A stretch of DNA of 64,000 bases. Origin: Candidatus Nitrosotenuis aquarius. Its GTDB lineage: Archaea > Thermoproteota > Nitrososphaeria > Nitrososphaerales > Nitrosopumilaceae. The notes under the pieces were generated by a model, which saw nothing but the letters and a program-made list of their open reading frames with translations, did not search any database and had not been told where the DNA came from. Within the stretch, counting starts at the first letter, position 1. Every line of letters begins with the position of its first letter. Location of the stretch: NCBI RefSeq assembly GCF_002787055.1, contig NZ_CP024808.1, positions 646,328 to 710,327 of the forward strand. Direction: 5' to 3'. The position numbers and the translations under genes are program-made. Below, in pieces: positions 1 to 64,000 of this stretch.

Positions 1-174
1 GTCGCAAAGACAAAGGGCGCAATTGCGGCACCAGTCATAGTGACACTATACCAGGACAAGGTAAGCTTTGTGGACAAGGTCCCAATTGTCCCCATTTTCC
101 AGCTTGGAAATTTTTTGGACGAGTTTTACGGGAATTTGGAAAACGTAGAAACTATAGGAAAAGAGAGCCAATAA
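1..174 (+). CDS. C-terminal fragment of an unidentified protein (5' end outside window)
   Basis: An open frame runs from the first base to a TAA at 172-174 and encodes the last 57 residues of a protein whose start lies outside the window. The fragment contains a hydrophobic stretch with a repeated V-P-I-V-P-I pattern followed by a short acidic helix (FLDEFYGNLE). I do not recognise the family; a nuclease-like C-terminus is possible but not shown. Its last 23 bases overlap the 3' end of the convergent DUF2070 gene, which suggests compact, tail-to-tail packing. Confidence 0.6.
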   Translation, partial: VAKTKGAIAAPVIVTLYQDKVSFVDKVPIVPIFQLGNFLDEFYGNLENVETIGKESQ

Positions 175-1894
175 AGATCAGAAAACTTCCAATTGCAAAT
201 CCCTTGGTCAAAAGCAGAGACTTGTCTAGTGCCTTGGAGAAATCCTCGAGTACCGCAGTGCCCATAACCTTGACCTCTGCTTTGTGCTCTAGGATCTCAA
301 ACGATGTTGGTTCCAGCTTGGCCTCTGCTTGTTTTGCTATTGTATAATACCAGTTTGCCACAGTGTCTGGCGTTGTGATTTTGCCAAAAGGATAGTAGCC
401 GGTTCTTGTGCGCACTACGATAGAGCTAAAGTGCGTATCTGATGTACACAGCTCCACTAGTGACATGCCATTTTTTGCAAAATGATTCACGACATGTTCG
501 CGCACGCCATTTTCCATGTTATTAGAGTCGGACCAGCCAAAAAAGAATTTCTTGCCGTTTATTTTCAGGCACAACACTCCCAATCCACCTGGGCCAAGAT
601 CAATTGATTTTACATCTATGCCGTTAGAGTTTGCATAGCCAAACTCTAGTGGGTATGATTCCTTTGTAACCAAGGATTCCAGTGTTGCTTTTGCTGCCTT
701 GAGCATGTCTTGCGAGTCTTCTTGGCCAATTTCCTCGCCCATTGCATTGTGGCAGTCCACCACCAAGATTCTCTCAAAGTCGCGATTGCTTGCTAGATGT
801 TCAATTTCCTTTTTGATATTACTAGGTACATCCTCCATTCCGTGCGGCGACAGCGACAAAAACAAGATTGCAGTTTTATCAAAGAGCATTCCGGTTACGC
901 GCGCCTTGTTGACAGTAACCGTTACTGGCTCTGTACAGTTAGAGCCCTTTTTGAGAACCACATTGGTTGAAAATGTTCCAAGGTAATCGTTTACAGCATC
1001 TTGTGATGGCAGGTTCAGTGCATGGTCAGATACGCTGTGCATTACCATTGCAGACGAGTTTAGTGTCTTGTAGATTCTATACGTGATGTTGCTTCCGCCA
1101 ATTGGGTGGTATGGTCCAGGGTGCACCTCTGGCAGGACCATCCTAAAGTCGCCATTATTTGACTGGAACCTAATCTGCGATGTTAGAACATTTGACGGAT
1201 TTGAGCGCGACTCTATTATGGATTCTACTTCTTCATAGTTGTCCCTTCCCCTTGATGCCAGATATGCCTGGATTAGCTCGTGCGTGCTTTTGATTTCTGG
1301 GCGGCCCGCCCTGTCTGTAAGATACGACCAAATAGACGCAATTGCCAAAAACGTGGCACCCAATATCATTACAATTGGGTCTGTCAGCGATGATATCCAC
1401 AGTTCCTGCGGAATCAAAACAAGATACATTGCAACCGGCTGGACAAAGCAAATTGCCCATGCCTTTCTCATCGATAGTCCCAGAGTTGTGGTGAGCAGTC
1501 CGATTCTAAAGCTGGTAAAAATCAACATTCCTTCTGTTACATATAACAATGACAATTCGGGTTTGCCCAAAACGGAAAATGCCGCCATTCCCATTAGTAC
1601 AATTGCAAGCCATGACATGTTGCCAAAAAGCGACATGTGTAGCGCCTTGGAGTATTCCCTATTTCGAATCAGCCTTGCATCAATTTTCTGTGTAATTAGC
1701 AAGACACCCATCAAAATTGGCAGGCGAAATGCAAGCTCGTCTTGTCGCTCAAGATATGATGTCAAAATGAAATACCCAGTTATTGCGGCAACAATACCAG
1801 AAAATATCAGGGAATGGTATTTTGATGAAGGAGTAAGTAATGTCAGGGAATAACGCTTGTGTATTTTAGATACATCATCGTATGATTCTGTCAT
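152..1894 (-). CDS. DUF2070 family integral membrane protein
   Basis: This 580-residue protein matches the archaeal DUF2070 family. Roughly residues 25-215 form several membrane helices, followed by a large soluble domain (about 230-555) carrying the family's conserved EVHPGPYHPIGGSN stretch and a nearby SDHALNLPS stretch, and a final helix at the extreme C-terminus (about 560-580). The function of the family is unknown; the conserved His, Asp and Gly residues suggest a metal- or nucleotide-dependent activity, but that is inference. The gene lies just downstream of Sec61-beta on the same strand (9 bases apart), so the two are probably co-transcribed. Its end overlaps the convergent fragment at 1-174. 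Confidence 0.88.
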   Translation of the reverse strand: MTESYDDVSKIHKRYSLTLLTPSSKYHSLIFSGIVAAITGYFILTSYLERQDELAFRLPILMGVLLITQKIDARLIRNREYSKALHMSLFGNMSWLAIVLMGMAAFSVLGKPELSLLYVTEGMLIFTSFRIGLLTTTLGLSMRKAWAICFVQPVAMYLVLIPQELWISSLTDPIVMILGATFLAIASIWSYLTDRAGRPEIKSTHELIQAYLASRGRDNYEEVESIIESRSNPSNVLTSQIRFQSNNGDFRMVLPEVHPGPYHPIGGSNITYRIYKTLNSSAMVMHSVSDHALNLPSQDAVNDYLGTFSTNVVLKKGSNCTEPVTVTVNKARVTGMLFDKTAILFLSLSPHGMEDVPSNIKKEIEHLASNRDFERILVVDCHNAMGEEIGQEDSQDMLKAAKATLESLVTKESYPLEFGYANSNGIDVKSIDLGPGGLGVLCLKINGKKFFFGWSDSNNMENGVREHVVNHFAKNGMSLVELCTSDTHFSSIVVRTRTGYYPFGKITTPDTVANWYYTIAKQAEAKLEPTSFEILEHKAEVKVMGTAVLEDFSKALDKSLLLTKGFAIGSFLIFIGSLFL

Positions 1895-1903
1895 TTTTGG
1901 TCT

Positions 1904-2077
1904 TTATTTTATTAGGAATAGGTCAAGCATCCAAGATACTACGATTAGGCCGACTGGAATTGCAACTACGATTCGTGGATCGAGTCTGTATCCTTTAGTT
2001 TCGTCTTCAAAGAAGCGCAATAAACCTGCGGACGATGCTGGCAATGGTGCACTTTTCTTTTTGCTACTGCTGCTCAT
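1904..2077 (-). CDS. secG: Preprotein translocase subunit Sec61-beta (SecG homologue)
   Basis: A 57-residue reading frame begins at an ATG ending at 2077. The product starts with a Ser/Lys-rich cytosolic tail, then the archaeal Sec-beta signature P-L-P-A-S-S-A-G-L-L-R-F-F, and ends with one hydrophobic helix (about residues 35-55). This is the usual length and order for the small tail-anchored subunit of the archaeal SecYEbeta channel, which stabilises the protein-conducting pore in the cytoplasmic membrane. It sits immediately upstream of the DUF2070 gene. Identification rests on the N-terminal signature, which is highly characteristic. Confidence 0.9.
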   Translation of the reverse strand: MSSSSKKKSAPLPASSAGLLRFFEDETKGYRLDPRIVVAIPVGLIVVSWMLDLFLIK

Positions 2078-2177
2078 TTGATTGTGAAGCTAGGCACTAA
2101 AGATAAAAACTTTATCATTTGAGGTTCTGTTACCTTTATGGGACACAACTATTCGTGTTACCGTTCGGGACATTGGA

Positions 2178-3065
2178 TCAAAACTTGTACTCGCTACTTT
2201 TATGCGGTTTTGCAAATTCAGGCTTTATGTTTCCATTTTGGTAAAATTCTGACTTCATGATGTTGACTAACTGTAAAATTGGATCATGAACAAAGAACAT
2301 AGTAATCCCAAAGGTTAACCCCGTGTTTCCATCACCCACATAACTTCTGGCCCACTTGGTAGTCTTACCATCGTTGATAATTTCTTTTTTAGTAACTGAT
2401 ACTCCTAAAACATTCTGAGCGATTGCAATTACAGTTCCATCATTAGCATCCACAATAGGAGAGCCACTAGATCCACCTGTTCCTACAATATCGGTTTGGA
2501 TTCCTTCTGGCTCTATTGTTCCATCATATGGGAAGATAGTTGAAATTCTACCTGTCTGTAGAGCGGGACTTGTTCTCGTTGTACCTAGTGAGTTTTGTTT
2601 AACCATAAATGTCCCCTTTGGAAAACCACACATGAATACTTCATCATAAACTTGTAAAATAGCCCTTTTTAGTTTCAAGTGTTCTAAATTGTGTATATCG
2701 CCATAAACTCGACCGACAGAAATATCCAAATTCAAACTACTTTGATATGAAGAACTTGTACTTGCTTTTAGATGAATAATTTTTAGAATCTGAAAAACTT
2801 TTACATCTATTTTCCCTATCTTCCCTGTCTCTCTTACGACATTTTGTATTATCATTACCTTCGCATTTTTATTCTCTGCAAACCGATCTTTTAATAAACA
2901 ATCTAAATCATCTAAAACATGAGATGCGGTTACAAAAAATCCATCCTCACTGATAAAAAACCCAGTTCCACCGATAGCAAGAGGAAACATTGGATTACTT
3001 TCATCAATAATTCCTATGGCTACAGTTGATGCTTTAAGGTTAGGAATTATGTCTGTATTTACCAT
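2178..3065 (-). CDS. Trypsin-like serine protease domain protein
   Basis: The 295-residue protein has the S1-type double beta-barrel pattern: the histidine motif T-A-S-H-V (His49), an Asp in LNLDISVGRV (Asp114) and the serine motif G-S-S-G-S-P (Ser200). There is no signal peptide, so the product is probably cytosolic. No PDZ domain is present, unlike the HtrA at 22027. Codon use is visibly AT-richer than the neighbours, and the start abuts a broken transposase, so the gene probably arrived by transfer. Such stand-alone proteases occur in stress and defence contexts, but nothing nearby confirms either role. Confidence 0.82.
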   Translation of the reverse strand: MVNTDIIPNLKASTVAIGIIDESNPMFPLAIGGTGFFISEDGFFVTASHVLDDLDCLLKDRFAENKNAKVMIIQNVVRETGKIGKIDVKVFQILKIIHLKASTSSSYQSSLNLDISVGRVYGDIHNLEHLKLKRAILQVYDEVFMCGFPKGTFMVKQNSLGTTRTSPALQTGRISTIFPYDGTIEPEGIQTDIVGTGGSSGSPIVDANDGTVIAIAQNVLGVSVTKKEIINDGKTTKWARSYVGDGNTGLTFGITMFFVHDPILQLVNIMKSEFYQNGNIKPEFAKPHKSSEYKF

Positions 3066-3530
3066 CTATAGTCGAATTTTGTATCAATGTCAACCACTTA
3101 TCTTTTCCTTCTATCTTAATTCCACACTTCTCAGCAGGTGTTTTATTTTCTAATGCAGAATGTGGTCTAACATAATTATGATAAATTTGATAACCTGAGA
3201 TTAAAGGAGAACCTACTTTCTTTATCCCCGTACTACTTTCTCTCGGTCACGTATTTCTCCGTTAAGCCTTTCCATCTTGTTGTTATTTCTATCCCCTTTG
3301 ATTGTGATATGTCGAATGTGAACTGTTCTTGGTGCTTGCATTGTGCGGTATTCTTGCAAGTAGGCGTTATGATATGATCTTAATCCATCTGTAATCATTA
3401 CTTCGGGTTTCTTGCCTGTAACTTCTTTTCCTTTTCTGAATAGGTTGCTTGCGTCATGACCTTCTTTTCTGTCTGCCACTTCCTGAGCAATTAGGAATCT
3501 TTGTCGCATCATCCATTTTGTGGGGTTATT
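3066..3530 (-). pseudogene. Broken DDE transposase (5'-truncated and frameshifted)
   Basis: Two adjacent frames encode the C-terminal part of a DDE-type transposase. The upstream frame (from about 3530 to 3227) carries the second catalytic Asp in V-M-I-T-D-G and the Glu region N-N-K-M-E-R-L-N-G, then hits a stop after V-V-R-G. The downstream frame resumes at I-K-K-V-G-S and continues through N-Y-V-R-P-H-S-A-L, the typical end of such transposases. A one-base deletion near 3226-3230 explains the shift. The N-terminal DNA-binding region and first catalytic Asp are missing. I see no terminal inverted repeats. The element is dead. Confidence 0.85.
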
Positions 3531-3622
3531 GGGTGGATAAGAAAAAACCAGACAGATTTGAGATCATAGCCTCAATCATAGTACTGATTGGTGTTGCAGT
3601 AATCTTTTACTTTCCACGTTGA
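3515..3622 (+). pseudogene. Remnant of a UPF0060 (YnfA-like) small membrane protein
   Basis: A plus-strand stretch ending at TGA 3620-3622 encodes about 35 residues that closely resemble the C-terminus of UPF0060 membrane proteins: a W-G-Y-W-V-D-K-K-K-P-D-R-F motif followed by a last helix ending in Y-F-P-R. Full-length members have about 105-110 residues and four helices, so three quarters of the gene is missing. The cut coincides with the 5' end of the broken transposase on the other strand, which suggests that insertion or a later deletion removed the rest. Confidence 0.7.
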
Positions 3623-3663
3623 CCCAAACGATTCTGTACACGAATAATTCCCAAGAGATGAAC

Positions 3664-3990
3664 TTACTTTTGCAGCTTGGATACGGTCTCCAATAGCGCA
3701 TTAATCGACTTTAGTATCTGTTGCTGCTTTTCATGGTCTTTTTCCGCCTCTAGCTCCTTTGTGAGTTCTTCCAGCTTTTTGTTCATAGAGTCTAGGATTG
3801 GGTTTGCTGGCTGATCTATTTTCGGCGCCTCAACAGCCTTGCTCTGGTCAGGCTCTTTGCCACAGCTGACACACAGAGCATTGCCGTCCTTCATTACGCG
3901 GACTCCCTTGCAATAGGGACACGGTTCTGCAAGAAGTGTGGCCCCCTTTAGCAATAACTCCACTGCCTTTTTTCTAAGATCCTGTGACAT
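3664..3990 (-). CDS. Sjogren's syndrome/scleroderma autoantigen 1 (p27) family zinc protein
   Basis: The 108-residue protein begins with a helix (LRKKAVELLLKGATLL) followed by a zinc ribbon made of C-P-Y-C and C-V-S-C, the arrangement of the autoantigen p27/UPF0148 family. The second half is a charged coiled coil (about residues 65-108). I chose the ATG at 3990 rather than the one 15 bases upstream because family members start with a short sequence before the LRKKAVELL helix. The archaeal role is unknown; it is presumably a nucleic-acid or protein adaptor. It is divergent from aIF1. Confidence 0.82.
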   Translation of the reverse strand: MSQDLRKKAVELLLKGATLLAEPCPYCKGVRVMKDGNALCVSCGKEPDQSKAVEAPKIDQPANPILDSMNKKLEELTKELEAEKDHEKQQQILKSINALLETVSKLQK

Positions 3991-4082
3991 GATATGATAC
4001 ACCAAGTCTTTGATAAAAAAACTTGCAAGAAAATTCCAATAAGGCTTAATAGTCGGCTCAAGGAAATTATTTTAGTAAAATA

Positions 4083-4391
4083 ATGGCAGTAATTTGCAAC
4101 ACATGTGGACTACCTGAAGATTTGTGTGCTTGCGGCGATCTTAACAAAGAATCAACCAAAATTGTTATTAGGTTAGAAGAAAGGCGATTTAAGAAAAAGG
4201 GCACGATGATCGAAGGACTGGACTCGAAGCTAAACGACCTAAACGGAACGCTATCTGAGCTAAAGCGCAAGTACGCCTGCGGAGGCACTACAAAAGACAA
4301 TTACATTTTCCTCCAAGGAGACCACCGCGACACCATGAAAGAAACCCTAGTCAGACTCGGATTCTCCGAATCAAGCATCGAAGTCCACTAA
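4083..4391 (+). CDS. Translation initiation factor aIF1 (SUI1 family)
   Basis: The 102-residue product has an N-terminal C-x2-C/C-x-C zinc motif (CNTCGLPEDLCAC) and a SUI1 fold with the conserved basic loop K-K-K-G-T and the C-G-G-T-T-K-D-N strand-turn that eIF1/aIF1 uses to bind the small ribosomal subunit near the P site. Length matches archaeal aIF1. It acts in start-codon selection. The stop codon is immediately followed by the ATG of the CPBP protease, so the two genes form one transcription unit. An A/T-rich stretch precedes the start at short distance, consistent with a leaderless or near-leaderless mRNA. Confidence 0.93.
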   Translation: MAVICNTCGLPEDLCACGDLNKESTKIVIRLEERRFKKKGTMIEGLDSKLNDLNGTLSELKRKYACGGTTKDNYIFLQGDHRDTMKETLVRLGFSESSIEVH

Positions 4392-5375
4392 ATGCAAGAC
4401 CACAAAATCCTGCAAGGCTTAGCAATTCCATATTCCGCACTAGTATCAGTCATCTTTGGGCTGATGATACTCTCATTCCCAATTGGAGCGTATTTGTTTT
4501 TCAACTCCCAGATAGGAAAAAGCATCGACTATGCATTACCAGTAACAGAGATTGACTTTCTAAGTGGGCAGGACTGGCTTGGCTGGCTTGGAATCGGCGA
4601 CGTCTTCATTGTCGCCTGGGCCGCATTCTTGGTTTTATTTGTAATATCCAGCATGGGGCCAAAAAAGAATTTTCTCAAGGTATTATCTCCCATTATGGCT
4701 GGCTCGTACGAGTCACAGGACGGCAGCTACCTAGTCCAGATCATCAAGTGGTTCTCAATTATCGTTGTGCTATCCGGACTAATTGACATCATACAACAGC
4801 TGGCAGGAATCACAATAACGCCCCCCGTCTTTGAGAACGACCTTACAGGATTTCTTGGAATCACAACTGCGCCAATAATTGAAGAGCTAGGATTCAGAGT
4901 AATTCTGGTTGGCATCCCGTTATTTTTGCTATATTCACACAGGGCGTCTGCAAGATTGTTCTTCAAGTCGCTGTGGAATCCGTCCGCAAATCTTCCCATT
5001 ACCAACCCAAAAAAGGCAATCATACTTGTCGTACTGGTTGGTGTCATGTTTGGCGCAGCCCATGTTTTATCAGACCAGTGGAGTAACGGCAAGTTTGCCC
5101 AAGCGGCAATGGCCGGAATCATAATCGGCTGGGTCTACTATAGGTACGGCTTTGTTGCTGCCTTGCTAATCCACTGGGCGACAAACTATGTAGTGTATTC
5201 TTATGCGTATTTGGTGTCCAGCATCAACGAAACCAGAGTGATGGACTCGTTTTCACATTCTTTGATCTTGACAATAGAAATAATTTTGCTTCTGACAGGC
5301 ATATTGGCAATTACACTAAGTATACTAGAATACAGAAAGAACAAGTTGGCAAAAAAGCCAGAATATCTAAACTAG
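4392..5375 (+). CDS. CPBP family intramembrane metalloprotease
   Basis: The 327-residue protein has about eight membrane helices and all three CAAX-protease/Abi motifs: E-E-L-G-F-R (Glu164, Glu165, Arg169), F-x3-H (His224) and H-x3-N (His261, Asn265). These residues form the glutamate/histidine active site inside the membrane in Rce1-type proteases. The start codon follows the aIF1 stop with no gap, indicating translational coupling. Substrates are unknown; archaeal members may process membrane or secreted peptides. The 3' end is only 7 bases from the convergent gene at 5383. Confidence 0.88.
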   Translation: MQDHKILQGLAIPYSALVSVIFGLMILSFPIGAYLFFNSQIGKSIDYALPVTEIDFLSGQDWLGWLGIGDVFIVAWAAFLVLFVISSMGPKKNFLKVLSPIMAGSYESQDGSYLVQIIKWFSIIVVLSGLIDIIQQLAGITITPPVFENDLTGFLGITTAPIIEELGFRVILVGIPLFLLYSHRASARLFFKSLWNPSANLPITNPKKAIILVVLVGVMFGAAHVLSDQWSNGKFAQAAMAGIIIGWVYYRYGFVAALLIHWATNYVVYSYAYLVSSINETRVMDSFSHSLILTIEIILLLTGILAITLSILEYRKNKLAKKPEYLN

Positions 5376-5382
5376 AAATTTT

Positions 5383-6684
5383 CTAAGATGGTTTCCAGTC
5401 TTTGGGCATAGAGCCGCGGTTTGAGCTTGGCTTTGGTTCGTCCTTTGGCTTGTCATATCCTGCTGGAAGCGAACCACGCGCAGAGCCTTGGTCATAGACG
5501 CTTGTGTGTTGCTTGTGGGACGTGTCATCAGATATGAGTTCTGCTTCTCCTCTGTTGGTCTTGTATCCGCCAGATGCCTCACTGGTGTCAACTCCTCGAA
5601 GATATTTGGGGTCAATGCCAGTCTGGATGTATTCAGATTCTTTCTTTGCTTTTTTGTTGCTCCACCAAAAGAATCCACCTGCACCGGCTGCTGCCATGCC
5701 AGCCATTCCATATATGATGAATATTGGGAATGAGCCAGATGATGTCTGCGCACCAGTCGATGGCGATACAGGTGATACTCCTACTACTTCTCCGCCGTTT
5801 AGTTTGTCAGGTGATGCATAGCCTGCAAGGAAAATGTTTCCCGAGTCACCAGACTCGATTGTTCTGATGTGATAAGTTTTATCGGAGGTAAATGTCGCCT
5901 CAAATTCCTTTTCTTTGATTTGTCCCTCACGGAAGCTGCTCTCACCCATTGTAAATGACGATACCACTACTTTGGCGCCAGAAAATCCGTACTTGCTAGT
6001 CTCTGCAACAATACCGGTTGGGTCTGCCAAAAAGTGCCAGTTGCCAATTCCTAGTCCACCAATGCCGGATGCATCAATTAGTGGCATGCTCATTACATTT
6101 CTTGCCTCGCCAGTTATCTGGGCTGCAACTTCGGGATAGTTTTGCTCATAGAATGAAATTGGTTTGTTTATTTCAACGTCGCCGTGTTCTTCTGTGGTAA
6201 TTACAATAGAGTCATTGACTTTGATTCCTCTCCACAAAATGTCAAATAATGCTGGAGAGCCTTCAGTGTACGGCTTGATCAGATAACCATCAATTTTTGG
6301 AGTCAGAATAATTCTATAGTCAACTGATGTGTTCTCGCCTCTTCCAAAGAGGGATGCATGATAGTCAATAGTGATATCAGTTACACGTGCTGAGCTTTGC
6401 AACTCGTGTAAATTGTCATTTAGTTTTTCAATCAGCATATCGACGCCGGGGGCAGACGAGTCTACTGTAAAGTCGATTGACTTTGATTTTCCCCTCAGTG
6501 CTTCTGCTATTGCGCCGCCTTCCTCGTATTCAATGTAGGCAGTTCGCTGGAACTTGAATTGCGGGACTTCGGCAGTTTCAGGAGTTTTTGCATCCCAGTT
6601 TAGCTGGGCAGCAAATGCTGGAGAAACAGATCCTGCAATCAAAATAGACAAAAGTGAAAATGCTAATAGAGAACCCCTATTCAC
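5383..6684 (-). CDS. Secreted, C-terminally membrane-anchored protein with a cytosolic tail carrying G-S-L-P motifs
   Basis: The GTG start ending at 6684 gives a 433-residue protein with a clear signal peptide (N-R-G-S then a hydrophobic core ending A-F-A-A-Q); the longer open frame to 6969 would run into cofD and lacks a signal. A large extracellular domain of unknown family (about residues 30-310) follows, then one membrane helix (about 320-342) and a roughly 90-residue hydrophilic tail. The tail holds R-G-S-L-P-A-G-Y and, at the very end, R-G-S-M-P-K-D-W. The same short motif recurs in the proline-rich proteins at 54423 and 55467. I do not recognise a function. Confidence 0.8.
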   Translation of the reverse strand: MNRGSLLAFSLLSILIAGSVSPAFAAQLNWDAKTPETAEVPQFKFQRTAYIEYEEGGAIAEALRGKSKSIDFTVDSSAPGVDMLIEKLNDNLHELQSSARVTDITIDYHASLFGRGENTSVDYRIILTPKIDGYLIKPYTEGSPALFDILWRGIKVNDSIVITTEEHGDVEINKPISFYEQNYPEVAAQITGEARNVMSMPLIDASGIGGLGIGNWHFLADPTGIVAETSKYGFSGAKVVVSSFTMGESSFREGQIKEKEFEATFTSDKTYHIRTIESGDSGNIFLAGYASPDKLNGGEVVGVSPVSPSTGAQTSSGSFPIFIIYGMAGMAAAGAGGFFWWSNKKAKKESEYIQTGIDPKYLRGVDTSEASGGYKTNRGEAELISDDTSHKQHTSVYDQGSARGSLPAGYDKPKDEPKPSSNRGSMPKDWKPS

Positions 6685-6868
6685 GAATGGTACGCTTGCC
6701 TGCGCAGTAATAAATCTTGTCTTGAATAATGAAAATCGGCAAGAAATTTTACAAAACAAATTTTCTTTGAATTTTTTACAATTTTTCTTTGAGATTTTTG
6801 TTTTGTGTTGTTTTGATACATTATTGAAAAGGTAATATTGATCCGCGGCATCATACAAAAAGGGTTTT

Positions 6869-7786
6869 ATGATAACAATTCTGGCGGGGGGCACAGGTTC
6901 TGTTAAGCTTGTCCGCGGTTTGATCTCGCAGACCCGCGACGTAAATGTGGTGTGTAATGTTGGCGACAATTACTGGTTGTACGGCTTGTACGTCTGTCCT
7001 GACATTGACACAATAATTTATGGCCTAGCAGACATTTTGGATTATGAAAAAGGGTGGGGAATTAGAAAGGACACTTTTGGATTTTTGCGACAAATGGAAA
7101 TTTTTGGTGAAGAGACCTGGTTTAGAATCGGCGACAGGGACGCAGCGACCCACCTAATTAGAACAAACATGCTAAAGAACGGCAAGAATCTAGGAGACAT
7201 CACCAAGTGGATGTGCGAGAAATTCGCAGTAGAGGCAAAGATAATGCCTGTAACCGACAACACCATTGAAACCAGAATCACGACAGAAAAAGGCGAGATG
7301 CACCTGCAGGAATTCTGGGTAAAGTACAAGGGCAAGGACAAAGTCGAAGGAATCCAGTATATTGGCGCAGACAAGGCAAGGCCAAATCCAGAGGCAGTAA
7401 ACGCAATTCATGATTCAGAACTAGTAGTTATCGCACCAGGCAACCCCCTGACTAGCATAGGCCCCATGCTTCAGATAAAGGGAATTAGAAAAGAGCTCTC
7501 AAAGAACAAACGCAAAGTGATTGCAGTAAGTCCGATTATTGGCAACAAGGCATTTTCCGGTCCGGCAGCAGAATACATGGCAGCTGCAGGAATTGAAGTC
7601 TCTCCATACGGCGTTGCGCAAATGTATTCAGATGTTTGCGGAAGCATTGTGATTGATTCAAAGGACAGACTGCTGACAAAACGAATTCAGAATCTGGACA
7701 TGAAGGTCTTTGACACTAGCATCAAGATGACTAATAAAATAGCAGAAGATGCATTGGCATCATTTGTTCTCAAGAACGCAAGATAG
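6869..7786 (+). CDS. cofD: 2-phospho-L-lactate transferase (F420 biosynthesis)
   Basis: The 305-residue product is a CofD: the N-terminus L-A-G-G-T-G-S-V-K-L-V-R-G is the family's nucleotide loop, followed by N-V-G-D-N, P-D-I-D-T and, later, A-P-G-N-P-L-T-S-I-G-P. CofD transfers the phospholactyl (or phosphoenolpyruvyl) group from its GDP-activated form to the deazaflavin Fo, giving dehydro-F420-0 or F420-0. The gene is the first of an apparent cofD-cofC operon and is divergent from the membrane protein at 5383. The 184-base gap before it holds the promoters of both. Confidence 0.95.
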   Translation: MITILAGGTGSVKLVRGLISQTRDVNVVCNVGDNYWLYGLYVCPDIDTIIYGLADILDYEKGWGIRKDTFGFLRQMEIFGEETWFRIGDRDAATHLIRTNMLKNGKNLGDITKWMCEKFAVEAKIMPVTDNTIETRITTEKGEMHLQEFWVKYKGKDKVEGIQYIGADKARPNPEAVNAIHDSELVVIAPGNPLTSIGPMLQIKGIRKELSKNKRKVIAVSPIIGNKAFSGPAAEYMAAAGIEVSPYGVAQMYSDVCGSIVIDSKDRLLTKRIQNLDMKVFDTSIKMTNKIAEDALASFVLKNAR

Positions 7787-7787
7787 C

Positions 7788-8414
7788 TTGCAAATAGCAT
7801 CAATCATCCCAGTAAAGACATTCTCAAAGGCAAAAAGCCGACTAGGACTATCGCAAGACAAAACAGAGCAATTATGCAAAATAATGTTAGAAGAGGTACT
7901 GTCCGCAATTTCCCAGTCCCAGATAAACAAGACAGTCATTGTATCGCGCGACGAGTCCGCCCTTGAGATAGCAAAAAAATACAACACAGTCCAGATCTAT
8001 GAGGAAAAGGAAAACGGGGTAAACGCCGCAGTGGCACTGGCGGAAAAATACCTGCTTGAGAATAATTTTGGTGCATCGGTTGTCTTTCCGCAAGACATTC
8101 CTCTGATCAGAGCCCAAGACATCGATGAGCTGTTAAGATACCAAAAAACACCCCAGCTTATTGTTGTGCCATCAAGAAAATTTGACGGCACAAACGCGCT
8201 TTTGCGCAGCCCGATTAACATAATGGAGACGCATTATGACGAGGACAGCTACAAAATTCACCTCTTCACTGCCAAGTCCCGCAACATTCCAACCACGTTT
8301 GCCCTAATTAGCAGAATAATGTGGGACGTGGACGACCAGTCCGACATAGAATTTATCATGAGTAATATTGAAAAGCCAGTCCTCGCAGACAAGCTCAGAA
8401 ATACACTAGGATAA
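7788..8414 (+). CDS. cofC: 2-phospho-L-lactate (or PEP) guanylyltransferase
   Basis: Starting at the TTG at 7788, one base after the cofD stop, the gene encodes 208 residues. The N-terminus I-I-P-V-K-T-F-S-K-A-K-S-R-L is the classical CofC nucleotidyltransferase motif, and a central P-Q-D-I-P-L-I corresponds to the acidic metal-binding stretch of this fold. CofC activates phospholactate or PEP with GTP, making the substrate for CofD. Placement directly behind cofD supports this. A longer frame from 7749 exists but overlaps cofD and adds no family sequence. Confidence 0.93.
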   Translation: MQIASIIPVKTFSKAKSRLGLSQDKTEQLCKIMLEEVLSAISQSQINKTVIVSRDESALEIAKKYNTVQIYEEKENGVNAAVALAEKYLLENNFGASVVFPQDIPLIRAQDIDELLRYQKTPQLIVVPSRKFDGTNALLRSPINIMETHYDEDSYKIHLFTAKSRNIPTTFALISRIMWDVDDQSDIEFIMSNIEKPVLADKLRNTLG

Positions 8415-8417
8415 ACC

Positions 8418-9152
8418 ATGATACCACTAATTGGAATATTTTTGGCAGTGACGCTTCAGGCAAGCACAGTACTAGTGCCTGGAGGAACAGTCACATTCTA
8501 TTTGCATGACGATGATCTCAACACATCGCATCGAGGAATTGACGAAGTCTCTACATCAGGATTGCTTGAATTCAAGCTTGCAGGAACTAGCATTTCCGGA
8601 CCATCTAAAATAGTAGAAACCGGTGTTAATTCAGGGGTCTTTGTAGGCAAGGTTTCAATTCCCACCACAATCAACGGCCGCGACGTAACGCAGGGCGACG
8701 TTCTAGTAATAACATACAATGACGAGTCCGATGCATCAGGCAACTCCCAGACAGTGTCAAAGTCAATCAAGGCAAAAAAATCAACCACGGCACTAGAGAC
8801 ATCGCAAAAAAACATCCGCATAGGCCAAACATTTCAGGTCAGAATCTATGATCCAGACTTTAATCTGGATTCAAGAACCGCTGACAACATTTCACTGAGC
8901 CTAATAGAGTTCAGGGGCTCCAATGGAATCAGAACTACTTTGGCAAATTCGGCATTTGAGGCAAAGACATCAACATTAAGAGAGACAGGAGACAACACAA
9001 ACCAGTTCATAGTCACACTAAAGATGCCAAAGGAAATTGACGGAAAAAGAGTAAAGATTGGCTCTACTGCCCAGCTCAAATTCACAGACACCACGTCCCC
9101 TTCCGGCACAACTGAAAAGCTAAAGACCAACATCAAAATAGGTTTGAAATAA
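8418..9152 (+). CDS. Secreted protein with two Ig-like S-layer-type domains
   Basis: The 244-residue protein starts with a short hydrophobic signal-like segment (MIPLIGIFLAVTLQAS) and then shows two related beta-rich domains (about 18-118 and 125-244). Each opens with G-x-T-hydrophobic strands leading to an acidic D-D-D-L-N or D-P-D-F-N-L-D motif and contains a T-G-x-N-S/T-x-x-F turn. This pattern is common in the S-layer and other surface proteins of ammonia-oxidising archaea, where the acidic loops probably bind Ca2+. The gene follows cofC by 3 bases and so is probably co-transcribed with F420 genes, for no evident biochemical reason. Confidence 0.75.
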   Translation: MIPLIGIFLAVTLQASTVLVPGGTVTFYLHDDDLNTSHRGIDEVSTSGLLEFKLAGTSISGPSKIVETGVNSGVFVGKVSIPTTINGRDVTQGDVLVITYNDESDASGNSQTVSKSIKAKKSTTALETSQKNIRIGQTFQVRIYDPDFNLDSRTADNISLSLIEFRGSNGIRTTLANSAFEAKTSTLRETGDNTNQFIVTLKMPKEIDGKRVKIGSTAQLKFTDTTSPSGTTEKLKTNIKIGLK

Positions 9153-9155
9153 AAT

Positions 9156-9435
9156 TGCGTGCTGGCCATAACCCTCCTTCTGTTTGTAAACGACATTTCG
9201 CTTTGCAGCCTACCTGAGCCATAGGTGCAGATCCCGGCTCTGTTTGGCTTTTCTCTGTATGGGGCAGATTTTTCATTCCGTCTGCTGGAAATCTCAGGGA
9301 TTGCCATCATAGTGCTCCAGTTCGGATTTTTTCTGTTCTGTTGCCTGCCATCTCTGGCTTTGCGTCACCGCAACACACATCTGCATTGAGGGAGGAGTTT
9401 CCTCTGCTTTCGCAGTAATCGTCCACCAGCTCGCA
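9156..9435 (-). ncRNA. rnpB: RNase P RNA
   Basis: The minus strand of this otherwise non-coding gap shows the conserved core of RNase P RNA. A GCGAGCTGG/CCAGCACGC pair closes the ends (P1, one mismatch). CR-I G-A-G-G-A-A-A-C-T-C-C lies near 9390-9400, a CR-II/III-like A-G-A-G-A-T-G-G ... A-C-A-G-A-A follows, a CR-IV-like G-G-C-A-A-T-C-C-C is central, and CR-V A-C-A-G-A-A-G-G-A-G-G-G-T-T-A lies near the 3' end. AAC-U-CCUCC pairs with GGAGGGUU as helix P4 with the universally bulged U. The RNA is the catalytic part of the tRNA 5'-processing enzyme. Ends are approximate. Confidence 0.88.
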
Positions 9436-9464
9436 TTGTGTTGTGGTATAATCAGATATTTACA

Positions 9465-11813
9465 CTATTTGAGTTTGGAGTCAAAGTATTCCTCGTCATA
9501 CCTATGGGCGCGCTTTTCCTTAATAGAGTAGCCAAGGTGTGCAAGGTCGACATAGATTTTGTAGAGGTGTCTGTTTTCGCGCATCCTAGATGATATAATT
9601 CTCCAAAATCTTCTGGCATGGAATTCTGAGAACTGGTGGTCGCGAATGACAAAGAGCGACTTTTTTGTCTTGTCCACCACCTCTAGTGTTTTTGGGGAAA
9701 ACGCCGAGTCTGCCTGGTTGCCTGCACCCAGAATTATTGTCTCATCCTGTATTTTGGAAAAGCTCTCAAGCAGTATGGGTGCAACATTTTTTGTTTTTGG
9801 GTAGACCTTTTCAAACTGGATCTTTTTGATGTCAAGATCAAACATGATCTCATTAATTCTATTCATGATTTCAATTTCGGTTTCCGGCTTTTCCACAACA
9901 CCGCGAACTATACGAATTCTGGACGAGTGCGCCCGGGAAATTGCGTGCGCCACTCGCAGCCCAAGATCAGAGTGTCGCCCTTTATCATACGACACCACAA
10001 GATTTGCCAGGTCCTGCTCAAAATTAGCACCAAGCCGAACACCAATAAAGTCACAGGTCGAAAGGGAAAGCAGCTTTCTGTTGTTTCTCAAAAACGCAAA
10101 GTCGATTATGACCAGATTGATTCCCTGTTCTTCCACAGTAGACAATATAGCGTCGGTTTCATCGTGAGAGACGCGAACCAAGTATCGGTGCCGAATGGAT
10201 TGCGGGATTTGCTGCTTGAGCTCATTGAATTCCTCTATTTCCGATTCGGCCACCTTGTTTGTGGCATCAAGAGGCAAATGTACTGGAATCTTTACTACGC
10301 TCAAAAACGAGATTTCGCCTTGTTTTTCTTGGATGATGGAGTTTGCTATTTTATAATAATTGGTGACGTATTTTGGGTGGTAGATTATCAGGACTCGGTA
10401 TTCCTTGCGCTCTTTGGGCCCCTGGTTGTACACAAGCGGGGCATAGTGCTCTATTTCTTTTTTTGAGGTGTATGATTTGTAGATGATAAATCCAGACACG
10501 ATCCAGATTATTGCAATTACCCAGGATACCGGCTCTGTAAATAACAAGTACACAGACAGCCCAATTGCTGACAAAATTCCAAGTGTCGGAATAATTGGGA
10601 AAAACGGCGTCTTGAATGAATAGTCCAGCTTTTTTCCATAGAGCCGGCGTATTGTGATTGCCGCATAGTTGACTTGGGCAAACAAGAATAAGAACATGAC
10701 ACTTGCGGCAATTGCAAGGCCTGTCAGGTCTAGCGACAATGCCATCACAAGCATTATGATTCCAGATGCAATAGTGGAAATCGCAGGAGTTTTGTATTTT
10801 GGATGAATCTTGCCAAAAAAGTGCGGCAAATTGTAATGAGTTCCCATTGCATATGAGACCCTGCTAGACGAGTACGTAGTTGCGTTCAGTGCAGCAAGAG
10901 TGGAGACAAACCCTCCTGCCAGCACAATCATTGCGCCAAACGGCATAAAGTTCTTTGCAGCCTCCAGTATTCCTAGCTCGCCAAAGCTTCCAATGAACTC
11001 CCATGACGGCTGGCCTACCTTGTCCGATGACAGTCCGCCAATGAATGAAAACGTAAATAGAATGTAAATTGCAATTACGACAAACAATGAAATGAAGATT
11101 GCCCTTGGGATGTTCTTCTTTGGGTTTTTGAGCTCGTTTCCCGTTTGTGCTATGACCTCATATCCCTCAAACGCAATAAAGGTCAGGCCCATTGCTATTA
11201 CAAGGCCGGATATTCCATGCGGGAAAAAGTCTGAAAAGTTCGACGGCCATGTAGGGTTTGCAAACGCCATTGCAAATAACGCTGCGACAATCAATACACC
11301 AATAATTGTGATTTGCGTTATCGTGATTGCGTTTCCAACTTTGCTGGTTGGCGCAGTTCCGCGAACATTGATGAATGTGAAAATCACCACTGCCATTGCC
11401 GCAAATCCTTTTTCTACCATGTCGGAAGATTCCAAGATCCCTGCCATATCCAATAGATGTGCAAAAAACGACGCAAATGCCACCGCGTAAAGACTGCCTG
11501 CTATTGTATGTGCAAACCAAGACATCCATCCACTCAAAAACGCATTAGGCCTGGGCATTCCCTCCCTAACCCAGCGATATCCACCACCAGTGTCTGGAAG
11601 AGCAGAGCTCAGTTCCGCATATGTAAACGCAGTAAATATTGTGATTATTCCGTTTAGCAAAAAGGCGATCATTAGTGCGGGGCCTGCCTCGCCCATGCCA
11701 GGTCCCACCAGAACAAAGATGGCACCTCCTATCATTGCGGCAACGCCTACCATTATCACATCTAACAGGCCTAGGTTACGCGTAAATCCCGCATTTTGGG
11801 CTTCATGTGCCAT
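9465..11813 (-). CDS. APC family amino acid permease fused to universal-stress-type domains
   Basis: The 782-residue protein begins with the APC transporter motif L-G-L-L-D-V-I-M-V-G-V-A-A-M-I-G-G-A-I-F, where the helix-1 break binds substrate, and continues with about twelve helices to residue 440. The remaining 340 residues are soluble and contain two USP-like alpha/beta units (first about 460-600, second about 610-740 with I-L-G-A-G-N-Q). Such permease-USP fusions are known in archaea and may couple transport to nucleotide or stress status. The substrate is unknown; a cationic or other amino acid is likely. The gene stands alone between rnpB and tsr3. Confidence 0.88.
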   Translation of the reverse strand: MAHEAQNAGFTRNLGLLDVIMVGVAAMIGGAIFVLVGPGMGEAGPALMIAFLLNGIITIFTAFTYAELSSALPDTGGGYRWVREGMPRPNAFLSGWMSWFAHTIAGSLYAVAFASFFAHLLDMAGILESSDMVEKGFAAMAVVIFTFINVRGTAPTSKVGNAITITQITIIGVLIVAALFAMAFANPTWPSNFSDFFPHGISGLVIAMGLTFIAFEGYEVIAQTGNELKNPKKNIPRAIFISLFVVIAIYILFTFSFIGGLSSDKVGQPSWEFIGSFGELGILEAAKNFMPFGAMIVLAGGFVSTLAALNATTYSSSRVSYAMGTHYNLPHFFGKIHPKYKTPAISTIASGIIMLVMALSLDLTGLAIAASVMFLFLFAQVNYAAITIRRLYGKKLDYSFKTPFFPIIPTLGILSAIGLSVYLLFTEPVSWVIAIIWIVSGFIIYKSYTSKKEIEHYAPLVYNQGPKERKEYRVLIIYHPKYVTNYYKIANSIIQEKQGEISFLSVVKIPVHLPLDATNKVAESEIEEFNELKQQIPQSIRHRYLVRVSHDETDAILSTVEEQGINLVIIDFAFLRNNRKLLSLSTCDFIGVRLGANFEQDLANLVVSYDKGRHSDLGLRVAHAISRAHSSRIRIVRGVVEKPETEIEIMNRINEIMFDLDIKKIQFEKVYPKTKNVAPILLESFSKIQDETIILGAGNQADSAFSPKTLEVVDKTKKSLFVIRDHQFSEFHARRFWRIISSRMRENRHLYKIYVDLAHLGYSIKEKRAHRYDEEYFDSKLK

Positions 11814-11873
11814 GTCTAACCGACCCCAAAGAGTGTTTGAATAAATCTTTACTCTGAATAGCTTATTTGCTAC

Positions 11874-12377
11874 TCAGTCAATATTTTGTACAATTCCGTA
11901 TTCTGCAAGCAGGGGTCGGATCTGCTCTTCTAGTTCTAGCTTGGAATAGTCTGCGAGCAGCTCGGAATTTAGCTCATAAAATGTGTGACCCCAGTTGAAC
12001 TTTGATAGCAACTCCATTGCAAGATCATCATATCGCAAAATGAATGCGGCCCCTGCAATTGCCTCAACAGTAGTCAGCTTTCCAAGCTTGGCATAGTTTA
12101 CGGGGTTTCCTGCCAAAAGCGGCGGCAGTTTTCTTGGGATTCCTCCAAATCTTTTTTTGAATGTTGTATCTGCCAGGTTCCATGAACAGTCAATTCCGGT
12201 AATAGAGTCGGCAAGCTTTGCGTCATGGTATAGTAGGGTTTGTTTTGCAAACGGGTCCAGTATGATTGTGTTTTGTGCTGTCCTTGTGACAGATTTTGCC
12301 AGATTGAACTTTACTAGCTTGGCAGCTGTGCATTTTTTTGGATCGTCTTGGCGAAACATCAGTACCTGGACATTCAT
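11874..12377 (-). CDS. tsr3: 16S/18S rRNA aminocarboxypropyltransferase Tsr3
   Basis: The 167-residue protein shows the Tsr3 (DUF367) hallmarks: R-Q-D-D-P-K-K-C-T-A-A-K-L near the N-terminus, I-L-D-P-F-A, the core G-I-D-C-S-W-N-L-A, and R-K-L-P-P-L-L-A-G-N-P-V-N-Y with L-T-T-V-E-A-I-A. Tsr3 transfers the aminocarboxypropyl group of S-adenosylmethionine to a hypermodified pseudouridine in the small-subunit rRNA. The start ATG lies in the first copy of a 45-bp tandem repeat; the second copy, upstream, contains an in-frame ATG followed after three codons by TAG, so the downstream ATG must be used. Confidence 0.93.
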   Translation of the reverse strand: MNVQVLMFRQDDPKKCTAAKLVKFNLAKSVTRTAQNTIILDPFAKQTLLYHDAKLADSITGIDCSWNLADTTFKKRFGGIPRKLPPLLAGNPVNYAKLGKLTTVEAIAGAAFILRYDDLAMELLSKFNWGHTFYELNSELLADYSKLELEEQIRPLLAEYGIVQNID

Positions 12378-12460
12378 GATTCCAATACAAAACAGGAGAA
12401 TATCTTCCTACTGGACATTCATGATTCCAATACAAAACAGGAGAATATCTTCCTACTGGA
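12366..12460. repeat. 45-bp tandem duplication spanning the tsr3 start and upstream stop
   Basis: Two identical 45-base units (12366-12410 and 12411-12455) are followed by the first five bases of a third. The repeat includes the tsr3 start codon and runs up to the stop codon of the 1092-residue surface protein gene (12453-12455). It looks like a slippage duplication of the entire intergenic region. Confidence 0.95.
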
Positions 12461-15400
12461 CTTGCTTGTAGACTATCTCGTAGTATAGCTTGGCAGACGG
12501 AACATGGTTTTCTACTTGGATTATCCATGCAGAATCCGGAATGATATCATCGTCTAGTTCTGGAGATATTGCAAATTTTTCTAAAATTGTGTCAGGTCCA
12601 GAATATGTAACCTTGTATGGCAGGCCTGCAAATGTCACAATTTGGTATGCTACATCTTTTGTCTTGGTAGGTCCTGAGATTAGGCATTCTTCTGCCTGTC
12701 CTATGATGCATGTCCCATCATCAGCCAGTATTGTAAGATTTGTAGTCTTTTCAGCGCCTCTTGATGCCACCATGGAGCCTTGGAGTGTGTTTGGTGCAAT
12801 CACCAGATCATCTTTTGTCTGCTCCACTAGGGCAACTTCGACTATTGGGTCTGTGATTCTGTTGAATTTTTCAGATATTTTCACGTCGCTGGTTGCCTTT
12901 TTGGCGAGCTTGTCCACCACCTCAAAGGTAGTCTTGAAAGTGCCAAATTCCGTGTCTGCAATCACTTCGTATGTTCCAAGTGCCGAGTTTGCCGGAATTT
13001 TATAGTCATACGAGTAAAATCCATTCTCATAGCTTCGGGAAATGTCGACTTTTTTGTTGCCCAAACCGCAGTAGAATGTTCCACAGTCGATTTTGTCATC
13101 TTTTTTGTGCTCGACTAGTAAGTTAAGTTTTGCCAAGTACAGAATCTTGTTAGTGGTACCTGTAATGTATGCAGTCTCCCCTGGGAGATACGCCTCTTTA
13201 TCGGTGATAATTGTTAGCGTGGTTTTGCCCGTGACTCCAAGAGGAATGTCGTTTTTGATTTCAAATGTGGCGTCTGCTCGCAGTTTTTGGTATGTTGCAA
13301 CAATCTTGTATTTTCCATCCTTGAATACAGTCAGTGGAAGGTCGTATGTTGTCTTGAATGCGCCGCCCTTGTCCAAATCCAAATTAGAATTAAAGATGAC
13401 CTTGTTAGACATTGTTCGCACCTCAACGTTTACTCTCTCAGCTACCCCACCATATGTGGTGCGCACATCATCTTGTCTTTTAATCACATTACCAGTTACT
13501 TCCAGCTTTTCACCTGGACGATAGACTGCCTTGTTTGACTTTACTTCAATTGGTTTTACCTCTAGCGTGTCCTGTGAGGGATTCTCAGACAGCTTGAAGA
13601 ACAAGTCAATGCTCTGCGAGGTTGCAATTACAGAGACTTTGTATGTCCCAAATACGGTTGGGCGTGCCTGTCTTGGGTCTCTGATGTCTGCCAGATCAAA
13701 GTCCTTTGTTGGCGCAGTCCAGCTCCAAGTGAATCTGCTGTTGTCTATTTTTGCACCACTGCCCACTGTTTTGCCATCAGGCTTTGTTAGGACAATTTTG
13801 ACTGCAGACTGCCCGCTGACTAGGGTTCCCTCCAGATTTACTGTTTCTCCTAGGCCATAGACTTCCTTGTCTAATTTGGCTAGAATTTCCCTGTTTTTGA
13901 CATCAATGTCACTGTCCACTGCAAATGTGGTCTCAAAGATTCTCTTGTCATACATTCCTCGAATTGTATACACGCCAGGCGTAAACGATGACGGATTTAT
14001 CTTAAAGTCAAGCTTGAAATTTCCTGCAGCGTCAGGAATGGCAGTAAACGAGTAAGTGGATGTCTTAGTCACTACCTTGTCTTGGACCAGCTGCTTGCTG
14101 CCAACAAGTGCCACCTTGATTTGCTGGCCCTTGTCATCCATGACAGATATCGACACTGGTGCTACCTCAAAGCTACTGCGCTCTCTTAGCTCAACGTGTC
14201 CGTTTACTAGGACTGTGTCTCCTGGGACATATCTGTCCTTGTCGGATTTTACAAAGTATTTTGGAGTCGCCACATATTCTTCAGGGTTTTCCACTATTTT
14301 GAAATCAGTTGTCGCCTTGCCAAATTCCTTAGACACTGTTACTGTGTAATCACCAAGATTGATTTTTCCTGCAGGGACTTTGAGCTCGTACCTAAATGTG
14401 CTGTCACCTGCCAGCTTTACTTGATCTTTGATTTTGAAAATATTATTTACAGTATTGCCAATAGAGCCAGTGCCTGTCTGAATCACTTCTAAATCCAGTG
14501 CAACTACATACTTGTTGCTCCTACCAGAAATTACGATTGGCTCGCCAGGTGCATATGCGTCCTTGTCAGTTACCAGAATTATTTGTTCTAGGTTTTTTTC
14601 GTCTTTTGCAAGCTCAAATGATGTTTCGGCGTGCTGCTTGCCATAGTCTGCCACAATATCCAGAGTACCATAGACTGGCTTGGTTGGGCTCATGTAGACA
14701 TTACCAGAGAATTCGCCGAACTTGTCTGGAAAGAGCTTGCCAGAAAATATCTGGATTCCATTTGGATTGTACACGGTATACTTGAGGCCCTCGCCTGGAA
14801 TGACATTATTAGTAGAGGCGGAAATCTTGACTGTCTGTCCTGGAATATACGTAGACTTGTCAGTAGAAATGGCAAGCTCCGATATTTCCTCTTCTTGGTC
14901 TGCTATGACTTGTTCTCCCATTGAGAATATTGTCGAGTCTGTTGCTTCGCCGTATTGGACATCAACACGATATGTTCCTGCACCAGCACCAAGAACCTTG
15001 TGTAGTTTTATTTGTGTCTTGTATTCCAAATTCAAGTCCGGGTATATCGTAAAAGATCTTTGATAGCTGCCAGGACCGTCAACATCTATTCGGAGTTGTT
15101 GCTGCGAGAAGAACGGCTTTTCCTGGTATACTCGCTTTGATACATTTCCAGAAATTATTGCTGTTTCATCAAAAATGTAATTTTTCTTGTCCGACTTTAC
15201 AAACACAGTTAGTTCTGTTGATTTTGCGCCAGCCCCAGGAAGCTTGCCATTAGAAGAGCCTGGAGACGACGATTTGAAAATCCAGACATTTGATTCAGAT
15301 ACTACGCCGTCGTATTTTCTCTGCCAGGATTGGAAATCATTTTTCTGATCAGTAATTATCTGGGTTTCATCAACAACTTTTCCCTCCTTGTTCTTTAGCT

Positions 15401-15731
15401 GGACTTTTTCTGAGACATCAGTAAACCACAGGCTTTGGTAAGAATAAACTAGGAATTGTCCTGGCTTTATCATCGTTCCAACTGGCAGAGTCAGAGTCTT
15501 TTTTGTAACAGTAGTCGATGCGATTTTCCATCCACCAATGTCCACCGTTTCATCTGTTGGGTTGTACAGCTCGACCCATTCTGAAACTGTCTTTGAATCA
15601 TCGCCTGCCGGGTTTGTGTCTACTTCATTAATTACAACATGGTCAGCCAAATCCTCAGCACCATACGATACTCCGATTATTCCAACGAATAGTAAAGCTG
15701 CAAATACGCCAGCTAGGGGCAAAGTCCTCAT
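12453..15731 (-). CDS. Large secreted protein: lamin-tail domain plus seven Ig-like repeats
   Basis: The 1092-residue product has a signal peptide (1-24), then a lamin-tail domain (about 28-150: V-V-I-N-E-V-D-T-N-P, E-W-V-E-L-Y-N-P-T, G-W-K-I). Seven repeats follow, each opening with a D/N-K-x-x-Y-x-x-G-E/D/Q motif at about residues 181, 291, 389, 498, 621, 733 and 844, spaced 100-120 residues and each ending in a strand such as T-T-F-E-V. The final 140 residues differ and contain four cysteines' worth of possible disulfides with those at 883 and 888. No C-terminal membrane anchor is visible. It is probably a cell-surface or S-layer-associated protein. Confidence 0.85.
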   Translation of the reverse strand: MRTLPLAGVFAALLFVGIIGVSYGAEDLADHVVINEVDTNPAGDDSKTVSEWVELYNPTDETVDIGGWKIASTTVTKKTLTLPVGTMIKPGQFLVYSYQSLWFTDVSEKVQLKNKEGKVVDETQIITDQKNDFQSWQRKYDGVVSESNVWIFKSSSPGSSNGKLPGAGAKSTELTVFVKSDKKNYIFDETAIISGNVSKRVYQEKPFFSQQQLRIDVDGPGSYQRSFTIYPDLNLEYKTQIKLHKVLGAGAGTYRVDVQYGEATDSTIFSMGEQVIADQEEEISELAISTDKSTYIPGQTVKISASTNNVIPGEGLKYTVYNPNGIQIFSGKLFPDKFGEFSGNVYMSPTKPVYGTLDIVADYGKQHAETSFELAKDEKNLEQIILVTDKDAYAPGEPIVISGRSNKYVVALDLEVIQTGTGSIGNTVNNIFKIKDQVKLAGDSTFRYELKVPAGKINLGDYTVTVSKEFGKATTDFKIVENPEEYVATPKYFVKSDKDRYVPGDTVLVNGHVELRERSSFEVAPVSISVMDDKGQQIKVALVGSKQLVQDKVVTKTSTYSFTAIPDAAGNFKLDFKINPSSFTPGVYTIRGMYDKRIFETTFAVDSDIDVKNREILAKLDKEVYGLGETVNLEGTLVSGQSAVKIVLTKPDGKTVGSGAKIDNSRFTWSWTAPTKDFDLADIRDPRQARPTVFGTYKVSVIATSQSIDLFFKLSENPSQDTLEVKPIEVKSNKAVYRPGEKLEVTGNVIKRQDDVRTTYGGVAERVNVEVRTMSNKVIFNSNLDLDKGGAFKTTYDLPLTVFKDGKYKIVATYQKLRADATFEIKNDIPLGVTGKTTLTIITDKEAYLPGETAYITGTTNKILYLAKLNLLVEHKKDDKIDCGTFYCGLGNKKVDISRSYENGFYSYDYKIPANSALGTYEVIADTEFGTFKTTFEVVDKLAKKATSDVKISEKFNRITDPIVEVALVEQTKDDLVIAPNTLQGSMVASRGAEKTTNLTILADDGTCIIGQAEECLISGPTKTKDVAYQIVTFAGLPYKVTYSGPDTILEKFAISPELDDDIIPDSAWIIQVENHVPSAKLYYEIVYKQVQ

Positions 15732-15864
15732 TTTTTCTACCTACGTAATTTCGAGCCCAATATCATTTTAGATCTAAATTGAGCAAAAGTTGAGCAAGTG
15801 GTGAATTGGGGGTGCATTTTACCCATTTTGGGCGTTGATTGCTAAAAAAGAATGCGTATGATTC

Positions 15865-16107
15865 CTATTTGATACCATCACAGTTTGGGCACTTGCCGCC
15901 AGTGATTTTTGCCCCGCAATGAACACAGATTCCCTCTGGAATTTCTTTTTGGAGTTTTAGATTTTTTCGACCTACATATGCCTTGATTCCAACATATATT
16001 GCAACTGCAATCAGCACTGAATAGATTAGAGGAAGTCCTGCGCCAAGAAGACCAATCATGAAAAACAAAATTCCGGCAATTAGAATCCATTCGCGTTTTG
16101 CGCCCAA
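15865..16107 (-). CDS. Small membrane protein with C-terminal zinc ribbon
   Basis: An 80-residue protein has two closely spaced membrane helices (about 8-25 and 27-45), a short basic stretch, and a C-terminal zinc ribbon C-V-H-C-G-A-K-I-x5-C-P-N-C-D. The zinc ribbon probably faces the cytosol. I do not recognise a named family. The 133 bases upstream of the large surface gene separate the two, so it is likely a unit of its own; its 5' end faces tRNA-Pro 45 bases away. Confidence 0.7.
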   Translation of the reverse strand: MGAKREWILIAGILFFMIGLLGAGLPLIYSVLIAVAIYVGIKAYVGRKNLKLQKEIPEGICVHCGAKITGGKCPNCDGIK

Positions 16108-16151
16108 CGATTCAGTACAAAAAATCTCAATTAAAAATGATATTATTAAAG

Positions 16152-16225
16152 TGGGATCGGCCGGATTTGAACCGACGACCTCAGGTACCCAAAACCCGAA
16201 TCATACCAAGCTAGACCACGATCCC
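16152..16225 (-). tRNA. tRNA-Pro (anticodon TGG)
   Basis: The minus strand folds as a tRNA: acceptor GGGATCG/CGATCCC, D arm with GCTTGGTA, anticodon stem CGGGT/ACCTG around the loop TTTGGGT, which places TGG at positions 34-36, and T arm GTCGG-TTCAAAT-CCGGC. No intron and no encoded CCA; the discriminator is A. It decodes CCA and, by wobble, other proline codons. Confidence 0.95.
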
Positions 16226-16263
16226 GCTTGTGTGTGCAAATTTTTTGCCCCAATTTAAGATGT

Positions 16264-17190
16264 ATGATTTTAAATAACTATTCCAGTCCAGTGCAACTAT
16301 TGCAATTAGACGATTACATCAAGGCAGGCAAAATAGCATCCGAGGTCCGTGAGCTTGCAAGGGCCAAGGACTGGGTTGGAAAAACGCTCTACGAAATCTG
16401 CGAAACAGTCGAATCTGAAATCCAGTCACGCGGAGGAAAATGCGCATTTCCAGTAAACGCAAGTCTAAACGAGATTGCAGCCCACTACACCGCAGAGCCA
16501 AACGACCCCAAGGTCCTGACCAGCTCGGATCTGATCAAAATAGATCTTGGAGTCCAGATAAACGGATACATTGCAGACACCGCAGTATCCGTGTCTTATG
16601 ATCCCCAGTCTGCAATATTGGTAGAAACGGCAGAAGAGGCACTCAAGGCGGCAATGGCAATGGTAAAGGAGGGAACCAAGTCAAGCGAAATTGGAAAGAC
16701 AATACAAAAAACTGTAATGCAGTACAATCTCAAGCCAATTGCAAACTTGTCAGGTCATTCCCTAGAACAATACACGATCCATGCGGGAAAATCAATCCCA
16801 AACATGTGGTCAATTGGCTCCTTTGCTCTATCCACAAAGGAAGCATATGCCTGTGAGCCATTTGTCACCACGTCAAAGGGGCTAGGGTTTGTCAGGGAGG
16901 GAAAGACAAGGAACATTTTCGGCCTCGTCTCACGCAAAAAGACAAAGAACGAAAATGCAAACAAGCTAGTCGACTTTATCTGGGACAACTTCAACACACT
17001 GCCATTTGCCCTCAGGTGGATAACAAAGTCATACGAGGAAAAAGAGGCAAGAACACTGCTTGAGGAATTGATAAAAAACAAAATTGTTCGCGCATATCCA
17101 GTGCTCAATGAGGCAAATAGTCAGCGCGTAGCGCAGGCAGAGCACACGTTCATCCCTACCGCAACGAGTGCAATAGTAACTACTCTATAG
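16264..17190 (+). CDS. map: Type II methionine aminopeptidase
   Basis: From the ATG at 16264 the gene encodes 308 residues, normal for archaeal type II MetAP. The pita-bread fold residues are visible: I-D-L-G-V-Q-I-N-G-Y-I-A-D-T-A (two metal-binding aspartates), G-H-S-L-E-Q-Y (active-site His), and a C-terminal E-H-T-F (metal-binding Glu). The enzyme removes the initiator methionine from nascent proteins. A longer frame from 16228 would begin 3 bases from the divergent tRNA-Pro and adds no family residues. Confidence 0.93.
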   Translation: MILNNYSSPVQLLQLDDYIKAGKIASEVRELARAKDWVGKTLYEICETVESEIQSRGGKCAFPVNASLNEIAAHYTAEPNDPKVLTSSDLIKIDLGVQINGYIADTAVSVSYDPQSAILVETAEEALKAAMAMVKEGTKSSEIGKTIQKTVMQYNLKPIANLSGHSLEQYTIHAGKSIPNMWSIGSFALSTKEAYACEPFVTTSKGLGFVREGKTRNIFGLVSRKKTKNENANKLVDFIWDNFNTLPFALRWITKSYEEKEARTLLEELIKNKIVRAYPVLNEANSQRVAQAEHTFIPTATSAIVTTL

Positions 17191-17359
17191 CCTGGCCGAA
17201 AATCTTTGAGATACTAGTCGGGATTTTGCAGGTTGTGCATTCCGAAGCATGTACAAAAAGACAGTCGCCTTCCTGAAATTTCCTTTTGGTCTCCTTTTTG
17301 CAAGAGGGACATTTTTCTATTGTAAATGCGACCAGCGGTTTTTCTTTTTTTGAGAACAT
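17180..17359 (-). CDS. Small zinc-ribbon protein
   Basis: A 59-residue frame starts at the ATG ending at 17359, sharing one base with the TAA of the upstream DUF1512 gene (TAATG), which argues strongly for translational coupling. The product has C-P-S-C near residue 17 and C-T-T-C near residue 41, a plausible single zinc site, within a Lys/Glu-rich chain. No family is recognised. Its 3' end overlaps the convergent map gene by 11 bases. Confidence 0.75.
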   Translation of the reverse strand: MFSKKEKPLVAFTIEKCPSCKKETKRKFQEGDCLFVHASECTTCKIPTSISKIFGQAIE

Positions 17360-18480
17360 TATTGCGGCACCCCCAGCGTGTTGCCAACGCCGACTACCAG
17401 TACAGATTGGCCCTGCTTTGTGTTTTCTTTGATCATTGTGTAAACTTTGGATTCCACTTCGTCCGCCTTGTCTGCAATTTCTTTGGTCATCAGTGTGATT
17501 GCTTCCTTGATTGATTGTTTTATGACAATTGCGTAAACTGGAATGTTGTACTTTGTTGCGACTTCTTCTATTTGGAATCTGTCTGTTCCAATTCCTCCAA
17601 TTGCTGCGCCAAAGCCCTGTGCCACAGTGCCTGAGGTTTCTCCTTCCAGCTTTAGGCCTGCATCGACCATGATTATTAGGTCTGGCTTTTTTTCTGCAGC
17701 CAGAATCTCTACTGCATCTCCAGGCCTACCCACAGTAGCAGAAGGACCTTCTGCCTTGAGTAAGATCAGTTTTCTTCCTTCAAAGTCGGACTCTGCATAA
17801 ACTGTCTCTAGGCCTATTGGCTTTTTTTCTGATTGCAGCATCATTTTGCCTATCACCATTGGGCCTATTCCGTCGCCAAGGGGTTGGCCTGACTTTAGTG
17901 CCGGAACTGCTCCCTTGAGTGCCTCTGCCTGCTCCATTACAAATGGAAGCATCATTTGTAGCGGCAAGATAAGTGGAAAGTTGTTTTGCTTTTTTGCAGT
18001 AAGGAAAAGGTGCCTTACTATTTTGTGCAACAGGTTCAGCGACGTTACTACCTCCAACAGATTTTGAATTTTGCTTGCCTCAAGCGGTGTGAGGTTTTGC
18101 GTAAGGGACAAAACTTGGGCTCTGGTGTAATCCTCTCGAGAGCGCAACATGTGCTTTATTTTCGGCATTATTCCGTTTGGGTCGATATCGACAGGCATTA
18201 TGGTAAAGTATTCCAAATAGCCGTCGATTTTCTTTGTGACGTCGCCAGAGGATTTTTTTTGCAAATAGTCAAGGAGGTCCTTTCTTGTTTCATCCTTGTA
18301 TCGGCTGAGCTTTTCAATTCCCTTGTTTATCTCGCCAGAAGTTACCATGAGCTGGATTCTCTGGCCGTAAAAGACAAAGATCACAATCGGCACGATCCAG
18401 ATCAACCACATTATTGGGTTTGAGGAGTCGCTGTTGCTGCCAAACAGATTATCGACTGAAAATATCTCGGTATAGTTCAA
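17359..18480 (-). CDS. DUF1512 family membrane-anchored protein
   Basis: The 373-residue protein has one N-terminal membrane helix (about 23-40) and a cytosolic remainder matching the archaeal DUF1512 family. Visible blocks are a helical region (45-190), a segment I-G-P-M-V-I-G-K-M-M (about 206-216), a glycine-rich S-A-T-V-G-R-P-G-D-A-V, and a C-terminal alpha/beta part rich in conserved acidic and glycine residues (D-A-G-L-K-L-E-G-E-T-S-G, G-V-G-N-T-L-G). The function is unknown. It forms a two-gene unit with the zinc-ribbon protein downstream. Confidence 0.85.
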   Translation of the reverse strand: MNYTEIFSVDNLFGSNSDSSNPIMWLIWIVPIVIFVFYGQRIQLMVTSGEINKGIEKLSRYKDETRKDLLDYLQKKSSGDVTKKIDGYLEYFTIMPVDIDPNGIMPKIKHMLRSREDYTRAQVLSLTQNLTPLEASKIQNLLEVVTSLNLLHKIVRHLFLTAKKQNNFPLILPLQMMLPFVMEQAEALKGAVPALKSGQPLGDGIGPMVIGKMMLQSEKKPIGLETVYAESDFEGRKLILLKAEGPSATVGRPGDAVEILAAEKKPDLIIMVDAGLKLEGETSGTVAQGFGAAIGGIGTDRFQIEEVATKYNIPVYAIVIKQSIKEAITLMTKEIADKADEVESKVYTMIKENTKQGQSVLVVGVGNTLGVPQ

Positions 18481-18590
18481 TTACACTGCAAGCCTTGGTT
18501 TGCCAAATTAATGGATTTGTGTAGGGCGATCATAGAACCTGTGCCAAATTTCAAAGAAATTGGCTGCCGGGTTAACAAATAGAAAGTGCT

Positions 18591-18600
18591 CTTTATATAG
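18591..18600 (+). promoter_or_regulatory. TATA box of the TBP gene
   Basis: The sequence ctttatatag lies 25 bases before the tbp start codon. An archaeal TATA element at this distance puts the transcription start a few bases before the ATG, so the mRNA is probably leaderless. TBP would bind its own promoter here. Confidence 0.65.
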
Positions 18601-18624
18601 CCTAGATAAGTCAACTGCTAACGT

Positions 18625-19185
18625 ATGCCACAAACAAAGCCGATAGTAAGCATCGAAAATGTAGTTGCTTCTGCTTCAGTGGATCAGAAAATGGACCTAA
18701 ACGAGATTACTCGTAATTTTCCAGATGTAGAGTATCATCCGGATCAGTTTCCAGGACTTGTCTTCAGACTAAAGAGTCCCAAGACTGCAACTCTGATTTT
18801 CACATCAGGTAAAATGGTCTGTACTGGCGCAAAATCTGAAGAGATGGCACGAAGTGCAGTAAAGTCGGTTGTTCAAAAGCTCAGAAAAGGCGGCATCAAA
18901 GTCAAAAAGGATGCAGTAGTGGACATCCAAAACATTGTTGCATCAATTAACTTGGGTGGAAAGATTCACCTCGAGCAAGCAGCAAGAACTCTACCACGTA
19001 GCATGTACGAGCCAGAACAATTTCCAGGTCTGATTCACCGAATGCTTGACCCAAAAACGGTAATCCTGCTTTTCTCATCAGGAAAGCTGGTGTGCACTGG
19101 AGCTAAAAAAGAGCCAGACGTGTACCGTTCTGTTAACAACCTGCATTCGTTGCTTGAAGAAAAGAACCTAATGATCTACGACTAG
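18625..19185 (+). CDS. tbp: TATA-box binding protein
   Basis: The 186-residue protein is built from two repeats of about 90 residues (about 8-90 and 100-180), each with the TBP core: I-E-N-V-V-A-S-A / I-Q-N-I-V-A-S-I, P-D-Q-F-P-G-L-V-F-R / P-E-Q-F-P-G-L-I-H-R, and F-T-S-G-K-M-V-C-T-G-A-K / F-S-S-G-K-L-V-C-T-G-A-K. The two pairs of DNA-intercalating Phe are present or conservatively replaced. It recruits TFB and RNA polymerase. The gene stands alone with a strong TATA box; a short acidic C-terminus is present. Confidence 0.96.
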   Translation: MPQTKPIVSIENVVASASVDQKMDLNEITRNFPDVEYHPDQFPGLVFRLKSPKTATLIFTSGKMVCTGAKSEEMARSAVKSVVQKLRKGGIKVKKDAVVDIQNIVASINLGGKIHLEQAARTLPRSMYEPEQFPGLIHRMLDPKTVILLFSSGKLVCTGAKKEPDVYRSVNNLHSLLEEKNLMIYD

Positions 19186-19190
19186 ATCTT

Positions 19191-19514
19191 TTATTTTATT
19201 TTAGTTCCCAAAGGAACTGATTCATCCACCGTCAACCAATAGGGTTTGTCGTCTAGGTCAGCTGCCAAAAGCATTGCGTTTGATTCTACGCCGCCAACTG
19301 TCTTTGGTTCCAGATTTGTAATTGCAATTACCGTTTTTCCCACCATTTCTTCCGGCGTGAAATATTGCGCGCCGCCGATTATGAGGTCTCTTGTTTCCCC
19401 GCCAAGGTCAATTGTGCCCTTTATTATCTTGGTTTTTCCTGGGATCCTCTCCGTTGCGGTGATTTTTGCCACCCTTATCTCGAGTTTGGCAAAGTCGTCA
19501 TATGTAATTGCCAT
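19191..19514 (-). CDS. tRNA-binding domain protein (MetRS beta / EMAP II type)
   Basis: From the ATG ending at 19514 the gene encodes 107 residues that form a complete OB-fold tRNA-binding domain: D-F-A-K-L-E-I-R-V-A-K-I, T-K-I-I-K-G-T-I-D-L-G-G-E-T-R-D-L-I-I-G-G-A, and S-N-A-M-L-L-A-A. This is the module found at the C-terminus of bacterial MetRS and as a free subunit in archaea, where it helps MetRS hold tRNA. A CsaA-like chaperone role is an alternative. The longer open frame upstream lacks family similarity. Confidence 0.88.
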   Translation of the reverse strand: MAITYDDFAKLEIRVAKITATERIPGKTKIIKGTIDLGGETRDLIIGGAQYFTPEEMVGKTVIAITNLEPKTVGGVESNAMLLAADLDDKPYWLTVDESVPLGTKIK

Positions 19515-19642
19515 AGGAAGGGGTCTTTGGCAGCGCTTAAAATGAATTTCGACACCTAGGCGTAGTTTTGTAAAACAATCTTTGGCAGATTGGCAATATT
19601 GCCACACAGTTAATTTATCTGAAAAGAATTCACAAAATCCGT

Positions 19643-20335
19643 ATGGGTCAGTTCTTTACAGACGACATCGACTCACTCCTAAAGTTGGGCCACGGAGACT
19701 CTGCCCGCCTAGCCAAAATAAGGGAGGAATTCGTTCGCACTAAACTAGTATCAATTGATGATAGAAAATACGTAGAAGGCTTGCTTGCAAGATATTCACA
19801 GCCTGTCGAGACAAAACAGGAAAAACCAAAAGAGTCCCGCATAGTTCCTCCTCCACCGCCGCCAAGAAACCCGCCAACATTACTAGAAGTAAAACAAAAA
19901 CCAAAAAAAGAGGAATCTATTCCAAAACTAGAAGGTAGTAAAACAAAGCTGCGAAATGTCGTAATTGCAGTCTGTGCCACAGTGTTTGCTGTTCTGGTAG
20001 TATCGTTTGTTGCAATGAACCAGGATTTGGAAACAGGAATCGGCACGCCAAGTGTTGCCAAGGCACTAGAGCTAGATTCTACATCATATGTTAGAGGCGA
20101 CATAATTTCAATTTCCGGCAAGACAAAAGAGGCAACAAGCATTGCGACACTATCCATTACAAATCCAGCAGGCACACAAATTTGGAGCGAGACAGTCACT
20201 GTCAAGCCAAGCGGCACATTTGCCACACTTGCAATAGCTGGCGGAGAAGGATGGGACCAACCCGGAACATACACTGTTTCGGTGTCATATTCGGGAAATT
20301 CGGATACTGCCACGTTTAGTTTTGATCCTAGCTAA
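19643..20335 (+). CDS. Single-pass membrane protein with proline-rich linker and extracellular Ig-like domain
   Basis: The 230-residue protein has no signal peptide at its start. Residues 1-52 are a helical cytosolic domain resembling short-coiled oligomerisation segments (D-D-I-D-S-L-L-K-L-G-H-G-D), followed by a P-rich linker with a run of six prolines near residue 70, a basic patch, one membrane helix (about 104-122), and an outer domain (about 140-228) starting with L-D-S-T-S-Y-V-R-G-D-I-I-S-I-S-G, the same opening as in the Ig repeats of the 12453 gene. It could link the surface layer to a cytosolic partner. The family is otherwise unknown. Confidence 0.75.
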   Translation: MGQFFTDDIDSLLKLGHGDSARLAKIREEFVRTKLVSIDDRKYVEGLLARYSQPVETKQEKPKESRIVPPPPPPRNPPTLLEVKQKPKKEESIPKLEGSKTKLRNVVIAVCATVFAVLVVSFVAMNQDLETGIGTPSVAKALELDSTSYVRGDIISISGKTKEATSIATLSITNPAGTQIWSETVTVKPSGTFATLAIAGGEGWDQPGTYTVSVSYSGNSDTATFSFDPS

Positions 20336-20370
20336 TCAAGACTAATATTTGCGGATCAAAAAATCACACC

Positions 20371-20787
20371 ATGGCAACAATAGAGGCCACAGTTACAATT
20401 AATGCACCTGCAGACAAGGTCTGGGATGTTGTCTCTGATCTTGACGGTGAGCCAAAATTCTGGAAGGGAACAAAATCAGTCCGAAACATTTCAAAGGATG
20501 GCAACACAATACAGCGCGAAATAACAATTGCATTTAGAGATTCCAAATGCATGCAGACAGTAACACTGCAGCCAAAGCAGAGAATTCTTGCCACATTCAC
20601 AGAAGGCATCATAAACGGAACAAAGACAGTCCAGCTAATACCTGAAGGGCAAAAAACAAGGCTAGAGACAATCTGGGACATCAAGATGACAGGCATGCTG
20701 GGCATGTTCACAGGCATGGTCAAAAAACACATCAAGAGCGGAACCGAACAAGCACTAGAAGCAATCAAGCAAGAAATCGAGAAATAA
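20371..20787 (+). CDS. SRPBCC (polyketide cyclase/COQ10-like) family protein
   Basis: The 138-residue protein has the START/SRPBCC pattern: an opening strand I-E-A-T-V-T-I-N-A-P-A-D-K-V-W-D-V-V-S-D-L, P-x-F-W at the first helix, and a long C-terminal amphipathic helix (T-G-M-V-K-K-H-I-K-S-G-T-E-Q-A-L-E-A-I). These proteins form a hydrophobic pocket for lipids or quinones. Only 3 bases separate it from the glycosyltransferase gene, suggesting a shared role with a lipid substrate; the ligand is not known. Confidence 0.85.
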   Translation: MATIEATVTINAPADKVWDVVSDLDGEPKFWKGTKSVRNISKDGNTIQREITIAFRDSKCMQTVTLQPKQRILATFTEGIINGTKTVQLIPEGQKTRLETIWDIKMTGMLGMFTGMVKKHIKSGTEQALEAIKQEIEK

Positions 20788-20790
20788 GTC

Positions 20791-21990
20791 ATGATTTTAG
20801 ATGCAGTAAACTATGCCTTTGTGGCAATCCTAGTCGGAATTTGCTTTGCATGGGTTGCGCTGATAAAATCCATGGCAGACTCGTTCAAGCACACGCCGAT
20901 TTTGGATAAATTCGATGCAAAACCCCACCACATGCCGCGAGTCTCAATAATACTTCCTGCAAGAAACGAGGAAGGATTCATTGCAAAATGCCTTGACTCG
21001 CTAATATCGCAAGATTATTCCAACTACGAAATAATAGCAATTGACGACTCTTCAGAAGACTCTACTGGAGAAATAATTTCAAAATATGCAGAGAAAAACT
21101 CCAAGGTCATTCATGTCACTGCCGGACCAAAACCGGAAGGATGGATGGGAAAAAACTGGGCCTGCATGGAAGGCTACAAAAAGGCAACAGGCGAATTGTT
21201 GCTATTCACAGACGCAGACACCAAGTTTGAGAAAAACGTAATATCGTTGGCAGTCTCGCATCTGGAATCAGCAGGCCTTGATGCGCTGACTGTAATCCCA
21301 AAGATGGTCTGCCTTGATACTTGGACAAAAATCACACTTCCTGTGATTTCGACATTTTTGCACACAAGGTTTTCCGCAATACGGGTAAACGATCCTACAA
21401 AAAAGACGGGCTACTTTTTTGGCAGCTTTTTCATTATCCGAAAAACAACGTACAATTCCGTTGGAACCCATGAGGGAGTAAAGCACGAAATCATAGAAGA
21501 CGGCGCACTGGGTAAAAAAGTCAAAGAAGGCGGATTTAGGATGAAGATGGTCCGAGGCGACCGACTAATTGAGGCGGTCTGGGCTCGCGACCGGTCAACA
21601 CTGTGGAATGCGCTAAAGCGACTGATGATTCCGCTCTTTTTGCAGAACGGCAAAATTGCAGTAGGAATATTCTTTGCGGTATTGTTTTTGCTCTTTATGC
21701 CGTACATGTTTTTGGCCTATTCCATACCGTTTGCGGCTAGTTCTGCGTCGTTTTCTGCTGTCTTTGTGTCATCTGCAGTGTCGTCTGCATTGTTGTTCTC
21801 AGCATGTGTGGTAGATGCCAAGGCACTGCAAATCAAGATGCAATATGCCATTTGCGCACCTCTTGGAAGCCTAGTGGTGGTTGGCGGATTTTTGGTAGGC
21901 CTCATCCAGGCAAAGAGCAGCTCTGCAGTGTCATGGAGAGGAAGAACTTATTCCATGAAAGACCACAGTCCAGACTTTATCAATGTCTAG
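20791..21990 (+). CDS. Family 2 glycosyltransferase, membrane-bound
   Basis: The 399-residue protein has an N-terminal helix (about 7-25), a GT-A domain with the GT2 motifs I-I-L-P-A-R-N-E-E, I-D-D-S-S-E-D-S, and T-D-A-D-T (metal/nucleotide binding), a later E-D-G-A-L-G catalytic Asp region, R-D-R-S-T-L-W as the (R/Q)xxRW-like site, and three to four C-terminal membrane helices (about 285-385). The closest recognisable group is the CrtQ/HpnB-type transferases acting on isoprenoid lipids. It could glycosylate polyprenol, carotenoid-like or membrane lipids. It overlaps no neighbour and forms an operon with the SRPBCC gene. Confidence 0.85.
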   Translation: MILDAVNYAFVAILVGICFAWVALIKSMADSFKHTPILDKFDAKPHHMPRVSIILPARNEEGFIAKCLDSLISQDYSNYEIIAIDDSSEDSTGEIISKYAEKNSKVIHVTAGPKPEGWMGKNWACMEGYKKATGELLLFTDADTKFEKNVISLAVSHLESAGLDALTVIPKMVCLDTWTKITLPVISTFLHTRFSAIRVNDPTKKTGYFFGSFFIIRKTTYNSVGTHEGVKHEIIEDGALGKKVKEGGFRMKMVRGDRLIEAVWARDRSTLWNALKRLMIPLFLQNGKIAVGIFFAVLFLLFMPYMFLAYSIPFAASSASFSAVFVSSAVSSALLFSACVVDAKALQIKMQYAICAPLGSLVVVGGFLVGLIQAKSSSAVSWRGRTYSMKDHSPDFINV

Positions 21991-22026
21991 GCAAAGATTA
22001 TAGGCGCACCAAAAAGAACCGAGTCA

Positions 22027-23202
22027 TTGAGCAAATCAACTGTAATTTTGGGAGGATTGCTTGCAACAGTGATTGTTCTGGTATCATACAGCATTTTTCT
22101 AAATCCTCCAAATCAAACCCCTACAATAGAAGACATTTCTGAAAATACAAAAAATTCAGTAATTGCCCAAGACAAAAAAGACCTATCATTAGTTGAGATA
22201 TTTGAGAAAAGCGAGGCAGGGGTTGTTCGACTAAACGTAAAAAGACCTGCAAACGATGCAAGGGGAATAGGCGGAGTCGGCTCTGGCTTTGTGTACGACT
22301 CCCAAGGATACGTCATAACAAATGATCATGTAGTGCAGAATGCGGAAAAAATCACTGTCACGTTTTTGGATGGACGATCATACAAGGCCAAAGTGATAGG
22401 CCAGGACCTCTACACGGACTTGGCAGTAGTCAAGGTAAATGCAAGCTCTGATGTTTTAGTGCCATTGCCTGTTGGGGACTCGTCTAAGCTTCGAGTGGGC
22501 GAGCCGATTGCGGCAATTGGAAACCCGTTTGGGTTATCAGGCTCCATGAGTTCCGGTATAGTAAGCCAGGTTGGAAGGCTGTTGCCATCCCAGGACAGGG
22601 GATTCCAAATCCCAGATATTATACAAACAGATGCGGCAATAAACCCTGGAAACTCAGGAGGCCCGCTCCTTAACATGCGAGGCGAAGTAGTTGGAATCAA
22701 CACTGCAATACAATCTGAATCTGGCGACTTTGCAGGAGTCGGATTTGCAATACCCTCAAAGACTGTCCAGAAAATCATCCCGGTCTTGATAGAAAACAAG
22801 ACATACCACCACCCATGGGTTGGAATCTCTGGCAGAGACATTGACCCTGACTTGGCAGATATTCTAAACCTCAAGGACGCCAGAGGATTTTTGATAATCA
22901 ATGTGCTAGACGACAGCCCTGCACAAAAGGCAGGCCTGCGAGGAACGACAGAAACAAAGGAGGTGGACGGGGTTCGACACCAAATAGGCGGAGATGTTGT
23001 GTTGGGGGTTGATTCCAAGACTGTCAGAAAAATTGATGATATTTTGATTCACTTGCAGCGAGAAAAAAAAGTCGGAGATGAAATGGTTCTGCAGATTTTG
23101 CGGGACGGCAAAGTAACGGATGTTGTAATTACACTGCATGAGAGGCCGTCATCCATACTTGCACTGAACACGACAAGTGCGACAAATTCGACTCAAAGAT
23201 AA
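22027..23202 (+). CDS. HtrA/DegP-type serine protease with PDZ domain
   Basis: The 391-residue protein begins at TTG 22027 with a membrane anchor (about 6-25), placing the enzyme outside the cell membrane. The trypsin-like domain carries the triad His101 (N-D-H-V-V), Asp131 (Y-T-D-L-A-V-V) and Ser210 (G-N-S-G-G-P). One PDZ domain follows (about 275-380; G-F-L-I-I-N-V-L and S-P-A-Q-K-A-G-L). It presumably degrades misfolded envelope proteins. The C-terminus is rich in Thr/Ser. The stop lies 25 bases before the likely cofG start. Confidence 0.92.
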   Translation: MSKSTVILGGLLATVIVLVSYSIFLNPPNQTPTIEDISENTKNSVIAQDKKDLSLVEIFEKSEAGVVRLNVKRPANDARGIGGVGSGFVYDSQGYVITNDHVVQNAEKITVTFLDGRSYKAKVIGQDLYTDLAVVKVNASSDVLVPLPVGDSSKLRVGEPIAAIGNPFGLSGSMSSGIVSQVGRLLPSQDRGFQIPDIIQTDAAINPGNSGGPLLNMRGEVVGINTAIQSESGDFAGVGFAIPSKTVQKIIPVLIENKTYHHPWVGISGRDIDPDLADILNLKDARGFLIINVLDDSPAQKAGLRGTTETKEVDGVRHQIGGDVVLGVDSKTVRKIDDILIHLQREKKVGDEMVLQILRDGKVTDVVITLHERPSSILALNTTSATNSTQR

Positions 23203-23227
23203 ATACCACAACCAAAGATTAGCCTTG

Positions 23228-24397
23228 TTGAGTGATCTGGTGCTGGCATGCGAGCCGCTAAATCATGTTCTAGAAGGAAAAGAGATTTCAAAAAAACAGG
23301 CCTATGAAATTTTTGATCAGACCAAAAATAACACCACAGAACTATACAAGACTGCAAGCCTTCTACGAAACAAGCACAAATCCAACAATGTTACATTTTC
23401 AAAAAAGGCATTTTTCAATTTGGTGAATCTGTGTAGGGATGTCTGCAGATACTGCACGTACAAGGCAGAGCCAGGCGAGCAAAAACTGTCCATGATGAGC
23501 AAAAAAAATGTGCGTGAGCTGGCAGAATTGGCAAGAAAATACCATTGCACCGAAGCGTTGTTTGTGACAGGCGAGCGACCAGAAGAAAAGTACTCACTTG
23601 CAAGGGAATGGCTCAGAGAAAACGGATTTGCAAGTACTGCTGAATATTTGGTCCATGCCTCTGAAATCGCACTGGAGTCAGGCCTATTCCCCCATACAAA
23701 TGCCGGAAACCTCACAAAATCTGAGATCAACTCGCTCAAAAAGACAAACGTCAGCATGGGCCTGATGCTGGAAAACTCTAGCGAAAGACTGGCAGAGAAG
23801 AAAATGCCGCACAACCTAGCTCCAAGCAAAAGCCCCAAGGCAAGACTTCAGGTATTGGAAAATGCAGGCGAGCTTGCAATGCCGATGACTACAGGAGTAT
23901 TGGTTGGAATCGGCGAGACACCATACGAAATAATTGATTCATTATTTGCAATAAAGCAGCTCCACGACAGGTTCGGCCACATTCAGGAGATAATTTTGCA
24001 AAATTTTCAGCCAAAGCATGATACCATGATGAAAAATGCACCGTCTGCAGAGGAAAACTATTTCAAAACAATGGTTGCTCTAGCAAGAATAATCATGCCA
24101 AAAATGAACATCCAGATCCCCCCAAATTTGTCACCGAACTCGTACCAGTACTTTTTAGACGCAGGAATCAACGACTGGGGCGGAATATCGCCATTGACTG
24201 CAGATTATGTCAATCCTGAATTTGGTTGGCCGCAAATCGACTTTGTAGAAAAGAACACAAAGAACGCAGGATTTGCTCTCAAGGCAAGATTTCCCATATA
24301 TCCTGAAATGATGAAAATGATTCCATCCGAATTATATCAAAAAATGGCACCAATAATGGATAAAGAAGGGTTTGTCGCAGAGGAATATTGGAGATGA
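23228..24397 (+). CDS. cofG: 7,8-didemethyl-8-hydroxy-5-deazariboflavin (Fo) synthase subunit 1
   Basis: Starting at TTG 23228 the gene encodes 389 residues. The radical SAM cluster motif is C-R-D-V-C-R-Y-C-T-Y, and the C-terminal N-D-W-G-G-I-S-P and W-P-x-I/L are typical of CofG. With CofH it builds the deazaflavin Fo from a tyrosine-derived adduct. An in-frame GTG at 23177 inside the htrA end would add 17 residues without family similarity, so I prefer the later start; TTG 23225 is equally possible. The stop overlaps the cofH start (ATGA). Confidence 0.93.
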   Translation: MSDLVLACEPLNHVLEGKEISKKQAYEIFDQTKNNTTELYKTASLLRNKHKSNNVTFSKKAFFNLVNLCRDVCRYCTYKAEPGEQKLSMMSKKNVRELAELARKYHCTEALFVTGERPEEKYSLAREWLRENGFASTAEYLVHASEIALESGLFPHTNAGNLTKSEINSLKKTNVSMGLMLENSSERLAEKKMPHNLAPSKSPKARLQVLENAGELAMPMTTGVLVGIGETPYEIIDSLFAIKQLHDRFGHIQEIILQNFQPKHDTMMKNAPSAEENYFKTMVALARIIMPKMNIQIPPNLSPNSYQYFLDAGINDWGGISPLTADYVNPEFGWPQIDFVEKNTKNAGFALKARFPIYPEMMKMIPSELYQKMAPIMDKEGFVAEEYWR

Positions 24398-25641
24398 ACA
24401 TCGACTCGCTTCTAAAGCATGCAGACCCGCTAGTTGCCGAAGCCCTAGACCATGCATTATCTGAAAAAGAAGTTACAGTATCCGAGGCATTGCGACTGTA
24501 CGGCGCGCGCGGCCTTGACTTTCACTTGGTCGGCATGGTTGCAGACGAGCTTCGAAAAAGGCGCGTAGGCGATATTGTGACATTTGTGGTAAATAGAAAC
24601 ATCAACTTTACAAACGTCTGCATCAAGCAGTGCGGATTTTGCGCATTTAGCAGGGACTTTAGGGAAGAGGAGGGGTACTTTTTGCCAACAGAGGAAATTG
24701 TACGTCGCGCAAAGGAAGCCCACACACTTGGCGCAACAGAGGTCTGCATACAGGCAGGCCTTCCGCCAGACATGGACTCTAAAACATATGAAAACATTTG
24801 TCGTGCAATAAAATCAGAGATTCCCGACATTCACATCCACGGGTTTTCCCCTGAAGAAGTACTCTATGGCGCGACACGATCCAACATATCAGTAAAGGAA
24901 TATCTGATGCGACTAAAGGACGCCGGAGTCAACACCCTGCCCGGAACCGCTGCAGAAATACTAGACCAAGATATGCGCGATAAAATATCTCCAGGCAGAA
25001 TCAGCGTAAACGACTGGATTGACGTAATAAAAACAGCACACAGACTTGGAATCCAGTCAACATCGACCATAATGTTTGGCCACATTGAAACGCCAGAAGA
25101 CAGAGTGCGACACATTGCAAAAATCAGGGAGATCCAAAAGGAGACGGGCGGCTTTACCGAGTTTGTACCGCTTAATTTCATTCATTCAGAGGCTCCAATG
25201 TACAAGCACCAGCTGCACGAAGGAATCAGCAATGGCGCATCCGCAAACGACGTTCTGCTAACACATGCAATATCTCGAATAATGCTAAACAACCACATCA
25301 ACAACATCCAAATGTCGTGGGTAAAGGAAGGCCCCAAGATGGCTCAGGTGCTCCTGATGTGGGGCGCAAACGACTTTGGGGGCACGCTAATCAACGAGTC
25401 CATTTCCACGTCTGCTGGTGCATCGCATGGCCAGCTGTTGCGACCAAAGGAAATGAGAAGGCTGATTCGAGAAATCGGTCGAATACCTGCGCAGAGGAGC
25501 ACATCATACGACATACTCAAAGTGTATGATTCCGAATCGGCAGAAGAAGAACTGGACCGAGTCGACGCATCCAAGTTTGGCTCTTACTTTGAGCTAGTCA
25601 AGCTGGACAAGTACAGGTACAAAAACCCAAGGGCAAGCTAG
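24394..25641 (+). CDS. cofH: 5-amino-6-(D-ribitylamino)uracil-L-tyrosine 4-hydroxyphenyl transferase (Fo synthase subunit 2)
   Basis: The 415-residue product has the radical SAM motif C-I-K-Q-C-G-F-C-A-F, the family's F-T-N-V-C, G-T-A-A-E-I-L and H-I-E-T-P-E-D-R-V-R-H. CofH joins the hydroxybenzyl part of tyrosine to the ribityl-uracil intermediate, and CofG completes ring closure. It starts with ATG 24394 overlapping the cofG stop by three bases (ATGA), so the two subunits are coupled. T-A-A-E-I-L distinguishes it from MqnC (G-A-G-A-E-I-L) encoded at 58432. Confidence 0.94.
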   Translation: MNIDSLLKHADPLVAEALDHALSEKEVTVSEALRLYGARGLDFHLVGMVADELRKRRVGDIVTFVVNRNINFTNVCIKQCGFCAFSRDFREEEGYFLPTEEIVRRAKEAHTLGATEVCIQAGLPPDMDSKTYENICRAIKSEIPDIHIHGFSPEEVLYGATRSNISVKEYLMRLKDAGVNTLPGTAAEILDQDMRDKISPGRISVNDWIDVIKTAHRLGIQSTSTIMFGHIETPEDRVRHIAKIREIQKETGGFTEFVPLNFIHSEAPMYKHQLHEGISNGASANDVLLTHAISRIMLNNHINNIQMSWVKEGPKMAQVLLMWGANDFGGTLINESISTSAGASHGQLLRPKEMRRLIREIGRIPAQRSTSYDILKVYDSESAEEELDRVDASKFGSYFELVKLDKYRYKNPRAS

Positions 25642-26988
25642 TTGTCCGTCTGTGATAAAGTAATTTCTCTTGCGCAAAAAATAAGCGTAGATGAATGTGA
25701 ATCTGTGTTTTGCACCAAAAAAACAATCACAATACGGATCACGGATTCAGAGATTGCGGAAATCAAGGAAAACCATGACCGCTCAATTGGAATCAGACTA
25801 GTCAAGGACAAGAGAATTTCATCTGCGCAGTCCAATGCCTCAGAATATGACAAAATAATACAAGAGGCACTGCATGCAGGAAAAAACCTCAGCCCCCGTG
25901 AATTTTGGAAGTCGTTTCCTGTCGGATCTAAAGACACGCCAATAGAGAAAACAAACGACCCCAAGCTTTGGGAAATGGACTCTGCTAGAGCAACTGAGCT
26001 TGCACAGTCCATGATAGACCATACCATTCACCAAAAAATTACGCGAATATCTGGCTCCCTAAATATTGTATGTGATGATTTTGAAATCGCAAATACGTCT
26101 GGCCTGCACAAGTCGGAAAAATCCACGTACATTTCTGGCCTGATTAATGCGGATTCCGAGATAGGGACTCCGGTGTCCGGAATAGGCCAGGCAAACTCTA
26201 GGGTATTGGACTTGTTTGATGCTGCAAAAATAGGCGAAGACGCTAGCCAAATGTGCGTAAGTTCGATAAATCCAGACACCATACAAAACAAGACGGCTAG
26301 CATAATCCTTGAGCCGCAGGCGGTAGGGGAATTGCTGTACTTTGTCTTGGGCCCAAACTTTAATCTCAAGACATTTTCTGAGGGGAGGAGCTGCTTTTCT
26401 GAGATTGGCGCAAAAATCACAGTCGATGACTTTAGTCTGGTCGATGATCCGCATGCCCCAAATAGCCTTGGCGCAAAATCATTTGATGATGAGGGCGTGC
26501 CGACAAACCCAAGACACTACATCAGAGACGGGGCCTTTGAGGGAACATTTTCTGACACATATAACGCACTAAAAGAGAATACAATCTCAACTGGAAATGC
26601 ATGTAGATTTGGCGTGCCGCTTGGACGATCCACAGACCCAATCCCAGTTTCTGCACCGCACAATCTCTCCATCATACCAGGCAGCCAGACTCGGGATGAA
26701 ATTATACAAAACACACAGGACGGAATTGTAGTCGGCAGACTTTGGTATACATATCCGATAAATCCAATTAAGGGTGACTTTTCATGTACAGCCCGCAGTG
26801 GAATTTTTCAGATCAAAAACGGCCAAATAAAGCCAATCAAGTCAGTTAGAATAATCCATAATTTGCCCATATTATTACAAAACATTTCTGCAATTGGGAA
26901 TAATTCCAAGGTAGTGTTACCATGGGCAGGCCTGCCAGTGACATGCCCCACAATAAAATGCGATGGAATTCCAGTCTCGTCAATCTAG
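25642..26988 (+). CDS. TldD/PmbA family metallopeptidase-like protein
   Basis: The 448-residue protein begins at the TTG directly after the cofH stop. It matches the PmbA branch: an N-terminal alpha/beta domain with R-S-I-G-I-R-L-V-K-D-K-R-I-S-S-A, central S-I-I-L-E-P-Q-A-V-G-E-L-L, and C-terminal F-S-C-T-A-R-S-G and G-R-L-W-Y-T. The HExxxH zinc motif of the TldD partner is not visible, as expected for the PmbA-like subunit; the partner is not in this window. In bacteria the TldD/E pair trims unstructured peptides. Its placement behind cofGH has no obvious biochemical explanation. Confidence 0.87.
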   Translation: MSVCDKVISLAQKISVDECESVFCTKKTITIRITDSEIAEIKENHDRSIGIRLVKDKRISSAQSNASEYDKIIQEALHAGKNLSPREFWKSFPVGSKDTPIEKTNDPKLWEMDSARATELAQSMIDHTIHQKITRISGSLNIVCDDFEIANTSGLHKSEKSTYISGLINADSEIGTPVSGIGQANSRVLDLFDAAKIGEDASQMCVSSINPDTIQNKTASIILEPQAVGELLYFVLGPNFNLKTFSEGRSCFSEIGAKITVDDFSLVDDPHAPNSLGAKSFDDEGVPTNPRHYIRDGAFEGTFSDTYNALKENTISTGNACRFGVPLGRSTDPIPVSAPHNLSIIPGSQTRDEIIQNTQDGIVVGRLWYTYPINPIKGDFSCTARSGIFQIKNGQIKPIKSVRIIHNLPILLQNISAIGNNSKVVLPWAGLPVTCPTIKCDGIPVSSI

Positions 26989-27024
26989 GACAAGATTAAT
27001 TATTGTATAATGTTGATTATATCC

Positions 27025-27123
27025 ATGTGCGAAACTCTGGATGAAATACATGCGGCTCAGCTTGCAAATATCATTGCCAAAAGGCGCATGGCAAAGAACG
27101 CACAGAAAATCGCAACAGCGTAG
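27025..27123 (+). CDS. Possible small basic protein (32 residues)
   Basis: An ATG at 27025 opens a 32-codon frame ending at TAG 27121-27123. The peptide is helical in character, with A-A-Q-L-A-N-I-I-A-K-R-R-M-A-K-N-A-Q-K, amphipathic and basic toward the end. An A/T-rich stretch lies just before it and another in-frame ATG at 27010. Codon use looks like coding sequence, but there is no family to support it. I list it as tentative. Confidence 0.4.
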   Translation: MCETLDEIHAAQLANIIAKRRMAKNAQKIATA

Positions 27124-27415
27124 TGTTTCTTTATATTGTTAAATGGAGTTTACTGAGGTTTTTTGGAAAAACGCCCTCATTTGCCTATATTCTAAAATGG
27201 AAAATAATGGTAAATTTTTGGGAAAAAACTAGACAGAACTAGGCAGTTTTATGCGTATTTTGGGGATGTCGTAATTTAACCTGGTGGTATCGGGGTTAAA
27301 CTGGACTAGTGTTATCGCATGGTTTAACCACTAGCCTAGCTCAAAAAAATTTACTGTAAATCAAAAAAAACGCAAACTAACCTTAATTAAGGTAAAGTAC
27401 GGTACCATACAGTAC
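27124..27415. promoter_or_regulatory. Repeat-rich regulatory region upstream of the winged-helix gene
   Basis: This 292-base gap holds no convincing gene. Three copies of the heptamer TTTAACC occur at 27275-27281 (+), 27294-27300 (-) and 27323-27329 (+). A perfect 12-bp palindrome, CCTTAATTAAGG, lies at 27381-27392, followed by GTAC-type short palindromes reaching to the ATG at 27416. These look like operator sites, perhaps for the protein encoded just downstream. Confidence 0.55.
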
Positions 27416-27760
27416 ATGAAAGTACGCCTCACATACATACCGCTTGAAGTAGCCGATCAGCTTGGCGACTTTATCATATCGCGCGACGCACAGGTAATGG
27501 ACGCAGTCAAGGCTCGCGCACGCGATTTTAGCACACTAACAGTGATAAAACTGCTGTACCAGCTGAGCTGCCGACCGCTTGCATTCTCGGAGCTGTACGA
27601 GTCATCAAAAATTAGAATGAAGAGGTCGTTTCTAAATTACCTGCACTTCTGCCTTGATTACAATTTCATAAAAAGAGAAACCGCCAATGATTCCGTGTAC
27701 TATACCATAACGGAAAAGGGCAGAATAATGCTTGGGCTGTTTTTGCAGAAAAGTAATTAG
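27416..27760 (+). CDS. Winged-helix DNA-binding protein
   Basis: The 114-residue protein has a helix-turn-helix core in its C-terminal two thirds: L-T-V-I-K-L-L-Y-Q-L-S, S-F-L-N-Y-L-H-F-C-L-D as recognition-type helix, and the wing/strand S-V-Y-Y-T-I-T-E-K-G-R-I-M-L. This is the archaeal PadR/ArsR-like winged helix with a C-terminal T-E-K-G turn. The N-terminal 30 residues are a short extra strand-helix. It probably regulates its own promoter, which contains several inverted repeats, and perhaps the PAC2 gene 24 bases downstream. Confidence 0.78.
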   Translation: MKVRLTYIPLEVADQLGDFIISRDAQVMDAVKARARDFSTLTVIKLLYQLSCRPLAFSELYESSKIRMKRSFLNYLHFCLDYNFIKRETANDSVYYTITEKGRIMLGLFLQKSN

Positions 27761-27784
27761 AGACGCAAAAAACCCAAAAAACAA

Positions 27785-28510
27785 TTGGCAAGAAAAATAC
27801 TGGACGAGTCGGTCCATGAAATAAAAAAGACCCCGGTGAAAAGCCCGATAATATTTGCAGGCTTTGTAGGTCCTGGCCTTGCAGGCCCGCTTGCCATCGG
27901 ACATATGATAGAAAAGCTGAAAATGTCAGAAATCGGATACTTGAGATCAAAGTATCTTCCGCCGTCAACCGTATTCATTCAGGGGAGACTGCGACACCCA
28001 TTTCGGTTTTATTCCAACAAAAAGGGAAACATTTGCTGTGTAATATGCGAGGTCCCACTAAAGATGGACGGCCTGTACAATATCGCATCCATAATCTTGG
28101 ACTGGGCCCAGGCAAAGGGATGCCGGGAACTAGTGATACTGGACGGCGTGGCCTCTGAAGAGCACGACTCCAAGACGTTTTGCGCAGCAGAGGAAGACTT
28201 GTGCAGAATAATGCAGGACAAGGAAATATCGATGATTTCTCAGGGCTTTATCTCCGGCATTCCAGGCAGCATCCTAAACGAATGCATTATCCGCAAAATT
28301 CGCGCAATCACTTTGCTAGTCAAGGCAAGCCATGCTCATCCTGACCCGCTTGCTGCCGCCACCCTGATTGATTCAATCAACAAAGTCTATTGTACTGTAA
28401 TAGATACGTCCGAGCTTCGAAAGCAAAAGGAGAAAATAGGAACGGAATTTCGCGAGCTGTCTGAAAAATACAAGGAACACAGGCAGGCAGATTCCGGTAT
28501 GTACATGTAA
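27785..28510 (+). CDS. PAC2 family protein (proteasome assembly chaperone 2-like)
   Basis: The 241-residue protein starts at TTG 27785, 24 bases after the winged-helix gene. The core shows the PAC2/DUF75 pattern: I-F-A-G-F-V-G-P-G-L-A-G near residue 25, V-I-L-D-G-V-A-S-E near 120, F-I-S-G-I-P-G and the conserved A-S-H-A-H-P-D-P-L-A-A-A. Archaeal members resemble proteasome assembly chaperones, but a direct role is not shown. The final 40 residues form a charged helix. Confidence 0.86.
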   Translation: MARKILDESVHEIKKTPVKSPIIFAGFVGPGLAGPLAIGHMIEKLKMSEIGYLRSKYLPPSTVFIQGRLRHPFRFYSNKKGNICCVICEVPLKMDGLYNIASIILDWAQAKGCRELVILDGVASEEHDSKTFCAAEEDLCRIMQDKEISMISQGFISGIPGSILNECIIRKIRAITLLVKASHAHPDPLAAATLIDSINKVYCTVIDTSELRKQKEKIGTEFRELSEKYKEHRQADSGMYM

Positions 28511-28512
28511 TA

Positions 28513-30030
28513 TCAGTGTGTTTGCGAGATTTTTACGTTCTTTAGTATTATTGTTGCCAATACTGCCGCACTCATTGTCAGTGCCACGCTGACCATAATA
28601 GAAATGTGCAGTCCGTGCAGAAACGACTGGTGAGCCGCATCAAGCAGTATGGTTCCAATTTCCGACGGGAGTGATTTTGATACCTGGACTGCGCCTGCCA
28701 GGGTGTCCATTGCCGTATAGCGCGCACCGTCTGGTATTCCGGCAGGAATTGACTCTGCCAGCTCTTTTCTGTACAATGCCGTTCCGACGCTTCCAAGTAT
28801 TGCAATTCCCAGCGCCCCTCCAAGCTCGGCAGTAGTCTCCGATATTGCAGAGGCCGCCCCCGCCCGCTCTGGCGGAGCAGAGCCGACTACAAGATCAGTT
28901 GCAAGCGTAAAGACAGGTGCTAGGCCCAGTGAAGAGACCACCAGTGCAGTCATTATCAGCCAAAATGAGGTTTGTGTGTCGATTTGCATTAACAGTCCAA
29001 GGCCTGCCCCCGCAATCACCAATCCTACTGCAATTATTATTCCCGGTCTGATTCGATGCGCAAGCCTTGGTGTAATGGTAGAGCCTGCGACAAACGCAAG
29101 GGCCCAGGGCAATGTCCACAGTCCCGCCTGCAGCGGGGACAGCCCCAGTACCAGCTGCAAATATTGCGAGATGAACACAAAGGCGCCAAACGCCACAAAG
29201 ACCCCAAGCAGAAAAGTAATCAATGAGCCGCTAAATGCGCGTATTTTGAATAATTCCAGGTCTACTAGGGGATCCGGGATTCTTTTCTGCCTGAGCAAAA
29301 ATGCAAATCCGATTGCCAGGCCCAGGCCAAAAAAGACAACCGGTTCAAGCCCGAGGCCGTCCTGCGCAATTTGCTTTACTCCGTAAATGATTGCAAGAAT
29401 TGCGCCAAGCGAGAGCGCTGCACTGACTGGGTCCAGTCTTCGCGCTTTTTTATCCCTAAATTCCGGCAGGATCATCGGTCCAAGAATCAAAAGTATTATC
29501 ATAACAGGAATTGCAAGCAAAAAGACAGAGCCCCACCAGAAATATTCCAGCAATACTCCGCCCACCAGTGGGCCTATTGCAGCCCCTGCCGAAAAGCTGG
29601 AAACCCAAACACCTATTGCAATAGAGCGCTGCTTGTCGTCATGGAACATGTTTCTAATCAATGACAGGGTAGATGGTGCAAGTGTGGCACCGGATACTCC
29701 AAGCAGTGCACGAGATACGATTAGCATTTCTGCAGTGGTGGAAAATGCCGCAAGTGCGGATGTGATGGCAAACGTGATTGCGCCTATCAGTAATAGCTTG
29801 CGCCTTCCAATTCTGTCGCCGAGATTTCCCATGGTAATTAGCGAGCCTGCGACAAAAAATCCGTAAATGTCCATTATCCACAACAATTGCGAGCTGGTAG
29901 GATGCAGATCAGCGCTGATATGTGGAACTGCCAGGTGTAGTACGGTCAGATCCATTGCATACAGGACACATGCTAGTGATAGGACTCCAAGTCCAATCCA
30001 TTGGCGAGATCCTGCCCTAACTATACTCAT
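28513..30030 (-). CDS. DHA2 family major facilitator drug/proton antiporter
   Basis: The 505-residue protein has fourteen predicted helices, typical of the DHA2 group (EmrB/QacA/SmvA). Visible motifs are D-L-T-V-L-H-L-A-V-P in helix 1 (motif D1), G-N-L-G-D-R-I-G-R-R-K-L-L in the first cytosolic loop (motif A), and R-A-L-L-G-V-S-G-A-T-L-A-P-S-T-L-S-L-I-R (motif B with motif C nearby). It would export cationic drugs or metabolites with proton uptake. It is convergent with the PAC2 gene at only 2 bases. The close similarity to bacterial SmvA-type pumps suggests transfer from bacteria. Confidence 0.9.
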   Translation of the reverse strand: MSIVRAGSRQWIGLGVLSLACVLYAMDLTVLHLAVPHISADLHPTSSQLLWIMDIYGFFVAGSLITMGNLGDRIGRRKLLLIGAITFAITSALAAFSTTAEMLIVSRALLGVSGATLAPSTLSLIRNMFHDDKQRSIAIGVWVSSFSAGAAIGPLVGGVLLEYFWWGSVFLLAIPVMIILLILGPMILPEFRDKKARRLDPVSAALSLGAILAIIYGVKQIAQDGLGLEPVVFFGLGLAIGFAFLLRQKRIPDPLVDLELFKIRAFSGSLITFLLGVFVAFGAFVFISQYLQLVLGLSPLQAGLWTLPWALAFVAGSTITPRLAHRIRPGIIIAVGLVIAGAGLGLLMQIDTQTSFWLIMTALVVSSLGLAPVFTLATDLVVGSAPPERAGAASAISETTAELGGALGIAILGSVGTALYRKELAESIPAGIPDGARYTAMDTLAGAVQVSKSLPSEIGTILLDAAHQSFLHGLHISIMVSVALTMSAAVLATIILKNVKISQTH

Positions 30031-30176
30031 TTTAAAATCATTTTTCCTGCTGGATTGTGGATTGGCCCTTGGTTATAACTGATCTTGGATCAATGTCTGG
30101 TCGACACTGCTTTTGTTTGGAACGCCCGCTGGATAAGTGCAAGGGGTTGTGGGTCGACTCTCTTCAAACTTGACAC

Positions 30177-30734
30177 CTAGTTTTTTTCTGGATCATAGTA
30201 TTTTTTGTCAATAGTATAGGAAATGGTGTTGTTTGTAATGCTGCAAGTCACTGGCGCCCCCAATGCCCTAAATGCAGAGTCATAGTATGTCTGAAAGTAA
30301 ATGGACCACTTGAGCCCCATGTCGTGCTTCATCACAAACTTGACAAAATCATCTTCGACTATTTCGCTAAAGTGAAACCCGGCTGCCTTTGCCCTGCTTC
30401 GAAGAACAGATATCCATTCTTCGGCGTCTGTCTTTCCGCGCATTGCTAATAGCATGTCCTTTGGGACGTGCTGGCCTGCAAGGTCCGCAACCTCCATTAT
30501 TGTTTTGTCGTCAAGCCTCTCAAAATACGCCATCAGCACATCCTTTGGGATTGGAATCCATCCTGTTTTTGCTGCCACCACGTCCCAGTCCATTGCATGC
30601 GAGAGGAGCTGGTTTATTGCGGAATTTATGGTAATGTTCTCGGATTTTGCATATGATCTTAGCTTGTCAAGTGTTTTTTTGCTTATTCTAGCGGTGATTG
30701 TTTCGGTTTTTTCATTTTTTACATATGTTGACAC
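30177..30734 (-). CDS. Protein with N-terminal ribbon-helix-helix domain
   Basis: The 185-residue product begins with a ribbon-helix-helix pattern (T-I-T-A-R-I-S-K-K-T-L-D-K-L-R-S-Y-A-K-S-E-N-I-T-I-N-S-A-I-N-Q-L-L; residues 11-50, shown here in segments), a dimeric DNA-binding fold. The remaining 130 residues are a mixed alpha/beta domain of unknown family with no catalytic signature. It is not adjacent to a toxin gene, so a toxin-antitoxin role is not supported. It lies between the efflux pump and the kamA-like gene and could regulate either. Confidence 0.72.
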   Translation of the reverse strand: MSTYVKNEKTETITARISKKTLDKLRSYAKSENITINSAINQLLSHAMDWDVVAAKTGWIPIPKDVLMAYFERLDDKTIMEVADLAGQHVPKDMLLAMRGKTDAEEWISVLRSRAKAAGFHFSEIVEDDFVKFVMKHDMGLKWSIYFQTYYDSAFRALGAPVTCSITNNTISYTIDKKYYDPEKN

Positions 30735-30870
30735 GGGACATCAGATTTCTCTTGTCTTTATCATTAAAGAATTTTTGTGATCTGGAAAATAATTGCAGAT
30801 GATTACAGTTGATTGAAAATAGGTCACTTATTTCAGCACATTTAACAATGATAAGCGAGCTTTGTTGGCA

Positions 30871-32340
30871 ATGTCCGCAAGGTTGCAGGAATCAGCATGG
30901 TCGGAGTACGAATCCCCACGATACGTACCATATACCCTGTTCAATTTCAGAGAGATACCCCAGATTCACAATCTCCCTGAAGAAAAGCAGTTTGAAATTG
31001 AGGTGGTGGGAAATGTCCTACCTTTTAAGACCAACAATTATGTGGTGGACAATCTCATAGACTGGAATGAACCGCTCGTCGATCCGATGTTCATCCTTAC
31101 CTTTCCCCAAAAAGGCATGCTCAAAAAGAGCCATTATGATGAGGTTGCGGCCGCAATAAAGAATGGGAGCGACAAAAAGACCATACAGTCAATTGCAAAC
31201 AAAATTCGTTACCAGCTGAATCCGCACCCTGCAGGACAAATGGAACACAACATTCCGCAGCTAAAGGACGGCACAAAACTTTACGGAACGCAACACAAGT
31301 ACAAAGAGACAATCCTGTTTTTCCCAAGCCAGGGCCAAACATGCCACGCATACTGCACATTCTGCTTTAGGTGGCCGCAGTTCGTAGGAATCGAGGAGCT
31401 AAAATTTGCAAGCAAGGAAATAGACCTGCTTGTGTCATACCTAAGAGAGCACCAAGAGGTCTCAGACGTGTTATTTACAGGGGGCGACCCGCTCATCATG
31501 AAGTCGCAGATACTCTCCAAGTATATTGACTCATTACTTGAAGCTGACCTGCCAAACCTCAAGACAATACGAATAGGCACAAAGTCACTGTCGTATTGGC
31601 CGTACCGATTCCTAACGGACGATGATGCAGGCCAGGTCTTGGCTCTATTTGAGAGGGTGGTCAAAAAGGGAATACACCTTGCATTTATGGCCCACTTTAA
31701 CCACCCAGTGGAGCTTTCAACTAAGGCAGCAAAAAACGCCATTTACAGAGTACGAAAAACCGGAGCACAAATACGAACACAGTCGCCTGTCCTTGCCCAC
31801 ATAAATGACGACCCACAGGTCTGGGCCGATATGTGGCAAAGGCAGGTGAACCTAGGTTGCGTTCCATACTATATGTTCGTGCCAAGGGACACGGGTGCGC
31901 AGGAATACTTTGGCGTGCCGCTGGTAAGGGCGCAAGAGATTTTCAGGGATGCATACCAAAATGTGAGCGGACTTGCAAGGACGGTTCGCGGACCAAGCAT
32001 GTCTGCAAACCCAGGCAAGATCCAGGTGCTAGGTACGGTAGAGATTGGAAAGAAAAAGGCAATGGTGATGAGGTTTTTGCAGGGAAGAAACCCAAAATGG
32101 GTTCAAAGTCCGTTCTTGGCAAAATATGACGAAAGTGCAATTTGGATTGACGAGCTTGAGCCGTTTTCTGGAAAAAAATTCTTTTTTGAGGACGAGCTGC
32201 ATCAAACCCTTGGGATAAATGGTAAGAGCTCAAAGAAACGAAGAAAATCCCACATCATTACTTCGATAAACAACGTAAAGAGCAGCTTCGAGGACAGAAT
32301 AGGTCCACGCCACTGGAATTTCAAGGGCAAGTTCCCATAG
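30871..32340 (+). CDS. KamA family radical SAM protein (lysine 2,3-aminomutase-like)
   Basis: With ATG 30871 the product has 489 residues. The radical SAM motif is C-H-A-Y-C-T-F-C-F-R (Cys158, 162, 165), as in lysine 2,3-aminomutases, and F-T-G-G-D-P-L and the I-R-I-G-T-K/R-S segment match the family. N-P-G-K-I late in the protein could supply the PLP lysine. It is longer than typical AblA enzymes by about 60 residues at the C-terminus, which is basic. It might make beta-lysine (an osmolyte precursor) or act on another amino acid. No acetyltransferase (AblB) lies beside it. TTG 30862 and 30865 are alternative starts. Confidence 0.87.
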   Translation: MSARLQESAWSEYESPRYVPYTLFNFREIPQIHNLPEEKQFEIEVVGNVLPFKTNNYVVDNLIDWNEPLVDPMFILTFPQKGMLKKSHYDEVAAAIKNGSDKKTIQSIANKIRYQLNPHPAGQMEHNIPQLKDGTKLYGTQHKYKETILFFPSQGQTCHAYCTFCFRWPQFVGIEELKFASKEIDLLVSYLREHQEVSDVLFTGGDPLIMKSQILSKYIDSLLEADLPNLKTIRIGTKSLSYWPYRFLTDDDAGQVLALFERVVKKGIHLAFMAHFNHPVELSTKAAKNAIYRVRKTGAQIRTQSPVLAHINDDPQVWADMWQRQVNLGCVPYYMFVPRDTGAQEYFGVPLVRAQEIFRDAYQNVSGLARTVRGPSMSANPGKIQVLGTVEIGKKKAMVMRFLQGRNPKWVQSPFLAKYDESAIWIDELEPFSGKKFFFEDELHQTLGINGKSSKKRRKSHIITSINNVKSSFEDRIGPRHWNFKGKFP

Positions 32341-32349
32341 GTGTGTTCG

Positions 32350-32517
32350 ATGGAGACAACAAACGTTTGTTCATTGTGCAACGGCCAAGTTGGAGTTTTT
32401 GCCACATGCGGCACCTGCAAGCAGATAACGCAACACATTTGCACAAAATGCCTAAACGAGGTGAAAAATCCATGCATTTGCTTTTCGGTTCAACACAAGC
32501 TCGACTTTCTGAGATGA
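32350..32517 (+). CDS. Small cysteine-rich zinc-binding protein
   Basis: A 55-residue frame starts 10 bases after the kamA-like stop. It contains eight cysteines in paired form (C-S-L-C, C-G-T-C, C-T-K-C, C-I-C) plus a His, consistent with two zinc sites in a treble-clef or B-box-like arrangement. The spacing resembles small archaeal zinc fingers of unknown function. Its place within the kamA-DUF432-MscS run suggests co-transcription. Confidence 0.75.
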   Translation: METTNVCSLCNGQVGVFATCGTCKQITQHICTKCLNEVKNPCICFSVQHKLDFLR

Positions 32518-32560
32518 AATGCCGACCATAAAATGAGGATGTTTTCATAAACAGAATAAA

Positions 32561-33322
32561 ATGAAGCCAGAGATTTTCAGATCACATAATACGTTTTCTG
32601 GGTTTGGCCAGTACCAGATTGATAGCAGGGCAGATTTGAGCATGTCAAACAACGCCATAATACTGCAAGAAATAGGAGACGGCAAGTTTTCCTATTCCCG
32701 CACCTCCAATGATATCACCATTAAGAAAATAATCCAAGGCAGCCTGCAGACAGCCCAGATTGAAATTGTGCCGGTTTTGCCAATACATGTTCCTTCATAC
32801 AAGACTGATTTTTTCTTTCTGAGATTTGACGAGACACTGTTTGTCGAGTCGGGCTCTACTATGCATCTTGATGTTTGCATCCCAATTGAGGTGGGCGTGT
32901 TTGTTCTCACCGAAGGTAAATCAAGCGGGTTTGATTTTTTCAGCTGCGACCCCCTCAATTCACGATTTGGCCTTTATGGAACCCCAGAAGACGGCAAGCT
33001 TTGCAAGTACGGCCTCGTTTCCGCAAATGGAGGCACCCCGCAGGAATTCACACATGCGCGATTTGGAATAGAAATCACAAATGAGCTGCATGAATCGACA
33101 TCAGTTGGAAAAATAGTGTTTCCTGCAACAGACCATGATCTGCACTATCACAATAATGATGTCATCATGGACGGCCTGCACGCCACAATAAAGAACAGGG
33201 TAGGCCTGCACGTAATTGAAGCTGTGCAGAATCCCATGGCGACGCCCCGCGGATGGAGGCTTGCCACAAGGGACACCGAAAAAACAGACTACAAGTTTTC
33301 AATGGAGCGGGGATTTGACTAA
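32561..33322 (+). CDS. DUF432 domain protein
   Basis: The 253-residue protein matches DUF432, an archaeal all-beta family often encoded beside MscS channels. Recognisable stretches are F-F-L-R-F-D-E-T-L-F-V-E-S-G-S-T in the first half, C-I-P-I-E-V-G-V-F, and F-G-L-Y-G-T-P-E-D-G-K-L-C-K-Y in the middle. There is no signal or helix, so it is cytosolic. Its stop overlaps the mscS start by one base (TAATG), which supports physical or functional partnership with the channel. Confidence 0.86.
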   Translation: MKPEIFRSHNTFSGFGQYQIDSRADLSMSNNAIILQEIGDGKFSYSRTSNDITIKKIIQGSLQTAQIEIVPVLPIHVPSYKTDFFFLRFDETLFVESGSTMHLDVCIPIEVGVFVLTEGKSSGFDFFSCDPLNSRFGLYGTPEDGKLCKYGLVSANGGTPQEFTHARFGIEITNELHESTSVGKIVFPATDHDLHYHNNDVIMDGLHATIKNRVGLHVIEAVQNPMATPRGWRLATRDTEKTDYKFSMERGFD

Positions 33323-34161
33323 TGGTCTTTGATATTTTTTCAGACACATCCACAATCAATGTTCTTGGGACTCAGGTTTCTGTGGCATCCCTTGTAATCG
33401 GCGCAATAATTATGGTAGCTGGAGTGGTTGTTGCAAGAATAATCAGCACGCTCTTTAAGAGATATTTTGCCACGAATCTTCCGGGAAACGTAGCTACAAA
33501 CCTGCACAAGCTGATCTATTACGGAATAATCATTGTAACGCTGCTTGCGGTAATCACAAGCCAGGGAATAGATTTGAGCGGTCTGATGGTGGCAGGCGGA
33601 ATCTTCGGCATAGTGATCGGCTTTGCCGCACAGTCGGTGGTGTCCAATTTGTTTTCTGGGATATTTTTGATGTTTGATAGGCCTGCAAAGACAGGAGACC
33701 TAATCGAGATTCCCCAGAGCAACACCTATGGAAGACTGATGGACATTACTATTTTTTCGACAAGAATAAAGCTCTTTGACGGCTCTATAATGCGCGTTCC
33801 AAACGAGAAAATCTTCACATCTGAAATAAGAAACGTTTCTGGAAGCGAGGTAAGAAGGCTGGAGGTAACTTTGGGGATTGCGTACAAAGAGGACATTGAC
33901 CACGCAATTGCGGTCATAAAAAAGGCAGTATCAAGACTGCCCTACGTCTTGCGCGAGCCAAAGCCCGAAGTCTGGACTGAACAGCTGGCCGACTCGGGCG
34001 TCAACCTAAAGGTGCTGACGTGGATCCCAAGGGATGAATGGGACAATGTGGGCCCAATTTTGCTAAAGGAAGTCAAAAAAGACATAGACGATGCGGGAAT
34101 CGAGATTCCGTTTCCCCAGCGCGTCGTGCATTACGCAAACAATCAAGGAGAGACAAGATGA
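33322..34161 (+). CDS. mscS: Small-conductance mechanosensitive channel (MscS family)
   Basis: The 279-residue protein has three N-terminal helices; the third, pore-lining one carries G-G-I-F-G-I-V-I-G-F-A-A-Q, the Gly/Ala packing pattern of MscS. The beta domain (F-D-R-P-A-K-T-G-D-L-I-E-I), V-P-N-E-K-I and the alpha/beta C-terminal cage follow. It opens under membrane tension to release osmolytes. It is coupled with DUF432 upstream by a one-base overlap and with the RAM-domain gene downstream by an ATGA overlap. Confidence 0.93.
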   Translation: MVFDIFSDTSTINVLGTQVSVASLVIGAIIMVAGVVVARIISTLFKRYFATNLPGNVATNLHKLIYYGIIIVTLLAVITSQGIDLSGLMVAGGIFGIVIGFAAQSVVSNLFSGIFLMFDRPAKTGDLIEIPQSNTYGRLMDITIFSTRIKLFDGSIMRVPNEKIFTSEIRNVSGSEVRRLEVTLGIAYKEDIDHAIAVIKKAVSRLPYVLREPKPEVWTEQLADSGVNLKVLTWIPRDEWDNVGPILLKEVKKDIDDAGIEIPFPQRVVHYANNQGETR

Positions 34162-34430
34162 GCATTGCAAACAACTCCTCAAGGTCAAAGATCTTCATTC
34201 TAATCAACTGTGTTGATGGAAAAATCGACTCGGTGCTAGAGCAGATCAAAAAAATAGACATCGTAACCCAGGTTCAAAAAACAGACGGCGCATACGACCT
34301 AATAGCAATACTTGAGGCAGACACCAATGACGAGCTCAAAAAAACGCTGATGCATAAAATACGAACCATTGATGACGTAAAATACACACTAACGCTCCGA
34401 TCAAGTCTGGATGATGAGGTTCTCGGCTAA
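34158..34430 (+). CDS. Stand-alone Lrp/AsnC ligand-binding (RAM) domain protein
   Basis: The ATG at 34158 overlaps the mscS stop (ATGA) and gives a 90-residue protein. It lacks a helix-turn-helix and consists only of the alpha/beta RAM fold: I-F-I-L-I-N-C-V-D-G-K-I-D-S-V-L-E-Q-I-K-K, T-D-G-A-Y-D-L-I-A-I-L-E-A, and a final Y-T-L-T-L strand. Such proteins bind amino acids and modulate full-length Lrp regulators or enzymes. It lies 3 bases before glutamine synthetase, so glutamine or a related amino acid is a plausible ligand. Confidence 0.88.
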   Translation: MSIANNSSRSKIFILINCVDGKIDSVLEQIKKIDIVTQVQKTDGAYDLIAILEADTNDELKKTLMHKIRTIDDVKYTLTLRSSLDDEVLG

Positions 34431-34433
34431 GCC

Positions 34434-35876
34434 TTGTCGGAAGCACTAATTGACAAGACAATACTGCAGATTCAGCAGAAAAAATTTGAATATATTGAGC
34501 TGTGGTTTGTAGACATTTTTGGCGAGCTTCACGCACTCAACATTCCGTCGTATTCTTTGGGCGAGGAACATTTTCGATATGGGCTGCAAAAGCTTGATGC
34601 AAGCTCAATTAGGGGCTTCAAGTCAGTTGACGACTCGGACTTGTTGCTCATGCCGGACGCCTCTACACTGAGAGAGCTTCCCACGTATTATGACGAGAGC
34701 AGAAAAACCGCGCGCATTTTTGTCGACATTTACGACAAAAAGGGCTCAGAGGTCTGCAGGTTCAACAAGGATTCCAGAGGAATTGTTCGCAAGGCGCAAT
34801 CAGAAATGGAAAAACTTGGGTTCACGCAGACCAGGTTCGGTCCCGAGATAGAGTTTTTTGTATTTGATTCCATACGGCTTTTTCCTGCGGCAAATTCCAT
34901 GTGGTCATCTGGTACAGTTGGATATTCAATAAAATCAGTAGAGGCGCCATGGTCGCAGGAAAACACTTCGCTTGACCCAAAAGACGGCTATTACACAGCA
35001 AAGCCAAAGGACACGTTAGACACAATACGAAAGGACATCTGCGACGACATTCACAGGTATTTTGGCGTCAATGTAGAGGCCCACCACCACGAGGTAGCAT
35101 CCTCTGGCCAGTGTGAAATCAACATACGGCACGACCAGATGCTGCCAATGGCAGACATGATAATCTCAATTAAGAATTTGATAAAGATGAAGGCAAGGCA
35201 TTACGGCAAAGTCGCGACGTTTATGCCAAAACCGATTTACGGAGACAATGCATCTGCAATGCACATACACCATAGCGTCTTTGCGGATTCGCAAAATGTT
35301 TTCTATGATCAGAATGATACGGTTGCAGGCCTCAGTCAGACTGCAAGATACTACATCGGAGGCATACTGGATCATGCGCCTGCCCTGTCTGCAATAGCAA
35401 ACCCGACTACAAACTCGTACAAGAGACTTGTTCCAGGATATGAGGCCCCAGTAGGCATTTGTTGGGGCCTAAGCAATAGAACCGCCGCAATAAGAATTCC
35501 AAAAACGTTCAATGAGAGCAGTGCCTCAAAACGCATTGAATATCGTGTCCCAGATCCCACCGCCAACATTTACCTATTAGAGTCGGCGATTTTGCTTGCG
35601 GGAATTGACGGAATAAAAAGAAAAATCGATCCCGGCAGCCCAGTGGAGGAAAGTGTCTATGCAATGACCCCGCAGAAACTAAGGGAACACAATGTCAGGT
35701 TTCTCCCATCGAGTCTCAAAGAGTCCCTTGACGCATTGTGCTCAGACAGTGGATTTTTGAGCCAGGTCTTTACGGACGAATTTCTGGATACGTATTGTTC
35801 TCTAAAATACAAGGAGTATTCCTTGTTTGCGCAAACGCCCACGGTGTGGGAGATTGCAAAATATTCTGACATGTGA
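34434..35876 (+). CDS. glnA: Glutamine synthetase type I
   Basis: The 480-residue protein starts at TTG 34434. It contains the beta-grasp N-terminal domain (E-L-W-F-V-D-I-F-G) and the catalytic signatures F-G-P-E-I-E-F-F-V-F, E-V-A-S-S-G-Q-C-E-I-N, the ATP/glutamate site M-H-I-H-H-S and N-S-Y-K-R-L-V-P-G-Y-E-A-P-V. It makes glutamine from glutamate and ammonium, the main ammonium entry in ammonia-oxidising archaea. No adenylylation-site signature is obvious at the C-terminus. It ends a run of co-directional overlapping genes starting with kamA. Confidence 0.95.
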   Translation: MSEALIDKTILQIQQKKFEYIELWFVDIFGELHALNIPSYSLGEEHFRYGLQKLDASSIRGFKSVDDSDLLLMPDASTLRELPTYYDESRKTARIFVDIYDKKGSEVCRFNKDSRGIVRKAQSEMEKLGFTQTRFGPEIEFFVFDSIRLFPAANSMWSSGTVGYSIKSVEAPWSQENTSLDPKDGYYTAKPKDTLDTIRKDICDDIHRYFGVNVEAHHHEVASSGQCEINIRHDQMLPMADMIISIKNLIKMKARHYGKVATFMPKPIYGDNASAMHIHHSVFADSQNVFYDQNDTVAGLSQTARYYIGGILDHAPALSAIANPTTNSYKRLVPGYEAPVGICWGLSNRTAAIRIPKTFNESSASKRIEYRVPDPTANIYLLESAILLAGIDGIKRKIDPGSPVEESVYAMTPQKLREHNVRFLPSSLKESLDALCSDSGFLSQVFTDEFLDTYCSLKYKEYSLFAQTPTVWEIAKYSDM

Positions 35877-37181
35877 TTAGGTTGTATTTTGTATGTCTGG
35901 ATCTTTTGGCATCTGTGATTTTGCCCTGCTCAGCGCGACAGTAGTAATTATGACTGAGCTTAGTATTACCACAAAAACAATCTGCGGGTAATATTCCGCG
36001 TTTTGTAGGCCCATCGTGAGTGGGATTGTTGCCATCACGGCAGCTGCAAGACCCCGTGGAATCATTGCTATTGTGACTAGATTGTCAAACTTGGGGAATT
36101 TTTTGCGAAGCGATATTGAGACTATTGGGATTCTTGTGGCATAGATGAGAATTGCGCCTATTACGCCAAATATGATGAATTCTATTCGGCCCAGCGTTGC
36201 AAGCAGGCCTACGAACACAAAGAAAAACGAGCGGACAAGAAAGGTCAGCTGGTTGTGGGTCGGATCGTCCAGAGAAATCTCTGGCAGCTTGAATTTGAGG
36301 CGTTTTGATAATACCTGCTTGTTGCCAAGCATCAGGCCAAAAATCAGGGGCGCCAGAGCACCGGTTCCGCCAAGGGATTTTTCTGCAAAAAATATCACAA
36401 ACAATATTCCAATTGTGAGCATGTAGGAGTGTTGCGCATTTTTGAATTTGGTGGTGACATATGCCCATGGTATCCCTATTGCAAACCCAAGCAACAGTCC
36501 AACCCCGATTGATTTTGCAAATGACGATACTGCAACTGCCGGATCAAACACTCCTGAAACCAGCATCTCGATTAGGACAAACGCAGTAATGGTGACAAGA
36601 ATGTCAGTCATTGCAGACTCTAAAGAGAGCATGGATCTTGTCTGATCAGAAATAGGAAACCTTCGCACCAGGCCGAACACAATAATCGAGCTGCTTCCCC
36701 CAACTATTACTCCAAGCAGGATGCTTTCGATTAATCCCCACTGCAACCCATAGAATGCAACAAGCGTCACTGAAAATATCGAGGCCAAAAAGCCAAGAAT
36801 TGCAAGGACCAGCGCATAGTGCGCAGTTTTGACCACATTTCTAATATCCAGATTAAGGCCGCCATCAAACATTATGAGAATAAGTGCAACTGCAGCAAAA
36901 TACGGCACAACATCAATTACGGTGCTTGTCGGGATTATGCCAAGCACTGGCCCTATGACCACCCCGAGGACCATCAAAAACGCAATGTCCGGAATCCCGG
37001 TTTTCCTAAAGAATGCTTCTCCTGCGACGCCCAAAAAAATGATTATTGCGCCTGCAAGCAACAACACCGGTGCAGACATGATTTCACCAATAAGAGGCTC
37101 AAACTTTGGCATGGAATCCTGAAATTTGAAGAGGTTTTCCAAAGCAGGCCCAAGATTATTTATGATTTGATCATGTTCCAC
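35877..37181 (-). CDS. CPA1-type sodium/proton antiporter
   Basis: The 434-residue protein has about twelve helices and a short hydrophilic C-terminus. L-S-L-E-S-A-M-T-D-I-L-V in the middle corresponds to the CPA1 ion-site helix, with Asp as the transporting acid, and F-D-G-G-L-N-L and G-G-S-S-S-I-I-V-F-G match the family. It would exchange cytosolic Na+ (or K+) for protons. It is convergent with glnA with no gap and divergent from purM; the 137 bases between contain the promoters of both. Confidence 0.9.
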   Translation of the reverse strand: MEHDQIINNLGPALENLFKFQDSMPKFEPLIGEIMSAPVLLLAGAIIIFLGVAGEAFFRKTGIPDIAFLMVLGVVIGPVLGIIPTSTVIDVVPYFAAVALILIMFDGGLNLDIRNVVKTAHYALVLAILGFLASIFSVTLVAFYGLQWGLIESILLGVIVGGSSSIIVFGLVRRFPISDQTRSMLSLESAMTDILVTITAFVLIEMLVSGVFDPAVAVSSFAKSIGVGLLLGFAIGIPWAYVTTKFKNAQHSYMLTIGILFVIFFAEKSLGGTGALAPLIFGLMLGNKQVLSKRLKFKLPEISLDDPTHNQLTFLVRSFFFVFVGLLATLGRIEFIIFGVIGAILIYATRIPIVSISLRKKFPKFDNLVTIAMIPRGLAAAVMATIPLTMGLQNAEYYPQIVFVVILSSVIITTVALSRAKSQMPKDPDIQNTT

Positions 37182-37318
37182 AATTTTTTGTATCAGGCAT
37201 CACTTAAAAATGTGAAACGCCCAAATGGCAGATTTGTAAAATCACAAATTAAGATCCGGATGAATCTGCGCAGTGTGAATTTGGAATGTATATGTAGAGA
37301 GTATAGAATTAGAAAACC

Positions 37319-38326
37319 ATGATAACCTACAAGTCCGCAGGAGTCGACGTTTCTAAAATCAAAAAAAGCCAGTCTGCAATTGGAAAAATAATCGCGTCGA
37401 CTCATTCTGGAATGGTCAAGTCTGGATTTGGACACTATGCTGGACTAGTCGGGATTCACGGAGGAAAATACTTGGCGACGCACACCGACGGTGTTGGGAC
37501 CAAAGTACTGATTGCAAATCTGCTAAAAAAATACGACACAATAGGAATCGACTGTGTTGCAATGAATGTCAATGACATAATTTGCATTGGAGCCAAGCCC
37601 GTATCGTTTGTTGATTATATTGCCGCAAACCGAAACAACGAGTCCGTGTTTGTAGAAATCGCAAAGGGGTTGGCAGCTGGTGCAAAAAAATCTGGCGTGC
37701 CAATTGTTGGCGGAGAAACCGCAATCATGCCGGATTTGTTTGAGGAAAAGAAATTTGCGTTTGATCTGGCAGGAATGGTTGCAGGCCTAGTTGACAAGAC
37801 CAAGCTAATCCTTGGAAACAAGATCAAGCCAGGCGATGCAATAATTGGAATTGCAAGCACCGGAATCCACTCCAATGGTTATTCACTGGCAAGAAAGGTC
37901 CTGCTAAAGAAATATTCAGTTTCAGATAATGTCAGAGGAGTGGGCAAAATCGGCCATGCAATGCTGACACCTACTGAGATCTATGTTAAGCCGGTCTTGG
38001 ATGTAATATCGCAATGCGAGGTGCACGGCCTGGCAAACATCACGGGGGGCGCATTTACCAAGCTTTTGAGGCTAAAAAAGACTGGATTTGTGCTAGATAT
38101 GATGCCAGAACCGCCAAAGATAATGCAGTTAATAGAAAATCTCGGAGTACCATACGAGGAAATGTACAAGACATTCAACATGGGCGTAGGATTCTGCACC
38201 ATAGCGCCAAAAAGTCAGGTAAACAAGATAATGTCAATTTACAAAAAGCACAAACTAGTATCATATGAGATTGGCCACATTTCTGCAAAAGTCGGCGTCT
38301 TTTTGGACGACAAAAAGCTGGCGTAG
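37319..38326 (+). CDS. purM: Phosphoribosylformylglycinamidine cyclo-ligase
   Basis: The 335-residue product is AIR synthetase: Y-K-S-A-G-V-D-V at the N-terminus, H-T-D-G-V-G-T-K, D-C-V-A-M-N-V-N-D, G-G-E-T-A-I-M-P-D and S-T-G-I-H-S-N-G-Y-S-L. It closes the imidazole ring of AIR in purine synthesis, using ATP. Length agrees with the family. It is monocistronic by spacing: 53 bases to the antiporter gene that follows. Confidence 0.95.
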   Translation: MITYKSAGVDVSKIKKSQSAIGKIIASTHSGMVKSGFGHYAGLVGIHGGKYLATHTDGVGTKVLIANLLKKYDTIGIDCVAMNVNDIICIGAKPVSFVDYIAANRNNESVFVEIAKGLAAGAKKSGVPIVGGETAIMPDLFEEKKFAFDLAGMVAGLVDKTKLILGNKIKPGDAIIGIASTGIHSNGYSLARKVLLKKYSVSDNVRGVGKIGHAMLTPTEIYVKPVLDVISQCEVHGLANITGGAFTKLLRLKKTGFVLDMMPEPPKIMQLIENLGVPYEEMYKTFNMGVGFCTIAPKSQVNKIMSIYKKHKLVSYEIGHISAKVGVFLDDKKLA

Positions 38327-38379
38327 CGTCACGCTCGTATCATTTTTAATCTATAACATTTTATCAAATTAAGGGAAAA

Positions 38380-39591
38380 ATGGAATCGCATTTCGTTCAG
38401 GTTATTATTTCTGTCTGTGTTTTGCTTTTTGCCGCCAAGCTCATGGCGGAATTGTTTGTCAGGATACGACTGCCAATAGTGCTTGGCGAGCTGCTTGCAG
38501 GAATGATAGTTGGACCGTTTGCAATTGGCGCATTTTTGATGTTCCAGGGAGAACACCTAGTTGTACTCACAGAGGAGGTAAAGATTCTGGGCGAAATCGG
38601 TGCAATAGTAATTTTGTTCATGGCTGGCCTGGAGATGACCCCAAAGGAATTCATCCGAGGCGGCAAGGCGTCATTTACTGTCGGAACGCTAGGCGTTGTG
38701 GTCCCATTCTTTGTCGGGTTTTTGGTATTCCAGTTCTTTGGCTTTGACGCATTACAAGCAATGCTGGTAGCAACTGCACTCACCGCAACAAGCATTGCAA
38801 TTTCTGTTCAGGTACTAAGCGAATTTGGCAAGCTAAAAACTCCGGAAGCTCGACTTATCATAGGAGCTGCAGTAATTGACGACATTTTGGCAATTGCGGT
38901 ATTGTCTGTTGTGACATCAATTGGCGGAAGCGGAGCCGAAGTGGACATCACAGATGCGGTCTTTACAATATTCAAGGTTCTGGCGTTCTTTGCAGCCATG
39001 GCAATTGCTGCGATATTTCTAGTTCCTCGCATGGTCAACTCGAAAATGTGGAAGGCAAGCGGAAGCATTGAGGGAATTGTGACTGCGGCGTTCTTTGGTG
39101 CTGCGGGCCTAGCTGCATGGATTGGTTTGTCGCCGATTTTGGGCTCGTTTGTTGTCGGCATGGCACTATCTACTACAAAAGTCTTTGAACGTGTGGAGCA
39201 CTATATCGGAAAATTGGGTCTGATTTTTGCGCCATTGTTCTTTGCAATAATCGGCGCCCAGGTTGATTTCCGTGGAATAAATGCAGAAGTGTTGTTAATT
39301 GGCGCAGTAATAATTGGTGTTGCAATAGCTACCAAGCTGATGGGATGTAGTCTGCCTGCAATGCTGTTTTTGAAAAACAAGGCCCAGTCAAGGCGGGTTG
39401 GAATTGCGATGATTTCCAGAGGCGAGGTAGGCCTCATTGTTGCAGGAGTCGGCTTGTCCAGCGGAGTATTGATGCCAAACATTTACACTACTATTGTAAT
39501 CATGGTAGCAGTAACGTCACTGATTACACCGATTTGGTTAAAGCTGGAATATCGAAAAGACATGCAGCAAAATCCCGCCACTCAGAATTAG
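38380..39591 (+). CDS. CPA2-type cation/proton antiporter
   Basis: The 403-residue membrane protein has about twelve helices. The CPA2 double-aspartate motif is present in A-V-I-D-D-I-L-A-I, and L-G-E-L-L-A-G-M-I-V-G-P and M-A-G-L-E-M fit the KefB/GerN group. No TrkA-N domain is attached. It would exchange Na+ or K+ for protons. Together with the CPA1 protein on the other side of purM, the cell encodes two different antiporters within 4 kb. Confidence 0.9.
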   Translation: MESHFVQVIISVCVLLFAAKLMAELFVRIRLPIVLGELLAGMIVGPFAIGAFLMFQGEHLVVLTEEVKILGEIGAIVILFMAGLEMTPKEFIRGGKASFTVGTLGVVVPFFVGFLVFQFFGFDALQAMLVATALTATSIAISVQVLSEFGKLKTPEARLIIGAAVIDDILAIAVLSVVTSIGGSGAEVDITDAVFTIFKVLAFFAAMAIAAIFLVPRMVNSKMWKASGSIEGIVTAAFFGAAGLAAWIGLSPILGSFVVGMALSTTKVFERVEHYIGKLGLIFAPLFFAIIGAQVDFRGINAEVLLIGAVIIGVAIATKLMGCSLPAMLFLKNKAQSRRVGIAMISRGEVGLIVAGVGLSSGVLMPNIYTTIVIMVAVTSLITPIWLKLEYRKDMQQNPATQN

Positions 39592-39620
39592 ATCGCATCG
39601 TATCGATAAATATTAAATTA

Positions 39621-39637
39621 GAGCGACCAAGTCGCTC
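39621..39637 (+). promoter_or_regulatory. Perfect hairpin/operator between TATA-like element and start codon
   Basis: GAGCGAC-CAA-GTCGCTC is a perfect 7-bp inverted repeat with a three-base spacer. It lies 5 bases before the TTG start of the zinc/Lys-rich protein and just after an A/T-rich TATA-like stretch (39605-39620), so it covers the expected transcription start. An operator or a 5' RNA hairpin are both possible. Confidence 0.6.
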
Positions 39638-39642
39638 ATTCA

Positions 39643-40011
39643 TTGGCTGATGAAAACTTTGTAGACATGTGTGCCGTCTGCAAGCAAGGCGTTCCAAAAG
39701 AAACAATGGTCTACCAGAAAGGACGCGTCTTTCATCCGCAGTGCTTTGAATCTCAGGGAAGCACATTTCCAGCAATAGACCCAGACTTGGCGCAACTATC
39801 TGCCAAGACGCGAGTGGAGCTGGTGCAGATGAAAAACCTCAAGGCAAGAGCAGATGCTGGATTGTTATCGCCACCCAAACCAAAGGCTGCAAAGAAGAAA
39901 TCTTCCAAAAAAGCCAAGAAAAAGACAAAGAATGTAAAGAAAACCAAATCAAAGAAATCCAAGCCAAAGGCAAAGCGCTCCAAGAAACGAGCCTCAAAGA
40001 GACGACAATAA
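39643..40011 (+). CDS. Zinc-finger protein with a long lysine-rich tail
   Basis: The 122-residue product starts at TTG 39643. The N-terminal half is a LIM-like single zinc finger (C-A-V-C ... H-P-Q-C-F) followed by a short helix, and the final 45 residues are almost entirely K, S, A, P and R in repeats such as P-K-A-A-K-K-K. The tail resembles histone H1-type or ribosomal tails and must bind nucleic acid nonspecifically. The family appears restricted to this lineage as far as I can recall. A chromatin or RNA role is inference. Confidence 0.75.
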   Translation: MADENFVDMCAVCKQGVPKETMVYQKGRVFHPQCFESQGSTFPAIDPDLAQLSAKTRVELVQMKNLKARADAGLLSPPKPKAAKKKSSKKAKKKTKNVKKTKSKKSKPKAKRSKKRASKRRQ

Positions 40012-40050
40012 TTCTAAGAAATTTAAGGCCAGATTCACATTTTCAAGACA

Positions 40051-41625
40051 ATGCCCAGCGCAACATTTTCACAAGCATGTGTAGAGATTTCACAAAACCT
40101 CCTCTCAATACAGGATGCCACAAAAGACCAGATCAAATCGCAGATAAAAAAAATCTGCACAAAATATGCCCTGGAGAGAATCCCAAAGAACCACGAGATA
40201 CTGTCTACAGTTTCCGGAAATGATTACACTAGGCTGCAAAAAATATTGCTAAAAAAACCAGTCAAGACAGCATCTGGTGTTGCAGTGATTGCATTGATGC
40301 CAAAGCCATATGCATGCCCGCACGGCAGATGCACGTATTGTCCCGGCGGAATTGAATTTAATTCTCCAAATTCCTATACCGGTAATGAACCGTCAACGAT
40401 TAACGCAATTGAAAACCAGTACGACCCAAAAAAACAGATCATAAACAAGCTTGACAAGCTTGTAGCATACGGCCACGACCCATCCAAGATGGAATTAGTT
40501 ATTGTCGGCGGGACATTTCTTTTCATGCCAAAGGACTATCAGACAAATTTCATAAAATCATGTTATGATGCTCTAAATGGATTTGACTCTACCACTCTTG
40601 AAGAGGCAAAACAAGCAAACGAAACAGCACAAATCCGCAATGTCGGGTTCACTATAGAGACAAAGCCGGACTATTGCAAGGAAGAACATATCGATATGAT
40701 GCTTGACTATGGAGTCACCAGAATTGAAATTGGCGTGCAGAGCCTGCAAGAATCGGTGTATAAAATTGTCAACCGCGGCCACACATACTCTGATGTAGTG
40801 GAATCGTTCCAGATTTCAAAGGATGCAGGCTACAAGATAGTAGCGCATATGATGCCAGGACTGCCCACAGTCACTCCTGAAACTGACATTTCGGATTTTA
40901 AGAAACTGTTCTCAGATGATTCGCTAAAACCAGACATGCTCAAGATTTACCCGTCGCTTGTATTACAGCACACACCAATGTACCAGGACTATCTACAGGG
41001 AAAATATACGCCATACTCCGATGATGACATGATCCATGTCCTAATGGAATTAAAGAAAAACATTCCAAGGTGGGTAAGAATAATGCGGGTCCAGAGAGAG
41101 ATTGGCCCAAATGAAATCATTGCTGGGCCAAAATCAGGCAACCTGCGACAAATAGTGCTTGAGAGACTCAAAAAGCACGGCATGGCCTGCAAGTGCATTC
41201 GATGTCGTGAAGTTGGATTTACTACACAGCCACAGCAAGAGACCAGACTCCGCCGGGAAGACTATACCTCGTCTGGCGGAGAGGAAGTGTTTTTGTCATA
41301 TGATGATTCGCTGGACAGAATATACGGATTTTTGAGATTGCGCAAGCCAAGCTCCAAGGCTCACAGAAAAGAAATAACGCAAGAGGCCTGCATTGTACGG
41401 GAGCTGCACGTATATGGAAAATCACTCAAAATTGGAGAGCGAGAAGATGGACAAATACAACACTCTGGTCTGGGCAAGAACCTAATGAGTGAGGCAGAGA
41501 AGATCTCGCGCGAAGAGTTTGATGCCAGAAAACTCTTGGTAATATCTGCAGTAGGCACCCGCGAATATTATAGAAAAATTGGATACACTTTAGATGGTCC
41601 ATATATGGCAAAAAAACTAGAGTGA
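40051..41625 (+). CDS. elp3: Elongator-type tRNA uridine-34 carboxymethyltransferase Elp3
   Basis: The 524-residue protein carries the Elp3 radical SAM motif C-P-H-G-R-C-T-Y-C-P-G-G (Cys89, 94, 97), the E-I-G-V-Q-S segment, a zinc-binding Cys-rich part (C-K-C-I-R-C-R-E-V-G) and a GNAT acetyltransferase domain at the end (G-L-G-K-N-L-M-S-E-A-E). It modifies the wobble uridine of tRNAs such as tRNA-Lys with acetyl-CoA-derived carboxymethyl. Its stop overlaps the lysS start (GTGA), so the two are translated together. Confidence 0.95.
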   Translation: MPSATFSQACVEISQNLLSIQDATKDQIKSQIKKICTKYALERIPKNHEILSTVSGNDYTRLQKILLKKPVKTASGVAVIALMPKPYACPHGRCTYCPGGIEFNSPNSYTGNEPSTINAIENQYDPKKQIINKLDKLVAYGHDPSKMELVIVGGTFLFMPKDYQTNFIKSCYDALNGFDSTTLEEAKQANETAQIRNVGFTIETKPDYCKEEHIDMMLDYGVTRIEIGVQSLQESVYKIVNRGHTYSDVVESFQISKDAGYKIVAHMMPGLPTVTPETDISDFKKLFSDDSLKPDMLKIYPSLVLQHTPMYQDYLQGKYTPYSDDDMIHVLMELKKNIPRWVRIMRVQREIGPNEIIAGPKSGNLRQIVLERLKKHGMACKCIRCREVGFTTQPQQETRLRREDYTSSGGEEVFLSYDDSLDRIYGFLRLRKPSSKAHRKEITQEACIVRELHVYGKSLKIGEREDGQIQHSGLGKNLMSEAEKISREEFDARKLLVISAVGTREYYRKIGYTLDGPYMAKKLE

Positions 41626-43223
41626 GTGACTTGTCAGAAGAAGAAAAAATAATCATAGGTAAGGGAACCTGGATTGACAAGCTTGCATCAGAGATGATAG
41701 AGCGAGAAGAGCGGTTGGGGCGAGACACAAAACTGCTCAAAGTAGAGTCAGGCCTTGGCGCATCCGGCATTCCGCATATTGGTTCACTTGGCGATGCGGT
41801 TCGAGCCTATGGAGTCAAGCTTGCACTGGAAAATCTAGGCTACAAGTCTGATTTGATAGCATATTCTGATGATCTGGATGGCCTCAGAAAGATTCCAGAG
41901 GGCCTGCCAGAGACACTATCAGAACATATTGCAAAGCCAGTGTCTCTAATTCCTGACCCGTTTGGGTGCCATGACTCCTATGGAATGCATATGAGCAGCA
42001 TTCTACTTGACGGATTGGATAAGCTGGGAATAAAATACAATTTCATTCGGGCCCGAGACACTTACAAAAACGGCCTGCTTCGCGACCAAATCCATACAAT
42101 TCTTATCAATTCTGAAAAAATTGGAAACAAGATCGCAGAACTGGTAGGTCAGGAAAAATACCAGAAATTTTTGCCTTACTATCCCGTTTGTGCAAAATGC
42201 AACAGGCTGTACACTGCGCAGTCATACGAGTATGACCAAGAAAGGCGAGTTGTAAAGTACCGATGCGTCGAAGCAGAGATTGGATCAAAAATGCTCAAGG
42301 GTTGCGGCCACGAAGGAGAGGCAGACATTTCAAAGGACTTAGGAAAACTTGCATGGAAGGTAGAATTTGCCGCAAGATGGCATGCATTTGACATTAGGTT
42401 TGAAGCATACGGCAAAGACATCATGGATTCAGTCAAGGTAAACGACTGGGTATCTGAGGAAGTATTAGGCCATCCGCCACCGCACCACGTAAAATATGAA
42501 ATGTTTTTGGACAAGGGCGGCAAGAAAATCTCAAAATCTGCAGGAAATGTCGTTACATCACAGAAATGGTTCAGGTATGGAACGCCAAAGTCCATGTTAC
42601 TATTACTATACAAAAGAATCACAGGTGCGCGCGAGCTAGGCTTTGAGGACATTCCGGCATTAATGGATGAATACAACGAGATAGAGGACGTCTATTTTGG
42701 AAAAATAAAGCTGGAAAATGAGGCAAAGCTGCTCAAGACCAGAGGATTGTACGAGTACACAAATTTGCTAAACCCGCCAAAGACCCCTCCGACGCACGTC
42801 AATTTCAGATTGCTAATAGAATTATGCAGAATCTTCAAGGAAGACAGGAAAAGTCTGGTGACAAAAAAGCTCATCGACTATGGCTCTATCAAAAACTCCG
42901 AGCCCCACATTGAGCAGCTAATCGAGCTAGCAGGAAATTATGCAGACGACTTTGAGGATGAGGAAGCTGCAAAAATAGAAATCAATTCTGAAACCAAAAC
43001 GGCACTCTCCAAGCTTGTCACAATATTAGAATCAGACAGGGATCCAGAAGACTTGCAGAACACAATTTACAACATTGCCAAAGAGAACAATGTCCAGCCA
43101 AAGGACTTTTTCATGGTATTATACCAGATAATAATCAACGCAAGCCGCGGACCAAAAATCGGGCCGTTCATCATGGATATTGGAAGAAAAAAAGTGGCGC
43201 AAACAATATCAAAGCACATCTGA
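41622..43223 (+). CDS. lysS: Class I lysyl-tRNA synthetase
   Basis: The 533-residue product is a class I LysRS: S-G-I-P-H-I-G-S-L-G is the HIGH-type motif, K-I-S-K-S-A-G-N-V the KMSKS-type motif, with a Cys-rich zinc insert (C-A-K-C-N ... C-G-H-E) and helical anticodon domain. The predicted start GTG 41622 overlaps the elp3 stop; a TTG at 41631 is an alternative. It charges tRNA-Lys. No class II LysRS is seen in the window. Confidence 0.94.
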   Translation: MSDLSEEEKIIIGKGTWIDKLASEMIEREERLGRDTKLLKVESGLGASGIPHIGSLGDAVRAYGVKLALENLGYKSDLIAYSDDLDGLRKIPEGLPETLSEHIAKPVSLIPDPFGCHDSYGMHMSSILLDGLDKLGIKYNFIRARDTYKNGLLRDQIHTILINSEKIGNKIAELVGQEKYQKFLPYYPVCAKCNRLYTAQSYEYDQERRVVKYRCVEAEIGSKMLKGCGHEGEADISKDLGKLAWKVEFAARWHAFDIRFEAYGKDIMDSVKVNDWVSEEVLGHPPPHHVKYEMFLDKGGKKISKSAGNVVTSQKWFRYGTPKSMLLLLYKRITGARELGFEDIPALMDEYNEIEDVYFGKIKLENEAKLLKTRGLYEYTNLLNPPKTPPTHVNFRLLIELCRIFKEDRKSLVTKKLIDYGSIKNSEPHIEQLIELAGNYADDFEDEEAAKIEINSETKTALSKLVTILESDRDPEDLQNTIYNIAKENNVQPKDFFMVLYQIIINASRGPKIGPFIMDIGRKKVAQTISKHI

Positions 43224-43224
43224 C

Positions 43225-43410
43225 ATGGCACACAGCGAACACAATAGACCAAGAAAGAGCGGCGGGTTTTTCCTGATAATACTTGGGGCGCTGTTGTTCT
43301 TTATCGCACCGACTTGGTTTTCAGGCGAGCCGCAAACAGGAATTGCACTAATTGTAGTTGGGTTCATAGTTGGCGGCCTTGGGTTCTACCTTCGATTCAT
43401 TCGTAAATAG
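43225..43410 (+). CDS. Small two-helix membrane protein
   Basis: The ATG at 43225, one base after the lysS stop, opens a 61-residue frame. Following a basic N-terminus (H-N-R-P-R-K-S-G-G) there are two membrane helices (about 16-30 and 36-57) separated by a short W-F-S-G-E-P loop. No family is recognised. The tight spacing suggests it is in the elp3-lysS transcript. Confidence 0.7.
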   Translation: MAHSEHNRPRKSGGFFLIILGALLFFIAPTWFSGEPQTGIALIVVGFIVGGLGFYLRFIRK

Positions 43411-43444
43411 TAAAATTCATCTTTGCAATACATGGTGATATCAC

Positions 43445-44299
43445 ATGGGACTCTTTAGGCGAAAAAAGGAAGAAGAAACTACAACAGAAACACAAGAGAT
43501 TACACCAGAGCCAGTACAAGTAAAGAGCCCAGAAGAAATCCAAAAGGAAAGAATTGCGGCCGAGCTTGAACAGCTAAACCTAGAATTGCAGTCAAAGACA
43601 GAGCACCTCAGGTCAGTGTCTGAAAAACTTGACAAGGTGAAAGCAGAATATGATGATATAGTCAGCACCGTGATGGCGTCAAAAAAAGAGGCAAACGAGA
43701 AAAAGTCAGAGATGGACGCCCACCGAGTCCAGTACCAGCAGCTACTCAAGCAAATAGATGCAGCCAAGCTTGAACTGGAATCGACAAAAAGGCAGGCGGA
43801 GGAAAACAAGGCCCTCCTATCAGAGGCAAACAGGACCAAGACCGACTTGGAAATAGCAAGAACTGAATACCAAAAGTACAAAACCGAAACAGACGAGATT
43901 AAGAAAAACCTGGATTCGGTTCAAAAATCATACGAATCCAGCAGAAAGGCCCAAGAGGCAGCAAACCAAGAGCTGCTTGAGACAAACCACCGCCTGGAAT
44001 CTGCCAGAATAGAAATAGAACAGATGCGAGCGGAATCCGAGTCAAAGAAAAAAGAAATAGAAAATGCAAAGCGCGAGCTCAAATTCATTGAAAATCAGAT
44101 GGCAAACGCAGGCGAGCGGGCAGACCAAAAAAGCGTAGTAGCTGCGGCCAGCTCTGTTGTATCATCGCTTAACGCAAAAATCCAGGCAATGCAAAAGGAA
44201 ATGGAGATAATCAAGACCACACTGCAGCGAGAGCGAATAGAGCACAAGCAGGTAAAGGACCAGCTTGATGAAATACTAAAAAAGAAAAACCTAGCGTAG
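43445..44299 (+). CDS. Long coiled-coil protein
   Basis: The 284-residue protein has an N-terminal basic patch (L-F-R-R-K-K) followed by an acidic, Thr/Glu/Pro-rich linker and a continuous coiled coil from about residue 30 to 280, with heptads of L, K, E and Q. The short F-R-R-K-K amphipathic start may touch membrane. It looks like a cytoskeletal or scaffold element; it is not recognisably CdvA, SMC or ScpA. A conserved S-V-V-A-A-A-S-S-V-V-S-S-L segment (about 225-240) interrupts the coil. It ends 9 bases into the convergent AN1 gene. Confidence 0.72.
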   Translation: MGLFRRKKEEETTTETQEITPEPVQVKSPEEIQKERIAAELEQLNLELQSKTEHLRSVSEKLDKVKAEYDDIVSTVMASKKEANEKKSEMDAHRVQYQQLLKQIDAAKLELESTKRQAEENKALLSEANRTKTDLEIARTEYQKYKTETDEIKKNLDSVQKSYESSRKAQEAANQELLETNHRLESARIEIEQMRAESESKKKEIENAKRELKFIENQMANAGERADQKSVVAAASSVVSSLNAKIQAMQKEMEIIKTTLQRERIEHKQVKDQLDEILKKKNLA

Positions 44300-44824
44300 C
44301 TGCTTTAGAATCTCTTTTTTGATAAACAAAAACTCCTCATCGGATAGTGTTCCGGTGTCCTTGAGCACTGCAAGCTTTGCAAGCTGATCCACAATATTGT
44401 CCTTGCTTGGAGGAGATGGAACCGGTGTTGCAATCGGGTCTTCCTTTTTGACTGGGATGGATTGAGGGTGAAATTGCGGGGATTTTCCTACCTCTTCAAG
44501 ATAGGTGTGTCCAGAGCAGCCAACTATTTGCATATGCTGGACTAGCTCCTCTCCTGCAAATTCGATTAGAGATCCGCTAGAGGATCTGTAACCACACATA
44601 TCGCATACCACAAAGAACTGGCCTGAGGCAAGGTTGGGGATTGTGTCTGCGTCAGTTTTGCGCACATATTCTGCATATCGTGTCTTTCCGCACTGGTGAT
44701 TCTCTGTTTTGATGTGCTCATCACAGAATTTGAATCCGCAGTAGCTGCACTTTGCCGGCACCTTGTGGGCGTCTCCGCAAAATATGCAGGTATTTGCTTT
44801 AGTCTTGGGTTGCGATAGGCTCAA
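44291..44824 (-). CDS. AN1-type zinc finger protein with C-terminal SHOCT domain
   Basis: The 177-residue protein starts with an AN1-type finger (C-I-F-C-G ... C-S-Y-C-G-F-K-F-C-D-E-H ... H-Q-C), the domain common in eukaryotic stress-response and ubiquitin-linked proteins. A second C-D-M-C-G ... C-S-G-H zinc region follows (about 75-105), then a Pro-rich linker and a SHOCT helix (L-A-K-L-A-V-L-K-D-T-G-T-L-S-D-E-E-F). SHOCT is a short oligomerisation domain. The combination suggests an adaptor in a protein-quality or stress complex; this is inference. Confidence 0.82.
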   Translation of the reverse strand: MSLSQPKTKANTCIFCGDAHKVPAKCSYCGFKFCDEHIKTENHQCGKTRYAEYVRKTDADTIPNLASGQFFVVCDMCGYRSSSGSLIEFAGEELVQHMQIVGCSGHTYLEEVGKSPQFHPQSIPVKKEDPIATPVPSPPSKDNIVDQLAKLAVLKDTGTLSDEEFLFIKKEILKQLR

Positions 44825-44919
44825 TCCTGGCCAAAAATCCAGCGGATTATTAAAAAGGAGTAGCTCGTCTGGGGCAAAATTCGGCTTTGTTTTTATGCAA
44901 AGACGGGCAAATACCAGTC

Positions 44920-45057
44920 ATGTCGGCACTGGGCAAAATGGGCAAGGCCTTTGCGTTTGTTGTAATAGGAATCGTCACAATAATCGTAGGCGCATTTATG
45001 ATTCGGGGAACAATGCACATGTGGGACAAGCCCAAGGACGACCCAAAGGACAAATAA
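44920..45057 (+). CDS. Small single-helix membrane protein (45 residues)
   Basis: ATG 44920 opens a 45-residue frame with one clear membrane helix (about 10-30), flanked by K/G on the N side and a charged W-D-K-P-K-D-D-P-K-D-K tail on the C side. It is divergent from the AN1 gene, 95 bases away, and 20 bases before the next small gene, suggesting a two-gene transcript. No family is recognised. Confidence 0.6.
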   Translation: MSALGKMGKAFAFVVIGIVTIIVGAFMIRGTMHMWDKPKDDPKDK

Positions 45058-45077
45058 CACATTTTGGCTATGATATC

Positions 45078-45251
45078 ATGGTAGGCCCGCGCGACGGAGG
45101 ATTTGGCTTTGACCAGTCCAAAAAATACACCGAAGTTGAGAATCTTGAGCAGATCTGTGTCCAGTGCCAGGCAGGCCAGCACGCAAAATGCTTGGCAAAG
45201 GCAAAGCAGATTCCCAATTGCGAGTGCGAGCACTGTATCGTCTTTGGATAG
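45078..45251 (+). CDS. Small cysteine-rich protein (57 residues)
   Basis: ATG 45078 gives a 57-residue protein with an acidic N-terminal half and a C-terminal metal-binding pattern: C-V-Q-C, then C-L, C-E-C and H-C. This could be a zinc or Fe-S mini-protein. The frame extends far upstream, but that part is antisense to the AN1 gene and overlaps the 45-residue protein, so I use the internal ATG. Confidence 0.65.
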   Translation: MVGPRDGGFGFDQSKKYTEVENLEQICVQCQAGQHAKCLAKAKQIPNCECEHCIVFG

Positions 45252-45355
45252 TGTGTTCAGTTAGTACAACATCTCTTTGAAATAAAATCACACCATACAC
45301 AGGATACGCTGAGCAAATAGAGCGGCCATCTGTGCTAGACTTTTTGGGTGGCAGC

Positions 45356-45856
45356 TCAGCTACTAATTTCTGCAGAGCCAAACAATACAGAGAACTGCTT
45401 GCACCAGATCAGTGCAGTGTTGTATTTTGTCAAATCAGTTCCCTCTGGAATCTCGTAGTTTTGGTTTCCAATGTTTGCTTTCAGCTCACCCAGGCTGACA
45501 TAGTCTTGTGCTGTGTCATCAGTTGCCAAATACACATACAGGTCCGGACCGTTGGTCGACTTGAAATCTTCCAGTCGAAGCAGTTGCTGTCCGTCTGCCA
45601 GCTTGAGCACCTTTGCTTGTCCTTCCGCGTTGTGGATTCCGTCGTTTACTCCTATGAATTGTCCGGATGCAATTAGCACTGGTTCTTCAATAGTAGAGGT
45701 TGTCGTGCCATCGGTTGTAGTTATCGTGCTGGTAATTTCCGGAATTGGCTCATCCGTGGTAACGTCAAAGAACAATGGCGCACCAGTGTATGTGGCAACT
45801 GGAATTATTACGGCAATTATTATCCCTATGATTATTTTTTTGTTCAACGCTATCAC
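45356..45856 (-). CDS. Membrane-anchored DM13 domain protein
   Basis: The 166-residue protein has an N-terminal helix (about 7-25) then a Thr-rich linker and a DM13 domain (about 60-166): G-Q-F-I-G-V-N-D-G-I-H-N-A-E-G, L-R-L-E-D-F-K-S-T-N-G-P-D-L-Y-V-Y-L, and the family's conserved Cys in A-L-I-W-C-K-Q-F. DM13 is thought to act in redox or electron-transfer settings outside the membrane; the Cys is the proposed functional residue. It is located on the outer side of the membrane. A second DM13 protein is encoded nearby at 46559. Confidence 0.88.
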   Translation of the reverse strand: MIALNKKIIIGIIIAVIIPVATYTGAPLFFDVTTDEPIPEITSTITTTDGTTTSTIEEPVLIASGQFIGVNDGIHNAEGQAKVLKLADGQQLLRLEDFKSTNGPDLYVYLATDDTAQDYVSLGELKANIGNQNYEIPEGTDLTKYNTALIWCKQFSVLFGSAEISS

Positions 45857-46037
45857 TAATATCAGATTGTATTAAAGAAATGTTCCAAATTCATTCCAAA
45901 TTTTGGGCTCCGATTCACTGAATCCGATCATCTTTGATCAAGTCTCTAACTCTTCGTCATCGCCCGATCATGTGTAGAAAATGCAAGTTAAGAGTCTGCT
46001 GGAATGAATTAAAAGCAAAGACAGAACAATCACACCC

Positions 46038-46562
46038 ATGGAAAAAGAAGAGCTGCGACATCTAATAGTCCAAGAACTGGAAAAGATTCGCACCCACAAG
46101 ACTCACCTAGGACAAGGATGTGCTGCATGCCACGTCATGTTTTCACTCAAAAACACACTGAACAGCTCAGAGCAGGACTGTGCAGATTTGGTTTCCCAGA
46201 CATTATCAGAAGATTCCAAGCTAAACGAGGAGTTTATCGAAACTGTAGAGCAAATCCACATGATAGAGCGAGGCCTCGGTGGCGCATTTGCCATGCGAGA
46301 GCGTGAATCAAAGGACTCGTATTTGGATGCATATTTTGCAAATGTACTGGACGAGCTTGGGTCAGATCTTGCGCAATATTCATCAGAGATTTTGCTTCGC
46401 AAGATTCTCCTGGCATATCTGTCATTGTATATTGCCCAGACAATTGGCGTTGACTATCACGCAGCAACGGAAGAACTGTATTACATTTTGCGCAAAAACG
46501 AAAAGAAAAACATCCAGCTTGATGAGTTTATTGACAAACTACAAGACCGGATAAGGCGCTAG
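46038..46562 (+). CDS. Uncharacterised helical protein
   Basis: The 174-residue product is predicted mostly helical and acidic, with no signal or membrane helix. C-A-A-C-H near residue 28 looks like a haem c site but the protein has no export signal, so covalent haem is unlikely; zinc or redox use of the Cys pair is possible. No family is recognised. The 181 bases upstream show only an A/T-rich promoter region. It converges with the DM13 gene at 46559 with a four-base overlap. Confidence 0.72.
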   Translation: MEKEELRHLIVQELEKIRTHKTHLGQGCAACHVMFSLKNTLNSSEQDCADLVSQTLSEDSKLNEEFIETVEQIHMIERGLGGAFAMRERESKDSYLDAYFANVLDELGSDLAQYSSEILLRKILLAYLSLYIAQTIGVDYHAATEELYYILRKNEKKNIQLDEFIDKLQDRIRR

Positions 46563-47182
46563 CCTTCAGGCTTGACAAACTTGGCATAGCCATAGTATAG
46601 ATCAAACGGCTTGCTGTAAATGACCAGAGTATTGTATGTGTCGTGGTCTATTCCTGAAATGTCATAGTTTTGGTCCCCCTGTGATGCACGTAGTGGGCCG
46701 ATTTCTATTCCCGTTTCTATTGTGCCATCTTTGGTCAGGTATAGTTTTTGATCAATTCCGCTTGCTATCCCAAAGTCCTGCAGTCTCAGAAACGTGGTTT
46801 TGCCAGAGACATAGACAGCTGCCTGCCCGCCTGCATCATACCCCTTTACACCGCTTACCGGGGTAAGCTTGATCATGCGAAGCTCAGATGATCCAGAGAT
46901 TTCTGTCATGATGTCTTTGCTTTCTGCTGCAAAGCTTGGCCTCTCCCTTGCCTCTTCCAGTATGAGATTTCTTGTACTAGATGGCATTGTTTGTATCAGA
47001 AACGACTTTTCATCCTCGTCTAGCCCAATGAATTTTTCATATGTCAGATCTGGCCGTATGTCAGACAATGCCATACCAAGCTTGTTTTGTTGTTTTGGCT
47101 GCACATAGGACGCCGCCACAACATAATACGAGCCTATCAGAAACGTTCCAATTATTACAGATATGGTGACTGTCCTGAGCAT
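46559..47182 (-). CDS. Membrane-anchored DM13-type protein lacking the conserved cysteine
   Basis: From the ATG ending at 47182 the protein has 207 residues: an N-terminal helix (about 3-22), a 65-residue helical spacer and a DM13-like domain (about 105-205) with L-R-L-Q-D-F-G-I-A-S-G, Y-L-T-K-D-G-T and Y-N-T-L-V-I-Y-S-K-P-F. The conserved DM13 Cys (compare W-C-K-Q-F in the 45356 protein) is Ser here. The start lies one base from the stop of the membrane gene at 47184, so it is the last gene of a three-gene operon. Confidence 0.78.
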   Translation of the reverse strand: MLRTVTISVIIGTFLIGSYYVVAASYVQPKQQNKLGMALSDIRPDLTYEKFIGLDEDEKSFLIQTMPSSTRNLILEEARERPSFAAESKDIMTEISGSSELRMIKLTPVSGVKGYDAGGQAAVYVSGKTTFLRLQDFGIASGIDQKLYLTKDGTIETGIEIGPLRASQGDQNYDISGIDHDTYNTLVIYSKPFDLYYGYAKFVKPEG

Positions 47183-47183
47183 T

Positions 47184-47732
47184 TTATGCCTCCCTAGATA
47201 GTGTGAATTTTGATTTTGATTCCACCTGGACTGCAATCGCAAAGAACGCACCCATCACAACCCCAAACACAATGTGCAGCTCAAGTGAGCTTATCATGAT
47301 AAGACTAGAATTTGCAAGCAAGACGCCGGACTCGCCAACCATTACACTTGATTGTATGATTGGCATTATGACAAAAAGACTGATTGGCACAAAAAACACT
47401 CCAAAGACTACAAGCCCTGTTGTGATTCCTGCTACTGCGCCCTTTTTGATGGAATAAATGTACATCTTTTTGTGCATCCCAGAGCCCAGGCCAAAAACCG
47501 TACCCATTAGGCACGCAGTAAGCATGTGCGATACCATCCCTATTAGCGTGGCCTCAAGGCCTGATGAGCCGACTGCCAGACCCACAATTTTGTAAAAAGA
47601 GCCCTGGGCAGCACCCAGTGATAGATCGATTACGAAAATGCTCACAAAAATCGCAAATCCGCCGACAAGCCCCGCTACGCAGCCAATCTGTGCCCTCTTT
47701 CTCAGAGAGACGGCAGGATCAAAACTGATCAT
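47184..47732 (-). CDS. Five-helix membrane protein, paralog of the adjacent upstream gene
   Basis: The 182-residue protein is almost entirely hydrophobic with about five helices. Alignment by eye with the 210-residue upstream product shows shared blocks: C-V/I-A-G-L-V-G-G-F-A, F-Y-K-I/V-V-G, S/A-H-M-L-T-A, F-F-x-P-I/V-S-L-F and a last-helix L-H-I/V-x-x-G-x-x-M-G. Two histidines are thus conserved inside helices, which could hold a metal or haem. Its start overlaps the upstream stop by four bases. The function is unknown. Confidence 0.75.
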   Translation of the reverse strand: MISFDPAVSLRKRAQIGCVAGLVGGFAIFVSIFVIDLSLGAAQGSFYKIVGLAVGSSGLEATLIGMVSHMLTACLMGTVFGLGSGMHKKMYIYSIKKGAVAGITTGLVVFGVFFVPISLFVIMPIIQSSVMVGESGVLLANSSLIMISSLELHIVFGVVMGAFFAIAVQVESKSKFTLSREA

Positions 47733-48361
47733 GTCGATGGCCAGTGTTCACTCTCTGTTTTTTCCCATTTTGATTTTTCTTCTTTCTTTGTTTTCCCTTT
47801 CATAGAATAATCCTCATAGAGCATAAACGATGCAAACAGGCCCATTATGCTTCCATACAGAACGTGCAAGATGAGCGCACCCCACATTATCTGGTCAGAT
47901 GTTCCCATCAGAATTTGCGCAATTTGCAGTTGCTCTGATGTCACCATGGAATTTCCTATCACCTGATCAGACAGCATTGGGAACATCAAAAATAAAGACA
48001 CCGGCATGAAAAATATTGCAAAGACCTGGATTCCTGTGACTCCGCCTGCGATTATTCCCTTTGCAACTCCGGTGATTTGCAGTAACCTATGCATCGTAGA
48101 GCAGATGCAGAAAATTGCCCCAATCAGTGCCGCAGTCAGCATGTGTGCAAAAAATCCAAATATTATTGCAGGCAGTCCATCTAGGCCTACAAGCATTCCA
48201 ACAACCTTGTAGAACGTTCCAAACGGAACTCCCACGTCAACGTCAATCCAGAAAAACGAGCTGAAAAGCGCAAATCCACCTACTAGTCCAGCAATACATC
48301 CTGTTTTTGCCATTCGATAGATTTCTGCACCGCTAGTCAATCTCATCACCGAAAGGAACAT
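47729..48361 (-). CDS. Five-helix membrane protein, first gene of the DM13 operon
   Basis: The 210-residue protein is the longer paralog of the 47184 product, with the same intramembrane H-M-L-T-A and L-H-V-L-Y-G histidines and a 35-residue, highly charged cytosolic tail (K-G-K-T-K-K-E-E-K). The start may be the ATG ending at 48361 or the one 15 bases later (48346). A structured intergenic element lies about 127 bases upstream, possibly in its leader. The gene pair probably arose by tandem duplication. Confidence 0.72.
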   Translation of the reverse strand: MFLSVMRLTSGAEIYRMAKTGCIAGLVGGFALFSSFFWIDVDVGVPFGTFYKVVGMLVGLDGLPAIIFGFFAHMLTAALIGAIFCICSTMHRLLQITGVAKGIIAGGVTGIQVFAIFFMPVSLFLMFPMLSDQVIGNSMVTSEQLQIAQILMGTSDQIMWGALILHVLYGSIMGLFASFMLYEDYSMKGKTKKEEKSKWEKTESEHWPST

Positions 48362-48662
48362 GACAAACGCATGCGCTTTTCAACGGCATTATATTACATC
48401 AAACAAATATAATCATCATCATTTGAATTATGAAAATTTGTTTAATTCATATTCATCATGACTGAAAATTCATTTAGATAAAATTTCAGGATAGTATCGC
48501 AAGCAGTGCAATGAAACTTGGTTTCACGCCACAGACCCGGTACGAGCGCATCAGTGTTTGCCTGATACTACCCTTGTTAATGCAATCCCATCCAAGAACA
48601 ATAAAGATGATCACGTCTGATCTAAACATTTGTCATATTACAAATCAAAAAACAAACAGGTG
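48362..48662. other. Gene-free interval containing a stable branched hairpin
   Basis: This 301-base gap holds no credible coding frame. It is A/T-rich apart from a GC-richer section at 48488-48573, which is described separately as a possible structured RNA. Promoter elements of the minus-strand operon starting at 48361 should lie here. Confidence 0.6.
48488..48573. ncRNA. Candidate structured RNA or leader element
   Basis: The ends of this segment pair as a long imperfect stem (48489-48508 with 48552-48573), about 17 pairs with one A bulge, one two-base bulge and one G-G mismatch. The loop contains a perfect 6-bp hairpin TGAAAC-TTG-GTTTCA at 48512-48526. Either strand could be transcribed; on the minus strand it would be in the leader of the five-helix/DM13 operon. 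It matches no RNA family I recognise. Confidence 0.45.
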
Positions 48663-49457
48663 TTAAGGCTTGCCAAAGAGCGTCTTCTGCCTTTTGTCGG
48701 CAAATGACAGCCCCTCCATCCCCAACAACAGCCTAAGCTTGTTTGCAGTCACAGGGCCAAAGCCTTCGTATCGATTGTTTGCCATTATTACTGCATAGGA
48801 AATCTTGTCTTGGATCTGCTGTATTTTTTCAATCCAGGACTTCATTTGTGCTGTCCTGTCTTTTTGCAGCTTGCCAAAGTCTTTTTCCTGAATGGTTCTG
48901 TCACCAATTAATCTCAAATAGACAAAGTCAGACGTCAGTGGCGCCGTGTTTTGTATTCCTGCAACGTCACTCCAGACAAGGCAGATCTTCTTGTCAGTGA
49001 GATATCGTATTGCAGAGTCTGAAAACCAGGATTGGTGTCTTCCCTCTATGACATAATTATTCTCTGGAAAATACGACTGCAGCTGTTCCAGCTTTGGCCT
49101 TACCTCTTCAAATGACAACGATGGTGGAAGCTGCACCACGGACAGGAGAAATTTTGTGCCAAGGAATTTCATTGATTGTAAAAACTGCTCTAGATGCGGC
49201 GAGGGATTTGCCAGCCTGTTATCATGTGTTATAATTTGCGGGAGCTTGGCCGTGAACTTGAAGTGGTTTGGTGTCTCCGAGTTCCATTTTTTCACCATCA
49301 TATCACTTGGTATTGCATAAAATGTCGAGTTTACCTCGGTTACATCAAAAATCGAAGAATAATGCCTCAGAAAATCCGACCTAGGCAGATTTTTTGGGTA
49401 AAACGGTCCCTGCCAACCATCATAGCCCCATCCAGTGCAGCCGACATTGACTAGCAT
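48663..49457 (-). CDS. DUF72 family protein (YecE-like)
   Basis: The 264-residue protein is a DUF72 TIM barrel: V-G-C-T-G-W-G-Y at the N-terminus, E-V-N-S-T-F-Y-A-I-P near residue 40, F-x-F-T-A-K-L-P near 68, E-G-R-H-Q-S-W near 137, and V-Y-L-R-L-I-G-D-R near 180. The biochemical function is unknown; structures resemble endonuclease IV-like barrels. Its ATG overlaps the TAA of the J-domain gene by one base, indicating coupled translation. Confidence 0.9.
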   Translation of the reverse strand: MLVNVGCTGWGYDGWQGPFYPKNLPRSDFLRHYSSIFDVTEVNSTFYAIPSDMMVKKWNSETPNHFKFTAKLPQIITHDNRLANPSPHLEQFLQSMKFLGTKFLLSVVQLPPSLSFEEVRPKLEQLQSYFPENNYVIEGRHQSWFSDSAIRYLTDKKICLVWSDVAGIQNTAPLTSDFVYLRLIGDRTIQEKDFGKLQKDRTAQMKSWIEKIQQIQDKISYAVIMANNRYEGFGPVTANKLRLLLGMEGLSFADKRQKTLFGKP

Positions 49458-50566
49458 TATTTTTTCTTGAACAGTCCAAAGCCGAACCTAGAGCCTGGCT
49501 GTTTTTCTTTTTTGCCGAGACTGTCAAGGGTTTCATATGTGATTTGCCTGCCGTTTCCCACCATGTTTGATGTCTTTAGCTCGCGGAACTTGAATCGCTT
49601 GCCGTTTTCCAAGACTATGGTTGCATCATCAGATAGCGCAAAGCCGGAACCCTCGTCATGAAATGTCATAGAGCCTCCTTGCAGTAGGGTAATTTCGCAG
49701 TTATAGTTCATTGTCGTTCCAAACATTATGAGGTGCTTTGCTCGGACCTTGACATTGTTTATCAGGTTATTTACCACTACGGTGTCTGCATCCAAGAATA
49801 CGGTTTCCCTTGCGTTTGATATTACGACTTTGCCCCTTGGTGCGCGCAGCTCCGTGAAATGCTCTTTTGTTATGTATAGCCCGACTCTGCCCTGAGGGTC
49901 CTGCATTGTTTCCTTGATGCCGGTGACATTGCCCACCAGAATGTCGCCGTTTTCTGCAGTTATTTTGACTCCGTGCTCGATAATGAAATTATTTTTTAGA
50001 GGATCAACTAGGACAAAGTTTCCGTTTGTTATTGTTATTCTGGTTTTGTTCTCTTCGGCATATGCAAAATACGGGCTGGTTATACTACCAGACATGTTAA
50101 TCGTTCCAGCATATGTGAGTGTGCCTGCCCAGATTTTTCCCTTGATTGATAGATCCCCTGTCTTTTCTCGCGCAAACTCTACTTCGCCCAATTCTTTTGA
50201 GCCAAACAACCTAGAGCCTGCCGCATTGTCGCGTTGCAGTAATGCAACCCAGTCCTGGGCTGCCTTCATCTCTCGCGCCACATCGCCTGATAAAACCAAG
50301 TTTCGCCTCTTTCTTTCCTCCTCGGAGTCACCCGTGTAGACCTTGGCTTTTTTGAGCCTTTCATCTTCCGTATCAGGATAGGCTTTTCCTGCCTTGAGGT
50401 CCTCGTATGCCTGGATGATTTTTTTGACAATCTCCTCGTCCCCGCCTCTGTCGGAGTGGTGGTCTAGGATAAGCTTGCGAAATGCATCCCGGATTTCTCT
50501 TTGAGTTGCGCTGGGCTTTAGCCCCAAGATATCATAATTGCTTTCAACCAAACTATTCTGTATCAA
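49457..50566 (-). CDS. J-domain protein fused to a beta-helical domain
   Basis: Of 369 residues, about 8-60 form a J domain (N-Y-D-I-L-G-L-K-P-S-A-T-Q-R-E-I-R-D-A-F-R-K-L) whose HPD loop reads H-H-S-D-R-G-G, with Ser replacing the key Pro. A charged linker and a large beta-rich domain follow (about 115-345), with repeating V-x-I-x-N/G strands such as I-T-N-G-N-F-V-L-V, N-G-D-I-L-V-G-N and G-K-V-V-I-S-N-A, suggesting a bactofilin-like or other beta-solenoid fold. The C-terminus is basic. Any DnaK stimulation by the altered loop is doubtful. Confidence 0.8.
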   Translation of the reverse strand: MIQNSLVESNYDILGLKPSATQREIRDAFRKLILDHHSDRGGDEEIVKKIIQAYEDLKAGKAYPDTEDERLKKAKVYTGDSEEERKRRNLVLSGDVAREMKAAQDWVALLQRDNAAGSRLFGSKELGEVEFAREKTGDLSIKGKIWAGTLTYAGTINMSGSITSPYFAYAEENKTRITITNGNFVLVDPLKNNFIIEHGVKITAENGDILVGNVTGIKETMQDPQGRVGLYITKEHFTELRAPRGKVVISNARETVFLDADTVVVNNLINNVKVRAKHLIMFGTTMNYNCEITLLQGGSMTFHDEGSGFALSDDATIVLENGKRFKFRELKTSNMVGNGRQITYETLDSLGKKEKQPGSRFGFGLFKKK

Positions 50567-50592
50567 TATACTATGATTATGTATTTTTTGAG

Positions 50593-51549
50593 CTAGCCCT
50601 TCATCCCATAGCCGACTAGAACAGAATAGCAGCCTAGGCCGCAGTCCTCACAGATTGGCTTCATAGAGTCGCTTTCTGCGCTGCCAATGCAACATGGTCG
50701 CTTTTCTCTTCCCATATGATCCACGGAAAGAATCGCCCAAGTGGGACAGTCAACTGGTACAGTTCCCCGGCCTCCCCAGTTCTTCTTCATTAGTTCCAGC
50801 TGGCTGGGCGGGTTTATGATATAGTCGCGGTATTTGTCCCGCATTGCAAGTATACCATCAATGACTTTAGTTCTCTCTGGGCCAAACGGCATCCACAGCG
50901 GATCGCCCTTTGCAAACGGGGTGTGGAACTGGAAGCCTATTTTATTTGAATATGGGCGCCACTCCTCTATGACATCTGGTATAGTATGATAGTTTTGCGA
51001 GTTTATCGTCATTGTAATCCAAATGTCCTTGTATGCCTTTGGCCCGTTTTGCTGGATGTAATCCAGGACATTCTTTTTTGTGGTTTGGTGCGCCATGTCA
51101 CCTCTAATCTTGTTGTGTATGTCTTGCGTTCCGTCAATTGAAATCCAGTAAAAATAGATCTTGTCGTATTTTTTTAGCGGCCTAGTGCCGTTTGTGACAA
51201 GGCAGACTCGCTTTGGAAACTCGTTTATGAACAATTCCACTACGTCCGGCCGCAGTGTCGGCTCGCCTCCAACCAAGGTAATGATAAAGACGTGGTTTTT
51301 CTTGAATTTTTTTTCAATTATTTCTTTCCACTGGTCTAGCGTGAGCTCCTCGTTTTCCTTTCTGTTTAGCCACCAGTAGCAGTGCGTGCAGTGAAGGTTG
51401 CAGACGTTGATTATATCTGCCGAGCCGTAAAGCGGGCTTTTTTTGCCAAAGAGTCGGTATCCGGCAAACTTGGTCAGTATATGAAAATAGCACGGGGCCT
51501 CTTGTAGTATTTGTTTAGGTCCTCTTCCCATTATCTCCATGATATCCAC
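50593..51549 (-). CDS. Radical SAM protein of the MoaA/SPASM-like type
   Basis: The 318-residue protein has the radical SAM motif C-N-L-H-C-T-H-C-Y-W-W (around residues 51-58) and G-G-E-P-T-L-R for SAM binding. The last 70 residues contain Cys groups (P-V-D-C, R-P-C-C-I-G, C-E-D-C-G-L-G-C) that could hold a second Fe-S cluster, as in HpnH/MoaA-type enzymes. The substrate is not evident. A nearby ATG ending at 51540 is an alternative start. No obvious partner gene lies next to it. Confidence 0.85.
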   Translation of the reverse strand: MDIMEIMGRGPKQILQEAPCYFHILTKFAGYRLFGKKSPLYGSADIINVCNLHCTHCYWWLNRKENEELTLDQWKEIIEKKFKKNHVFIITLVGGEPTLRPDVVELFINEFPKRVCLVTNGTRPLKKYDKIYFYWISIDGTQDIHNKIRGDMAHQTTKKNVLDYIQQNGPKAYKDIWITMTINSQNYHTIPDVIEEWRPYSNKIGFQFHTPFAKGDPLWMPFGPERTKVIDGILAMRDKYRDYIINPPSQLELMKKNWGGRGTVPVDCPTWAILSVDHMGREKRPCCIGSAESDSMKPICEDCGLGCYSVLVGYGMKG

Positions 51550-51695
51550 CTATTTCCCATGGTATGGTTTAGGCGCTAATTCTAATAAATAATGAGTATC
51601 TAGGCACGAAGGGCGCTTTTTGTCAATGAGAATCAATGCATGAGTTCATATGCAACATCTCATACATGGATTTTGACGAAGGTCATAAGGAAAGT

Positions 51696-51702
51696 GGAGG
51701 TG
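51696..51702 (+). promoter_or_regulatory. Strong Shine-Dalgarno site of the TRAM protein gene
   Basis: GGAGGTG is fully complementary to the 3' end of 16S rRNA and lies 5 bases before the ATG at 51708. It decides the start in favour of 51708 over the upstream in-frame ATGs, and shows that this mRNA has a leader. Confidence 0.8.
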
Positions 51703-51707
51703 TAAAG

Positions 51708-52004
51708 ATGAGTTTTGACGATAATTCCGGACGACGTGATAACAGACGTTTCGGTGGCGGATACAGAGGCGGCGGAGGCGGCAGACGTTTTAACAACGAC
51801 AGACAGTTTGACGACCGACCAAAACCAGTAGAAACTGGCAAAGAATACGATGTATCAATTACTGAAACATCCAGACAAGGCGACGGAATAGCAAGAGTAG
51901 ATGGATTTGTCATATTTGTGAAAGGCGGACAGCCAGGCCAAGAGACCAAAATCAAGGTAACACAAGTAGGCAGACGATTTGCAACAGCTGAACTAGCACA
52001 ATAA
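51708..52004 (+). CDS. TRAM domain RNA-binding protein with a Gly/Arg-rich N-terminus
   Basis: The 98-residue protein has an RGG-like N-terminal segment (F-G-G-G-Y-R-G-G-G-G-G-R-R; residues 15-27) and a TRAM domain (about 40-96) with G-D-G-I-A-R-V-D-G-F-V-I-F-V and G-Q-E-T-K-I-K-V-T. Small TRAM proteins serve as archaeal RNA chaperones or cold-shock-type factors. The strong SD site supports high expression. A UUCG hairpin follows the stop. Confidence 0.9.
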   Translation: MSFDDNSGRRDNRRFGGGYRGGGGGRRFNNDRQFDDRPKPVETGKEYDVSITETSRQGDGIARVDGFVIFVKGGQPGQETKIKVTQVGRRFATAELAQ

Positions 52005-52008
52005 ATTA

Positions 52009-52026
52009 TTTCTACTTCGGTAGAAA
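52009..52026 (+). terminator. UUCG-capped hairpin after the TRAM gene
   Basis: TTTCTAC-TTCG-GTAGAAA is a perfect 7-bp stem with a UUCG tetraloop, starting 4 bases after the TRAM stop. T-rich tracts follow at about 52036-52055. It fits a terminator or a 3'-end protecting hairpin for an abundant mRNA. Confidence 0.7.
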
Positions 52027-52106
52027 AAATTTAGCGAACCGATTTTTTTAATATTTTTCTAATTTTCAAAACCAGTTTATACTGTGTATTTTTTTGATAT
52101 AATACC

Positions 52107-52418
52107 ATGATGTCATTGTTCCAGCTCAGCACCAGGAGTTATGATTCTGAGATTCCCCTGGTCAGAAAGGCAATGGCGGAACTAGAGGCAAAATGCAATG
52201 TCAAGGACAGCTACAAGATCGGGGCTCCGTTTAACCGTGCTGGCTGGACTTTTTTCGATCTGGAAATTAGCATGGATCTTGCACACATGATAGAGACAAG
52301 TGGAATGCTGGAAGGAGCTCTTGGGTTTAGGATTGGGGAGCAGCTCAAAAATTTCATCGGACATTATCTGGAATCATTTGGAAGCCAGGTCAGAATAAAG
52401 CAGATAGAATACGACTAG
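52107..52418 (+). CDS. Uncharacterised small protein
   Basis: The 103-residue product is a mixed alpha/beta protein with no signal, helix or metal motif. Recognisable elements are a first helix (S-E-I-P-L-V-R-K-A-M-A-E-L-E) and a repeated G-aliphatic pattern in the last third. A TATA-like gatataat lies 5-12 bases before the start region. No family is recognised. Its end overlaps the convergent gene at 52415 by four bases. Confidence 0.65.
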   Translation: MMSLFQLSTRSYDSEIPLVRKAMAELEAKCNVKDSYKIGAPFNRAGWTFFDLEISMDLAHMIETSGMLEGALGFRIGEQLKNFIGHYLESFGSQVRIKQIEYD

Positions 52419-52702
52419 AATCCATCTGGTGGATTTTGGATAAAGACATTACAGAACAAGACGTCTGTTTTTTTGTCCCGGTATTGTACATTGCATGTGA
52501 CGAACTTTCCCTTTAGTGCCTGCTCTAGGTCTTCGAGTGTCCTTTCTGTTTGCGGCGAGGTGTCGTTTTCTACCTTGACAATTTGGATTTTTTCTAATTT
52601 GCTGTATTCCTCGGAGTTATCCTTTCTAAAGTGTGTCACATACATTCGAAACATGTTACCAGAGAGGCAATCCATTACTGGTCCACCGATTCCGTCTCCC
52701 AT
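52415..52702 (-). CDS. Uncharacterised small protein
   Basis: The 95-residue protein is largely beta with a central helix (T-L-E-D-L-E-Q-A-L-K-G-K-F). It contains three Cys in scattered positions. No family is recognised. The start may be the ATG ending at 52702 or the next one 27 bases on. The neighbouring 52739 gene is on the same strand, 36 bases away, so a two-gene unit is possible. Confidence 0.6.
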   Translation of the reverse strand: MGDGIGGPVMDCLSGNMFRMYVTHFRKDNSEEYSKLEKIQIVKVENDTSPQTERTLEDLEQALKGKFVTCNVQYRDKKTDVLFCNVFIQNPPDGF

Positions 52703-52738
52703 GAAATGAGACTGAATTTACTTGTTATAATTGTAGAT

Positions 52739-52975
52739 TCACTGGCATTCTATAATGTCGGCTCTGTTATAGTGCAATGTGTTATGTATTATTTTTATTA
52801 TTGCACCGGATCTAAAGGACAAGACCATCATTGTGCCGTTATAGTTTTCAAGCTTGACTAGTGCACCATTGATTTGGTCAGGGGCTGCGGAATATAGATT
52901 GTCTTCATCTGGAAAAGATAGCCAATTCTTTCCTATGGTAAGCCTATCGCATTTAGTTTCAGATTCAAAGTCCAT
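52739..52975 (-). CDS. Uncharacterised small protein
   Basis: A 78-residue frame encodes a protein with strands such as G-A-L-V-K-L-E-N-Y and M-M-V-L-S-F-R-S-G-A-I-I-K-I. It contains no motif that I recognise. Codon use is consistent with coding and the frame stands alone between tRNA-Arg and the 52415 gene, but support is weak. Confidence 0.5.
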   Translation of the reverse strand: MDFESETKCDRLTIGKNWLSFPDEDNLYSAAPDQINGALVKLENYNGTMMVLSFRSGAIIKIIHNTLHYNRADIIECQ

Positions 52976-53023
52976 GTTGTTACTTTACTACATAATTTTA
53001 TTTTCTTTGTGAAATAACAAGGC

Positions 53024-53097
53024 GGATCCGGGGGGACTCGAACCCACGACCTGACGCTCCGCAAGCGTCCGCACTATCCAAGCTGTGCAACGGACCC
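53024..53097 (-). tRNA. tRNA-Arg (anticodon GCG)
   Basis: On the minus strand the segment folds with acceptor GGGTCCG/CGGATCC, D arm GCAC...GTGC with AGCTTGGATA, anticodon stem GACGC/GCGTC around TTGCGGA (anticodon GCG), and T arm GTGGG-TTCGAGT-CCCCC with one mismatch. The discriminator is G. It decodes CGC and CGT. No intron and no encoded CCA. Confidence 0.95.
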
Positions 53098-53137
53098 GCA
53101 AAAACAACTCAAATTAAATCCGTAAAAAATGTTCGTA

Positions 53138-53845
53138 CTATGCAGTGCTAGTCTCTGCCTTTTTGACAAAGACATAGTGCATTATCAGGCCTGCAATGAT
53201 TCCACCAATGATTGGACCTGCCCAATAAATCCAGTGGAAGTCCCAATAGCCAGATGCCAGTGCCGGGCCCAGAGTCCTTGCAGGATTCATTGATGCACCA
53301 GTCAGTGGAATTCCAACCAAGTGCAGCAAAAATATCATTCCGCCTATTACCAGACCATACATTCCAGCAGGCGCCTTTTTGTGCACGGCAGTCATGAAGA
53401 TCACAGTAACCAAAAAGAACGTAAAGACCAGCTCCAATGCAAAGCCAGACATTGCAGAGTTTCCAAGCAGATCACTCGGTCCTCCTTGCGTTCCAAAGTT
53501 CACCTTGGCTCCAAGTACCGGAAATATCGCCTTTAGTGTAAATGCCGCAATTATGGCACCTATACACTGGAACACGATATACCCAATGCCGTTTACTATG
53601 CTGATTCTTTTAGTAATCATCATGGGTATAGTAACTGCTGGGTTGATGTGCGCACCAGAAACATGGCCAAACGCATAGACCATCAGGCCGATTGCGCCTC
53701 CGTGTGCCAGAGATATAATCAATAATCCTTCCAAATTCAGAGAATCGCCAAACATTGTAGATGACACTATGATAGAAAGCGGTCCAAAGAACACCAGTGC
53801 AAATGTGCACAGTGCTTCTGCAAACCAGGATCTTCCGGATATCAT
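53138..53845 (-). CDS. Aquaporin (MIP family)
   Basis: The 235-residue protein has six helices and both NPA loops: S-G-A-H-I-N-P-A-V near residue 68 and S-M-N-P-A-R-T-L-G-P in the second half. Thr follows the second NPAR rather than the Asp of glycerol facilitators, which favours water selectivity (AqpZ-like). It serves water flow and osmotic balance. It is divergent from the peroxiredoxin gene; 91 bases separate them. Confidence 0.92.
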   Translation of the reverse strand: MISGRSWFAEALCTFALVFFGPLSIIVSSTMFGDSLNLEGLLIISLAHGGAIGLMVYAFGHVSGAHINPAVTIPMMITKRISIVNGIGYIVFQCIGAIIAAFTLKAIFPVLGAKVNFGTQGGPSDLLGNSAMSGFALELVFTFFLVTVIFMTAVHKKAPAGMYGLVIGGMIFLLHLVGIPLTGASMNPARTLGPALASGYWDFHWIYWAGPIIGGIIAGLIMHYVFVKKAETSTA

Positions 53846-53936
53846 CTAATATCATGCCCTTTCCGATTTCAATATAAAATATGCGGCCGATCCATAACCC
53901 CAAAATAATTAATTGTAGCAAAATCAAAGCAGAGTG

Positions 53937-54392
53937 ATGCTAGCAGAAGGTGACAAGATACCAAGTTTTGAATTAAAAGATGCAGACGGAAATACAGTCA
54001 AATCCTCAGAGTTCAAGGGAAAAAAATTCGTAGTCTATTTTTATCCAAGAGATTTCACACCGGGCTGCACAATAGAGGCAGACGAGTTCTCCAAGGAATA
54101 CAAGAAATTCCAAAAAATAGGCGCAACCATAATAGGAATATCGACTGACAGCGTCGAGTCGCACAAAAAATTCGTAGAGAAAATGGGCATACCATACGTG
54201 TTATTATCAGATCCAGAATCCGAGGTATCAAAGAAATTCGGTGTCTGGGGCAAAAAACAGTTCATGGGAAAAGAATACATGGGAATCCAGAGGAGCACCT
54301 TCCTCATTGACGAAAAGGGAAAAATCTTCAAGGTCTATCCCAGTGTAAAGCCAAGGGGCCATGCAGAAGAAGTCCTAGCTGCCCTGAAATAA
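53937..54392 (+). CDS. bcp: Thiol peroxidase of the PrxQ/BCP type
   Basis: The 151-residue protein has the peroxidatic site Y-P-R-D-F-T-P-G-C-T-I-E with one conserved Cys (about residue 45) and D-E-F-S. The resolving Cys found five residues later in many BCPs is replaced (T-I-E-A-D), so it works as a 1-Cys enzyme or with an external thiol. It reduces hydrogen or lipid peroxides using thioredoxin. The start ATG 53937 is preferred over the GTG one codon earlier. Confidence 0.93.
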   Translation: MLAEGDKIPSFELKDADGNTVKSSEFKGKKFVVYFYPRDFTPGCTIEADEFSKEYKKFQKIGATIIGISTDSVESHKKFVEKMGIPYVLLSDPESEVSKKFGVWGKKQFMGKEYMGIQRSTFLIDEKGKIFKVYPSVKPRGHAEEVLAALK

Positions 54393-54422
54393 TTAAAAAG
54401 ATAAAAGAGAAAGTTTGGATTT

Positions 54423-55280
54423 TTAGAAGCCTTTTGGCAGCGTGCCTTTTGGTTTTGCCGGAGCCGGTGCTGGAGGTGGTGTTGTAGGTTTGAATCCCGC
54501 TGGCAGTGAACCCCTAGTTGAGCCACTTGGTTGTGGTGGCGGTGGTGGAGGTGCAGCCTTTGCCTGTTGTTGCATTCTTGCCAGGTATTCTTTTTCATAT
54601 GCCTCTAGCTGTTCCTTTCTTGACGCATTTCCATTTCCACTAGAACCACTCGATTCTGCTGGTTTTGTTCCAGCTGGCAGTGTGCCTTTTGGCTTTGGTG
54701 GCGGTGGTGGAGCCGTCTGTGTTTGTGCAGAACCAGTTGCTGTTGATGTGATACCGTATCCTGCAAAGTATTTTGTCCTAGGATGGTATGCAAGCTTTTC
54801 TCGTGTTGCAAAGTACTTGTTGGATGGTTGAGTGTATCCTGTTACCTTTGCCTTTTGTAGGTTCCAGTCTGATGTTGGAACGCTTGCTTGTGCAACGTGC
54901 TTGCTTGCAAAGTATCGGTTTCCTGCTGGAGAGTATCCAGTTACCTTTGCTCTATAAGAGTGGAAATCCGATGTTGGTGCGCTTTTCCATTGCTCCCAAA
55001 CTGGGACAACTGCCTCCTCTGGCTTTGGAGCCGGTGGTGGAGGTGTCTGAGCTTGTGGCTTTGGTGCTGGCGGCGGAGGTGTTGGCTTGGTTCCAGCCGG
55101 TAGCGTTCCCTGTGGTTTTGCAGGTGCCGGAGCTGGTGCCGGGGCCGGCTTGGGGGCCGGCGGTGGCGTAGTTACTTGCGGTTTTGATTCAAATTGACTA
55201 GATAATTTTGCAAGCTTTTCTTCTAATTCTGCAATCTTTGCTTCTAAATCCTTTTTAGTTGACTTAGTAGTTCCAGCCAT
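54423..55280 (-). CDS. Proline-rich protein with N-terminal coiled coil and internal repeats (paralog A)
   Basis: With the ATG ending at 55280 the product has 285 residues. Residues 6-30 are a coiled coil (D-L-E-A-K-I-A-E-L-E-E-K-L). Proline/alanine-rich linkers (40-105 and 195-285) flank a central domain (about 108-185) made of two repeats that share P-T-S-D, A-K-V-T-G-Y and N-K/R-Y-F-A, and a third partial T-K-Y-F-A. G-T/S-L-P-A/K-G motifs occur four times, including the C-terminus G-T-L-P-K-G-F. No signal or helix, so it is cytosolic. The central part is encoded by a 378-bp segment identical to one in the next gene. Function unknown. Confidence 0.78.
   Translation of the reverse strand: MAGTTKSTKKDLEAKIAELEEKLAKLSSQFESKPQVTTPPPAPKPAPAPAPAPAKPQGTLPAGTKPTPPPPAPKPQAQTPPPPAPKPEEAVVPVWEQWKSAPTSDFHSYRAKVTGYSPAGNRYFASKHVAQASVPTSDWNLQKAKVTGYTQPSNKYFATREKLAYHPRTKYFAGYGITSTATGSAQTQTAPPPPPKPKGTLPAGTKPAESSGSSGNGNASRKEQLEAYEKEYLARMQQQAKAAPPPPPPQPSGSTRGSLPAGFKPTTPPPAPAPAKPKGTLPKGF
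54693..55070. repeat. 378-bp perfect direct repeat, copy 1
   Basis: This segment is identical, base for base by eye, to 55506-55883 (offset 813). It covers the central repeat domain and adjacent proline linker of paralog A. Sequence on both sides differs between the copies, so the identity ends abruptly. Confidence 0.95.
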
Positions 55281-55466
55281 GTGTTTTTTCTGACACCTCA
55301 ATAGTTTATTTACATTTTGTTCCCGGTTGCCAAAACAATTAGATTATTTTTTGCCAAACCGCATAATTTTGCAACAATAAAGCCAAAAAACCGCAATTCC
55401 AGATTTGGAAGCCGATCTATACAACATAGAATTTATTCAAAAATATGTAAGAAAATATGGAATTTT

Positions 55467-56117
55467 TTAGAAGCCTTTTGGCAGCGAACCACGAGAAGGA
55501 TTCTTCTTTGGTGGCGGTGGTGGAGCCGTCTGTGTTTGTGCAGAACCAGTTGCTGTTGATGTGATACCGTATCCTGCAAAGTATTTTGTCCTAGGATGGT
55601 ATGCAAGCTTTTCTCGTGTTGCAAAGTACTTGTTGGATGGTTGAGTGTATCCTGTTACCTTTGCCTTTTGTAGGTTCCAGTCTGATGTTGGAACGCTTGC
55701 TTGTGCAACGTGCTTGCTTGCAAAGTATCGGTTTCCTGCTGGAGAGTATCCAGTTACCTTTGCTCTATAAGAGTGGAAATCCGATGTTGGTGCGCTTTTC
55801 CATTGCTCCCAAACTGGGACAACTGCCTCCTCTGGCTTTGGAGCCGGTGGTGGAGGTGTCTGAGCTTGTGGCTTTGGTGCTGGAGCTGGTGCTGGTTTCA
55901 TTCCTGCTGGCAGAGTTCCTTGCGGTTTTGTTGTTGGTGCTGGTGCTGGTTTTGGTGCTGGTGGCGGTGTTTGAACTTGTGGCTTTGGAGCCGGTGGTGG
56001 TGTTTGCGTTGTTGGTTTTGGTGCTGATTCTATTTGATTAGCCAATTTTGCAAGCTTTTCTTCTAATTCTGCAATTTTTGCTTCCAAGTCTTTTTTAGTG
56101 GATTTAGCACTAGACAT
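55467..56117 (-). CDS. Proline-rich protein with N-terminal coiled coil and internal repeats (paralog B)
   Basis: The 216-residue protein has the same plan as paralog A: K-S-T-K-K-D-L-E-A-K coiled coil (5-30), a longer P/A/Q linker (40-95) with G-T-L-P-A-G-M, the identical central domain (about 108-185), and a short end closing with S-R-G-S-L-P-K-G-F. It lacks the second half of the A linker. The upstream region (56118-56228) and the 186-base gap between the two genes look like separate promoters. It should form homo- or hetero-oligomers with paralog A through the coiled coil; that is inference. Confidence 0.78.
   Translation of the reverse strand: MSSAKSTKKDLEAKIAELEEKLAKLANQIESAPKPTTQTPPPAPKPQVQTPPPAPKPAPAPTTKPQGTLPAGMKPAPAPAPKPQAQTPPPPAPKPEEAVVPVWEQWKSAPTSDFHSYRAKVTGYSPAGNRYFASKHVAQASVPTSDWNLQKAKVTGYTQPSNKYFATREKLAYHPRTKYFAGYGITSTATGSAQTQTAPPPPPKKNPSRGSLPKGF
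55506..55883. repeat. 378-bp perfect direct repeat, copy 2
   Basis: This is the second copy of the segment at 54693-55070, within paralog B. Perfect identity including synonymous positions means recent duplication or ongoing gene conversion. Confidence 0.95.
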
Positions 56118-56228
56118 GTGACTTTGGTGCCCGTTGCGGGGTTTATTTACATTTGGGTAAATCTCAGACGGGCAAATCTGATGATAAAGTAGATCAAATT
56201 TAATACCACCATCAAGCTATAGACCCCA

Positions 56229-56606
56229 TTGGACGATTTTGAAAAAGAGTTTCCAGACTTTGACTGGAAGAACACTCCGGCATACAAGCACCCGGGAGGA
56301 AAGGACTGTCCTTGTCCAAAGCACGAATACGTCAGAGAGCAGATCAACTTTGCAAAGACGGTAAACCAGACCAGCAAAGAGCCGACCAAGGTCACACTCA
56401 AGTTCTGCCCTGAACACTACAAGGTCTACATGGAAGAAGTCATACCATCAATGCCGTTCAAGTACAAGCTACTGACAAAAATCGCACTCAAAATCGGTGC
56501 AATCCAGCTGGAAAAGCTGACTCACATGCAGTCTGATCTTTGCTTTTACTGCAAGTTCGGCTCCGGCGGACACGGAAAGAAAAGCGAGCTTCCGCCAATA
56601 ATCTAG
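56229..56606 (+). CDS. Uncharacterised cysteine/histidine-containing protein
   Basis: The 125-residue product starts at TTG 56229. It contains C-P-C-P-K-H near residue 27, F-C-P-E-H-Y near 60 and C-F-Y-C-K near 105, which could form one or two metal sites. The middle is helical. I do not recognise the family. It converges with the zinc protein gene at 56603 with a four-base overlap. Confidence 0.7.
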   Translation: MDDFEKEFPDFDWKNTPAYKHPGGKDCPCPKHEYVREQINFAKTVNQTSKEPTKVTLKFCPEHYKVYMEEVIPSMPFKYKLLTKIALKIGAIQLEKLTHMQSDLCFYCKFGSGGHGKKSELPPII

Positions 56607-56833
56607 ACGGGTCCGACCATTATCTTTGGCTTGTTTGGAGTATCATGATGACATCTTTTTCCACATACGGGGCACGTCTTTCTGTCCAGAAATATGCACT
56701 GGCAGATGTGGGACTTGAGGTAGCTCTCAGCAGACTTTGTGTGCTCTCCTGAGCCGTTGCAAAACGGGCACTGGGTTCCAAGCAGTTCTATTGTTCCCTT
56801 GCCCTTGCAGACGGGACATTTTTGCTCACTCAA
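56603..56833 (-). CDS. Small protein with DnaJ-type zinc repeats
   Basis: The 76-residue protein has two C-x2-C-x-G-x-G motifs (C-P-V-C-K-G-K-G-T and C-P-F-C-N-G-S-G) as in the zinc centre of DnaJ, and a further C-Q-C ... C-P-V-C-G-K-R-C region. It lacks a J domain. Such mini zinc proteins may bind unfolded proteins or assist a protein complex. The gene is divergent from ubiD, 85 bases away. Confidence 0.75.
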   Translation of the reverse strand: MSEQKCPVCKGKGTIELLGTQCPFCNGSGEHTKSAESYLKSHICQCIFLDRKTCPVCGKRCHHDTPNKPKIMVGPV

Positions 56834-56918
56834 TTTGATTCAATCCAATGATGCTGATTAAAATGCCTTTGTTGGGCCCAGTCAAGCTTTATACAACATT
56901 TGCACAAACCCAAACACA

Positions 56919-58361
56919 TTGCCAATCGAAGACGTCGCAGAACTCATATCAGCACTTGAAAAAGCAGGCGAGTTAAAGCGAATAAAGACGCAGGTCGATT
57001 CCGATTTGGAGATTGCTGAAATCCTAAGGCGTGTAATGTATGCAAACGGCCCAGCAGTACTATTTGAGAACGTCAAGGGCTATGACATGCCGGTATTGGC
57101 AAATGCGTTTGGCTCGATAAAGCGACTGCAAATCGGATTGGAAATGGACGACTTTACCGAGATTGGCCAAAGAATAGTAGACATGACAAAGATGGAGGTG
57201 CCATCAGGATTTCTCAACAAGATCAAAAAGCTTCCAGAACTATCAAAAATGGGCGAAGTATTTCCCAAATTAGAAAAGTCCGGCCCGGTAACCGAAGTAA
57301 TCGATGAAAACCCATCATTTAGCAAGATTCCAATTTTGAAAACCTGGCACAAGGATGCAGGAAGATTCATCACGCTAGGACTAGTCGCAACAAAGCACCC
57401 AGAGACAGGAGTTAGAAACCTTGGAGTGTACAGGATGCAAATCATAGATGATACCCATGCACTGATGCACTGGCAAAAGCACAAGCGCGGAGCACACCAC
57501 GGAGACATTTCAAAGGAAAGAGGAGAAAAGATTCCAGCCGCAATCATAATTGGCGCAGAGCCCGCAACGGTGTTTTCTGCAATTGCTCCGGTGCCAGAGG
57601 GATTGGACAAGTATCTCTTTGCAGGTATAACTCGACAAAAGGGAATCAAGACCGTACAATGCAAGACACAGGATTTGGAAGTTCCTGCAAATGCGGAAAT
57701 CGTCCTGGAAGGATATGTCGACCCATCCGACATTAGAGACGAGGGGCCGTTTGGTGATCACACTGGATACTACACGCCAGTTGAGCCATACCCCACATTT
57801 ACCCTAACTGGAATAATGAGAAGGCAAAAGCCAGTCTATCTTACTACAATAGTTGGCAAGCCGATTTTAGAAGACGCCTATGTCGGCAAAGTAATTGAAA
57901 GATCATTTCTGCCGCTAATCCGCATGTTCCATCCTGAAGTGGTAGACTTTGCAATGCCGGCTGCAGGATGGTTCCAGGGAATGGCAATCATATCAATCAA
58001 AAAGCGCTATCCAGGCCAGGCAAAAAAAGTCATGATGGGATTGTGGGGTACAGGACAGCTGGCACTAACAAAAATGTTCATCGTAGTGGATGATGACATC
58101 AACGTCCATGATTTCAATGACGTAATCTGGGCCATTACAACCCGTGTAGATGCTGCGCGCGACTGTGTTATTATCAACAACACCCCAACTGACACGCTGG
58201 ATCCTGCATCGCCATTGGTGAACTTTGGCTCCAAGCTGGGAATTGATGCAACACAAAAAACCTGTGAGGAAGGATTCACCAGGGAAATCCAGGAAAAGGT
58301 TGCAGTCGACGAGCCAACCAAGAATCTGGTTGATTCCAAGTGGTCTAGCTATGGATTATAG
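56919..58361 (+). CDS. UbiD family decarboxylase
   Basis: The 480-residue protein shows the UbiD signatures: R-R-V-M-Y-A-N-G-P-A-V-L-F-E-N-V, the catalytic-site E-x2-R region around D-I-R-D-E-G-P-F-G-D-H-T-G-Y-Y, and M-F-H-P-E-V-V-D. It needs prenylated FMN made by a UbiX-type enzyme not present here. Given the MqnC gene next to it, the likely substrate is 6-carboxy-1,4-dihydroxynaphthalene (menaquinone pathway), although a general aromatic acid is possible. The start at TTG 56919 lies close to a TATA-like element (ctttatacaac). Confidence 0.9.
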   Translation: MPIEDVAELISALEKAGELKRIKTQVDSDLEIAEILRRVMYANGPAVLFENVKGYDMPVLANAFGSIKRLQIGLEMDDFTEIGQRIVDMTKMEVPSGFLNKIKKLPELSKMGEVFPKLEKSGPVTEVIDENPSFSKIPILKTWHKDAGRFITLGLVATKHPETGVRNLGVYRMQIIDDTHALMHWQKHKRGAHHGDISKERGEKIPAAIIIGAEPATVFSAIAPVPEGLDKYLFAGITRQKGIKTVQCKTQDLEVPANAEIVLEGYVDPSDIRDEGPFGDHTGYYTPVEPYPTFTLTGIMRRQKPVYLTTIVGKPILEDAYVGKVIERSFLPLIRMFHPEVVDFAMPAAGWFQGMAIISIKKRYPGQAKKVMMGLWGTGQLALTKMFIVVDDDINVHDFNDVIWAITTRVDAARDCVIINNTPTDTLDPASPLVNFGSKLGIDATQKTCEEGFTREIQEKVAVDEPTKNLVDSKWSSYGL

Positions 58362-58374
58362 TTCCAAAAAACAT

Positions 58375-58426
58375 TACCCACCGTTTTTATCAAAAATTAG
58401 ATAATTTTTCTCAAAATCGGTGGGTA
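58375..58426. terminator. Long bidirectional hairpin between ubiD and mqnC
   Basis: TACCCACCG (58375-58383) and CGGTGGGTA (58418-58426) form a perfect 9-bp outer stem; inside lies a second perfect 8-bp palindrome AAAAATTA-GA-TAATTTTT (58392-58409). T-rich tracts on both strands sit within the structure. It occupies almost all of the space between the two convergent genes and would stop transcription from both sides. Confidence 0.75.
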
Positions 58427-58431
58427 GTGCT

Positions 58432-59571
58432 CTAGTACATCTTGACTAGATTATAGAAATTATCCCGCTCTTCTACTGCATATCCTATTTGGTGGATTGC
58501 GTCGATAATTTTCTGGCCGGTCAGCTCTGTAGAGCGTGCGCCGGTGCAAGATACCACTTCTTCGCCAATCAGTGTTCCTCCAAAGTCGTCTGCACCATAT
58601 TGCAGTGCGATTTGCGCCATTCCGACTCCGTTTGTGAGCCATGACGACTGGATGTGGTTAATCAAACCATCAAAGACAAGACGAGATATTGCAATCATCT
58701 TGAGCAGTTGCATTCCGCCGACGCCAAACGTGACCAGGTTTTCCCTTTGCATCAGTGTGTTGTTTGGCTCAAAGTTCCATGGAATGAATGCCATAAAGCC
58801 GCCAGTCTTTTGCTGGAGTTGTATGATTTTATCAAAATGATTCGCAATGTCTTCTTGCGATTCGACATGGCCGTACATCATGGTGGCAGATGCCGGCAGG
58901 CCGATTGTATGCGCTTCCTCCATTATTCTCAGCCAGTCCGCAGACGAGATTTTCTTTGGACTGATTACATCTTTAACGGTATCAACTAGGATTTCAGCGC
59001 CAGCTCCTGGAACCGACTGCAAGCCAGATTCTTTTAGTCTGGATAGCACCTCTTTTGTTGATGTCTTTTCTATTCTTGCAATCATGTCGATTTCAGATGC
59101 AGACAAGCCGTGAACTCCGACCTGCGGGAACTTGGACCTGATCATCCTAAACGCATCCTCATAGTATTCAATGCCAAGGTTCGGGTTGTGTCCTCCCTGG
59201 ATCAGCACCTGACGTATTCCAAACATATCCCATGCAGTCTTTACTCGCGCCTCAATCTGGTCTAATGATAAAGTGTACGATTCCGCATCGCCTGGTGAGC
59301 GGTAAAATGCGCAAAACTTGCAGTCAGTAACACAGACATTGGTGTAGTTGAGAATGATATTATTTACAAACGAGGCCTTTTTGCCAAATCTTTTCTGAGT
59401 CAGGTTTCCTGCAACTAGGCCCATCAGGTGCACATCGTCAGATTTTAGCAGACGCAAAATATCTGACTTTGTGGGCCGAGCTCCGCGCAATGCATTTTCC
59501 AAAATGTCGCTTATCTGACTAGAATGAATCTGCTCTGTTATCTGGCTCAAGTGCCTTTGGTGGCCGGACAA
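58432..59571 (-). CDS. mqnC: Cyclic dehypoxanthinyl futalosine synthase (radical SAM)
   Basis: The 379-residue protein has the radical SAM motif C-V-T-D-C-K-F-C-A-F, N-Y-T-N-V-C, and G-A-G-A-E-I-L, which separates MqnC from CofH (T-A-A-E-I-L). MqnC closes the ring of dehypoxanthinyl futalosine on the way to menaquinone, the membrane quinone of these archaea. Length matches. Its 3' end faces ubiD. The other Mqn genes are not in this window. Confidence 0.92.
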   Translation of the reverse strand: MSGHQRHLSQITEQIHSSQISDILENALRGARPTKSDILRLLKSDDVHLMGLVAGNLTQKRFGKKASFVNNIILNYTNVCVTDCKFCAFYRSPGDAESYTLSLDQIEARVKTAWDMFGIRQVLIQGGHNPNLGIEYYEDAFRMIRSKFPQVGVHGLSASEIDMIARIEKTSTKEVLSRLKESGLQSVPGAGAEILVDTVKDVISPKKISSADWLRIMEEAHTIGLPASATMMYGHVESQEDIANHFDKIIQLQQKTGGFMAFIPWNFEPNNTLMQRENLVTFGVGGMQLLKMIAISRLVFDGLINHIQSSWLTNGVGMAQIALQYGADDFGGTLIGEEVVSCTGARSTELTGQKIIDAIHQIGYAVEERDNFYNLVKMY

Positions 59572-59650
59572 TGTTATTTAATCCTGACTAGGCTGAGCCG
59601 TAAATTATCACCACGCTATTTTTATTTAGGGCAGTCAGGCGAGATCCGCC

Positions 59651-60439
59651 ATGGTCTCAGGCCTGCAAATAAGAATGGACAGAATTTTGCGAAAAGGCAA
59701 GATGCTTTGCATCCCAATGGACCACGGAATATCAAGCGGTCCAATTGAAGGCCTAGAAAGCCCCGCCAGAATAATATCGCAATGCGAGACCAAGGGCCTG
59801 ACCAGCGTCATAATCAACAAGGGAATTCTCAAGACATTACCAAAGCCAGCAAGAATAGGAATTCTGGTACATTATTCATCCAGCACGTCACTATCCATGT
59901 CGCCAAACAGAAAGATGCTGTCCGGTACTGTAGAGGAAGCACTCAGACTAGGAGCAGACGGCGTATCGCTTCACATCAACGTGGGTGGAAAGGAAGAGCC
60001 TGAAATGCTGGAACAGCTAGGAATGACCGCATCTGAATGCCACAAGTGGAACATGCCATTATTAGCAATGATGTACCCAAGGGGCGAGAATATCAAAAAC
60101 CCACACGACCCAGAGATTGTGGGCCACGTGGCAAGAATTGGCGCCGAGCTTGGCGCAGACATTGTAAAAACACTATACACAGGAGACATTGATTCGTTTG
60201 CAAAAATAGTCAAAAGCACGCCGGTGCCGGTAGTAATTGCTGGCGGACCAAAAGCCAAGACAGATGAGGATGTTCTACAAATGACAGAGGACGCAATGAA
60301 GGCAGGAGCCAAGGGAGTAACATACGGCCGTAACATTTTTGCACACAAAAACCCAGACAAGATAGTCGACGCACTGGCTGGAATCATTTTCAGAAAGGAA
60401 ACTGCAAAAGAAGCAGCAAAAAGAATTGCAAAAAAATAG
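59651..60439 (+). CDS. 2-amino-3,7-dideoxy-D-threo-hept-6-ulosonate synthase
   Basis: The 262-residue protein is an archaeal class I aldolase-like enzyme: I-P-M-D-H-G-I-S-S-G-P, V-S-L-H-I-N-V-G, P-L-L-A-M-M-Y-P-R-G, and a Schiff-base Lys in A-D-I-V-K-T-L-Y-T-G-D. It makes the seven-carbon precursor of 3-dehydroquinate in archaea that lack DAHP synthase. It is the first gene of the shikimate operon and overlaps the next by 14 bases. An Fba-type aldolase role is less likely in this context. Confidence 0.93.
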   Translation: MVSGLQIRMDRILRKGKMLCIPMDHGISSGPIEGLESPARIISQCETKGLTSVIINKGILKTLPKPARIGILVHYSSSTSLSMSPNRKMLSGTVEEALRLGADGVSLHINVGGKEEPEMLEQLGMTASECHKWNMPLLAMMYPRGENIKNPHDPEIVGHVARIGAELGADIVKTLYTGDIDSFAKIVKSTPVPVVIAGGPKAKTDEDVLQMTEDAMKAGAKGVTYGRNIFAHKNPDKIVDALAGIIFRKETAKEAAKRIAKK

Positions 60440-61481
60440 AGAACTAGTCATCTTGCCAAAGGTGGGCAAGGCGGCCTTGACCAAATTTCTATCAAGCCTA
60501 GAGTCAGAGGGAGTCAAAACAGTATATGCAGACCCAAAGGCAATCCCGCCAAAATCAAAGCTTGCCTCAATCTATCCGTCTCCTGCCGCAAAACTCGTAG
60601 TATTGGAAAAAGACGCGCTAAAGCCCAAGGGCAAAAAGGCAGGCAAAAAATTCAAGGTATTATCAAATAATGACATTGAAAAAATATTTTCCGAGGCAAA
60701 AAAGGGCCTGGACTTTGTAATTATTGAAGTAGCTGACTGGAAGATAATTCCGCTTGAAAACATTATCGCAAAGCTGCACAAAATCCACACAGAGATCTTT
60801 GCTCTTGCAAGAACACCGGAGGAAGTGCGCAAAATGTTTTCCATCTTGGAAATTGGAGTGGACGGAGTGATATTCGAGGCAGGTACAATATCCGAGGTAA
60901 AGGAAGCAATGGTGTACCTAGGCACCTCAACATTTGAGATGGTAGAGGCAAAGATAATCGACATCAAAGAGGTTGGTGATGGCGAGCGAGTCTGTGTAGA
61001 CACTGCGTCAATGCTTCACAAAGGAGAGGGAATGCTAATTGGCTCTAGATCAAATTTCCTGTTTCTAGTACACAACGAGTCAGTCGGCTCTTCATTTACA
61101 TCCCCGCGACCATTCCGAGTAAATGCCGGCGCAGTCCATTGTTATACAATATCGCCTGATGGCACCACAAAATATCTCTCAGAGCTAGAGACAGGTGCCG
61201 AGGTGTTGGTGATAAACTCTCATGGAAAGGCAAGGCGCGCAACAGTCGGCAGATCCAAGATAGAGCGACGTCCAATGCTAATGATAAAGGCCCAAGTAGG
61301 GGACGAAGTAGGCGGAATCATAGCCCAGGATGCAGAAACAATCCGATTTGTAAGACCAGGAGGACACCTAGTATCTGTCACTCACCTCAAAAAGGGCGAC
61401 ACTGTCCTAGTGCATGCAAAAGGAGCAACAGGCAGGCATTTTGGAATGGAAGTAGCTGACGAGTACATTTTAGAAAAATAA
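60426..61481 (+). CDS. 3-dehydroquinate synthase II
   Basis: The 351-residue protein starts at TTG 60426 inside the end of the previous gene. It matches the archaeal DHQ synthase II family (P-R-P-F-R-V-N-A-G-A-V-H-C-Y, L-H-K-G-E-G-M-L-I-G-S, T-H-L-K-K-G-D-T-V). It uses NAD to convert the amino-dideoxy-heptulosonate to 3-dehydroquinate. The next gene begins immediately after its stop. Confidence 0.93.
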   Translation: MQKNRELVILPKVGKAALTKFLSSLESEGVKTVYADPKAIPPKSKLASIYPSPAAKLVVLEKDALKPKGKKAGKKFKVLSNNDIEKIFSEAKKGLDFVIIEVADWKIIPLENIIAKLHKIHTEIFALARTPEEVRKMFSILEIGVDGVIFEAGTISEVKEAMVYLGTSTFEMVEAKIIDIKEVGDGERVCVDTASMLHKGEGMLIGSRSNFLFLVHNESVGSSFTSPRPFRVNAGAVHCYTISPDGTTKYLSELETGAEVLVINSHGKARRATVGRSKIERRPMLMIKAQVGDEVGGIIAQDAETIRFVRPGGHLVSVTHLKKGDTVLVHAKGATGRHFGMEVADEYILEK

Positions 61482-62144
61482 ATGGCATACAAGACCTGTG
61501 TCAGCATTGCAGAGACTACGCCTGCCAAAGTATTATCCACGCTCAAAAAGGCGCTGCAAAAATCCGACTATGCCGAGATTAGATTTGATTTTCTTGCTCC
61601 CAAAGACATTCCCATGGCACTAGAGCTGACAAAAAAATACAACAAACAATGCGTCTTTACTCTGCGCCCAAAAAATCAAGGGGGGAAATTCCAGGGTACA
61701 GAAAAAGAGCGAATTTCAATTCTAAAGCTAATCGCAGAGTACAATCCATATTTTCTTGATTTGGAATTTTCCGCAGCTAACAAGGATCTAATAGAATACA
61801 TCAAAAAAACAAAGACGCAGATTTTGGTGTCATGGCATGATTTTCATGGGACGCCATCTGTTGCAACGCTATCTCAAAAATATCAGAAAATGAAAAAGGT
61901 CTCTAAAAACATCAAGCTAGTCACCACTGCAAAGTCAATCAAGGATACTGCATCGGTGTTGTCGCTGTACAAAAAACAGGGTTCAGGCCTAATCGCATTT
62001 GCAATGGGTGACTATGGCAGAATATCAAGAATTTTGTGTCTGCATCTTGGCGCCCCGTACACCTATGTCTCACTTGGCAAGCCAGTGGCACCCGGCCAGT
62101 TCAGCTTAGATGAGATTAAATCGCTGCAATCCCTGCAGAAATAA
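61482..62144 (+). CDS. aroD: Type I 3-dehydroquinate dehydratase
   Basis: The 220-residue protein is the class I dehydratase: E-I-R-F-D-F-L near the N-terminus, C-V-F-T-L-R-P-K-N, the catalytic H in W-H-D-F-H-G-T-P and the Schiff-base Lys in N-I-K-L-V-T-T-A-K. It removes water from 3-dehydroquinate. It starts directly after the stop of the previous gene, and aroE follows after two bases. Confidence 0.95.
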   Translation: MAYKTCVSIAETTPAKVLSTLKKALQKSDYAEIRFDFLAPKDIPMALELTKKYNKQCVFTLRPKNQGGKFQGTEKERISILKLIAEYNPYFLDLEFSAANKDLIEYIKKTKTQILVSWHDFHGTPSVATLSQKYQKMKKVSKNIKLVTTAKSIKDTASVLSLYKKQGSGLIAFAMGDYGRISRILCLHLGAPYTYVSLGKPVAPGQFSLDEIKSLQSLQK

Positions 62145-62146
62145 CA

Positions 62147-62962
62147 ATGGTCAAAACCTTTGCAGTGATAGGAGACCCAATAGAGCATTCGTTGTCTCCT
62201 AGCATTCACAATGCCGCATTCAAGGCGCTAAACTTGGACTGCACCTATATCGCATACAGGATTCCAAGGGGCGAGCTAAAAGAGGGAATCGAGTCATTGC
62301 GCCAAATAAAAATCGCAGGATTCAATGTTACCATTCCGCACAAAATAGAGATGATGCAGTATCTGGATGATATAAGCCCGGAATGCAAGATGATTGGCGC
62401 AACAAACACAGTATCCAATGACAACGGAAAGTTCACAGGCTACAACACAGACATGGACGGATTCCTAGAACCAATCAAGAAAAGAAACATCGGGATTTCC
62501 GGCGAGTCTGTCTTGGTATTAGGTTCAGGCGGCGCAGCCCGGGCAATAGTTGCAGGCTTTGCAAAGGAAAAGGCAAAAAAAATCACCATATCAAACAGGA
62601 CATTACAAAAGGCGCAAGCCCTATCAGAATTTGCATCCAGTCTCGGTGCGGAAGCTGATTACATCAAACTGCAAAATGTCGACGTCTCAAAATACAAGTT
62701 TGTCATAAACGCAACCTCTGTCGGACTAAAAAACGAGCCCAGCCCCATTCCCACAGGTGCAATAAACGCAAATCACGTCGTATATGATATCATATACATG
62801 CCAATGAACACCGACCTAATCCAGCAGTCAAAGAAAAATTCCGCCACGATAATCTACGGGTATGAAATGCTCCTAGGCCAAGCTGCCCTAGCATTTCAAA
62901 TATGGCACAGAGTCCAGGCCCCATACGAGGCAATGAAAAAGGTCTTGCTTGGAGGATTCTAG
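62147..62962 (+). CDS. aroE: Shikimate dehydrogenase
   Basis: The 271-residue protein has the shikimate site E-H-S-L-S-P-S-I-H-N, the catalytic Lys in F-N-V-T-I-P-H-K, N-T-D-M-D-G-F, and the NADP loop L-G-S-G-G-A-A-R-A. It reduces 3-dehydroshikimate to shikimate. The next gene begins right after the stop. Confidence 0.96.
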   Translation: MVKTFAVIGDPIEHSLSPSIHNAAFKALNLDCTYIAYRIPRGELKEGIESLRQIKIAGFNVTIPHKIEMMQYLDDISPECKMIGATNTVSNDNGKFTGYNTDMDGFLEPIKKRNIGISGESVLVLGSGGAARAIVAGFAKEKAKKITISNRTLQKAQALSEFASSLGAEADYIKLQNVDVSKYKFVINATSVGLKNEPSPIPTGAINANHVVYDIIYMPMNTDLIQQSKKNSATIIYGYEMLLGQAALAFQIWHRVQAPYEAMKKVLLGGF

Positions 62963-63814
62963 ATGAAGGTAAAGGCTACAGTAAACGGCGCAATCTCCTT
63001 GGTAAACGCAATTGCCACCTGGAAGGGCGCAACGCTTGGAATAACTGCCAAGGTAGAGGCAACAGTATCCACATCTGAAGGCAAAGGAATCCAGCTGGAG
63101 CTTGACAACCAAAACACCAGCTCACGCCTTGTAAACAAGGTGGTGGAATTTGCAGTGCCAAAAAAGGAGCTGGAAAAAAACAAGATAACAATCTCACTCC
63201 AGTCCGAAATCCCGACAGGGTACGGCCTCAAAAGCTCTAGCGCAATTTCATCTGTGATATCGCTTGCATGCCACAAAATATTCAAGCCAAATTACACGGA
63301 TTCCCAGGTCCTAAACGCTGGAATTGACGCATCGCTTGCCACAAAGGTGAGCATGACTGGCGCATACGACGATGCATCTGCGTGCTATTTTGGTGGAATC
63401 CAGGTCACCGACAACAAGGCCCGCAAGACAATAAGATCAGACAAGACCCCAGCAAATCTTGTCGCAGTAGTGTTTGTCCCAAAGTCAAGAAAGCGAGGAA
63501 ATGTAAAGCAGCTCAAAGTACTAGATACAGTATTTGAGCGGGCGTGGAATTTTGCAAAAAACGGCGACTATTGGAATGCAATGATTCTGAACGGGTACGC
63601 AACATCTGCCGTCCTAAACTCGGATCCAAAAATAATCTCATCACTGATTGAAAACGGCGCACTGGGGGCATCGGTGTCAGGAAACGGGCCTTCCATTGCA
63701 GCAATAGTAAAAAAAGACAATGCACCAAAAATAAAAAAGGTCTTCTCAGAGCATGAGGGAGCAACCATGCTAGCAGAAATCAACAACCGGCGGGCCGAAG
63801 TCCATGAAGTGTAA
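62963..63814 (+). CDS. Archaeal shikimate kinase (GHMP superfamily)
   Basis: The 283-residue protein is a GHMP kinase: the ATP loop is P-T-G-Y-G-L-K-S-S-S-A, followed by the helix S-S-V-I-S-L-A, and the C-terminal motif L-G-A-S-V-S-G-N-G-P-S-I-A-A-I. Archaeal shikimate kinases belong to this superfamily rather than the bacterial AroK fold, and the position between aroE and aroA fits. It phosphorylates shikimate at O3. Confidence 0.92.
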   Translation: MKVKATVNGAISLVNAIATWKGATLGITAKVEATVSTSEGKGIQLELDNQNTSSRLVNKVVEFAVPKKELEKNKITISLQSEIPTGYGLKSSSAISSVISLACHKIFKPNYTDSQVLNAGIDASLATKVSMTGAYDDASACYFGGIQVTDNKARKTIRSDKTPANLVAVVFVPKSRKRGNVKQLKVLDTVFERAWNFAKNGDYWNAMILNGYATSAVLNSDPKIISSLIENGALGASVSGNGPSIAAIVKKDNAPKIKKVFSEHEGATMLAEINNRRAEVHEV

Positions 63815-64000
63815 GGTGGAACAATCAAAGCTCAGCGGGACCCTGTCGTGTCCCCCAAACAAGAGCTACACGCACAGGGCAATCTTTCTGGCATCCCTAG
63901 TAAATGGAAAGAGCCTAGTCAAAAACGTCCTAAGATCAAGGGACACAAACGCAACAATTGAAATCTGCAGGCAGCTTGGGGCAGAAATCACAGAGGCTGG
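63804..64000 (+). CDS. aroA: 3-phosphoshikimate 1-carboxyvinyltransferase, N-terminal part (runs off window)
   Basis: ATG 63804 overlaps the shikimate kinase stop by 11 bases. The 65 residues visible show S-K-L-S-G-T-L-S-C-P-P-N-K-S-Y-T-H-R-A, the EPSP synthase start with the PEP/shikimate-binding Lys, Ser and Arg, and V-L-R-S-R-D-T. It makes EPSP from shikimate-3-phosphate and PEP. The 3' end lies outside the window. Confidence 0.92.
   Translation, partial: MKCKVEQSKLSGTLSCPPNKSYTHRAIFLASLVNGKSLVKNVLRSRDTNATIEICRQLGAEITEA

Follow-up and report, generated by a model that had tools for sequence, protein, structure and literature searches.

Why would an archaeal cell carry two neighbouring genes that share an identical middle part and differ in their ends and promoters? 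This question was raised by a locus in a 64,000-nt stretch of the Candidatus Nitrosotenuis aquarius genome (contig NZ_CP024808.1, positions 646,328 to 710,327), hereafter called the window. The Nitrosopumilaceae, to which this organism belongs, rank among the ocean's most numerous cells, and two aspects of their biology are open, namely how a compact nucleoid is organised with very little histone and how the form of a thin rod is kept up. The gene pair was found in all sampled genera at a fixed position, with dedicated promoters and a core kept identical by gene conversion, and was thus a concrete and testable candidate for a role in the nucleoid or in cell shape. A shared middle part copied between the genes, together with distinct ends and promoters, suggested two versions of one cell-organising scaffold.

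The short isoform gene (216 aa) was called at 55467..56117 and the long isoform gene (285 aa) at 54423..55280, both on the minus strand, as neighbours with a gap of 186 nt between them. For the long gene, the ATG at 55280 (MAGTTKST...) was preferred over a TTG at 55301 because the same start was seen across relatives. Both proteins began with a short basic N-terminus and a predicted coiled coil (DLEAKIAELEEKLAKL), and continued with linkers rich in Pro and Ala, a repeated core, and a Pro-rich end. In the short isoform, the N-terminal coiled coil was followed by a Pro-rich linker with one GTLPAG motif, the core, and a C-terminal RGSLPKGF; the long isoform had the same layout plus a second helix (SRKEQLEAYEKEYLARMQQQ) and extra GTLPAG, GSLPAGF, and GTLPKGF motifs. 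Orthologues of the short copy were recovered in all 23 parsed pairs. A sequence-only reading of this DNA had described paired paralogs with a coiled coil, a Pro/Ala linker, a repeat core, and a Pro-rich end. Both open reading frames were present with this plan, and the observation of the gene pair is confirmed in a stronger form than originally stated; the identical tract of 378 bp, the GTLPKGF-type motif, the promoter element restricted to the pair, and the near-universality in the Nitrosopumilaceae were absent from that reading.

Self-alignment resolved the core into two units of 33 residues and a partial third, with 14 of the 33 residues identical between the units. Unit 1 (APTSDFHSYRAKVTGYSPAGNRYFASKHVAQAS) was located at 54882..54980 in the long gene and 55695-55793 in the short gene, and unit 2 (VPTSDWNLQKAKVTGYTQPSNKYFATREKLAYH), followed by the partial unit PRTKYFA, at 54783..54881 and 55596-55694 respectively, all on the minus strand. 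The self-alignment at an offset of 33 scored 85; the scores of 5000 shuffles averaged 19.6, peaked at 43, and never reached 85. The tandem units of ~30 residues proposed earlier have a period of exactly 33 residues, and the repeat is well outside shuffle expectation. When 12 rows spread over the Nitrosopumilaceae were aligned, 21 of the 86 core positions were invariant, with Y, F, W, N, K, and R prevalent among them. Between species, the core dN/dS was 0.07-0.27, which shows purifying selection on the core.

A short motif, G-(T/S)-L-P-(K/A)-G-(F/T/M), was present in 1-7 copies per protein in nearly all members, and formed the C-terminal end of nearly every isoform outside genus g19, in which it was missing or altered. 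In the window pair, the motif scan placed GTLPKGF-stop of the long protein at 54423..54446 and GSLPKGF-stop of the short protein at 55467-55490, both on the minus strand. Motif counts were made by genome search, and a pattern covering GTLPKGF- and GSLPAGF-type sites was confined to the two pair genes when the whole 1.70-Mb genome was searched. In the single-copy genus g2 (L079:4730-5875, L080:5029-6273), 5-6 tandem spacer copies with GTLPKGM or GTLPKGT lay ahead of the core, and the motif number in these spacer proteins was strongly variable. Genus g9 kept the locus with the core reduced to its unit-2/3 part, and the whole module was sometimes duplicated inside one gene; at three loci (L103:4760-5899, L104:4667-5368, and L105:4814-5608) the minimal core was doubled within one gene, its two copies being separated by GTLPAGMKP repeats.

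The window pair lacked cysteine, had a pI of about 10 and net charges of +17 and +20, and ranked 2nd and 4th in charge per residue among the 61 ORFs of the window. Across relatives, the core charge was +4 to +9. Many Nitrosopumilus-type genomes had PAE-rich linkers and an acidic C-terminal helix in the long form, which lowered its net charge to +7 to +15. In genus g19 the N-terminal tail was lengthened by arrays of (RKTA)n, (RKPT)n, or (KRTTT)n (L126:1-429, L112:4611-5570, L076-L078), which resembled histone H1 tails. By codon adaptation, the short gene came 2nd among the 61 ORFs of the window, directly below ribosomal proteins, and the long gene was ordinary (25th of 61). AF2 modelling of the long protein was confident for two helices alone, at residues 9-31 and 221-241 (pLDDT about 77-86); the pLDDT was 54 at full length and 43-50 in the core, also when the core was modelled by itself, and the pTM was 0.15-0.17, all from shallow alignments of 9-12 rows. 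Both proteins were predicted to be mostly unstructured outside the coiled-coil segments, and what had been called a central domain is, based on the low core pLDDT from a shallow alignment, probably not a globular fold.

Searches against known families bore out the earlier statement that no described family has this plan. The best Pfam scores were 12-15 bits against cut-offs of 20-34, NCBIfam matches stayed below 10 bits, PADLOC and a PDB sequence search gave no match, and Foldseek with the full-length model of the long protein found no PDB match. Only marginal matches (E about 0.0014-0.0015) were obtained from PHROGs, to families of unknown function and in low-complexity segments. No relative was found on viral contigs or plasmids, Rfam returned nothing at the pair, and no mention of such proteins was found in the literature searched. 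The family appeared to be undescribed, Nitrosopumilaceae-wide, and dedicated. Other identities were considered and rejected: a virus-derived protein, because the PHROG matches were marginal and no relative lay on viral contigs; a J-domain, hinted at by 'LAYHPADK', which had no supporting Pfam match and no predicted helical hairpin; and a Cdv/ESCRT adaptor acting through the MIT domain of CdvC, since the MIM2 regular expression was absent from most members and from both window proteins.

The core was found by protein search in 153 of 200 Nitrosopumilaceae genomes, covering 22 of 22 sampled genera, and a profile search of 349 genomes drawn from the phylum gave no core match outside the Nitrosopumilaceae. 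The pair is almost universal in this family. The sequence-only reading had proposed that repeats conserved across relatives would support a dedicated function and that homologues missing from related genomes would speak against it; in support of such a function, all 22 sampled genera were positive and the core was under purifying selection, with a partial core in genus g9.

Each gene was preceded by its own promoter element, located about 24-39 nt upstream of the ATG and conserved across genera: CCAAATGTAAATAAAC at 56141..56156 for the short gene and CAAAATGTAAATAAAC at 55304..55319 for the long gene, both on the minus strand. The sequence AAATGTA(A/C)ATAAAC, which across genera lay about 24-38 nt ahead of the start codon, had exactly two zero-mismatch sites in the whole genome, one ahead of each pair gene, and in the more complete Nitrosopumilus-type genomes it typically occurred twice, the C form at the short gene and the A form at the long gene. 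Its position would fit a TATA/BRE-type promoter of a leaderless transcript. A regulon sharing the element was rejected, since without mismatch the genome had sites only ahead of the two pair genes. One-mismatch sites included one ahead of a glyceraldehyde-3-phosphate dehydrogenase-like gene (archaeal type, identified by eye), so the element may be a strong general promoter of the TATA/BRE type rather than the mark of a regulon.

The two genes were compared with each other at the DNA level. A tract of 378 bp, at 54693..55070 in the long gene and 55506..55883 in the short gene (both minus strand), was aligned with 0 differences, and the remaining aligned coding columns were 76% identical. When the columns of the aligned pair were permuted, no identical run exceeded 112. 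The same comparison over 270 bp of core in 23 genomes with parsed pairs gave 0 differences in 16 pairs, 3 in 2, and 12-24 in 5. Mean core DNA identity was 99% within a genome versus 67% between genomes, and the coiled coil had a mean identity of 79% within a genome. In a core tree of 21 pairs, copies from the same genome were sisters in 18 of 21. In a tree of promoter and N-terminus from 21 pairs, none of the same-genome copies were sisters and grouping was by isoform, with 3 changes of isoform label compared with 14.3 in shuffles. Paralogues were thus more alike than orthologues, and the tract was sharp and its flanks diverged, as expected of concerted evolution; the pair is a case of gene conversion of the core, with the 378-bp tract as the conversion tract and the two isoforms kept apart. 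Since the cores grouped by genome and the promoters and N-termini by isoform, the isoforms are old, their ends and promoters have been kept distinct, and homogenisation of the core has recurred. The short clade of genus g1 was nested within the long clade, indicating that duplication may have occurred more than once, or that conversion blurs it. Genus g2 and some others had a single copy. Tandem flagellin genes offer a likeness, in that adjacent paralogues are homogenised by conversion in the shared structural part and keep variable parts distinct; unlike flagellins, the pair does not look secreted or filament-forming by sequence, a second helix makes one isoform longer than the other, and each gene has a conserved promoter of its own.

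To account for these features, we tentatively favour a scaffold that would be oligomeric and multivalent and would bind a polyanion, in all likelihood nucleic acid, through one binding core shared by two isoforms. The short and long isoforms would together make up one abundant cytosolic scaffold, whose chains would be oligomerised by the N-terminal coiled coil, with a second helix in the long form. The long Pro/Ala spacers would display the cationic, aromatic-rich 33-residue units and the G-T/S-L-P-K/A-G-F motif many times, the core and the Lys/Arg-rich N-terminal tail would bind the polyanion, most likely nucleoid DNA or RNA, and the oligomer would bridge and organise it. A shared core with separate ends suggested a common partner for the two isoforms, or their co-assembly, whereby conversion would keep the cores identical and selection would keep the promoters and ends different. 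A more far-reaching reading is possible but doubtful, namely that throughout the family the nucleoid or cytosol is organised by this so far undescribed pair, with two co-assembling isoforms, a partner-binding core held identical by recurrent gene conversion, and promoters unique in the genome.

Three observations led us to judge nucleic acid the likeliest partner: the tails resembling those of H1, separate promoters of the kind usual for nucleoid proteins, and the very low histone content of N. maritimus. According to PMC7613761, this histone makes up below 0.06% of the proteome, and known archaeal nucleoid proteins are usually encoded in single-gene operons. By criteria adapted from that source (small, basic, single-gene operon), both window proteins were small (216 and 285 aa), basic (pI 10), and expressed from separate promoters. 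The pair resembles the candidate archaeal nucleoid proteins of PMC7613761, which were predicted from abundance, charge, and single-gene operons, in being basic, in its length (<290 aa in the window pair), in its own promoters, and in the codon usage of the short gene, which suggests high expression; it differs in not being reported in the text consulted there. Against a nucleic-acid partner, no known DNA- or RNA-binding domain was found, and the papers searched yielded no data on binding, localisation, or abundance. Membranes or acidic filaments are further possible targets of basic scaffolds, which counts against a reading specific to nucleic acid. The lower net charge of the long form in many Nitrosopumilus-type genomes, the ordinary codon bias of the long gene, and one genome without the core (G098, see below) also count against the favoured explanation. 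Histone H1-like and Lys-rich nucleoid proteins include the bacterial Hc1/Hc2 and AlgP-type tails, and the pair would share with them strongly basic, low-complexity Lys/Arg-Thr/Ala-Pro tails, the lack of a stable fold, and presumed polyanion binding. Unlike these proteins, to which it has no sequence match, the pair has a coiled coil, a conserved aromatic 33-residue repeat, and an LPKGF motif, and large tails are confined to genus g19 of its family. The H1-like, flagellin, and tau-type resemblances are analogies and not family membership.

The tau-type resemblance underlies a different reading, in which basic, Pro-rich, disordered repeats would line an acidic filament and help to set the thin-rod shape. 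The length of the repeats, the basic charge, the Pro-rich flanks, and the disorder all fit, as does the restriction to one family whose cultivated members are thin rods; one clade is one phylogenetic event, so this correlation with shape carries little weight. Eukaryotic tau/MAP-type proteins are likewise basic and intrinsically disordered, with Pro-rich flanks and tandem repeats slightly longer than 30 residues; no homology was detected, and the pair differs from them in carrying a coiled coil. Also counted in favour was that cell constriction and shaping in Thaumarchaeota are unexplained (PMC8970359). However, the conserved neighbourhood contained no filament protein, the CdvC-binding MIM2 motif was absent in most members, and the H1-like tails of genus g19 suit nucleic acid better. 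Given these two absences, the adaptor half of the earlier suggestion of a scaffold or cytoskeletal adaptor found no specific support, and the scaffold half fits the anatomy. Judged by charge and tails, nucleic acid is at least as good a candidate as the cytoskeleton, and we regard a cytoskeletal role as possible but unlikely.

A condensate associated with RNA or ribosomes, serving for example storage or starvation, would draw on the same composition, with Tyr, Arg, and Lys acting as stickers between Pro-rich spacers and phase-separating with RNA. The sticker-and-spacer composition, the lack of a fold, the coiled coils, and the high charge are all consistent with it. It appeared improbable nevertheless, as the proteins had no RNA-binding domain and no RG/RGG repeats, and nothing in the conserved neighbourhood was related to RNA.

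The identity of the cores could also have arisen from plain tandem duplication, with frequent recombination between adjacent repeats and no functional demand for a shared core. Adjacent direct repeats convert readily, and the pairs of genus g19 and two other genomes differed by 12-24 nt in 270. In one genome (G098, L118:3121-3582, single contig) a short-type N-terminus ran directly into a long-type C-terminus and no core was left, which is the product expected from a deletion between both genes. This core-less fusion reflects either a real deletion or a collapse during assembly; should the assembly be correct, the core would not be essential. On the other hand, in many lineages conversion reached no further than the core and the linkers next to it, and the ends and promoters stayed isoform-specific, the cores at L057 were identical although the copies were 1.9 kb apart, and the pair was retained across many genera. 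Recombination without functional demand was thus considered quite unlikely.

The order of genes around the pair was fixed: aquaporin, peroxiredoxin, long gene, short gene, UbiD-like decarboxylase, radical-SAM enzyme, and aldolase-like protein, all named by eye. In the window, the conserved neighbours included an aquaporin-like (MIP) channel at 53138..53845 (minus strand), a Bcp-type peroxiredoxin at 53937..54392 (plus strand, convergent with the long gene), and a UbiD-like decarboxylase at 57036..58361 (plus strand). That the pair acts together with the peroxiredoxin or the aquaporin under oxidative or osmotic stress is highly improbable, for although the aquaporin, peroxiredoxin, and pair kept their order family-wide, single-copy genomes included, the proteins examined contained no cysteine and the pair was convergent with the peroxiredoxin gene, with separate promoters. 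A tRNA gene (Rfam RF00005, 50 bits) lay just downstream of the aquaporin-like gene at 53023-53097 (minus strand).

We also inspected the genomes in which the family was scored absent. The core match was lacking or truncated in 14 genomes, and in several that were followed, the contigs ended at the pair. N- or C-terminal pieces of the family were found at contig ends in at least 7 contigs; draft assemblies breaking at the pair were seen at the contig ends L119, L121-L124, L126, and L127. Loss of the family from these genomes was rejected, as most cases were contigs ending at the pair; the clear exception was the core-less single contig of G098. The perfect repeat probably breaks short-read assemblies at this point, with the result that the family is falsely scored absent in many assemblies, and genes that look absent in many drafts may explain why the pair has been overlooked. 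In one contig from a metagenome-assembled genome (L039:249-1021), unit 1 of the long gene ran into unit 2 in another reading frame, probably because the repeat had collapsed in assembly.
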